Shown one piece after another: positions 1 to 27,625 of a stretch of 27,625 nt of DNA. A program made the position numbers and the translations under genes. Numbering within the stretch: the stretch's first letter is position 1; each line of letters begins with the position of its first letter. The stretch is from a virus, in the IMG/VR virus record IMGVR_UViG_3300012944_000051, positions 1 to 27,625 of that record. One strand, 5' to 3'. The notes beneath the pieces are model-generated. The model was not told the DNA's origin and did no database searches. It saw nothing but the letters and a program-made list of their open reading frames with translations.

Positions 1-338
1 ATCATCTCACCATAGGTCAGGCTGCGGATTAGTGAGGCAATCTGGTCAAGGCGGCTGATGCTGGTTCCCGGAAATGGGAATTTTTCGTGAATGAAGTCCT
101 TCCACTCATCGGGATTGAATGAAAGTCGATCGCCTCGAGTCGCACTCTCGGGGCTGGTATCAGGTCTACGTGCGTTGCTGGCAGGTGGCATCACCTCGCT
201 TTCGGTTCGTGGCTCAAGGATAGGATCGCGGAGGCGCGAAAACATCTCATCGACGGCCTCCACGTGATTATGTGGCCGCGCATCGAAAACGACCTCTCGC
301 GTGTCTTTCTCGCGGGGTTTGCGGGAGAGGAGGTTCAT
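1..338 (-). CDS. Hypothetical protein, partial (C-terminus beyond left edge)
   Basis: The frame is open from ATG at 338 to the window edge, giving 112 codons without a stop. The start overlaps the stop of the upstream gene as ATGA, the usual coupling in this operon, so the gene is very likely real. The protein begins MNLLSRKPREKDTREVVFDA. It has a charged N-terminus, a Pro/Ser/Thr-rich hydrophilic middle around residues 45-70, and then a more structured stretch with FNPDEWKDFIHEKFPF. I recognise no family. It is an early leftward-operon gene of unknown function. Confidence 0.7.
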   Translation of the reverse strand, partial: MNLLSRKPREKDTREVVFDARPHNHVEAVDEMFSRLRDPILEPRTESEVMPPASNARRPDTSPESATRGDRLSFNPDEWKDFIHEKFPFPGTSISRLDQIASLIRSLTYGEM

Positions 339-622
339 GGCGCACACCTCATGTCATGATAGGCCGCGACGGCACCGCACCGCGAGCATGTCGTGCTATG
401 GAGGCATTCATCGTCGCTGACATGCGCGGGGCCGTCCCAAATATGCTGGCATGGCCCATCAGGGCAGGCGCAAAAGCATTCGCCGGAATGCGACGCATGA
501 ACGCGAGTCGCCGCAGGGTCCCATCCCTGTTCCGCACAAATCTTAGCGATAGATGCGGCAATCGAGGCGTCGCGCTTGCGCTTCAATTCCTCGAATTCAG
601 CATCAGTTGGGCGCGGTTTCAT
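335..622 (-). CDS. Small cysteine/histidine-rich protein
   Basis: The 95-aa product starts at ATG 622, preceded by a GGAGAG ribosome-binding site. Its N-terminus is a charged helix (MKPRPTDAEFEELKRKRDAS). The C-terminal half is rich in Cys and His: CFCACPDGPCQHIW, then CLHSTTCSRCGAVAAYH. The paired cysteines (CSRC with an upstream Cys/His cluster) suggest a small zinc-binding fold. Similar Cys-rich proteins are common in phage early regions, but I cannot name the family. Its stop overlaps the start of the next gene by ATGA. Confidence 0.75.
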   Translation of the reverse strand: MKPRPTDAEFEELKRKRDASIAASIAKICAEQGWDPAATRVHASHSGECFCACPDGPCQHIWDGPAHVSDDECLHSTTCSRCGAVAAYHDMRCAP

Positions 623-632
623 CTATCTCTCC

Positions 633-893
633 TCATAATCCCGTCCCCCTCCCGGAGTTTCTCGGGGTTAGGCCCCCGGGCGCCGGGAGGGGGTTCTCCT
701 CCTCCACTCGGAGGGGCGCGGGGATGAGCGGAGGAGAAGCTGAATTCAATCTTTGTTCATGAATCTTCGCCGCGATCTTCGCCAGCGTTGCCATGATCGA
801 AGGGCTGGATTCATGAGCGATGATGTAGATGTCCGCGGCTTCTTCGATATCGTCGTCGGTGACGTATTGTTCGGGGCGGCAGTAGGCGTTCAT
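633..893 (-). CDS. Hypothetical protein with palindrome-derived C-terminal tail
   Basis: The 86-aa product starts at ATG 893 in an ATGA overlap with the upstream 53-aa gene. Residues 1-50 look like a normal acidic helical protein (EQYVTDDDIEEAADIYIIAHE). After about residue 50 the composition changes to Pro/Gly/Ser, and this part is encoded by a GC-rich inverted repeat at 645-693. The tail therefore looks like read-through into a repeat or hairpin rather than an evolved domain. Function unknown. Confidence 0.6.
   Translation of the reverse strand: MNAYCRPEQYVTDDDIEEAADIYIIAHESSPSIMATLAKIAAKIHEQRLNSASPPLIPAPLRVEEENPLPAPGGLTPRNSGRGTGL
645..693. repeat. 11-bp-arm GC-rich inverted repeat
   Basis: CCCCCTCCCGG at 645-655 is the exact reverse complement of CCGGGAGGGGG at 683-693, with a 27-bp spacer. 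It lies inside the 3' end of the 86-aa gene and just upstream of the ribosome-binding site of the 95-aa gene. On the mRNA it could fold into a strong hairpin between the two cistrons. No T-run follows, so a simple terminator is unlikely. Confidence 0.65.
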
Positions 894-1051
894 GATTGCT
901 GATCCTTCGCAAAGAAGATTTCAGTTCTCAGAGAGGCAAAGTTTCTAGTATCGACTTGCACTGCGTCGATTTCCTCGTTCGTTTCTTCCTCCAAATCGAT
1001 GAGGATTTTTTGAATGGAGCGCTCGGCTGCTCTCCGTTGTTCGTCGCTCAT
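890..1051 (-). CDS. Small acidic hypothetical protein (53 aa)
   Basis: ATG at 1051 opens a 53-codon frame beginning MSDEQRRAAERSIQKILIDL and ending AKDQQS. Its stop overlaps the next start as ATGA (893-890), and its start lies 3 bp after the stop of the upstream gene. The product is Glu/Asp-rich and probably helical, with no recognisable domain. The tight packing on both sides is the main evidence that it is a gene. Confidence 0.65.
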   Translation of the reverse strand: MSDEQRRAAERSIQKILIDLEEETNEEIDAVQVDTRNFASLRTEIFFAKDQQS

Positions 1052-1054
1052 CGC

Positions 1055-1291
1055 TCAAACCTCCGCGTAATCTGCCGCCTTCGGCCATTTCGTCAGGATG
1101 ATCTTGCTTTGGATGCTTCGTATGTCACGGACAGGCTGGTCGAGTTCAGCCAGAAGCATGCCATGATCATTGAGGATGCCGAGGGCATTGCAGGTCGTAT
1201 CCAACGTCTGAAGGCGAAGTATCAACTCGCGAATAGCCACTCGGATATCCATGCTCGCTTGGCCGGCTTGATTGAGGAGATCGGTACTCAT
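1055..1291 (-). CDS. Hypothetical helical protein (78 aa)
   Basis: The product begins MSTDLLNQAGQASMDIRVAI and is predominantly amphipathic helix (IRELILRLQTLDTTCNAL, LAELDQPVRDIRSIQSKI). Its start at 1291 overlaps the stop of the upstream APDLLEAL-family gene by ATGA. I recognise no family. As part of a coupled string of very small genes it is most likely an accessory or host-modulating early protein, but that is inference from position only. Confidence 0.65.
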   Translation of the reverse strand: MSTDLLNQAGQASMDIRVAIRELILRLQTLDTTCNALGILNDHGMLLAELDQPVRDIRSIQSKIILTKWPKAADYAEV

Positions 1292-1563
1292 GAGCGATTC
1301 TCTGCTTTGGCAATGGCGGCGTTAGCTTTAGCTGCGAGGGCCTTATAGGTGCGTCTTTCGGCTTCGGTAAAATCGGCTTCCTCGCACCCGTCTGCTAATT
1401 CCGTGCAATCGGCTTCAATCGCCTTCAGCGCTTCCAGCAGATCAGGCGCGGAGGCTATGAGAGGGCCGGCGCCCCTTGCGAGATAAGTTGTGCTTATCAG
1501 CGCTACGCCGCGCTCCTCGCTGTCGAATACCTCGCCGCTTTTTAGGTGCCATCTATCGCTCAT
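1288..1563 (-). CDS. APDLLEAL-type small phage protein, copy 1
   Basis: The 91-aa protein contains the motif GPLIASAPDLLEALKAIEADC around residues 32-52 and ends KANAAIAKAENRS. From general knowledge, this A-A-P-[ED]-L-L-E-A-L plus C-terminal A-x-A-A-I-x-K-A pattern marks a very common small phage protein family of unknown function. A second member lies at 1830-2174, and their 3' ends are also similar at the DNA level. The start at 1563 follows a GGAGG site (CGGAATGAGC context). It overlaps the downstream gene by ATGA. Confidence 0.8.
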   Translation of the reverse strand: MSDRWHLKSGEVFDSEERGVALISTTYLARGAGPLIASAPDLLEALKAIEADCTELADGCEEADFTEAERRTYKALAAKANAAIAKAENRS

Positions 1564-1598
1564 TCCGGCCTCCTATTCGGAAACTGTGCCATTGTCTG
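1556..1598. repeat. 43-bp perfect direct repeat, copy 1
   Basis: This segment is identical over 43 bp to 2167-2209 (611 bp apart). Each copy spans the end of one small gene and the ribosome-binding site and start of the next. A shorter third match of 20 bp relative to copy 2 lies at 2431-2450. The copies mark a local duplication of small-gene modules in the leftward operon. Confidence 0.9.
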
Positions 1599-1833
1599 CC
1601 GATGCGTTTGCAATGGCGGCGCGGGCTTCTTTCAAAAACCATTGGCGGTCGCTTTCCCACGTCCCATCGTCTTGGCTTTGGAGGACATTGCGTACAATGC
1701 GCAGCAACGCAGGCGCGGCGCGATGCAGCGGCGTTTCAGGAATCCATGCTTGGCCTCTGATAGTGACGCGAGCAAACTTACCGGCGACAGCATCCTCAAG
1801 AGCAGCGATAATCTCTGGGCCTGCTTTGCTCAT
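1573..1833 (-). CDS. Small phage protein related to its neighbours (86 aa)
   Basis: The start is ATG 1833, chosen because it overlaps the upstream stop as ATGA; the frame stays open further upstream but would bury that gene. The product begins MSKAGPEIIAALEDAVAGKF, has a Trp-containing middle (GQAWIPET) and AAPALLRIVRNVL, which resembles the APDLLEAL motif of its neighbours. It ends AAIANASADNGTVSE. That tail is nearly the same as the tail of the membrane protein at 2184-2396, because both are encoded within the 43-bp direct repeats. Function unknown. Confidence 0.7.
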   Translation of the reverse strand: MSKAGPEIIAALEDAVAGKFARVTIRGQAWIPETPLHRAAPALLRIVRNVLQSQDDGTWESDRQWFLKEARAAIANASADNGTVSE

Positions 1834-2174
1834 GAGCGATTCTCTACCTTGGCGATGGCGGCTTTTGCTTTCTGCAGCGAGAACGGCATATGATGGCTGG
1901 GGTTGGCCATTTGCTTTTCTGCATCCTCGATAAGATCGCCAAGCGCTTCCAGCAGATCGGGCGCGGCAGCTATGAGGCGGGCGTTGGCTTTCGATCTCTC
2001 GCCGCAGCCAGTAACGGCCGGAGCAAGGTCCCACTCATCGTCTGTCACATAAATGAGCACTGGTTGGAAATTTGGTGTACCGTCGACCATGCGGCAAAGT
2101 TCGCGCTTCGCTTCGTCGCGATCGGCGATTTCCTGTTCGAATACGCGCCAGGGTCCTGGAGTATATTCGCTCAT
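1830..2174 (-). CDS. APDLLEAL-type small phage protein, copy 2
   Basis: The 114-aa product begins MSEYTPGPWRVFEQEIADRD, carries ANARLIAAAPDLLEALGDLI around residues 72-91, and ends KAKAAIAKVENRS. The TPGPWR N-terminus with the IAAAPDLLEAL core is a very widespread phage signature of unknown function. It is the longer paralogue of 1288-1563: the shared C-terminal tail and matching DNA around the stop (1829-1845 versus 1287-1303) point to duplication. It overlaps the downstream gene by ATGA. Confidence 0.85.
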   Translation of the reverse strand: MSEYTPGPWRVFEQEIADRDEAKRELCRMVDGTPNFQPVLIYVTDDEWDLAPAVTGCGERSKANARLIAAAPDLLEALGDLIEDAEKQMANPSHHMPFSLQKAKAAIAKVENRS

Positions 2175-2209
2175 TCCGGCCTCCTATTCGGAAACTGTGC
2201 CATTGTCTG
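2167..2209. repeat. 43-bp perfect direct repeat, copy 2
   Basis: Identical to 1556-1598. It covers the start region of the 114-aa gene, the 9-bp gap and the last codons of the 70-aa membrane protein. The 20 bp at 2200-2219 recur exactly at 2431-2450 inside the HNH gene, where they are read in a different frame. Confidence 0.9.
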
Positions 2210-2396
2210 GCGATGCTTTTGAGATGGCGGCGCTAGCTTTATGGCCCACGATGATAAAACCAATAATTCCCATGGTTACAAGACTGATAGCGAACCAAAG
2301 TGGCATCGGCGTGCCTATGATCTCTTGCGCAATGCCTGCGCTACCAAAGCCTACAAGCGTTGCAAATGACCCGGTCCATTGCATTATCTTCATCAT
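2184..2396 (-). CDS. Small membrane protein (70 aa)
   Basis: The product begins MMKIMQWTGSFATLVGFGSA and has two hydrophobic segments, roughly residues 8-25 and 32-51 (LWFAISLVTMGIIGFIIVG). It then ends in a soluble tail, KASAAISKASPDNGTVSE. The two segments should form an inner-membrane hairpin. The tail matches that of the 86-aa soluble protein at 1573-1833, so a membrane domain seems joined to a tail spread by the 43-bp repeat. Its start overlaps the HNH gene stop (2393-2396). Function unknown. Confidence 0.7.
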   Translation of the reverse strand: MMKIMQWTGSFATLVGFGSAGIAQEIIGTPMPLWFAISLVTMGIIGFIIVGHKASAAISKASPDNGTVSE

Positions 2397-2815
2397 TTCT
2401 CCCTCACGAATTCCGGCGGATAAAGCGCCGCCATTGTCTGGCGATGCTTTGCGCCTTTGCCGCTGATGCGAGGAACGACTTCGCCATTGAGCTTCTTGGA
2501 GATATTGTCGCGGCGACCGCCTGGAAGGGGAGTCGCACTTAAGCCAGGGCCAGTGATGCCCGTGTGCCAGCGATGCTTGCGGCGAACGCGTGCGGCCGTT
2601 GGCGTGACATACTCGACGTTATCCTTGATGTTGCAGCGGCGATGGCCGACGCCGACAACTGTCCCGCCTAATGCCTCTGGAATCGGATAGTGCGAGACGT
2701 GCCAGTCATCGCCGGGCAATACCTCGCCTGCACAGATATTGCAAAAGACATGGCCTTTGCCTTCAGCAAGGGCGGTTTCCCATATGGTTTCGCGATAGCG
2801 GGCGCGGGAGTTCAT
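2393..2815 (-). CDS. HNH-type endonuclease-like protein
   Basis: The 140-aa product starts at ATG 2815, chosen for the ATGA overlap with the upstream gene; the frame is open further upstream but enters that gene. It shows C25-x2-C28, then W38-H39-V40-S41-H42, a conserved-looking GG at 50-51, and H58-x2-C61-N62. This spacing fits an HNH/beta-beta-alpha-metal nuclease with a structural zinc site. HNH proteins in phages serve in packaging, homing or host DNA attack. This one lies in the early leftward operon far from the terminase, so a packaging role is less likely. The C-terminal third is basic. Confidence 0.7.
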   Translation of the reverse strand: MNSRARYRETIWETALAEGKGHVFCNICAGEVLPGDDWHVSHYPIPEALGGTVVGVGHRRCNIKDNVEYVTPTAARVRRKHRWHTGITGPGLSATPLPGGRRDNISKKLNGEVVPRISGKGAKHRQTMAALYPPEFVREK

Positions 2816-3195
2816 GGCGCCACCTTCAGTGAAGCAAGCCGCGATCGTCCGGCTGCAAAAATCTCTTTTGTGGCCCATCCAGTCTTTTCCATCATTCGAC
2901 GCTGCTGACGCGAGAATTTCAGGAAAAATTTGCGGCAATCGAACTCGCGACAAATGGCCGGCGCGTGATCATGAATTGTACAGCCGGTCGGTCCCAAATA
3001 GATGCATTCATTCTTTTCGTTGCGCTTGAGTGCATAGACCGCCCGACCAGTCAGGGGATTAACGATGCGTTCGCATTCGTAATCCTCTGGCTTGTCGTCA
3101 TGCTCCGGATGGAGGACGATCAAATCGTTCTGACAACAGAGGCGGCAACCATCGCAGGGGACGGTCGAGCGGAGTATCGGTTGAATATTGCTCAC
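2812..3195 (-). CDS. YkgJ-like cysteine-cluster protein
   Basis: The 127-aa product carries C14-x2-C17-x2-C20-C21 near its N-terminus, then C64, G-C72-x-I-H, and C82-x4-C87. This matches the YkgJ/UPF0153 zinc- or iron-chelating family, whose biochemical role is unsettled. I chose GTG 3195: it overlaps the upstream 27-aa gene's stop (GTGA) and has GGAGGG 6 bp upstream, whereas the in-frame ATG at 3210 has no ribosome-binding site. It is coupled to the HNH gene by an ATGA overlap. Confidence 0.8.
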   Translation of the reverse strand: MSNIQPILRSTVPCDGCRLCCQNDLIVLHPEHDDKPEDYECERIVNPLTGRAVYALKRNEKNECIYLGPTGCTIHDHAPAICREFDCRKFFLKFSRQQRRMMEKTGWATKEIFAAGRSRLASLKVAP

Positions 3196-3275
3196 GTCGG
3201 CCCTCCGCATCTAAAAAGCTGCACATAGAACGCCACGGCGATCAGAAACGCGAGACTGATGATAATGATCGCCAT
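3192..3275 (-). CDS. Tiny single-pass membrane protein (27 aa)
   Basis: ATG 3275 is preceded by GGAGGA and opens a 27-codon frame, MAIIIISLAFLIAVAFYVQL followed by FRCGGPT. Nearly the whole chain is one transmembrane helix. Its stop overlaps the GTG start of the YkgJ-like gene, and its start is 5 bp from the preceding stop. Good ribosome-binding site, coupling and hydrophobicity make it a convincing small gene. Function unknown. Confidence 0.65.
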   Translation of the reverse strand: MAIIIISLAFLIAVAFYVQLFRCGGPT

Positions 3276-3280
3276 GGCTG

Positions 3281-3574
3281 TTAATCCTCCAAATCTTCCA
3301 ATGGATCGCCGCGCAAATCTCCTGGCAGTTCGAGCCGAAGATTATCGGCTGCGATGAACAGGTAGACGCCCGAATAATCGGAAAAACGTCGGCGAAGCAG
3401 CTCATCAAGGCTGTCGAAGCGATGATCGTCCTCGCTTTCGATAAGCTCGCCGATGGCCGACGAAAGCTCGTTGAGTAATCCGCTCACGCGATTTGCAAAA
3501 CGCAGCGATTCGATTAGCAAATCGTCACGAGTTGTCGGAATGGCGGGAAACTCTCCGGGTTTCACGTCGGCCAT
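3281..3574 (-). CDS. Hypothetical acidic protein (97 aa)
   Basis: The product begins MADVKPGEFPAIPTTRDDLL, is helical and acidic in the middle (LLNELSSAIGELIESEDDH), and ends LRGDPLEDLED. It lies between the 27-aa membrane protein and the secreted 183-aa protein with short gaps. The frame is open over its whole length and the upstream region GAGTAACCCGCC gives only a modest ribosome-binding site. No domain recognised. Confidence 0.65.
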   Translation of the reverse strand: MADVKPGEFPAIPTTRDDLLIESLRFANRVSGLLNELSSAIGELIESEDDHRFDSLDELLRRRFSDYSGVYLFIAADNLRLELPGDLRGDPLEDLED

Positions 3575-3587
3575 GGCGGGTTACTCC

Positions 3588-4139
3588 TTACTGCTGAGCC
3601 ACAGTCACGCGGCTGTTCGTGATATAGACGGGACCGCCGTTGGTCGTGATGCGTGTCGGCTTTGCGACGGTGGCGATGGGCCTTACAGGCGCTCGCGGGC
3701 CTGCATAGACCGGCGCCTCTGTGCGGGCGATACGATGGACGCCGAGATCGAGCGCTCCGGGATTGAAAGCCGCCGCAATGGCCGCATACCACGGGCTTGA
3801 ATGCGCAACGTTATCGGCCGTCTGAAGACGGATAGTCGGCGTGTTTGTCGAACCGCCGTCATAGACGCCCTGATGGTCGTGGGAGTTGGTGACCTCGTCG
3901 AAGCTCTGGACCGGCGGGAAGGCTTGCCGATGGCGGATCGTCACCAGATGTTGCTTCTCGGCACTGTCACACCACTGCGAATGCGTGGCGTAATAGTCCT
4001 TGTCGAGATCGCAGCGGGCGGTGTCTTTGGCGTAGACGGCGGCATGGTGACGATAATGTCGGTGCGCGGCATCGGCGCCTCCGATGATGGCAATTACCAA
4101 AGTGGCAATCGTTCCAAAATAAACAGCCTTGCTGTCCAT
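3588..4139 (-). CDS. Exported or membrane-anchored hypothetical protein
   Basis: I place the start at ATG 4139, with AGGAGA upstream, giving 183 aa; an upstream in-frame ATG at 4253 lacks support and overlaps the preceding gene. Residues 1-25 (MDSKAVYFGTIATLVIAIIG, then GADA) form a signal peptide or anchor. The mature part is His/Tyr-rich at first (HRHYRHHAAVYAKD), has two Cys (C40, C53 region), then an Ala/Pro/Thr-rich C-terminal half ending VTVAQQ. It should act at or outside the inner membrane. No family recognised; possibilities include superinfection exclusion or envelope modification. Confidence 0.6.
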   Translation of the reverse strand: MDSKAVYFGTIATLVIAIIGGADAAHRHYRHHAAVYAKDTARCDLDKDYYATHSQWCDSAEKQHLVTIRHRQAFPPVQSFDEVTNSHDHQGVYDGGSTNTPTIRLQTADNVAHSSPWYAAIAAAFNPGALDLGVHRIARTEAPVYAGPRAPVRPIATVAKPTRITTNGGPVYITNSRVTVAQQ

Positions 4140-4181
4140 ACTGATGGTTCTCCTGGTTATCGGCGGTTTCTGGTCGCCGTT

Positions 4182-4205
4182 CATTACGGGGCTGTCCCCG
4201 TAATG
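4182..4205. repeat. Perfect 10-bp-arm hairpin between early genes
   Basis: CATTACGGGG (4182-4191), loop CTGT, CCCCGTAATG (4196-4205). It lies in the leader of the secreted protein gene, between the stop at 4214 and the start at 4139. Neither strand has a following T-run, so it is more likely an mRNA-stability, processing or attenuation hairpin than a terminator. Confidence 0.7.
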
Positions 4206-4213
4206 GGCTGCGA

Positions 4214-4384
4214 TCAGCATCGCTTGCAGTTTATGATGCCATGTCTGGCGCACATGTTCGCGGGGCGCAGGGCACGGCGTTGTTCTGCTAGCCGGCGGAT
4301 TTCTGCTCGCTCCTGCTCTGGAGTCATATCCGCAAGAGCGCCTTCATTTGCCAGCGCGCTAATTTCATCGAAGATATCGGCCAT
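4214..4384 (-). CDS. Small protein with C-terminal Cys/His cluster (56 aa)
   Basis: ATG 4384 is preceded by GGAGGGGG and is preferred over the in-frame start at 4417, which overlaps the upstream gene. The product MADIFDEISALANEGALADM continues as a helical, Arg/Glu-rich chain and ends in C-A-R-H-G-I-I-N-C-K-R-C, a plausible zinc knuckle. Similar small proteins with MTPEQERAEIRRL helices occur in phage early operons. Function unknown. Confidence 0.65.
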   Translation of the reverse strand: MADIFDEISALANEGALADMTPEQERAEIRRLAEQRRALRPANMCARHGIINCKRC

Positions 4385-4395
4385 CTCCCCCTCCC

Positions 4396-4554
4396 TCACT
4401 TCCCCAGCGCGCCCCACAGCATCGCCACCAGCTGAGTATTGAAATCGACGCCATTCTTCATGGCCAAAGCGGCGATGGTTACCTTCTCCGATCGAAGCAA
4501 GCGCGTCGTGATGCGATGCGTCCGCGTTGGGCGGCGAGTGCGAGTCTGAGTCAT
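4396..4554 (-). CDS. Small basic, ribbon-helix-helix-like protein (52 aa), first gene of leftward operon
   Basis: ATG 4554 has GGGGAAG upstream and yields MTQTRTRRPTRTHRITTRLL followed by RSEKVTIAALAMKNGVDFNTQLVAMLWGALGK. A basic arm, a short beta-like stretch (HRITTRLL) and two helices resemble a small ribbon-helix-helix DNA-binding protein, but this is a shape argument only. It is the first gene after PL and its structured leader, as expected for an early regulator. Confidence 0.6.
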   Translation of the reverse strand: MTQTRTRRPTRTHRITTRLLRSEKVTIAALAMKNGVDFNTQLVAMLWGALGK

Positions 4555-4583
4555 TGGTCTTCCCCTTTTCTTCAGAGCGTATC

Positions 4584-4681
4584 GGCGAGGGGCCATCGGC
4601 CGCGCTCTAACTCGGCCCCGCTCACAACCGGGGGAATGAGCGGGGAGCGCTCTTGATCGTGAGGGTGGACAGCCCCTCGCC
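4584..4681 (-). promoter_or_regulatory. Structured 5' leader of the leftward (PL) transcript
   Basis: Three nested inverted repeats fill the region between PL and the first gene. The outer stem is 4584-4593 with 4672-4681 (10 bp, GGCGAGGGGC). The middle is 4602-4607 with 4645-4650 (GCGCTC/GAGCGC), overlapping by one base the inner 4616-4624 with 4637-4645 (CCCCGCTCA/TGAGCGGGG). The leader RNA would therefore fold into one long hairpin ending about 30 nt before the first start codon. Position and form recall antitermination sites in phage early leaders, but no known nut or put motif was recognised. Confidence 0.6.
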
Positions 4682-4690
4682 TTGAAAGGG

Positions 4691-4720
4691 ACGTTACCAA
4701 ATCGGCAACACGACCGTCAA
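4691..4720 (-). promoter_or_regulatory. PL, leftward early promoter
   Basis: On the minus strand, TTGACG (4720-4715) and TAACGT (4696-4691) are separated by 18 bp. The -10 overlaps operator O1 and operator O2 lies just upstream. The arrangement is identical to PR at 5216-5245, differing only in the 5 bp after the -35. Repressor bound at O1 would occlude the -10. Confidence 0.75.
4693..4709. promoter_or_regulatory. Operator O1 (left pair)
   Basis: GTTACCAAATCGGCAAC, an imperfect palindrome of the form GTTGCC-N5-GGCAAC. It is the exact reverse complement of O4 at 5227-5243 and starts 35 bp from O2. It overlaps the PL -10 element. Confidence 0.85.
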
Positions 4721-4727
4721 TAGAAAT

Positions 4728-4744
4728 GTTGCCATGTCGGCAAC
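4728..4744. promoter_or_regulatory. Operator O2 (left pair)
   Basis: GTTGCCATGTCGGCAAC, with perfect 6-bp inverted arms and a 5-bp centre. It differs at one base from O3 at 5192-5208 and lies upstream of the PL -35. Probable binding site for the XRE repressor and/or the Cro-like protein. Confidence 0.85.
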
Positions 4745-4796
4745 AATTTTTATAGCCGAATGAAATGAGTCGTTTAGCGATGGAAGAGAAAGAGAA

Positions 4797-5156
4797 TCAG
4801 GCGCCTGAGGGCGGCAAATCGCCGATATAGCGAGCTAGGCGTTCAAGGCTCTTCGGGTCTTTGATATGCTGTGCAGCCTTGTCGAGGCTAATCCGGTCTG
4901 GATGTCGCCAGAGATCAACCGGCTCAATCCCAAGTTTCTCGGCAATTTGCGCTATTTTCTGCGGATTAAGACGATTTGGCGCGTCTTGCCATCGCCACAC
5001 AGTCTCGCGACGGACGCGCATTCGTTTCGCGAGTTCCTCATCGGAAACATTGAGCTTCACCATCCACTCATTGAGATAGACTGGACCACCCGACCGACGA
5101 TGCGGCTGTCGTTTCCGAGGTGGTTGTTTTGGCGGCTTTTTCAGCTGTTTTACCAT
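4797..5156 (-). CDS. XRE-family phage repressor (CI-like)
   Basis: The 119-aa product starts at ATG 5156; upstream in-frame codons only offer TTG. Residues 1-25 are a basic, Pro-rich arm (MVKQLKKPPKQPPRKRQPHR). A helix-turn-helix follows at about 37-85 (SDEELAKRMRVRRETVWRWQ...IAQIAEKLGIEPVDLWRHP), then a short C-terminal helix. It lacks a LexA-like peptidase domain, so it is not expected to be cleaved in an SOS response; induction must work otherwise. It sits between the two operator pairs, divergent from the Cro-like gene, as in lambdoid immunity regions. The transcript appears leaderless (see PRM). Confidence 0.85.
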   Translation of the reverse strand: MVKQLKKPPKQPPRKRQPHRRSGGPVYLNEWMVKLNVSDEELAKRMRVRRETVWRWQDAPNRLNPQKIAQIAEKLGIEPVDLWRHPDRISLDKAAQHIKDPKSLERLARYIGDLPPSGA

Positions 5157-5163
5157 GATGGAA

Positions 5164-5192
5164 ACAGTAACGTGGCCGCCAAACCGCGTCAG
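5164..5192 (-). promoter_or_regulatory. PRM-like repressor promoter giving a leaderless mRNA
   Basis: On the minus strand, CTGACG (5192-5187) and TACTGT (5169-5164) are 17 bp apart. The repressor ATG begins 7 nt after the -10, so the predicted transcript starts at the start codon and no ribosome-binding site is present. The -35 abuts operator O3, the geometry by which lambda CI at OR2 activates PRM. Promoter hexamers are weak, consistent with a need for activation. Confidence 0.55.
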
Positions 5193-5208
5193 TTGCCGTG
5201 TCGGCAAC
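5192..5208. promoter_or_regulatory. Operator O3 (right pair)
   Basis: GTTGCCGTGTCGGCAAC, perfect 6-bp arms. It starts 35 bp before O4, touches the PRM -35 and lies 7 bp upstream of the PR -35. One base different from O2. Confidence 0.85.
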
Positions 5209-5215
5209 AAAACGC

Positions 5216-5245
5216 TTGACGCAAACGTTGCCGATTTGGTAACGT
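5216..5245 (+). promoter_or_regulatory. PR, rightward early promoter giving a leaderless mRNA
   Basis: TTGACG (5216-5221) and TAACGT (5240-5245), 18-bp spacing, with the -10 overlapping O4. The Cro-like ATG begins 6 nt after the -10 and no Shine-Dalgarno sequence precedes it, so transcription should start at the start codon. The promoter matches PL except for 5 bp after the -35. Confidence 0.75.
5227..5243. promoter_or_regulatory. Operator O4 (right pair)
   Basis: GTTGCCGATTTGGTAAC, exact reverse complement of O1. It overlaps the PR spacer and -10, so protein bound here should block the rightward promoter. Confidence 0.85.
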
Positions 5246-5251
5246 CTACGC

Positions 5252-5479
5252 ATGGCTCATCCGCTTAAAGCCTTCCGCGAAAGTCAGTCGCCTCCGCTTA
5301 CGCAGACGGAGTTGGCCGACCTTTTGGGCGTCTCGCGCGCATCTGTCTCGCGGTGGGAATCCGGCGTGCGGAAGCCTGACGATGGCCTCTTGCAGACAAT
5401 TACCGAGAAAACGGGGATTGATCCGGGCCAGTTGCGGCCCGACCTCGTGCGCGCCCTCCAGCCGCTGGAGGGCGCATGA
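5252..5479 (+). CDS. Cro-like XRE-family regulator
   Basis: The 75-aa product is almost entirely one helix-turn-helix domain: LTQTELADLLGVSRASVSRW at residues 16-35, followed by ESGVRKPDDGLLQTITEKTG. Small size, first position on the rightward transcript and divergence from the repressor indicate a Cro-type early repressor. The ATG lies where PR transcription should begin. Its stop overlaps the next start as ATGA. YdaS-type antitoxin regulators look similar, but the operator context favours Cro. Confidence 0.85.
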   Translation: MAHPLKAFRESQSPPLTQTELADLLGVSRASVSRWESGVRKPDDGLLQTITEKTGIDPGQLRPDLVRALQPLEGA

Positions 5480-5940
5480 TCGGCTACGTCTATGCGATCA
5501 ACGACCATGAAGGTCGTGTGAAGATCGGCTGGTCTAACAATCCCGTTAGACGCCTTTCTGAGATTAACGTGGTCCGCGCTACGCGCGCCTCGTTGTATGG
5601 CTTTGTAGCTGCTACCCGAGCGCAAGAAGCCGAGTTGCATGATCTACTTACTCCTTGGCATGTTTCCGGAGAGTGGTTTCGTCTTGAAGGGCCAGTTCTG
5701 GCATTTGTCGAGATGTTGCCAAAACCAAAACCAAAACCGGTTGTATCGTTTGGACCGGTTGCAGACGCGTTAAGGGCTGCCCGCGAACAGCTTGGCGAAA
5801 CTCAAATCGAGTTCGCAAGGCGCTTCGGTGTTGCGCAAGGCGTCCTTTCCCGATGGGAAACAATGAACCGTCGGCCCCACGCGGCGGCAATGACACTTAT
5901 CGAGCGGGTACTTACTGAATTGCCGGAGGCCGCCGAATGA
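5476..5940 (+). CDS. GIY-YIG (T5orf172-like) nuclease domain fused to XRE HTH domain
   Basis: Residues 1-80 carry the T5orf172/Mug113-type GIY-YIG pattern: GYVYAI (3-8), KIGWSNNPVRRL (16-27) with Arg in the expected catalytic region, E51 in QEAELHDLL, and GEWFRLEG (65-72). A Lys-Pro linker (KPKPKP, 83-88) follows. Residues 96-148 form an XRE helix-turn-helix (LGETQIEFARRFGVAQGVLS, then RWE). A DNA-cleaving domain thus appears joined to a sequence-specific reader. Stand-alone T5orf172 domains are common in phages. The gene is coupled to the Cro-like gene by ATGA. The function could be regulation, homing-like cleavage or attack on competing DNA. Confidence 0.8.
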   Translation: MIGYVYAINDHEGRVKIGWSNNPVRRLSEINVVRATRASLYGFVAATRAQEAELHDLLTPWHVSGEWFRLEGPVLAFVEMLPKPKPKPVVSFGPVADALRAAREQLGETQIEFARRFGVAQGVLSRWETMNRRPHAAAMTLIERVLTELPEAAE

Positions 5941-5942
5941 CC

Positions 5943-6203
5943 TCAGTGCGCCTCGCGCCGCCTCGCCGCATTATCCGGAACCGGCATGCCTACGATCGTG
6001 GCGCGTGCTTGTGCGACCATGGTCCCGACCGCGAGCCATTCCGCAAGGTCCATGATGACCTTCAGCACGACGACGTTGCCGTCTTCCTGGCGGCTGTACC
6101 AGATAGCGCGGATCGTACCGGCGCCGATCTTTTCAATTCTGCTTGGTCCGTTGACGAAAATCTCAGGCGCAGTACCGTTATCAATTGCCTCGGCAAAATC
6201 CAT
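5943..6203 (-). CDS. Hypothetical protein, opposing strand (86 aa)
   Basis: ATG 6203 is preceded by a strong GGGAGGAAG site and gives MDFAEAIDNGTAPEIFVNGP continuing with a mixed alpha/beta-looking chain (GTIRAIWYSRQEDGNVVVLK). It ends 2 bp from the stop of the GIY-YIG/HTH gene, so the genes converge. The frame extends upstream but that part lacks a ribosome-binding site. A promoter with operator-like repeats lies upstream at 6265-6294. A separately controlled leftward gene inside the rightward early region suggests a lysogeny-expressed or switch gene. No family recognised. Confidence 0.7.
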   Translation of the reverse strand: MDFAEAIDNGTAPEIFVNGPSRIEKIGAGTIRAIWYSRQEDGNVVVLKVIMDLAEWLAVGTMVAQARATIVGMPVPDNAARRREAH

Positions 6204-6264
6204 GATGTGTCTTCCTCCCGTCAATATTATGACGGTTCGATGTCGTTTTATCGCTCCCGTTGTC

Positions 6265-6294
6265 ATAATTCTGTAACCTCCACGTTACTGTCAA
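6265..6294 (-). promoter_or_regulatory. Leftward promoter with operator-like inverted repeats
   Basis: On the minus strand a consensus TTGACA (6294-6289) is followed after 18 bp by AATTAT (6270-6265). The spacer holds an inverted repeat GTAAC-N6-GTTAC at 6273-6288. A second pair of 8-bp arms, ATTATGAC (6226-6233) and GTCATAAT (6262-6269), brackets the probable start site. It would drive the 86-aa gene at 5943-6203. Confidence 0.5.
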
Positions 6295-6417
6295 GCATCT
6301 TAAGTATTAATCCGTCCGCTGCGCGACTTAGCGGCATTCAGTTTCATTCGGCCGATCGCACCTCGGCCGGAAGACGGCGGTCGCGTCCTTCAGCCCGCTC
6401 CGGGCCGGTGGCCGCCG

Positions 6418-6645
6418 TCACTCATCTTCCCGGCGTGGTGGTTCCTCCCCTGCGCCGGATGACTGCGGGCGGCAGGAGGTCCGTAAGTCCGGTCTACCCG
6501 GCCGTGTTGTGCCTGCCGCCCGCTTTTTCCTCATCGCTTCAAGATCGATCACATCGCCCGACGGCGGCGCCACCCGCGCATCGAGCAAACCAAGGAGACG
6601 CCGCCACTCGCTCTCTCGAAACTCGTTTCCGTCGCCGCTCTCCAT
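6418..6645 (-). CDS. Possible small hypothetical protein (75 aa)
   Basis: The frame reads MESGDGNEFRESEWRRLLGL and continues with VIDLEAMRKKRA and a charged Arg/Pro/Glu tail. The composition is plausible for a small leftward phage protein, but there is no clear ribosome-binding site. The start codon sits in an 8-bp inverted repeat (CTCCATAG/CTATGGAG) that also contains the divergent start at 6661. Nothing else was recognised in 6295-6660. It may be non-coding. Confidence 0.35.
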   Translation of the reverse strand: MESGDGNEFRESEWRRLLGLLDARVAPPSGDVIDLEAMRKKRAAGTTRPGRPDLRTSCRPQSSGAGEEPPRREDE

Positions 6646-6660
6646 AGACAGAGGCTAGCT

Positions 6661-7032
6661 ATGGAGAATTGCATGTTCATAGAGAAGATGCGGCAATCGC
6701 TGCTCAGTATCGAGCGCATCAATCGCAACGATGGCAGCAATCAATTCGTGACGCGGCTTGGAATTGCGCGCTCGCTAAAAGTGTCCCTAGCGACCATCGA
6801 AAACATTATCCGCTTGAGGGTCAAGACCGTCAGTGCGGCTTTAGCCATCCAAATCAATCGTTTGCATATCTCAACAATAGAGGCTGAACGTGCCCGACTT
6901 GAAAACGAACGAGAACTCGCCATCCAGTTCAATCTTACTCTTGATCCGGATGAAATGGACAAGGTGGAAACTCTCCTGGAAGAGGCGCGCGCGCGTCTTC
7001 GCAAGCTGGCTCGGAAGGAGAGCGCGCGATGA
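6661..7032 (+). CDS. Hypothetical protein with HTH-like segment and C-terminal coiled coil
   Basis: The 123-aa product has a helix-turn-helix-like stretch, GIARSLKVSLATIENIIRLR (about residues 34-53), and a charged helical C-terminal half (STIEAERARLENERELAI ... KVETLLEEARARLRKLARK) typical of a coiled coil. The start may be ATG 6661 (AGAGG upstream) or ATG 6673 (GGAG upstream); both are acceptable. It begins the coupled rightward string and its stop overlaps the next start by ATGA. DNA-binding is inferred from the HTH-like part only. Confidence 0.7.
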   Translation: MENCMFIEKMRQSLLSIERINRNDGSNQFVTRLGIARSLKVSLATIENIIRLRVKTVSAALAIQINRLHISTIEAERARLENERELAIQFNLTLDPDEMDKVETLLEEARARLRKLARKESAR

Positions 7033-7199
7033 CTAGGCGCTCTCTCCTCAATCTGCTGACTGGCGGCTTCATTGTTGCGCAGTACCCGCCGCCGATCCGG
7101 TGGCCGCCGCGTCCGCCTCGGCCGCCGCCACGACCTCAGCCGCCGCCATCGCCCCCACCGCCGCCACGTCCGAATCCACCGCGGGATTACTACAGATGA
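7029..7199 (+). CDS. Small proline-rich protein with N-terminal hydrophobic segment (56 aa)
   Basis: ATG 7029 overlaps the previous stop (ATGA) and its own stop overlaps the next start (ATGA at 7196). The product begins MTRRSLLNLLTGGFIVAQYP, a short basic-then-hydrophobic segment like a weak signal peptide or anchor. About 35 residues follow in which Pro alternates with Arg, ending DYYR. Coupling on both sides supports translation. It could be a membrane- or partner-binding peptide; function unknown. Confidence 0.6.
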   Translation: MTRRSLLNLLTGGFIVAQYPPPIRWPPRPPRPPPRPQPPPSPPPPPRPNPPRDYYR

Positions 7200-7486
7200 G
7201 CGAGCCACATAACGAAGCCGCTAAAGCGGTCCTCTGGTGCTGCCATGTCCGCGGCCCCGACGATGTCCATGCGGCACCCGATTATGAAACTGCGCTCAAA
7301 TGGGCGGATATGACCAATGCAATCAACTGGCGCGGGATCGGCGGCAAAATCGACCCTCCCGCCTCTTACGACGATTGCCTACTCAAGGCGGTACCGGCGC
7401 CATGGCCATGGTCTGCGGAAGCCCACGCGGAAAATATGCCGAAAAGTATCAACGACTTTGCGATTCCGGGGGCGGCCGAGAAGTGA
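7196..7486 (+). CDS. Hypothetical protein (96 aa)
   Basis: Start chosen at ATG 7196 because of the ATGA overlap; an upstream in-frame ATG lies inside the proline-rich gene. The product begins MSEPHNEAAKAVLWCCHVRG and is Trp- and Cys-containing (PWPWSAEAHAE), soluble and mildly acidic. Its stop overlaps the GTG start of the next gene. Phage proteins with a similar VRGPDDVHAAPDYETALKWA core occur widely, but I know of no assigned function. Confidence 0.7.
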   Translation: MSEPHNEAAKAVLWCCHVRGPDDVHAAPDYETALKWADMTNAINWRGIGGKIDPPASYDDCLLKAVPAPWPWSAEAHAENMPKSINDFAIPGAAEK

Positions 7487-7698
7487 CCGATCCCTTCGCC
7501 TACTTCCCCCGTGAAAGGGACGGAGGTCTTCGTGACCGCGGCCCTATCAAGCGCCTCCCGGTTCATAAGATATGGGACGCGCTCGCGATGGGATGGGTAC
7601 CCATCCCGCCCCGTTGGGTTGGTCCATACGAACTCGAAGTGATCTGGTGCCTTTGGATCGAATGCGCCTGCGGGCGGAAGATGCCGGTGCCGAGATGA
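7483..7698 (+). CDS. Small hypothetical protein with GTG start (71 aa)
   Basis: GTG 7483 overlaps the previous stop as GTGA and its stop overlaps the methyltransferase start as ATGA (7695). The product starts MTDPFAYFPRERDGGLRDRG, contains a Trp/Pro-rich core (WDALAMGWVPIPPRW) and ends CLWIECACGRKMPVPR, with a Cys-x-Cys near the C-terminus. The position immediately upstream of the methyltransferase suggests a shared process, but no family is recognised. Confidence 0.65.
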   Translation: MTDPFAYFPRERDGGLRDRGPIKRLPVHKIWDALAMGWVPIPPRWVGPYELEVIWCLWIECACGRKMPVPR

Positions 7699-8408
7699 AG
7701 AAGCGCAAACCTCTTCCCAACGGCGCCCGCGCCATCATGGGAAGCCGGAAGGAATCGAAGCGATCGCGCGAATTCTTTCCTACACCACCTTGGGCTACGC
7801 GAGCGCTCTTTGAGTATCCTTTGCGTCATCTGAAAGCTTACAGAGGAAAAACGCTCATCGCGAATGCTTTCGAGCCCGCTTGCGGTGAGGGTCATATCGC
7901 TGGAGTGCTGGAGGAATATTTCGATAACGTCACTGCAAGCGACGTTATCGATTACGGTTATCCGTCTCAATTTGTGGTGGATTTTCTGAAAGGTCGGCCG
8001 GCCGGTCCGCCTCCAGATTGGATCATCACCAATCCGCCTTTTGCGCAAGCCATTGAATTTACGCTTCGCGCGTTGGAGTTAGCCCGGCGCGGCATCGCGA
8101 TGTTCGTGCGCGTGCAATTTCTCGAAACTATCGGCCGTTACGAACGGCTGTTCCGCGATAAACCACCGACGCTGATCGCCTTTTTTACTGAACGCGTCCC
8201 TATCCAGAAAGGCCGCTGGAAGCCACAAGGATCAACCGCTACCGCCTATTGCTGGTTGATATGGGAGAAAATCTCATATGGCCTCATCCATCCACCATAT
8301 GCGCCATTCTGGATACCGCCCGGCTGCAAAGCGGCATTCACCAAACCAGATGATCGCGCGCGCTTTGCGGCTTGGTCTCTGCCGAAAGCATTGGAGGCCG
8401 CAGAATGA
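7695..8408 (+). CDS. Orphan adenine-specific DNA methyltransferase
   Basis: The start is ATG 7695 in an ATGA overlap, giving 237 aa; the upstream extension of the frame belongs to the previous gene. REFFPTPPWATRAL (26-39) is the typical N-terminus of phage Dam-like enzymes. FEPACGEGH (59-67) is the SAM-binding motif I, and WIITNPPF (109-116) is the catalytic motif IV of N6-adenine methyltransferases. No restriction endonuclease is adjacent, so it is an orphan, probably protecting phage DNA or altering promoter recognition. Motif I precedes NPPF, unlike the CcrM (beta-class) order. It lies four genes upstream of the GcrA homologue in one coupled operon. Confidence 0.9.
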   Translation: MKKRKPLPNGARAIMGSRKESKRSREFFPTPPWATRALFEYPLRHLKAYRGKTLIANAFEPACGEGHIAGVLEEYFDNVTASDVIDYGYPSQFVVDFLKGRPAGPPPDWIITNPPFAQAIEFTLRALELARRGIAMFVRVQFLETIGRYERLFRDKPPTLIAFFTERVPIQKGRWKPQGSTATAYCWLIWEKISYGLIHPPYAPFWIPPGCKAAFTKPDDRARFAAWSLPKALEAAE

Positions 8409-8539
8409 TTCCCCTCAACCGAAAGGCAGGTGATGCGATCGAGAGGAATGAAACGTGTCAGCCGAGTGCTGGCACGCAAACAGATTCATCTTGCGAACAC
8501 CGGCCTCTCTCGCCTCAGACACGGGAGAGGCCACTATGA
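8405..8539 (+). CDS. Possible small protein between methyltransferase and zinc-ribbon gene (44 aa)
   Basis: ATG 8405 overlaps the methyltransferase stop (ATGA) and the frame ends in an ATGA overlap with the next gene at 8536. The product, MIPLNRKAGDAIERNETCQP and on to RERPL, is hydrophilic with two Cys and no predicted domain. Overlaps at both ends support it, but composition is not convincing; the frame may only carry coupling ribosomes. Confidence 0.45.
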   Translation: MIPLNRKAGDAIERNETCQPSAGTQTDSSCEHRPLSPQTRERPL

Positions 8540-8715
8540 AAATGAACGGCCACGCTGTCGAGATATGGCAGACTCCAATTGCGCCCATCCACGCCATGTA
8601 TTGTCCCTGCTGCCCATGGGGAATCATGCGCATTACGTCTGACTTGACCAGTATCAAATGCCCGAGATGCGGGACGATCCTGCCGACCGGCTACGAAAGG
8701 CAGGAGGCCGCATGA
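8536..8715 (+). CDS. Zinc-ribbon protein (59 aa)
   Basis: ATG 8536 has GGAGAGG 5-6 bp upstream. The product contains YCPCCPWGIM around residue 22 and KCPRCGTIL around residue 42, two CxxC knuckles separated by about 20 residues: a classic zinc ribbon. It may bind nucleic acid or a protein partner. It ends in an ATGA overlap with the GcrA homologue. Confidence 0.75.
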   Translation: MKMNGHAVEIWQTPIAPIHAMYCPCCPWGIMRITSDLTSIKCPRCGTILPTGYERQEAA

Positions 8716-9251
8716 ATTCGTGGCCTCTGGAACGCGAAGAGTTGCTGAGAAAGCTTTGGGCTGATCGCCTCACCGTGCTGCAAATAAGTCAGCGCTTTGG
8801 CTGCACGAAGAATTCCATCCATGGAAAACTCACTCGATTGGGGTTAATCGCGAAAAAGGAAATGCCCACCAAAAGGGAAGCGCCGCTACCGCGAGCGAAG
8901 TTCAATCCATCCTTTAAGAAGCCTGGCGGCGTGCCGGGGCGTCGACCCGATACTGTGTTCGGGCAACCCAACACGATCAAGGCATGGAAGCCGCCGTCTC
9001 TTACTCCTGAGCAAAAGAGAATCGTCCTTGATGGCGAGCGAAGCACGGGCGTTCCGTTGAACGACTCCGTCATGGAGATCGTAGGGCATGGCAAACAAGC
9101 CACCCTCCGATGGAGCGGAGGACTTCAGCCGGGCCAATGCAAATGGGTCATCAACGCTCAAGAACGCGGAGGGGAATATCTCTTCTGCGGAGAGAAAGCC
9201 TTGAGCGGCTGCGTCTATTGCGGAGAGCATGAGCGAAGGGCATGTGCATGA
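8712..9251 (+). CDS. gcrA-like: GcrA-family transcriptional regulator homologue
   Basis: The start is ATG 8712 (ATGA overlap), 179 aa. Residues 3-46 (SWPLEREELLRKLWADRLTV ... CTKNSIHGKLTRLGL) match the GcrA DNA-binding helix-turn-helix, whose family form is W-x-x-E-R-x-E-L-L-K-x-L-W...GKxxRLGL. The C-terminus has the family's Cys/His cluster: QCKW, YLFCGEKALSGCVYCGEHERR. In Caulobacter, GcrA binds RNA polymerase sigma-70 and acts at CcrM-methylated GANTC promoters. A phage copy in the same operon as a methyltransferase suggests redirection of this circuit. Basic Pro/Lys linker at 50-100. Phased GANTC clusters occur later in this window. Confidence 0.85.
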   Translation: MNSWPLEREELLRKLWADRLTVLQISQRFGCTKNSIHGKLTRLGLIAKKEMPTKREAPLPRAKFNPSFKKPGGVPGRRPDTVFGQPNTIKAWKPPSLTPEQKRIVLDGERSTGVPLNDSVMEIVGHGKQATLRWSGGLQPGQCKWVINAQERGGEYLFCGEKALSGCVYCGEHERRACA

Positions 9252-9397
9252 CGATTTTGCGCGTCGCATTCTGGGGTTTGTCCATCCGCGACGTGAGCCG
9301 CTTCGGCTGGCGATGGCGCATCCATATGGGGCCGTGGTGCATATATGTTGGACGAAGCGGAACGCCAAGCGAAAGACGGGCAGGAGAGGCGGGATGA
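9248..9397 (+). CDS. Small hypothetical protein (49 aa)
   Basis: ATG 9248 overlaps the GcrA-like stop (ATGA). The product MTILRVAFWGLSIRDVSRFG continues with WRWRIHMGPWCIYVGRSG and an Arg/Glu/Gly tail. It is Trp- and Arg-rich and could be membrane-associated. Short, so confidence rests on coupling. Its stop overlaps a further ATG that opens only an 8-codon frame. Confidence 0.5.
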   Translation: MTILRVAFWGLSIRDVSRFGWRWRIHMGPWCIYVGRSGTPSERRAGEAG

Positions 9398-9430
9398 ATA
9401 ATGGAGGGCATCCCGCATGACTTGGATTTA

Positions 9431-9540
9431 GCGGCGCGCTGCGCCTTCTCGCATCGCGTCTTTCGGCAACACGAGGCGTCGCCACGCACCGCACCGCGCC
9501 GCGTCGCGACTCGGCGCTTCGCTTCTCAACGTAACGCAAC
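9431..9540 (+). repeat. GCNNC pentamer array 1
   Basis: This spacer reads as 22 consecutive 5-bp units in strict phase; 15 of 22 fit GCNNC exactly (GCGTC, GCCAC, GCACC, GCAAC and others), and most of the rest differ at one fixed base. It ends 16 bp before the start of the 195-aa gene. The two middle bases vary freely, so it is a degenerate periodic array rather than a copied satellite. Confidence 0.85.
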
Positions 9541-9556
9541 CAGGAAAAGGACCTAC

Positions 9557-10144
9557 ATGAAAACAGTTGTTGCCCATCTCAAAAGCATTTCGCCTTATTC
9601 GCAGAGCAAACATTATGTCGTGGAAAAGCTCCAAGGCGAATCGCCCGACGATCATTATCGCCGCACATGGCGTAATCACATGCATTCCGATAAGGAAGGC
9701 ATGACGTTCATCCCGCCCGGCGCTTTCAAGAACTGCCTCTCGGAGGCTGCTAAATTCATGTCAATCAGTATCCCCGGTAAGGGAAAAGCGACCTATACTA
9801 AGAATTTCGAAGCCGGTGTCCTCGCCCTGAAACCCATGATGCTTGGAATTCATCGCGATCAGGTCGAATGCGAATCGCTGTTTCTGCCCTCCGACGGGCG
9901 CCGCGGCGGCCCCAAACGCGTCGACAAGTACTATCCGTTTTTCCCTGAGTGGGAAGGTCCTGTCGAATTCCATGTCGTGGATGAGACAGTATTGCAGACC
10001 ATGGCTTCGGATAAGAACAAAACGATCTTTGAGCATGTCCTTGAAGGTGGCGGCCAGTTTATCGGTATCGGTCGCTTTCGTCCTCGGATGAATGGTTGGT
10101 ATGGCCGATACAAGATCAAAGACTTCGCGATCATGGAGGCTTGA
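9557..10144 (+). CDS. Unrecognised phage protein (195 aa) with Gly/Arg C-terminal motif, flanked by pentamer arrays
   Basis: ATG 9557 has AAAAGGA upstream. N-terminal MKTVVAHLKSISPYSQSKHY is followed by FIPPGAFKNCLSEAAKFMSI (about 56-75), a central stretch with CESLFLPSDGRRGGPKRVDK, and a C-terminus EGGGQFIGIGRFRPRMNGWY-GRYKI. I recall phage proteins ending in G-x-G-x-x-R-P-x-x-x-G-x-[YF]-G-R-[FY] of similar length but no assigned function. The glycine-rich loop is loosely like RAMP/Cas7-type RNA-binding folds; that is speculation needing structure prediction. It lies between two GCNNC arrays with no coding overlap, unlike all earlier genes. Confidence 0.8.
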   Translation: MKTVVAHLKSISPYSQSKHYVVEKLQGESPDDHYRRTWRNHMHSDKEGMTFIPPGAFKNCLSEAAKFMSISIPGKGKATYTKNFEAGVLALKPMMLGIHRDQVECESLFLPSDGRRGGPKRVDKYYPFFPEWEGPVEFHVVDETVLQTMASDKNKTIFEHVLEGGGQFIGIGRFRPRMNGWYGRYKIKDFAIMEA

Positions 10145-10322
10145 TGTGACTATCGCGACGCGGCATTACGCGATGCCCCGCTTTGTGCCACGACGCGTCG
10201 CCTTGCAACGCAACGTCCTCCATTGGATTCATTCTGTGGCGCTTCGCCCGGCCCCGCGGCGTAGTGCAATGCCGCGCAACACACCGCACTGTATCGCTAC
10301 GCATCGTCTACCAAGCTCGAAG

Positions 10323-10340
10323 CGATCCAAAGGGATCGTT
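10323..10340 (+). other. Short hairpin followed by TTT inside pentamer array 2
   Basis: CGATCC (10323-10328), loop AAAG, GGATCG (10333-10338), then TTTC. It sits in the main non-periodic insert of the array, next to a second small inverted repeat (GGTTG...CCAACC, 10345-10360). It could be a weak terminator or processing site for the 195-aa gene's transcript. Confidence 0.4.
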
Positions 10341-10471
10341 TCAGGGTTGGGTGACCAACCGTCACGTCACGCGTTGCGATTTAATGCAACACGGCGCATT
10401 GCGGCGCAACGTTACACTGCGCTGCGCATTTCACTGCTGCGCTTCGCTGCGCTATACCGCGCTGCGCATCT

Positions 10472-10500
10472 CAACGCCACGGTTCATTTGGCACTTTTAC
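10472..10500 (+). repeat. A/T-rich 29-bp repeat within array, copy 1
   Basis: CAACGCCACGGTTCATTTGG followed by CACTTTTAC. It recurs at 10625-10654 with two substitutions and one inserted T. It is less GC-rich than the surrounding array but still begins with two in-phase pentamers (CAACGCCAC). Confidence 0.8.
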
Positions 10501-10624
10501 AGCGCGCTACATCACGTGTCGCGCGGCGTCGCGACGCATCGCTGCTCGCAACGTACTTACCGCACCCCGCTGCGCATCACGCCACAACACCGCGCTCGGC
10601 GGCGCAAGGCTCCGCACCATATCG

Positions 10625-10654
10625 CAACGCCACGGTTTATTTAGCACTTTTTAC
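10625..10654 (+). repeat. A/T-rich 30-bp repeat within array, copy 2
   Basis: CAACGCCACGGTTTATTTAG followed by CACTTTTTAC, 153 bp from copy 1. The retained core CACGGTT-ATTT-GCACTTTT-AC may be a protein-binding or promoter element lying upstream of the 170-aa gene. Confidence 0.8.
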
Positions 10655-10737
10655 CTCGCGCCTCAGCGCACTGCGTTACGGCTTGGCGCTTCGCCTCGCG
10701 ACGTAACGCTCCGCAACGTCCCTAAAAGGATAACCCT

Positions 10738-11250
10738 ATGTTGAAACCGCCAGACTTCAAACAATCCCGCGAAACTCAGATCATCTATGAACTGTTCCGC
10801 GAGCTGCCGAACCGTGATGATCCGCTTATCACGCACCGCGAGCTTTGCGAAGCAACCAACAAGCGCATCGAAGATATTCGCGGCGCAATTGCCACAGCAA
10901 AGAACCGCGCGCTCAACAGCGACGGCCTCGTGATCGATAACGATCGCAGCATCGGCTACCGGCTACGCAAGGGCGACCAAATCACAAAGATTGCCGAGAG
11001 GGGCTCCGAGAAAGCCCGCAAGATCGTCCGCACCAGCAAAAAGAAGATCGGCTGTGTCGACCGCACGAAGCTGACGGTCGAAGAGACTGCGCGATATTTC
11101 GTCGTTAAGACCGTGCTTGAGTTGCAGGAACTGCCTTCCCGGCCGCGCACCAAAGGCAATGTCCAACAGATGATCCTGCGCAAGCACAACGAACTGGACG
11201 AACAGGAAATGCTCGAAGCCATCAAAGAGGCTTTGATCAAGAAGAAGTAA
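10738..11250 (+). CDS. Basic winged-helix-like phage protein (170 aa)
   Basis: ATG 10738 follows AAAAGGATAA. Residues 29-75 (PLITHRELCEATNKRIEDIR ... NDRSIGYRLRKGDQI) look like a winged helix: two helices followed by a beta wing ending GYRL. The middle is strongly basic (KARKIVRTSKKKIGCVDRTK) and the C-terminus helical, ending EALIKKK. Similar small wHTH proteins accompany phage recombination/replication genes. It is flanked by arrays 2 and 3 and is a candidate reader of the pentamer motif, by position only. Confidence 0.75.
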   Translation: MLKPPDFKQSRETQIIYELFRELPNRDDPLITHRELCEATNKRIEDIRGAIATAKNRALNSDGLVIDNDRSIGYRLRKGDQITKIAERGSEKARKIVRTSKKKIGCVDRTKLTVEETARYFVVKTVLELQELPSRPRTKGNVQQMILRKHNELDEQEMLEAIKEALIKKK

Positions 11251-11251
11251 C

Positions 11252-11316
11252 GCCCCGCTTGGCGTCACAACGCCGCGTGTTGCAACTCCGCTCCGCGCCT
11301 CACACCGCAACGCCAG
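11252..11316 (+). repeat. GCNNC pentamer array 3
   Basis: Thirteen consecutive 5-bp units (GCCCC GCTTG GCGTC ACAAC ... ACACC GCAAC GCCAG) fill the gap between the 170-aa gene and the replication gene, ending 12 bp before its start. Same period and strand orientation as arrays 1 and 2. Confidence 0.8.
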
Positions 11317-11328
11317 TAGAACAAGAAA

Positions 11329-12144
11329 ATGAGCGTCGAAGCCCTCACCTGGGTATTTGCCCAGGACATCCCTAGCCGCGCGAAGACGGTCCTCTTGGCT
11401 ATGGCCAACCATGCGGACCCGATTACGGGTCATTGCTATTTGAAGATATCGACGCTCATGCAAAAGTCGTCATGCTCTCGCCGGTCGACATTCAGCTTCA
11501 TCGGCCTTCTGCGGCATAACGGCTTCATTGATCAGCGCCAGGTCATCAAGGACGACGGCACCAAAGCCAGCGATTATTGGCTGCTTTACGATCGCGTCGC
11601 ATCCAAATGGATTAGCCAGCCGGGAAAAGAGAATCCGGACGAAATAGAAGAATATTCCCCGGATGAGGTAATTGAGGATGACCACGAGGGTATCAGTGCA
11701 AGCAGCGCACCCCCCCTGGACCCTGTGGAAAATGCACCTCCCGAACGTGCCGTTGCACCCCCTCAAACAGATTCTCGCACCCCCATATATGATCCGTCTG
11801 ATTCTAACCGGAGTCCTGAGTTAATTGAAGGGCCAGCATTCAAAGCCCAAGCGCCGCAGGAATTTTCTTCCAAGGCAAAGGCGGCCGAGCTGGCAAGGCT
11901 CAAAGCTGCCGAAGAAGCAAGAAAACCGAAGCGCGTTCCAGTCATCGAGGGCTGCGAAGCGTGGAAGGCCCATGTCCGAAACGGACATCCGCCGACCCTG
12001 ACGACGAACATCGAATTCAACGGTAAACGCTACCGTGGTTGGTATTTCCCGTCATATTTCCCATTGCCCAAATCCACCGGCCCCCCCGATTCTGACCTCA
12101 TGAGCCCAGAAGACCGCGAAGAATTGGCAAAAAAATGGGGTTAA
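11329..12144 (+). CDS. Helix-turn-helix replication-initiator-like protein
   Basis: The 271-aa product opens with ALTWVFAQDIPSRAKTVLLA, then MANHADPITGHCYLKISTLM and SRRSTFSFIGLLRHNGFI. This is the N-terminal winged-helix of a common phage/plasmid replication protein type (lambda O-like in role). Residues about 110-165 are a Pro/acidic flexible linker and 175-205 an Ala/Lys helix (SSKAKAAELARLKAAEEARK). The C-terminal part ends PEDREELAKKWG. The typical partner, a helicase loader, is not seen. A weak AAGAAA site precedes ATG 11329. Probable role: replication initiation. Confidence 0.7.
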   Translation: MSVEALTWVFAQDIPSRAKTVLLAMANHADPITGHCYLKISTLMQKSSCSRRSTFSFIGLLRHNGFIDQRQVIKDDGTKASDYWLLYDRVASKWISQPGKENPDEIEEYSPDEVIEDDHEGISASSAPPLDPVENAPPERAVAPPQTDSRTPIYDPSDSNRSPELIEGPAFKAQAPQEFSSKAKAAELARLKAAEEARKPKRVPVIEGCEAWKAHVRNGHPPTLTTNIEFNGKRYRGWYFPSYFPLPKSTGPPDSDLMSPEDREELAKKWG

Positions 12145-12147
12145 GAC

Positions 12148-12705
12148 ATGGTCGAGCGCTGGCACATTGCGATGATGGAACCCTACGCGACAGGGCTCAG
12201 CGAGCGAGACGACGGCTGGGACGCGAACGCTTGCCGCATTTTACGAAAGCGTGGCTATGAGGTTTATTATCCAGCCATCCCCAAAAAGACGCACACGACG
12301 CATCGGGTCATGCGCACCATCATGCGCCCGATGTTTCCGGGTTATCTGTTCGTCAACGAATCGGCCATTGGGTGGGATTGGCTGCGCACTACGCCGGGAA
12401 TTCGAACCTATGGCAGCCTGTTGATAGATTCGGCCACGGCCAGGCTTGCGGTGCTGCCGCCGGGGGAGATCGACCGCATTGCGGAGGCCGAAAGGCGGTT
12501 GATTCATCAAATACTTAATCCGCCTCCGCGCGAGCTGCCCTATGAGGTAGGCGAGACCGTACGTGTGACTGGTGGCGCCTTCGCCGGCTTTTATGCAAAT
12601 ATCGAGACCCTTGACGACGAAGAAAGAATAGCGTTACTTATGGACATCTTCGGACGCCAGACTCGCATTTTTGCATCTCACGAGCATCTTGCAGCCATCG
12701 GTTAG
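12148..12705 (+). CDS. NusG/RfaH-like transcription antiterminator
   Basis: The 185-aa product shows the NGN domain: ERWHIAMMEPYA at 3-14, ACRILRKRGYEVYYPAI at 28-44, and the hallmark MFPGYLFV at 62-69. A KOW domain follows: YEVGETVRVTGGAFAGFYAN (132-151). NusG-family factors bind RNA polymerase and promote elongation. A phage-borne paralogue just before two terminators and the late genes suggests it helps polymerase reach the structural operon. It starts 3 bp after the replication gene. Confidence 0.85.
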   Translation: MVERWHIAMMEPYATGLSERDDGWDANACRILRKRGYEVYYPAIPKKTHTTHRVMRTIMRPMFPGYLFVNESAIGWDWLRTTPGIRTYGSLLIDSATARLAVLPPGEIDRIAEAERRLIHQILNPPPRELPYEVGETVRVTGGAFAGFYANIETLDDEERIALLMDIFGRQTRIFASHEHLAAIG

Positions 12706-12787
12706 ATAATCGAGGGTGTGCGGCGCGTCCGAACTCAACAATTCCCCCTGACAGCATGAAGGCTTTGCGCCCCGGCCCGTCAGACAG

Positions 12788-12813
12788 GCCCCGCCTCATC
12801 AGCGGGGCTTTTT
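12788..12813 (+). terminator. Rho-independent terminator after early/middle operon
   Basis: GCCCCGC (12788-12794), loop CTCATCA, GCGGGGC (12802-12808), followed by TTTTT. It lies 83 bp after the NusG-like gene. Confidence 0.85.
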
Positions 12814-12873
12814 ATTGAGAGGACATTCCGCCCATGGTCTGTCCTCTGACTTCGCATACTCCTCCCTTGACTT

Positions 12874-12906
12874 AAGACCCTCCCGATTCTGACGGGAGGG
12901 TCTTTT
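12874..12906. terminator. Second strong terminator, possibly bidirectional
   Basis: Perfect 12-bp stem AAGACCCTCCCG (12874-12885) with CGGGAGGGTCTT (12893-12904), loop ATTCTGA, then TT. A-run and T-run flank the GC stem. Together with the terminator at 12788 it isolates the early region from the late genes; the gap 12706-12924 contains no gene. Confidence 0.85.
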
Positions 12907-12924
12907 AGTTAGGAGGGCCCGCAT

Positions 12925-13233
12925 GTGAAGTCATTGATCTTATTTGTGGTAATAGCGTCCGCGGCTTGTTTGGGGGGTAAAGGGGCCCAAGCCCAATACT
13001 GGTATCCGCGTCACGGATATGCTTGGTATCCCAGCTATTACGGCGGCGGCTACTACCGGGCACCTTTCTACGGTGGCGGCCTGCCTTACCGCGGCTACAA
13101 CGGCTATCATATGGCGGATCGTTCGATGTATCGCGCGCCGGCATATCGGCCGCCCGTTCGCTACCAATGGTACGGCGGCAACAGTCGCGCATATCTTGGC
13201 GGCAGAGGCGGCGGTTGGGGCGGGGAATGGTGA
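12925..13233 (+). CDS. Small secreted Gly/Tyr-rich protein
   Basis: The GTG start at 12925 is preceded by AGGAGGG; the ATG two bases earlier is followed at once by a stop. The 102-aa product has a clear signal peptide (MKSLILFVVIASAACLGGKG, cleavage after AQA), then a Tyr/Gly/Pro/Arg-rich mature chain (YWYPRHGYAWYPSYYGGGYY). Such proteins are common in alphaproteobacterial envelopes and unusual just before a terminase. Its own ribosome-binding site directly after a terminator is typical of a moron, a cargo gene expressed separately, perhaps in the lysogen. Confidence 0.75.
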   Translation: MKSLILFVVIASAACLGGKGAQAQYWYPRHGYAWYPSYYGGGYYRAPFYGGGLPYRGYNGYHMADRSMYRAPAYRPPVRYQWYGGNSRAYLGGRGGGWGGEW

Positions 13234-13240
13234 GGTTATT

Positions 13241-13714
13241 TTGAGCAAAGACATCGGCATTCTGGTTCCGTTGCCACCTGACGTAAAAGCGTGGGCTGAA
13301 GCTCAGGCAGAGGATATCGGGCTCAATGCTGCCAACGTCGGTGTCTGGATTAGAATGCTTGTGCACCGCGAGTGGAAGCGATGTAATGCTCCGAAGATTT
13401 CCAAGGCAGAATATGAGGCCGTATCAGTCTTTCCGTCTCTTTTGGCGAATACGGCAACCACCGACGACGACGCATGGCGCGGTCCTGTCGACGACGAACA
13501 AGGCGATGCCGTATCCACTGTCGATGTTGACGCCATCATTGCTGCGCGTGTTGCCGAAGCGTCATCCGCTGGCTTGACCGATCCAGCTCCTCAGCCATAT
13601 GAGGCGTTCGGGCCGCCGGCTCCCGCCGCAACGAGCGGCAATGTCCGTTCGCTCCGTCGGCCACCGCCGCAGTTCGCCGCAGTATCGCAGCCAAACCATT
13701 TAAGGAATCTTTGA
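13241..13714 (+). CDS. Hypothetical protein upstream of terminase (157 aa, TTG start)
   Basis: TTG 13241 with GAGG 5 bp upstream is the best start; the frame upstream is a shadow of the secreted-protein gene. The product begins MSKDIGILVPLPPDVKAWAE, has a helical N-terminal half (VGVWIRMLVHREWKRCN), an acidic middle and a Pro/Ala-rich C-terminus. The N-terminal pattern (PLPPDVKAWAEAQAEDIGLN) is like small helical DNA-binding or packaging proteins, but no family is recognised. Four GANTC sites lie at and just past its end. Confidence 0.65.
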   Translation: MSKDIGILVPLPPDVKAWAEAQAEDIGLNAANVGVWIRMLVHREWKRCNAPKISKAEYEAVSVFPSLLANTATTDDDAWRGPVDDEQGDAVSTVDVDAIIAARVAEASSAGLTDPAPQPYEAFGPPAPAATSGNVRSLRRPPPQFAAVSQPNHLRNL

Positions 13715-13737
13715 GTCCAAATGAGTCCCTATGAGTC
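13705..13737. promoter_or_regulatory. Cluster of four GANTC sites, three spaced exactly 10 bp
   Basis: GAATC at 13705 and GAGTC at 13713, 13723 and 13733. The three GAGTC copies are part of a repeated ATGAGTCC-like unit and fall on one face of the helix. They surround the start codon of the small terminase gene. GANTC is the CcrM methylation site and the recognition context of GcrA. Confidence 0.7.
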
Positions 13738-14291
13738 CGGAAACAAATCCTAGCGAGATTCCAGAGAAGGAACCTCTGAACAGAAAGCAGATTGCGTTCG
13801 CGGAGCGCCTTGGAATCGCGTGGGCTGAAGGCAAGCGGAACTTCGAAGACATCTACGAAGAGGTCGGCTACAAGCGCCACCGCGGCAACAGCGCTCGTCT
13901 CGCTTCCGATCCACGTGTGATCGAGATTGCGCAGCGCGCCTGCGCTGAAGCCAACCGCCTCAACGGCCTCTACATCGGCTATCTGCAAGCCAAAGCCTTG
14001 AGCATGCTGGAGGCAAACGCCCTAGTCATTCACCAGACGATTGCTACGTCCAAAAATTCACCATCTCTGACGCCCGAGGAGCAAGCGCATCTCGAAGCCG
14101 TCACCTGGCCGCTCTCGAAGTTCAAGATCGACAAGGATGGCGTGATCAGCGTCGAGTTGCCCGACAAGAAGGGCGTCATTGAGATGCTTGCCAAGATGCT
14201 TGGCAATATGCCCGACGAGACTGCCGAGGCGATTACTGGTCTTGGCGACAGGCTAGATCGTGCCCTTAGCCGCACCAGCCAAGCGGCTTAG
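13731..14291 (+). CDS. terS: Terminase small subunit
   Basis: The 186-aa product sits directly before the large terminase. Its N-terminal half (LNRKQIAFAERLGIAWAEGK ... YEEVGYKRHRGNSARLASDP) has the terminase small-subunit helix-turn-helix pattern of the form T-x-K-Q-x-x-F-A ... A-x-x-x-G-Y ... A-x-R-L-x-x-x-P-x-V. The middle helices should oligomerise and the C-terminus ends RALSRTSQAA. It recognises phage DNA for packaging. No clear ribosome-binding site precedes ATG 13731; the repeated GAGTC cluster lies there instead. It overlaps terL by 32 bp. Confidence 0.85.
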   Translation: MSPETNPSEIPEKEPLNRKQIAFAERLGIAWAEGKRNFEDIYEEVGYKRHRGNSARLASDPRVIEIAQRACAEANRLNGLYIGYLQAKALSMLEANALVIHQTIATSKNSPSLTPEEQAHLEAVTWPLSKFKIDKDGVISVELPDKKGVIEMLAKMLGNMPDETAEAITGLGDRLDRALSRTSQAA

Positions 14292-15810
14292 CATCGAACA
14301 CAGGCTGATCCAAGCAGCCAAGGAATGCGCGCTCGATCCTCTGCTTTTTGTTCAGAGAGCCTACCCGTGGGGTGAGAAGGGCACCTTCCTGGAGCACCAT
14401 CCCGGTCCCGATATTTGGCAGGCGGAAATCCTCGGAGATATCCGCGATCGATTAGCGGCGCGTGCGGCAGGCACGGATAAAACGCCGATCAGAATAGCCG
14501 TTGCCGGCGGGGTCGGTCCTGGAAAGTCAGCAATGTCGGCTTGGTTGGTCGATTGGGGCCTCACCACGATGACCGACACCCGCATTCGGGTGACGGCCAA
14601 TACAGGCCCACAGATCACTACGGCTACCTGGCCAGAGATCATGAAGTGGCGCCGGGCTTCGCTTTGGGCGCATTGGTTTGAGCCAGGCAATCGGCAGATC
14701 AAGTCAACCGATCCCACGCACCGCGATAGCTGGCGCTGCGATGCCATCACCTGGGACGAGCACCAACCGGAAGCCTTCGCCGGATTTCACAATGCAGGCC
14801 GCCGCATCATCTACTTGTTCGACGAGTCCGCCGGCATCGCGACCTCAATCTGCACTGAGTCCGAGGGCATTCTTTCTGGCGCCGAAGATACCGAGATCAT
14901 CTGGCTCTTGCTCGGCAACCCAACGAGGACTGATGGCTATTTCAGGACATGCTTTGCCGGTGGCAAGAACGCTCATCTTTGGAAAAGTTATCACATTGAT
15001 ACCCGCACTGCGCGGATGTCCGATAAGGCTCAGATTGCCGAGTGGATCACCAGCTACGGTATTGACAGTGATTTCGTCAGGGTTCGTGTCCTCTCGCAAT
15101 TCCCTCGCGCTGGCTCGACCCAGTTTATCGGCGATGACTTGGTCGCGGGGGCAACCGATCCAAGCCGCGAATGCGAGGTAACCCTATATGACTCATTGGT
15201 CATGGGAGTGGACGTTGCTCGGTTCGGCGATGACCAATCCGTCATCCGCTTTCGCCGAGGCCGAGATGCGCGCAGCATTAAGCCGATCAAGTTTCGAAAC
15301 ATCGACACAATGCAGCTTGCGGCTCGGGTGGCTGAAGCCCACGAGCGATATAAGCCTGACACAATATTCATCGATGCTGGTGGGGCGGGAGCGGGCGTCG
15401 TCGATCGCTGCAACTTTCTTAGACTGCCCGTCCTGGGCATAGAGTTCGGCAGCGCCGCCGATGGCGACATGCAAAGCCCCAACTCAGGTATCCGCTATCT
15501 CAACAAGCGGGCCGAGATGTGGGGCCGGATGCGCGATTGGCTGCCGTTCGGCATAATCGACAACGATCCGGAGCTGTTGGCCGATCTTCCTGCCGTACAG
15601 TACGGCTATGCGTCGAAGTCCGGTCGCGAGGGCATCATCCTCGAAAAGAAAGAGGACATGAAGAAGCGCGGTCTTTCGTCTCCCGACAATGGCGATGCAC
15701 TGGCCCTGACGTTCGCGCATCCGGTTGCCGCTTCCGATCAGCGCTGGAAATATGCGCATCAGCGCGACGGTGGTTCGCATGAGTCGAACTACGATCCTTT
15801 GAGGTACTGA
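14260..15810 (+). CDS. terL: Terminase large subunit
   Basis: The 516-aa packaging motor. Walker A is GGVGPGKS at 83-90, Walker B IIYLFDE at 183-189, and a coupling-type LLLGNPT lies at 216-222. The RuvC-like nuclease domain has D318 in VMGVDVARFGDD, D372 in TIFIDAGGAG, and D476/D479 in SSPDNGDALALTFA. The start is GTG 14260 within the terS 3' end. The extreme C-terminus, NYDPLRY, recurs in a small downstream protein (15950-16258). ATP-driven DNA translocation into proheads and genome cutting are the family roles. Confidence 0.95.
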   Translation: MPLAAPAKRLSIEHRLIQAAKECALDPLLFVQRAYPWGEKGTFLEHHPGPDIWQAEILGDIRDRLAARAAGTDKTPIRIAVAGGVGPGKSAMSAWLVDWGLTTMTDTRIRVTANTGPQITTATWPEIMKWRRASLWAHWFEPGNRQIKSTDPTHRDSWRCDAITWDEHQPEAFAGFHNAGRRIIYLFDESAGIATSICTESEGILSGAEDTEIIWLLLGNPTRTDGYFRTCFAGGKNAHLWKSYHIDTRTARMSDKAQIAEWITSYGIDSDFVRVRVLSQFPRAGSTQFIGDDLVAGATDPSRECEVTLYDSLVMGVDVARFGDDQSVIRFRRGRDARSIKPIKFRNIDTMQLAARVAEAHERYKPDTIFIDAGGAGAGVVDRCNFLRLPVLGIEFGSAADGDMQSPNSGIRYLNKRAEMWGRMRDWLPFGIIDNDPELLADLPAVQYGYASKSGREGIILEKKEDMKKRGLSSPDNGDALALTFAHPVAASDQRWKYAHQRDGGSHESNYDPLRY

Positions 15811-15812
15811 AA

Positions 15813-15950
15813 ATGGCGAAACGCAACCGCAAGAAAATCGGTAGGCTTCGGTATTCTATGGCCGAGGAGTTCTCAGAATTTATCGAAATATTCAATCGTA
15901 AAGCATTGCTTCACAGGGCGTTTGTTGATGATGGGGCCATCGGCTACTGA
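15813..15950 (+). CDS. Small basic hypothetical protein (45 aa)
   Basis: ATG 15813 lies 2 bp after terL (GAGG upstream). The product MAKRNRKKIGRLRYSMAEEF begins very basic and continues SEFIEIFNRKALLHRAFVDD, ending GAIGY. Its stop shares a base with the next ATG (TGATG). Its placement in the terL-portal gap suggests a packaging or head accessory protein. No family recognised. Confidence 0.55.
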   Translation: MAKRNRKKIGRLRYSMAEEFSEFIEIFNRKALLHRAFVDDGAIGY

Positions 15951-16258
15951 TGACCGAAACCCGTGCTCTCTATCGACCCGGCCGTATTCCTCCCCCGGTG
16001 GCGGCTGGGAAGAACCTTCCGCGCGGTCATTCAGCCGACAGCTTGGCCGCGCGGGAGGCCATCGGTACAGCGATGACCGATCCGACGTTCGATACGGTTG
16101 TATGGAAGCCGATGCACGCTTCAGATGAAGAATACGACCAGATGGTCGAGGAGCGCATGCGCAACATGACGCTGACCGAACGCATCGAGATTGAGATCGA
16201 GCTGACGAAGCGATTTCGCACTGCGCATTCGTATGACTACGATCCGCTGAGGTATTGA
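15950..16258 (+). CDS. Hypothetical protein sharing the TerL C-terminal YDPLRY tail (102 aa)
   Basis: The product begins MTETRALYRPGRIPPPVAAG, has an acidic helical C-terminal half (EEYDQMVEERMRNMTLTERI) and ends SYDYDPLRY. The last seven residues match the TerL end NYDPLRY at six of seven, and the underlying DNA matches at about 20 of 24 positions. The shared tail could dock both proteins on the same portal or prohead surface. TGATG coupling on both sides. Confidence 0.7.
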   Translation: MTETRALYRPGRIPPPVAAGKNLPRGHSADSLAAREAIGTAMTDPTFDTVVWKPMHASDEEYDQMVEERMRNMTLTERIEIEIELTKRFRTAHSYDYDPLRY

Positions 16259-16512
16259 TGGGCATCTTCTCTGCTCCCTCCATCCCCACACCGCCGCCGC
16301 CTCCGCCGATCCCTCCGGCGGCCAATCCTCCGATCTATGCAAGCGGCGCAACCTATGCGAGCCAAGCGGCGGCGCGCTTGCGAGGCGGCAAGCCGATGGC
16401 TGGGACTGACCTGACCGGCGGCCAAGGGGCCGCAAAGGCAGATACGACCGATCCGGAGTTGGTGTCCGGGCTCGACAAGAAGGCCGTCGCGTCGCTGGCG
16501 GGAAATACCTAA
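16258..16512 (+). CDS. Small Pro-rich protein preceding the portal (84 aa)
   Basis: ATG 16258 follows GAGG. The N-terminus is MGIFSAPSIPTPPPPPPIPP, then a soluble Ala/Gly/Lys-rich chain with GKPMAGTDLTGGQGAAKADT. Small proteins starting MG-x-F with a polyproline run are frequent between terminase and portal genes of podoviruses; their role is not known to me. It ends immediately before the portal start. Confidence 0.7.
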   Translation: MGIFSAPSIPTPPPPPPIPPAANPPIYASGATYASQAAARLRGGKPMAGTDLTGGQGAAKADTTDPELVSGLDKKAVASLAGNT

Positions 16513-18372
16513 ATGCTCGACACCAGCGCGCTTGCCCGCCGTTCGGGCGACGACCTCCTTGCGCACTACGAGCTAGCCAGCGCCTCGCTTCTCGCGCAGG
16601 CGCCAGCTCTCGCCAAACAGAAATGGTACGAGGAAAGCCACGGCTGGGAAGAGCTGCGCCTTCAGCTTGAGCAGCGGCTTTATGGTTTGCGGACTTGGAG
16701 ACTGTCGTGGTGGGAACATTGGGCGAAGCTTGCCGAAGCGATTTTGCCTCGGAGATACCACTGGCTTATTGTGCCAAACACTATGTCGCGCGGCTTGGCT
16801 ATAAACCAGGCGATAAAAGACCCGACTGGTTCACAGGCCGTCGGTGTTTGCGTTGCGGGCATGCGCTCTGGCCTGATGTCGTCGAGCAGGCCGTGGTTCA
16901 AGACGAAGCCGAGCCTCCGCAACTTCAAGCCAGACCGTGAAGCGCAACTGTGGTTTGAAGACACCGACGATCGCGTATATCGCGTTCTCTCCAGTAGTAA
17001 TTATTATAAGGCGGGATCGCAGATGTTCGAAGACCTCGTGGTCTTCGGCACCGCTCCTAAGCTTATGTACGAAGATCGCGAGAGTATCATTCGATGCTAT
17101 AATCCGTGTGCCGGTGAATACTACTTAGCCTGTGGGTCTGATAACCGCGTCAATGCCTTTTACCGCACCTATGTGCAGACGGCGCAGCAATGCGTAATGG
17201 GGTTCGGGCTTGAGAATTGTTCCGAACAGATTCAGACGCTCTGGGAGCAGAAGGGTGCGTCGCTCGAAACCGAAGTGATCGTCGCTCATTGCATCGAGCC
17301 TAATTTCTCGGTGCAGATGCCGGGGATGTCCGAGAACTTGGGAGTGATCCCGGGCGGCTTCACTTGGAAGGAATACCATTGGGAGTGGGGAAAGTATTCC
17401 GCGAAGCCACTCTCCCAAAGAGGCTTCAGGAATAAGCCCTTCATCGCGCCGCGATGGGCGGAGACCTCGAACGACGCTTACGGCCGTTGCCCCGGAATGG
17501 ACGCGCTGCCGGATATCATGCAACTTCACGCGATGACCTTGGCGCAGGCTGAGGGCATCCAGAAGATGATCCGGCCACCGCTGCTCGCAAGCCTTGGGCT
17601 GAAGAATCAGCCGTCTTCCATTCTGCCCGGAAAGGTCACCTACGTTGAAGACGTGACCAAGGGCATGAAGTCGATCTATGACGTGCGCTTCGATATCGAG
17701 CACATGTCGGCCTTGATCGAGAAGATCGAAGCCCGCGTCCAGAAATGGTTCTTCAACGACGCCTTCCAGATGATGGAGAACATGGAAGGTGTCCAGCCTC
17801 GTAATGAGCTGGAGATCGCCGAGCGCCGCGGCGAAAAGCTTCAGCGGCTTGGGCCGGTGGTCGAGAACGTCGAGCAGGAGCTTGCCGACGATATCCGCCG
17901 CGTGATGTCGATCATGCAGCGGCGCAAGCTGTTGCGGCCGATGCCAGAAAGCCTTCGTGGCATCCCGCTGGAGATCGAATTCGATTCGATGATCCGCATT
18001 GCCCAGCGCGCAGCCCAGACAGCCGTCATGGAACGGGCGATGACCGTGATCGTCAATATCGACAAGCAATATCCCGACGAGCACGTTGGCGATGTCGTCA
18101 ACAAGGACAAGTGGGCGAGAGAATATCTCGATCGGTCAGCGTTCCCGCAGGATTGCATGAACGACGAAGACGACGTGAAGAAGATTCGGGACGGGCGCGC
18201 GCAGGCCAATGCGCAGGCGGCCAAGCAAGCTCAGGCCATGCAGGCGATCACGCATGCGGCGCCAGCCGCGGCTGGTGCAGCAAAGACCGCAAGCGAGATC
18301 GATACAGGCGGTGCGCTCGCTGCCTTAAATGTGATGGGTGGTATAGGCGGAAACGCTGGACTTAGCCAATGA
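16513..18372 (+). CDS. Portal protein (podoviral head-to-tail connector)
   Basis: The 619-aa product matches the T7-type head-tail connector family (PF12236-like) in size and pattern. WEHWAKLAEAILPRR is near residue 67, IKDPTGSQAVGVCVAGMRSG, then LMSSSRPWFKTKPS near 101-134. A conserved stem-region run is GRCPGMDALPDIMQLHAMTL (about 327-346), then MIRPPLLA. The Ala/Gln-rich C-terminal 80 residues should be flexible or form the barrel. The portal forms the dodecameric DNA channel to which TerL docks. Confidence 0.9.
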   Translation: MLDTSALARRSGDDLLAHYELASASLLAQAPALAKQKWYEESHGWEELRLQLEQRLYGLRTWRLSWWEHWAKLAEAILPRRYHWLIVPNTMSRGLAINQAIKDPTGSQAVGVCVAGMRSGLMSSSRPWFKTKPSLRNFKPDREAQLWFEDTDDRVYRVLSSSNYYKAGSQMFEDLVVFGTAPKLMYEDRESIIRCYNPCAGEYYLACGSDNRVNAFYRTYVQTAQQCVMGFGLENCSEQIQTLWEQKGASLETEVIVAHCIEPNFSVQMPGMSENLGVIPGGFTWKEYHWEWGKYSAKPLSQRGFRNKPFIAPRWAETSNDAYGRCPGMDALPDIMQLHAMTLAQAEGIQKMIRPPLLASLGLKNQPSSILPGKVTYVEDVTKGMKSIYDVRFDIEHMSALIEKIEARVQKWFFNDAFQMMENMEGVQPRNELEIAERRGEKLQRLGPVVENVEQELADDIRRVMSIMQRRKLLRPMPESLRGIPLEIEFDSMIRIAQRAAQTAVMERAMTVIVNIDKQYPDEHVGDVVNKDKWAREYLDRSAFPQDCMNDEDDVKKIRDGRAQANAQAAKQAQAMQAITHAAPAAAGAAKTASEIDTGGALAALNVMGGIGGNAGLSQ

Positions 18373-18641
18373 GGTGGCGGAGCTGCGCCGGGGGCGACGG
18401 GGTTGCAGCAGTGAAAAGCTTCCGAGCCTACGGCGGCAGCGTAATCATTCGACGTGATCTTCACGGCTGGACGTACGAAGTATACCGCAATCAAAAGTAC
18501 CGTCCTCCAAGGCAGCTTTTCCTGGAACAGCGCCAAGGACGAGTTCCGGTCTACTGTTTCTTTTCTGGGGTTCACGGTTTCGGTAGACGCCAAACCTTGA
18601 AAGAAGCAAAGAGAGCGGCGATTGCGGGTCTAAGGCAGTGA
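18369..18641 (+). CDS. Hypothetical basic protein (90 aa)
   Basis: ATG 18369 overlaps the portal stop (ATGA); a GTG at 18411 is an alternative start giving 76 aa. The product contains SFRAYGGSVIIRRDLHGWTY and FFSGVHGFGRRQTLKEAKRA, the latter like a small beta-hairpin/helix unit (G-x-x-x-T-L-x-E-A-K-x-A) often seen in minor phage proteins. Basic, soluble. Function unknown. Confidence 0.6.
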   Translation: MRWRSCAGGDGVAAVKSFRAYGGSVIIRRDLHGWTYEVYRNQKYRPPRQLFLEQRQGRVPVYCFFSGVHGFGRRQTLKEAKRAAIAGLRQ

Positions 18642-19123
18642 AATGGGACAGATTTGAGAGGGCGGAATCAACGGGTTTCACCCCTCTAATAGAGCTTAAG
18701 CCCGGCGCACCGCTTTGGCTTCAATACGTATGCAGTAAGGAATTCCAGATGGCTTTGACTGGACCGGACGGCGAGACGCATAGCTACATTGCGCCGCAAG
18801 ATCGCGAACGTCTAGCGAGGGCGCTTACCAAGGATGGGCAGCTTGTCGGCGAGCCGCTTCCTGATCGTGGACATTGGGTTGGACCACGATCATCGACTGG
18901 ACGCGATGGACAGCCAGCGATGTCTGCCGCCGAGGATTGGGCGCATAGGAATGGCCTGCCGCTTGATCCGCCGGAGTCGACGCTTCCGTTGCGCGAGAAA
19001 CCCACATTATCTGCCAATGTCGCTATCAGGCACATCAAGAATCTTCTGGAGGAGCAGCCAATGAACGGCTCTCAACGGCGCCATCTTTGCACGACTCTCC
19101 TCATGTTGGAAAAGTGGCTGTGA
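18638..19123 (+). CDS. Hypothetical protein (161 aa)
   Basis: The GTG start at 18638 overlaps the previous stop (GTGA). The product begins MKWDRFERAESTGFTPLIEL, has beta-like stretches (LWLQYVCSKEFQMALTGPDG), a Pro/Gly-rich middle, and a helical C-terminus (HIKNLLEEQPMNGSQRRHLC ... LMLEKWL). No domain recognised. Located among minor head-region genes. Confidence 0.6.
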   Translation: MKWDRFERAESTGFTPLIELKPGAPLWLQYVCSKEFQMALTGPDGETHSYIAPQDRERLARALTKDGQLVGEPLPDRGHWVGPRSSTGRDGQPAMSAAEDWAHRNGLPLDPPESTLPLREKPTLSANVAIRHIKNLLEEQPMNGSQRRHLCTTLLMLEKWL

Positions 19124-19284
19124 CCGACCTCGCTCCCGACGACGACGACGCTCTTGCGGAAGACATGGAGCGGTTGCGTAACCTCGTAATGGCCAGGTTA
19201 GCGACCGGTGAGTTCGCCCCCCTGACGGAAGACGAAATCATGCTGTTCTGTTTGGGCGACCCATATGTCCGAACGTATCACTGA
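19120..19284 (+). CDS. Small acidic protein (54 aa)
   Basis: GTG 19120 overlaps the previous stop (GTGA) and follows GGAAAAG. The product MTDLAPDDDDALAEDMERLR continues NLVMARLATGEFAPLTEDEI and ends GDPYVRTYH. It is very acidic and helical, and overlaps the next gene by 20 bp. Unknown function. Confidence 0.6.
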   Translation: MTDLAPDDDDALAEDMERLRNLVMARLATGEFAPLTEDEIMLFCLGDPYVRTYH

Positions 19285-19777
19285 CGACGACGACACCAAA
19301 GGCATCGAACTAGACGCCCACGGCGATCCGCTGCCGCAAGGCACGCGGATGATCGAATATGAGTCGTATGAGCGGGTGATCGAGGGCCTTAAGATCGCGT
19401 CCGATGCCTGCATGCACTTGTCAAAGCGTGAGATCACGCCCGAGGCCACCAACAGCCGCATACATCTCGCGCTGCTGCTCGATCAGTGCAGGCGTATATG
19501 CGTCCAGCATGCAGGGATCGATGACGTAATCCGCGTCCGCCCAACCGAAGAAGCTCGAGGTGAACCGCTGCGGTGGCGCGAGGCACGCGATCGGCTGCTG
19601 GAAGGACTAAGGCAAGCTTCCGGTGGAGCACGCCAGCTTGCGACATGCTTCCGTATCGATCTCATGTGGTCGAATACCGCGCGGCAGCTTGAATCTCTTG
19701 AAGAGAGCATCCGCAATCCCAAGCGCATGCGGCATTCCAACCCGATGCTGCTGCCGACCGGCTACGTGAGACATTAA
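19265..19777 (+). CDS. Hypothetical helical protein (170 aa)
   Basis: The ATG at 19265 has GGGCG about 6 bp upstream. The product begins MSERITDDDDTKGIELDAHG and is largely helical (YERVIEGLKIASDACMHLSK, RWREARDRLLEGLRQASGGA, TARQLESLEESIRNPKRMRH). The opening acidic run resembles that of the preceding small gene (DDDD). No family recognised; a minor structural or assembly protein is possible from position. Confidence 0.65.
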   Translation: MSERITDDDDTKGIELDAHGDPLPQGTRMIEYESYERVIEGLKIASDACMHLSKREITPEATNSRIHLALLLDQCRRICVQHAGIDDVIRVRPTEEARGEPLRWREARDRLLEGLRQASGGARQLATCFRIDLMWSNTARQLESLEESIRNPKRMRHSNPMLLPTGYVRH

Positions 19778-19796
19778 CGGCTCCATCGTCCCCGGT

Positions 19797-19811
19797 GAAT
19801 CCGTGTGATTC
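19797..19811. promoter_or_regulatory. Pair of GANTC sites 10 bp apart in intergenic gap
   Basis: GAATC (19797-19801) and GATTC (19807-19811) form a 5-bp inverted repeat with the sites in exact 10-bp phase, within the 86-bp gap before the gene at 19864. A longer stem CCGGTG...CACCGG surrounds them. Confidence 0.5.
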
Positions 19812-19863
19812 CTCCGCTTAGCTACCACCGGAGCGTCGCTGGCCGGCGGGCGATGGAGGCTGA

Positions 19864-20202
19864 ATGAAAGTTATCCAACAGGATGGCCTTACTTTTATCG
19901 ATGCCGAGGCAGACGCGCGGTTCCGCAAGGCGCTGCTCGATGGCGTGCCGCCGTCCCTTCGATCCAAGATGCGAGAAGCCCTTGCGGTGACGCCCGATCC
20001 GCATAGGGACTTCGCCCATTCGCAACGCTATTTCGGTGACGAACTGATGACGATAGGCCGGCGCATTCGGCCGCTCTCCATAGCTCTCGATCAAAAGTTT
20101 CCCGGCTTTTCGGAATGGATGATCCTGACGGGATATACGAACAATTACAAAATGATCAAGGTTTTCGATGCATGGGCGCAGATGAAGGTGGCGAGTGACT
20201 GA
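19864..20202 (+). CDS. Hypothetical protein (112 aa)
   Basis: ATG 19864 is preceded by a good GGAGG. The product begins MKVIQQDGLTFIDAEADARF, has HSQRYFGDELMTIGRRIRPL and ends FDAWAQMKVASD. The mixed composition looks like a folded soluble protein. It overlaps the next gene by 8 bp. No family recognised. Confidence 0.65.
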   Translation: MKVIQQDGLTFIDAEADARFRKALLDGVPPSLRSKMREALAVTPDPHRDFAHSQRYFGDELMTIGRRIRPLSIALDQKFPGFSEWMILTGYTNNYKMIKVFDAWAQMKVASD

Positions 20203-20407
20203 AGAAAGATGCGATGGTTGCAGATATTTCAGGTTGTCATTCGATACTGCGACGAATGGGGAATGTCGACGGTACGCTCCGAAACCGCGTATCTATGCAG
20301 AACTACACCACAATTATCTTGATCGAGAGCATGAGGCGAAAGAAACATGGATATTATGGCCGCGTATCGACTTTGAGGAGTGGTGCGGGGAATGGGCGCC
20401 GAAATGA
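20195..20407 (+). CDS. Small Cys-rich, zinc-binding-like protein (70 aa)
   Basis: The GTG start at 20195 overlaps the previous gene by 8 bp; GAAGGTGG lies upstream. RCDGCRYFRL (5-14) and GECRRYAPKPR (22-32), with EEWCGEWAPK at the end, give the C-x2-C...C...C pattern common in small phage proteins of the C-x-x-C-R-[FY]-[WF] type, probably zinc-bound. Coupled by ATGA to the Bbp19-like gene. Confidence 0.7.
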   Translation: MTEERCDGCRYFRLSFDTATNGECRRYAPKPRIYAELHHNYLDREHEAKETWILWPRIDFEEWCGEWAPK

Positions 20408-20868
20408 CTGACGGTCTTTCCGAGCAATACGATGCCTCCGATCCGCGCGCCGAGAATAACGCGCATCGCGATCAGGTCCGCAAGCAGCGCGAGGATGCCG
20501 ATACAGTCCGCCGCCTCTTGAACCATAAAAATGGCCGCGCTTGGTTTCATCGCCAGCTTACGAAGTGCCACATTTACGATACGCCGTTTGTGTCTGGCCA
20601 ACCCGAGACCACATTTTTCCAGATGGGCCAGGAGAACATCGGCAAACAGATGATGATGGAGGCGATCTACGGTTGCCCCGAGCTTTACATGAAGATGCTT
20701 GCCGAAGCCCGCGAGGAAGAACAGCGCACTGCGAATGTGCGCGAAGAGGAAGAGAAAAAGCGGCAGGGCGAAGACGAGACGGCCGTCCGCACGCAAGGCT
20801 TCGATCTTCCGCCTCCGGTTGGCTGGCCTGGAGGGCCGGCTATGCCGCCCGGACCGATGAAACAGTAG
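20404..20868 (+). CDS. Bbp19-like phage protein
   Basis: Start ATG 20404 (ATGA overlap), 154 aa. Residues 36-100, RRLLNHKNGRAWFHRQLTKC ... HIYDTPFV ... TTFFQMGQENIGKQMMMEAI ... CPELYMKMLAEA, follow the Bbp19 pattern known from Bordetella phage BPP-1-type podoviruses. There it precedes the scaffold and capsid genes, as here. The C-terminus is charged (EEEEKKRQGEDE) then Pro-rich. The role is presumably structural or in assembly, but not established. Confidence 0.75.
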   Translation: MTDGLSEQYDASDPRAENNAHRDQVRKQREDADTVRRLLNHKNGRAWFHRQLTKCHIYDTPFVSGQPETTFFQMGQENIGKQMMMEAIYGCPELYMKMLAEAREEEQRTANVREEEEKKRQGEDETAVRTQGFDLPPPVGWPGGPAMPPGPMKQ

Positions 20869-20876
20869 GATGAAAT

Positions 20877-21809
20877 ATGACAGAGACAAACGCAGCCGCG
20901 TCTACCGATCCAGCCTCTTCCTCGACGGCTCCCGTATCTGGGTCAGGATCGACCGACGCTGGCGCGAATGCCGCCGCTGCTGCTACAGGCGCCGCCAATG
21001 GCGCCGCTGCCGCGGCAGGAGACTCGACAACCGCAGTTGATTCGACTATTGGTGAATCCGCGCCGAGCTTGTTAAGCTCAGCGCAGGGCAAGGCTCCGCC
21101 ATCCAAGGAGGGTGAAGCTGCAAAGCCCGAAACGCCGGCCCCGGCCGCAGAACCTAAGCCAGACGCCAAAGCGGCCGATTCGGCCCCCAAGGCAGAACCC
21201 GCGAAGCCGGATGATCCCGGCAAGGCAGAGGCGAAGGCAGACGCGGCGACCGACCCGGCAAAGGACGCCACGGCCATTGCGCCCCCGGCTCCGGTGAGCC
21301 TCGAAGACTTCAAGCTACCCGAAGGCGTGAAACTCGCGGGTGAATCTGCGAAAACTTTCCTGGAGTTGCTCAATAAGAGCGATCTTTCCAAGAAAGACCT
21401 CGGCCAAGGAACGCTTGATCTCTATCTGTCAGAGATGACTCGTGCGGCTCAAGAACAGGACAAATATCAGCGAAAAGTATGGGATAACCTGATCACAGGT
21501 TGGAAATCAGACCTGCGTAAAGACCCTGAACTCGGCGGCAATCGCCTTGATACATCGCTTTCGATGGCTAAGGCTGTTGTTGAAGAATTTCTCGATCCGG
21601 AAGCGGCTGCGAGGCTTTTTCAACATACCGACGATAACGGTAATGGAATGGGGAATTTCCCTGATTTCATCAGGTTGCTCCATAATATCGGCAGGAAGAT
21701 GAATGTTTTCGAAGATGGCATCATTCGGTCGAATCCAAGTGCGAAGCCCACGGGCAAGACCCCTGGCAATCGCGGCTGGTACGACAATAGCCTGAACGCC
21801 CGGACTTAA
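20877..21809 (+). CDS. Probable head scaffolding protein
   Basis: The 310-aa product sits immediately before the major capsid gene. Residues 1-140 are low-complexity Ala/Ser/Pro/Lys/Asp (PATDPAKDATAI type), without hydrophobic segments. Residues about 145-290 are helical and charged: FKLPEGVKLAGESAKTFLEL, KYQRKVWDNLITGWKSDLRK, AARLFQHTDDNGNGMGNFPD. A long disordered N-terminus with a helical C-terminal part is characteristic of scaffolds. The FKLPEGV...F..L...LGLS-like core is familiar from podoviral scaffold/peptidase-like proteins. Confidence 0.75.
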   Translation: MTETNAAASTDPASSSTAPVSGSGSTDAGANAAAAATGAANGAAAAAGDSTTAVDSTIGESAPSLLSSAQGKAPPSKEGEAAKPETPAPAAEPKPDAKAADSAPKAEPAKPDDPGKAEAKADAATDPAKDATAIAPPAPVSLEDFKLPEGVKLAGESAKTFLELLNKSDLSKKDLGQGTLDLYLSEMTRAAQEQDKYQRKVWDNLITGWKSDLRKDPELGGNRLDTSLSMAKAVVEEFLDPEAAARLFQHTDDNGNGMGNFPDFIRLLHNIGRKMNVFEDGIIRSNPSAKPTGKTPGNRGWYDNSLNART

Positions 21810-21811
21810 AT

Positions 21812-21853
21812 CCCTGCGCAGCGACGCGGGCTTAGTGGTGGCTCCGATCGGAG
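21812..21853 (+). promoter_or_regulatory. Repeated structured leader, copy 1, before major capsid gene
   Basis: Hairpin 1: CCTGCG (21813-21818) pairs with CGCGGG (21825-21830) around loop CAGCGA. Linker CTTAGTGGTGG follows. Hairpin 2: CTCC (21842-21845), loop GATC, GGAG (21850-21853), whose 3' arm is the capsid gene's Shine-Dalgarno sequence. 21812-21842 matches 24717-24747 at 28 of 31 positions. Confidence 0.65.
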
Positions 21854-21859
21854 TCACAG

Positions 21860-22897
21860 ATGGCTTTTCTTACCCTCGCCGATATTGGGCGTCACTTCGA
21901 CCCCAGCGGCAAGATCGCCGATATGGCAGAGCTACTGTCTCAATGCAACGAGATGGTGGACGACATGCCCATGGTGGAGGCGAATGGGCTCACCTCTCAC
22001 GTTACGACGGTCCGGACATCGCTCCCCAAGGGCAGCTATATCCGTTACTACCAGGGAACGGCTTATTCCAAGTCGAACCGCGCGCAACTCGAATTCGGCA
22101 TGTCGCTCTTGCGGGATTACTCGCAGATCGACAAAGAGATGTGCAAGCTCGGTGGCCAAGAGTCCGTCCTTCGCGAGAAGGAAGACGTGGCCCACATGGA
22201 GGGCCTGTCTCAGCAGCAGTCAACCACGCTGCCTTATGGCAATAGCTGGACATCGCCAGAGCAGTTCACGGGCTTCAGTCCTTATTTCAACACGGTATCT
22301 CTCGCCACTGCCCAGAACGCTGTCAACGTATTCGATTGCGGCGGCCTCGGTTCGTCCAATGCATCCATTTGGCTGATCGGCTGGGGCGAATCGACCGCCT
22401 ACGGCATCTATCCGAAAGGATCGAAGGGGGGCCTCACTTTCGAGGACAAGGGCGATGTGGTGCCCGGTTTCGATGCGAACCAGCTTCGCTTCGAGGCTTA
22501 CACGAGCATGTTCCAATGGCAATTGGGGCTCGTGGTCGAAGACTGGCGCTATATCGTGCGCCTCTGCAACATCGACACCACGACCGCGGGCCTGCTTGGT
22601 CCGACGCCGCCTGACCTCTTTGCGATCCTGGCACGCGCCATCGTTCGGCTGCCGACCGCCGGCCGCACCGTATCGGGCATCACCAAGACCGATGCACCGG
22701 ACAAGATGTCTCCGGCCATTCGTCTCAAGCTCTACTGCGACCGCACCGTGCGGGCTGCCATGGACGTGCAGGCGATCCGCGACAAAAACGTGCTACTGAG
22801 CCCGACCGACTATGCCGGTCGTCCCATCGTCAACTGGCGCAACGTGCCGATCGGTGTGCAGGACTCGCTCCTGAATACCGAAGCCCGCGTCGTTTAA
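21860..22897 (+). CDS. Major capsid protein (BPP-1-type)
   Basis: The 345-aa product begins MAFLTLADIGRHFDPSGKIA, then DMAELLSQCNEMVDDMPMVE, the characteristic N-terminal N/Q-x-x-x-x-D-x-x-x-x-E region of this podoviral capsid family. EANGLTSHVTTVRTSLPKGS and the C-terminal GRPIVNWRNVPIGVQDSLLN fit too. It should adopt the HK97 fold. It follows the scaffold gene and a structured leader that holds its ribosome-binding site GGAG. Confidence 0.88.
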   Translation: MAFLTLADIGRHFDPSGKIADMAELLSQCNEMVDDMPMVEANGLTSHVTTVRTSLPKGSYIRYYQGTAYSKSNRAQLEFGMSLLRDYSQIDKEMCKLGGQESVLREKEDVAHMEGLSQQQSTTLPYGNSWTSPEQFTGFSPYFNTVSLATAQNAVNVFDCGGLGSSNASIWLIGWGESTAYGIYPKGSKGGLTFEDKGDVVPGFDANQLRFEAYTSMFQWQLGLVVEDWRYIVRLCNIDTTTAGLLGPTPPDLFAILARAIVRLPTAGRTVSGITKTDAPDKMSPAIRLKLYCDRTVRAAMDVQAIRDKNVLLSPTDYAGRPIVNWRNVPIGVQDSLLNTEARVV

Positions 22898-22911
22898 GGG
22901 AGGACGGCAAC

Positions 22912-23460
22912 ATGCCCCTTCAAGACCAGAACCTCGTACTGTCAAGCGCGCAGGCCGTTACCGTCACGACGCCGTCGACGAACACCTACGACATTCTCAA
23001 CGGTGCCGCGCTGCTCACTGCCGGTGGCACTTATACGGTCCCGCCGAATTCGATCATCGGCGTCAATCAGACCTTTTTCGGCGAGGACTTGGGCCTCGGC
23101 CGTGGCATGGGAACTCCCCAGGTCGTCGGCTATACCGGATCAGGAACTCCCGGCACCGCAACTTCGCTGCAAGTGCAGCTTCAGGGCGCTCCGGACAATG
23201 GCGGCGGCACGATCGCGGGCCTCGCGTTCGTCGTCTATATCCAGACGCGGGCGATCCTGCTGGCTTCGATCATCGCATCGCGCCGGCTGTTTGCGTTCGA
23301 CTTTCCGCGCCGTCAGGAAGGCGATGGCCTGCCGCGCTTCATCAACCTGAACTATGTCGTGGCCGGCGCCAACTTCACTGGCCTGACGATCACCTCCTAC
23401 ATCAACCTCGGCGAGACCTCGGCCCAAGCGACGCTTGGCCAGTACGCCGCGAACTATTGA
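22912..23460 (+). CDS. Bbp16-like capsid cement protein
   Basis: ATG 22912 follows GGGAGG. The 182-aa product, MPLQDQNLVLSSAQAVTVTT and onward, has beta-rich segments and the family-typical stretch SYINLGETSAQATLGQYAAN-Y at its end and INLNYVVAGANFT before it. Bbp16 is a cement protein of BPP-1 capsids. Order after the major capsid gene is as in that phage group. Confidence 0.8.
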   Translation: MPLQDQNLVLSSAQAVTVTTPSTNTYDILNGAALLTAGGTYTVPPNSIIGVNQTFFGEDLGLGRGMGTPQVVGYTGSGTPGTATSLQVQLQGAPDNGGGTIAGLAFVVYIQTRAILLASIIASRRLFAFDFPRRQEGDGLPRFINLNYVVAGANFTGLTITSYINLGETSAQATLGQYAANY

Positions 23461-23469
23461 GGAGGCAGC

Positions 23470-23646
23470 ATGGACAAGCATCGCAGCAAGTTGCTGATCG
23501 AGGTCTCTAAAATCCTGCATCCGCTCCACCCGCATATTCACGAGCTACACGAGAAAGCTCGCGGCGAGCACGTCAAGGAGCATGGGGATGACGCCAAGAT
23601 CGCTGCGGAAGCGGTCGTGGGCCTGAAGGGAGGCACCGGGCTATGA
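23470..23646 (+). CDS. Small His-rich protein (58 aa)
   Basis: ATG 23470 with GAGGAGG upstream. The product MDKHRSKLLIEVSKILHPLH continues PHIHELHEKARGEHVKEHGD, contains ten His, and ends LKGGTGL. Possible metal binding or simply a helical structural peptide. Its stop overlaps the next start by ATGA. Not recognised. Confidence 0.7.
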   Translation: MDKHRSKLLIEVSKILHPLHPHIHELHEKARGEHVKEHGDDAKIAAEAVVGLKGGTGL

Positions 23647-24320
23647 GCGAAACCGAAGGTCAGGCTCCCGAGCCGGAAGGCAATGGCCGGCGCCGCCGCA
23701 ATACCGAGGCTGATATTCTCGTTGGCACCGAGTTCGAGCATCTGCCAGTCGTGTTTGCGATGCAGAACGATGACAGGTCGATCACCCAGGAACATGATCC
23801 CGCCTATCTCTGCCGAGCCGACTGCTTCCTTGGTTCGGGTCGTGAGGTGACGCTTTACGAGGAAAGCTCGATCGTTGTCACCCGCGCGAGTCCCAACATG
23901 CAAATGGAACCGCTCAACCGCGCCGCTGCGATCATCTATATCAAATGGTTGCAGCGTCTTCCGCAGCATCGCGCTCCGATCGATGTGGGCGATATGGCGG
24001 AAGCGGCTCAGATGCTCGCGGTCGATCCCGAAGTGCTCAAGCTCAACAAGGTTGAGTGGCAGCAGGCCGTTACCAAGCTTGCCGCCGAATTGAAGCTTCG
24101 GCGCGAGGGCTTGGACGCGAAGGAACTGCCACCGATCGGTCACAACTTCGCCCGCGGCACCCGCTCGGCAGCTCCGCCCATCCTTGGGGCGAAGATGGCC
24201 GACATGAGTCAGCGTTTCCCAGGCGAGACACGCTATGCAACCGCGGTTCCGCAGTTCTCTCCGGGGCCGGCGACAAGGCGCGCAACCGCCGCCCCCATGA
24301 ACATGCCCGGTGGGCGATAG
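23643..24320 (+). CDS. Hypothetical virion-region protein (225 aa)
   Basis: The product begins MSETEGQAPEPEGNGRRRRN, a charged disordered N-terminus. A folded middle follows (DILVGTEFEHLPVVFAMQND, RREVTL-like YEESSIVV, AAAIIYIKWLQRLPQHRAPI, VEWQQAVTKLAAELKLRREG). The C-terminus is Ala/Pro/Arg-rich and disordered. Position between cement protein and other structural genes suggests a virion or assembly role. No family recognised. Confidence 0.65.
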   Translation: MSETEGQAPEPEGNGRRRRNTEADILVGTEFEHLPVVFAMQNDDRSITQEHDPAYLCRADCFLGSGREVTLYEESSIVVTRASPNMQMEPLNRAAAIIYIKWLQRLPQHRAPIDVGDMAEAAQMLAVDPEVLKLNKVEWQQAVTKLAAELKLRREGLDAKELPPIGHNFARGTRSAAPPILGAKMADMSQRFPGETRYATAVPQFSPGPATRRATAAPMNMPGGR

Positions 24321-24329
24321 GAGTAAACC

Positions 24330-24677
24330 ATGGTCGCTTTCAATCCTGCTGGCCCGACCGGCTTTGGCCCGACCGCTGGTCCGACGAATGCGGACGGCGT
24401 TGGTTTCGTAGATACCGTCGATGGCGTGCCGACCGCCGGGCCTCTGATCGTTCCGTCGGCTGCGATTCCGCCGCCGACCTTCGGGCAGTTTATCCAAACT
24501 CCGGCAACGATTTCAGATGTGTCCGGTGTTCCCTCGCAGAACGCGATTCTTTGCGAGCTGCGGGTGATCTCTACCCTTCTGCAAATGCAGATGGGAGCAA
24601 GTGCCCCCGATCTCACGCAGTTGCGTGCCGATGCGTTGTGGGAAACCACACTCGGAAGCTCGGCGGGCATCAACTAG
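24330..24677 (+). CDS. Hypothetical virion-region protein (115 aa)
   Basis: ATG 24330 follows AGGAGT. The N-terminal half is Gly/Pro/Thr-rich (MVAFNPAGPTGFGPTAGPTN); the C-terminal half is helical (NAILCELRVISTLLQMQMGA, LTQLRADALWETTLG). Such composition resembles small tail or adaptor proteins, but no family is recognised. Confidence 0.65.
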   Translation: MVAFNPAGPTGFGPTAGPTNADGVGFVDTVDGVPTAGPLIVPSAAIPPPTFGQFIQTPATISDVSGVPSQNAILCELRVISTLLQMQMGASAPDLTQLRADALWETTLGSSAGIN

Positions 24678-24716
24678 CGTAACCCGAGTAAGCGTAACAG
24701 AGTTGTATCCGATTAA

Positions 24717-24759
24717 CCCTGCGCAGCGACGCAGTCTTCGTGGTGGCCTTCTGAAAAGG
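24717..24759 (+). promoter_or_regulatory. Repeated structured leader, copy 2
   Basis: Hairpin 1: CTGCG (24719-24723) with CGCAG (24730-24734), loop CAGCGA as in copy 1. Linker CTTCGTGGTGG follows. Hairpin 2: CCTT (24747-24750) with AAGG (24756-24759), again containing the Shine-Dalgarno sequence. The second hairpin is conserved in position but not in sequence. Confidence 0.65.
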
Positions 24760-24767
24760 AAAGTCCC

Positions 24768-25421
24768 ATGCCTCTCTTGCAGGGCGTTGTAAGCGCACCG
24801 GCCAATACGTCGAACGCCGATACCTCGAATCCCGTCGCGCTGATGGGCAAGGCCGCCGAGCTTATGGTGGCCGAGCTTCACGGCAAGTATTACACCACGT
24901 CTTATCGTGGCACTGCCTTCATCGGAAGCACCGGTGGTGCTGGCGTGGTGCCTCCGATCTATACGACCACCGGCCAGACGTTCGGCGTTTGGAATCGTGC
25001 GGGTAACACGCGAAATTGCGTGCCACAGGTGCTCGATGTAGGCATTGTTACCGCTGGTACCGTCGTCGTGTCGAGCTTCTGCCTCAGTCAATCGGCCAGT
25101 GCCGGAGCTGCGCTTGCCACCGGCGGCATCTCAGCCTTCACCTCAGGTAATCCGTTCAGCGGCAATATTGGTATCACTGGCGGCAACACCGTGAGCTTCA
25201 CGCCATCGGCCGCCACCACTCTTGCGGCGACGTTCCTGATGTCGCTAAATTACGGCTTCTTCACTACCGCCGTTACCGCCGCATCACCTGGACCTGGCCT
25301 GCACTATGATTTCGAAGGCGGCTTGATCATACCGCCGAACACTGCGGTCTGGGTTGCCAATAATGTTGCGTCGAGCTTCACCTTCGAAGAGACGCTGCGT
25401 TGGGAAGAGCCGCCGCTGTAA
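24768..25421 (+). CDS. Probable virion structural protein (217 aa)
   Basis: The product begins MPLLQGVVSAPANTSNADTS, is rich in Gly, Thr, Ser and Ala with alternating beta pattern (GTVVVSSFCLSQSASAGAAL, GNIGITGGNTVSFTPSAATT) and ends SFTFEETLRWEEPPL. The beta-rich, low-charge composition is typical of head decoration, tail or fibre-like proteins. It shares a leader structure with the major capsid gene, suggesting similarly high, timed expression. Confidence 0.65.
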   Translation: MPLLQGVVSAPANTSNADTSNPVALMGKAAELMVAELHGKYYTTSYRGTAFIGSTGGAGVVPPIYTTTGQTFGVWNRAGNTRNCVPQVLDVGIVTAGTVVVSSFCLSQSASAGAALATGGISAFTSGNPFSGNIGITGGNTVSFTPSAATTLAATFLMSLNYGFFTTAVTAASPGPGLHYDFEGGLIIPPNTAVWVANNVASSFTFEETLRWEEPPL

Positions 25422-25447
25422 GCTGCGGTATTGACCTACATTCACGG

Positions 25448-25470
25448 GCGGTCCGCGCATCGCGGGCCGC
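25448..25470 (+). terminator. GC-rich hairpin, possible weak terminator
   Basis: GCGGTCCGCG (25448-25457), loop CAT, CGCGGGCCGC (25461-25470): ten pairs including one T-G. Followed by TTCATAATT, not a full T-run, so it may be a processing or partial-termination hairpin between two structural genes. Confidence 0.45.
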
Positions 25471-25491
25471 TTCATAATTGAAGGAACGATC

Positions 25492-25794
25492 ATGGCGCTA
25501 AGCGGAATCTCTCTTGATGCTGCGACATCGACCGGTGCGGGCACCGCGCTAATGTTTGACGAGCCGAAAGACTCGCATACCGTATTCATCATAACCACCG
25601 GCTCTCCAAGTAGCTTCACGGTCGTTCTTGAGGGCACGCCTGATGGCAGGAATTGGTTTACTATCGCTACAATAATAAATACTCTTGTGACTAACATAGG
25701 ACCAAATTGGCCAATGTTAGGCGTCCGTGCAAACATGACGGACCTTTCAGGTGGAGCGTCCCCAACGATTTCCGCATGGATTTCTTCCGCGTGA
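25492..25794 (+). CDS. Small beta-rich probable structural protein (100 aa)
   Basis: ATG 25492 follows AAGGA. The product begins MALSGISLDAATSTGAGTAL; TVFIITTGSPSSFTVVLEGT and DGRNWFTIATI show a beta-sandwich-like pattern common in small phage virion proteins (E-G-T-x-D-G-x-x-W). It ends GGASPTISAWISSA. Probable virion adaptor or decoration protein, by composition. Confidence 0.65.
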   Translation: MALSGISLDAATSTGAGTALMFDEPKDSHTVFIITTGSPSSFTVVLEGTPDGRNWFTIATIINTLVTNIGPNWPMLGVRANMTDLSGGASPTISAWISSA

Positions 25795-25810
25795 TATTAA
25801 TGGAGCATTG

Positions 25811-26050
25811 ATGTCTAAATGTATTGTCATGGCAAAGGTGACGACCGCAGATCACGCGGGGCTTCTCGTATGCCATGGCACGCGCCCGGGCGATATCATC
25901 GTGCAGGCGATGGCATGGTCCAACGGTGACGACGTTACGGGCGTATTCATGCCAGTGATTCCAGGCCCGGACGTGATCGCGCAAGCCCGACCTGCCCCTG
26001 GCATCGAATGCCTAATTGTATTGCAAAGGTTTGTTCCGGATGGAAACTGA
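25811..26050 (+). CDS. Hypothetical protein (79 aa)
   Basis: ATG 25811 with GGAG 5-6 bp upstream is preferred over the upstream in-frame ATG inside the previous gene. The product begins MSKCIVMAKVTTADHAGLLV and has beta-like stretches (GDIIVQAMAWSNGDDVTGVF, ECLIVLQRFV). It overlaps the glycosyltransferase start by 11 bp. Unrecognised. Confidence 0.6.
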   Translation: MSKCIVMAKVTTADHAGLLVCHGTRPGDIIVQAMAWSNGDDVTGVFMPVIPGPDVIAQARPAPGIECLIVLQRFVPDGN

Positions 26051-26759
26051 TATTCACGAAGTTCCGGCACGCCGTCCGCGCGTGGCAATATGCATTCCGT
26101 CCTATTCCGACTGGAAGGCGGAGACAGGCTTCGACGCCATTAAACTGGCGATCTATTCTGCTCCTTATGTGGACCTCGTTCCCGTCTTTATCCGCGGTCA
26201 GGACACTTCGGCAGCACGCAATCATATTGTCGGGCAACTCCGAGAATTTAAGGATGAACAGGCAATCGATGCGATTCTTTGGATCGATGCCGACATGTCC
26301 TTTCCGCCCGATGCGCTGATTCGCCTGTTACAGCATCGCGTTCCGATCGTCGGTGCGGATTATCGCTTGCGCATGCCGCCATTCCCGCGCATCGGCCATT
26401 GGATTGATCCGCAAAATCCGTTCGGCGCCTATCTGCCGGTCCCGGATGACGCTCCTTCTGCCGGTCTTGATGACAGATATGCTGTCCTGGGATTTGGCCT
26501 CATCCTTACCCGTATGCGCGTTTTCGATGCATGGCCGCGTCCATGGTTCATCCGGCTATGGAATCCCAATGCCACCCGTGTCGATAATCCAGATGGCTTC
26601 ACCACCGAAGATTCGGTCTTCTGTACGATGGCGCGAGCCAATGGCTTCAAGATTCATTGCGACCTCGATTTGACCAAAGAAGTCTCGCATCTGGGACAAA
26701 TGAGCATTCCGTGGAATCTTGGTCAATCCAAACCTCACGCCCAAACGAGCGCAGCATGA
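26040..26759 (+). CDS. GT-A-type glycosyltransferase
   Basis: ATG 26040 gives 239 aa; the frame upstream only offers a TTG. RVAICIPSYSDW (14-25) is the typical N-terminal strand of family-2-like enzymes, RGQDTSAARNHIVGQL (52-67) fits nucleotide-sugar binding, and WIDADMSFPP (81-90) has the DxD metal motif (D83, D85). DNPDGFTTEDSVFC (about 190-203) could hold the catalytic acid. Such genes in phage late regions may glycosylate virion proteins, DNA or host surface sugars; the target cannot be told here. Confidence 0.8.
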   Translation: METDIHEVPARRPRVAICIPSYSDWKAETGFDAIKLAIYSAPYVDLVPVFIRGQDTSAARNHIVGQLREFKDEQAIDAILWIDADMSFPPDALIRLLQHRVPIVGADYRLRMPPFPRIGHWIDPQNPFGAYLPVPDDAPSAGLDDRYAVLGFGLILTRMRVFDAWPRPWFIRLWNPNATRVDNPDGFTTEDSVFCTMARANGFKIHCDLDLTKEVSHLGQMSIPWNLGQSKPHAQTSAA

Positions 26760-27058
26760 GCGAACAATACCATTCATCCTCGCAGGAACATGACGGTGCG
26801 ATTTTACGGCCACTGTTCCATAAAGCCGATTACGCCGTCATCAGACTGCTCGAACAGGTCCTGGAAGATGCCCGCCGTGGCGGAACAACTTCCGTTGCGC
26901 TCATTACCGTCAACTGCAATGGCTTCATACAGACGCCATGCCAAGGCGGCCAAATTCGCGAAATAGCCAAAGGTATCGAGAAACTTCGCGGTGATATCGA
27001 GCATAGTTACGCCCAAGCCGTCCAAATGGTCGGGAAATATGCCTCCCAGCCAGGATGA
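26756..27058 (+). CDS. Hypothetical protein (100 aa)
   Basis: Start ATG 26756 by ATGA overlap with the glycosyltransferase. The product begins MSEQYHSSSQEHDGAILRPL, has HKADYAVIRLLEQVLEDARR and a helical end (IEKLRGDIEHSYAQAVQMVG). Coupling to the glycosyltransferase suggests a shared process. Unrecognised. Confidence 0.6.
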   Translation: MSEQYHSSSQEHDGAILRPLFHKADYAVIRLLEQVLEDARRGGTTSVALITVNCNGFIQTPCQGGQIREIAKGIEKLRGDIEHSYAQAVQMVGKYASQPG

Positions 27059-27197
27059 GATAGCTGATAGCCTCGACCGCTTCTTCTTCTCCGGTTTTGG
27101 AGACAGCCGGCATCCGCAACGGCTCTATCTGATGACGAGCGAGCACCTATTGAAATGGCTCGATCGTGAGGGGCTGACAATCAAGCGCAAGGAATAG
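27039..27197 (+). CDS. Small hypothetical protein (52 aa)
   Basis: ATG 27039 lies inside the end of the previous gene after GGGAAAT. The product MPPSQDEIADSLDRFFFSGF continues GDSRHPQRLYLMTSEHLLKW and ends LTIKRKE. Looks like a compact helical protein. A longer frame upstream is a shadow. Unrecognised. Confidence 0.5.
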   Translation: MPPSQDEIADSLDRFFFSGFGDSRHPQRLYLMTSEHLLKWLDREGLTIKRKE

Positions 27198-27200
27198 CCG

Positions 27201-27386
27201 ATGCCTTGGACCGGAAAATCGTTCTCCAAGCATAACAAAGCGCTGTCGCCAGAGCAGTCCAAGAAGGCCGCTGCACAGGCGAATGCTGTTCTTAAATCAT
27301 CCAGTGACGAGGGAATGGCGATTGCTGTTGCGAACAAGCAAGCCAAGAAGAAATCTCGCGGTTCCAAATGGTACGACGGGAAATAG
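27201..27386 (+). CDS. Conserved small basic phage protein (61 aa)
   Basis: The product begins MPWTGKSFSKHNKALSPEQS, then KKAAAQANAVLKSSSDEGMA and IAVANKQAKKKSRGSKW. From general knowledge, the W-x-x-K-S-F-x-x-H-N-x-x-L...A-x-x-A-N-x-x-L...G-x-A-I-A-x-A-N pattern is a widespread small protein of phages and prophages with no firm function. It starts 3 bp after the previous stop. Confidence 0.7.
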   Translation: MPWTGKSFSKHNKALSPEQSKKAAAQANAVLKSSSDEGMAIAVANKQAKKKSRGSKWYDGK

Positions 27387-27389
27387 CTC

Positions 27390-27625
27390 ATGTGCTTCTC
27401 TCTCGTTTGGATCGAGCAAATCCTGATTTGGGCCGTGATCGTAATTGCGGTCGTTGCGATTCTTAAGCTGCTGATCCCCTTCATCCTAAGCCAGCTTGGC
27501 GCCAGCGGCAGCGTCATCATGGCGGCAATCAACATCGTCGTGTGGGCGTTCGTTGCGATCATCGTGATTTACATTTGCTTTGCGCTAATCGGATGCCTCC
27601 TATCGAGCGGCCACCTAGCCTTTCC
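27390..27625 (+). CDS. Membrane protein, partial (runs off right edge)
   Basis: ATG 27390 follows GGGAAA and lies 3 bp after the previous stop. The open frame MCFSLVWIEQILIWAVIVIA continues VVAILKLLIPFILSQLGASG, then NIVVWAFVAIIVIYICFALI, giving two transmembrane helices before the window ends. It could be a holin-like or other small membrane protein; the lysis genes are expected nearby, but the truncated end prevents a decision. Confidence 0.65.
   Translation, partial: MCFSLVWIEQILIWAVIVIAVVAILKLLIPFILSQLGASGSVIMAAINIVVWAFVAIIVIYICFALIGCLLSSGHLAF

Follow-up and report, generated by a model that had tools for sequence, protein, structure and literature searches.

VIPR (Viral Interference Programmable Repeat), a newly described system related to CRISPR, reads DNA in steps of two letters (PMC13142463). 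As the main text of that preprint describes it, a VIPR is made up of a phage RAMP protein (Vipr), an accessory protein (Vap) and vrRNAs of YNNGG units, the NN pairs of which recognize DNA with a 1-nt skip (PMC13142463). The vrRNA tract is given there as GGY "or a related consensus" plus the hypervariable NN, typically in 9-16 units, with an invariable structured 3′ tail (PMC13142463). Seven VIPR types are published. For two systems, that of the Escherichia phage SUSP1, which is of type II, and that of a P. fulva prophage, the preprint reports that the RNAs are expressed, that RNPs form, that the skip rule applies and that repression occurs (PMC13142463).

Here we consider a stretch of 27,625 nt of viral DNA (IMG/VR record IMGVR_UViG_3300012944_000051), which we call the window. 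Positions 9431-11313 are very probably the VIPR locus of a tailed phage, with a RAMP-fold Vipr, a winged-helix Vap and about seven predicted guide RNAs, working as proposed. Each vrRNA would be a run of 5-nt units, [XXY][NN], in which the fixed triplet (CGC in the window) would be gripped by the Vipr filament, and the NN of successive units would pair with DNA with a 1-nt skip, so that the skipped base can coincide with the wobble position of a codon. The presumed role of the complex is to silence genes carried by rival phages or by other mobile elements. We infer by analogy with the published VIPRs that the CGC-coded RNAs of the window are expressed and act in the same manner.

By its protein, its accessory gene and the form of its arrays, the locus in the window is a VIPR member with CGC as its triplet instead of GGY, and it presumably functions alike. 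It shares with the SUSP1 and P. fulva systems a Vipr homologue (E = 1.9e-12), a minimal phage-borne locus of vipr and a vap of the DNA-binding type (predicted for the window Vap), and coding-strand arrays of pentamers, hypervariable at NN, that occupy the flanking gaps. It differs in its triplet (CGC, whereas GGY is published), in its terminal units (XXYAA) and tails, and in having arrays also between vipr and vap. As far as compared, the Vap of the window and the published Vap are functional analogues only. In sum, an unannotated, predicted RNA-guided system has been identified in an environmental phage.

Periodic arrays of the window

The original prediction described arrays of 5-bp units in three non-coding gaps, and the autocorrelation against shuffled controls that it proposed bears this out. 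Lag-5 identity is 0.57, 0.44 and 0.48 in the gaps 9431-9540, 10155-10722 and 11252-11316, respectively, against 0.293 ± 0.041, 0.270 ± 0.019 and 0.305 ± 0.054 in shuffled controls of the same bases (maxima among 2000 shuffles: 0.448, 0.343 and 0.483), the third gap giving the weakest signal. A scan of the whole 27.6-kb window, in which lags 5, 10 and 15 were compared with other lags, flagged only 9431-9570, 10141-10735 and 11246-11320. Raised lag-15 identity (~0.5) is also seen within a coding region at 7076-7200, which holds no VIPR array. On the + (coding) strand the unit is [CGC][NN], with three informative and two uninformative columns. The spacer considered exceptional is indeed a gap of 593 bp (10145-10737).

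The claims of strict phase and fixed bases stand in part. HMM segmentation gives about seven arrays, each of about 12-25 units, that are parted by short non-periodic stretches, and register slips occur in array 5 (Table 1); phase is thus held inside arrays and lost over the whole gap. The triplet pattern is present, but the triplet is kept at only 73-83% of the fixed positions.

Arrays 2, 3, 6 and 7 have 12-13 units, inside the typical VIPR tract length of 9-16, and arrays 1, 4 and 5 are longer (~22-25 units), perhaps merged. The final units of most arrays have AA as NN. A tail, CGGTTYATTTRGCACTTTTTA, is present in two near-identical copies of 20-21 nt, which resemble the CGTTTCTTTTGGCAATTTA tails of two related loci (L073 and L074); the remaining arrays of the window end without such a tail. 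The candidate tail of array 3 contains two putative hairpins picked out by eye, CGATCC-AAA-GGGATCG and GGTTGG-GTGA-CCAACC, and tails of similar appearance are present in L010 and L042. The window has no more sigma-70 promoters or terminators than shuffled controls.

The locus is minimal, two genes plus arrays, in a record that also carries phage head genes. A DNA methyltransferase and a GcrA-like regulator are encoded beside it (7572-8408 and 8658-9251), hinting at an alphaproteobacterial host. A NusG-like protein with a KOW motif (phrog antiterminator) is encoded downstream of the replication gene (12148-12705).

Table 1. Features of the locus and its borders in the window
Feature	Position	Strand	Remarks
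Array 1 (predicted vrRNA)	9431..9540	+	~22 CGC-NN units; upstream of vipr; 3′ end CTCaa CGTaa CGCaa
vipr	9557..10144	+	195-aa RAMP/Cas7-like Vipr; phrog_4652
Array 2	10154..10215	+	~12 units; NN: ga gg ta ga cc tt gc ga gt ct aa aa; HMM segmentation
Non-periodic stretch	10216-10239		HMM segmentation
Array 3	10240..10306	+	~13 units; HMM segmentation
Candidate non-periodic 3′ tail of array 3	10307..10359	+	HMM segmentation; pairing by inspection
Array 4	10360..10479	+	~24 units; may be more than one vrRNA; HMM segmentation
Repeated tail, non-periodic	10480..10499	+	CGGTTCATTTGGCACTTTTA; repeat search and HMM segmentation
Array 5	10500..10632	+	register slips near 10546-10556; one or two vrRNAs; HMM segmentation
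Second tail copy, non-periodic	10633..10653	+	CGGTTTATTTAGCACTTTTTA; repeat search and HMM segmentation
Array 6	10654..10718	+	13 units; extends into the ribosome-binding region of vap; HMM segmentation
vap	10738..11250	+	170-aa accessory; predicted winged-helix N-terminus and helical C-terminus
Array 7	11251..11313	+	12.6 units; NN: cc tt gt aa cg gt aa cg cg ct ac aa; HMM segmentation
Replication-initiation-like gene	11329-12144		directly downstream of array 7

Proteins encoded beside the arrays

From the fixed spacing, a reader with a 5-nt footprint had been expected, and the flanked 195-aa gene probably encodes it, as the Vipr family binds such RNAs (PMC13142463). When the profile of the 195-aa family was compared with solved structures, the sole significant match was 36pp, "SUSP1 Vipr protein" (E = 1.9e-12); the profile also recovers the vipr gene of SUSP1. 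Over its whole length, the AF2-modelled fold of the window protein (pLDDT 96) resembles those of Csm3 (Z 12.0) and of the Cas7 of type VII (Foldseek E 2.5e-7); the Foldseek PDB set ends in April 2026, and 36pp is not among its entries. Judged by profile and model, the protein is a RAMP/Cas7-fold Vipr. The RRM/RAMP fold along the full chain is thus common to it and to the class 1 CRISPR RAMPs, but the periodicity is 5-nt as opposed to 6-nt, identity is ~8-16%, and the RAMP of the window is single and small. A repeat search of the locus found degenerate pentamer families only; a CRISPR-like array, in which unique spacers separate long and nearly identical direct repeats, was not found. Each of the 59 Vipr homologues hits phrog_4652, which is listed without a known function; this PHROG seems to correspond to the Vipr family and would thereby gain a function. 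Neither Vipr nor Vap had a protein match in the collections of phages and of plasmids.

A homologue of vap is present in 50 of the 63 non-redundant loci. The model of the 170-aa protein (pLDDT 95) has a winged helix as its N-terminal half; its fold matches in the PDB are weak (best E 0.05), and in some Vap members there is a weak match to the domain by which alkylguanine transferases bind DNA. As a predicted winged-helix accessory, the protein agrees with the vap class that the preprint describes as DNA-binding. Of the suggestion that the flanked proteins bind the arrays, the part concerning Vipr would hold by family, and the 170-aa protein would be an accessory instead. An annealing, replication or RNA-protection role, also suggested, is wrong or unsupported: by homology the arrays would be guide RNAs whose NN specify DNA targets.

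Arrays and variable pairs in related phages

A first search with the 195-aa protein found seven relatives in IMG/VR, all with pentamer arrays adjoining the gene, and a profile search extended these to 74 viral loci and one Rhodospirillales MAG. In a search of the viral loci that the original prediction had called for, lag-5 arrays lie within ~1 kb of vipr in 63 of 63 non-redundant loci, at a locus GC of 30% to 71%; gene-keeping relatives devoid of arrays were not found among them. As a positive control, the scan of SUSP1 recovered four GGY/NN arrays, one upstream and three downstream of vipr, matching the preprint. The same scan found no arrays in unrelated viral contigs (439,745 bases), and across 722 kb of phage contigs arrays are almost confined to the vicinity of vipr. 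A DNA search in phages with whole arrays gave no match. An orphan CGC-NN-like array is located ~9 kb from vipr (L100:14581-14710, on the contig of L022), and an array of opposite orientation, CGC-NN on the minus strand, lies upstream of vipr at L005:4484-4569. A distant Vipr-like match (L086 of G034, E 2.6e-11) occurs in another genome in the order of L084.

That fixed spacing with variable content speaks against a simple satellite has been borne out, as NN is near-random and the arrays are tied to the vipr family. Satellite or VNTR DNA has a short tandem unit in common with the window arrays, in which two of the five positions are random, three are fixed, and association is with one gene family. 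A degenerate satellite, low-complexity drift or slippage in GC-rich gaps would agree with the finding that the GC content of the triplet tracks that of the locus (rho 0.73). It is already contradicted, and practically untenable, given a lag-5 excess well over shuffles, the same architecture from 30% to 71% GC, two near-random columns next to three fixed ones, and the absence of arrays from unrelated contigs and from the remainder of the window.

In 233 arrays from 50 loci the commonest lengths are 10-16 units. The entropy of NN is near 3.9 of 4 bits, except in the last two units, which are XXY-AA in 50% of the 233 arrays. Tails between arrays are near-identical within one phage (L033, L076 and L074). 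In L076, by eye, ten CTC arrays each have a terminal hairpin, followed by a stretch that contains CATAAT and may be a promoter. Rfam gave no ribozyme or other family at the gathering score, and six further loci yielded no pertinent hit with E as high as 1; none of the loci tested thus showed a hammerhead-interspersed array.

The variable pairs turn over between close relatives. L056 and L059 are 99.8% identical in vipr and 98% in vap, and share one array; in three of four arrays NN are unrelated while the triplets and downstream tails are kept. The same type of replacement is seen in one of three arrays between L064 and L065. Such replacement between near-identical phages is as predicted for replaceable guides. 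NN were also tried as codon positions 1-2; the antisense 1-2 frame fitted best, but differences were small and the null unclear, and the result was not used.

These findings bear on whether the arrays could be operator or iteron sites on DNA for Vipr or Vap, serving autoregulation or an origin beside the replication-initiation-like gene. Vap is a predicted DNA-binding protein, the arrays occupy promoter-like gaps, and one directly precedes the replication gene. However, hypervariability at two bases, with entropy close to the maximum, is not required of operators, nor do operators account for wholesale NN replacement between near-identical phages, for the coding-strand placement and polarized AA end of the arrays, or for the 22/22 match to a vipr gene described below. 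We consider such sites highly improbable.

Fixed triplet and candidate targets

Phase was inferred without a prior motif at every scorable locus, and every one has three informative and two uninformative columns, the third base being always C or T. Nine triplets are found: CGC, GGC, GAC, CAC, CTC, GTT, GTC, AGT and ATT. Within the same Vipr family the window has CGC, and L017, L029, L071 and others have GGC/NN. The fixed part of the guide differs among phages and hence is not universal. Triplets cluster on the Vipr tree, with 24 changes (unassigned rows taken as one group) versus 35.2 when shuffled (0/200 as low). Among assigned rows there are at least 21 changes, a rough count since much of the tree backbone is unresolved.

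All 28 Viprs with a purine-first triplet have V or I at residue 110, and V occurs there in only 1 of the 27 with a C-first triplet. A test of correlated evolution gave an LRT of 29.4 on 4 df (~0.003 after multiplying by all 446 traits); only 28 of the 446 traits per position were fitted, and ranks past the first few carry little meaning. SUSP1, which lies outside this set, has a GGY triplet and I at the aligned residue. R173 is present in 34 of 34 Viprs with G as the second base (LRT 21.9), and S15 behaves likewise (LRT 20.1). Both associations fail correction over the 446 traits, and SUSP1 (GGY) has D at 173; residues 173 and 15 are leads only as candidate partners of the second base. The triplet diversity and the link to residue 110 go beyond the main text of the preprint, and some of the diversity may already be known.

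Targets were searched for with arrays masked. The first 11 NN of the L005 array (CG CC AG AA AA GG TA TA GG AG TT) match the vipr of L026 at 22/22, with a 1-nt skip and in codon frame, over the peptide RPRNNGYYGRF; permuted guides (804 per skip rule, vipr set) scored 14 at most. The vipr of L005 itself encodes the same peptide, with the codons AGG, CGG and CGA against CG, AG and AG in the guide, a mismatch at all three arginines. AGR makes up 9% of arginine codons in the L005 contig. In this one case the codon choice reads as putative self-avoidance, and it suggests how wobble-skipping guides may discriminate self from rival. The L005 phage has 64% GC and that of L026 35%, so L026 may be a mere look-alike of the true target. 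No other vrRNA of the set has a strong target, and apart from this match a skip of 1 was not enriched over other skips in this small target set.

Alternatively, the arrays might act in cis on the transcript, coated by Vipr but guiding nothing, as a leader or in antitermination or RNA protection. Their position in transcribed gaps, with AA-rich ends ahead of ribosome-binding sites, and the nearby NusG-like gene (12148-12705) would suit such a role. It predicts neither NN turnover nor the L076 array copies with their own hairpin tails, neither the reverse-strand array of L005 nor in-frame matches to rival genes, and the SUSP1 vrRNAs are described as acting in trans (PMC13142463). Action in cis is thus very unlikely, and we prefer the view that the arrays encode guides.

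We also propose, tentatively and at somewhat less than an even chance, that the triplet is an evolvable second code. It would have switched repeatedly (at least nine XXY and at least 21 switches), partly via residue 110 for the first base and perhaps residues 15 and 173 for the second, with the final pyrimidine kept. The vrRNA sets would thus be orthogonal between phages, and guides would be used against a rival vipr at a conserved peptide site, self being spared by use of the other arginine codon family. If Viprs read different triplets, several VIPRs could coexist without crosstalk, and triplet choice becomes testable at one residue.

The window's own guides gave no convincing natural target in the IMG/VR or genome searches. 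In IMG/VR, which was scanned for exact matches, the array 2 guide (9-unit seed) had none, that of array 6 had 12, mostly at unrelated sites, and that of array 1 had 13, and none of these extends. The array 7 guide in 76 genomes and the L005 guides in 385 genomes gave none.

A GAC-NN guide of L042 (array at 3878) matches L036 around 2281-2313 at 20/22, in frame with a 1-nt skip, in a gene that resembles a phage RecA/Sak4-like ATPase; the score is barely over the permuted maxima. As a lead only, because one conserved site counts once, an 8-unit seed of array 7 (11251-11313) matches 22 places in IMG/VR, most of them in one IS1-type transposase family. The transposase matches lie antisense, and the base skipped is the wobble base; the best match reaches 21/22 (e.g., L144:7313-8233, minus strand).
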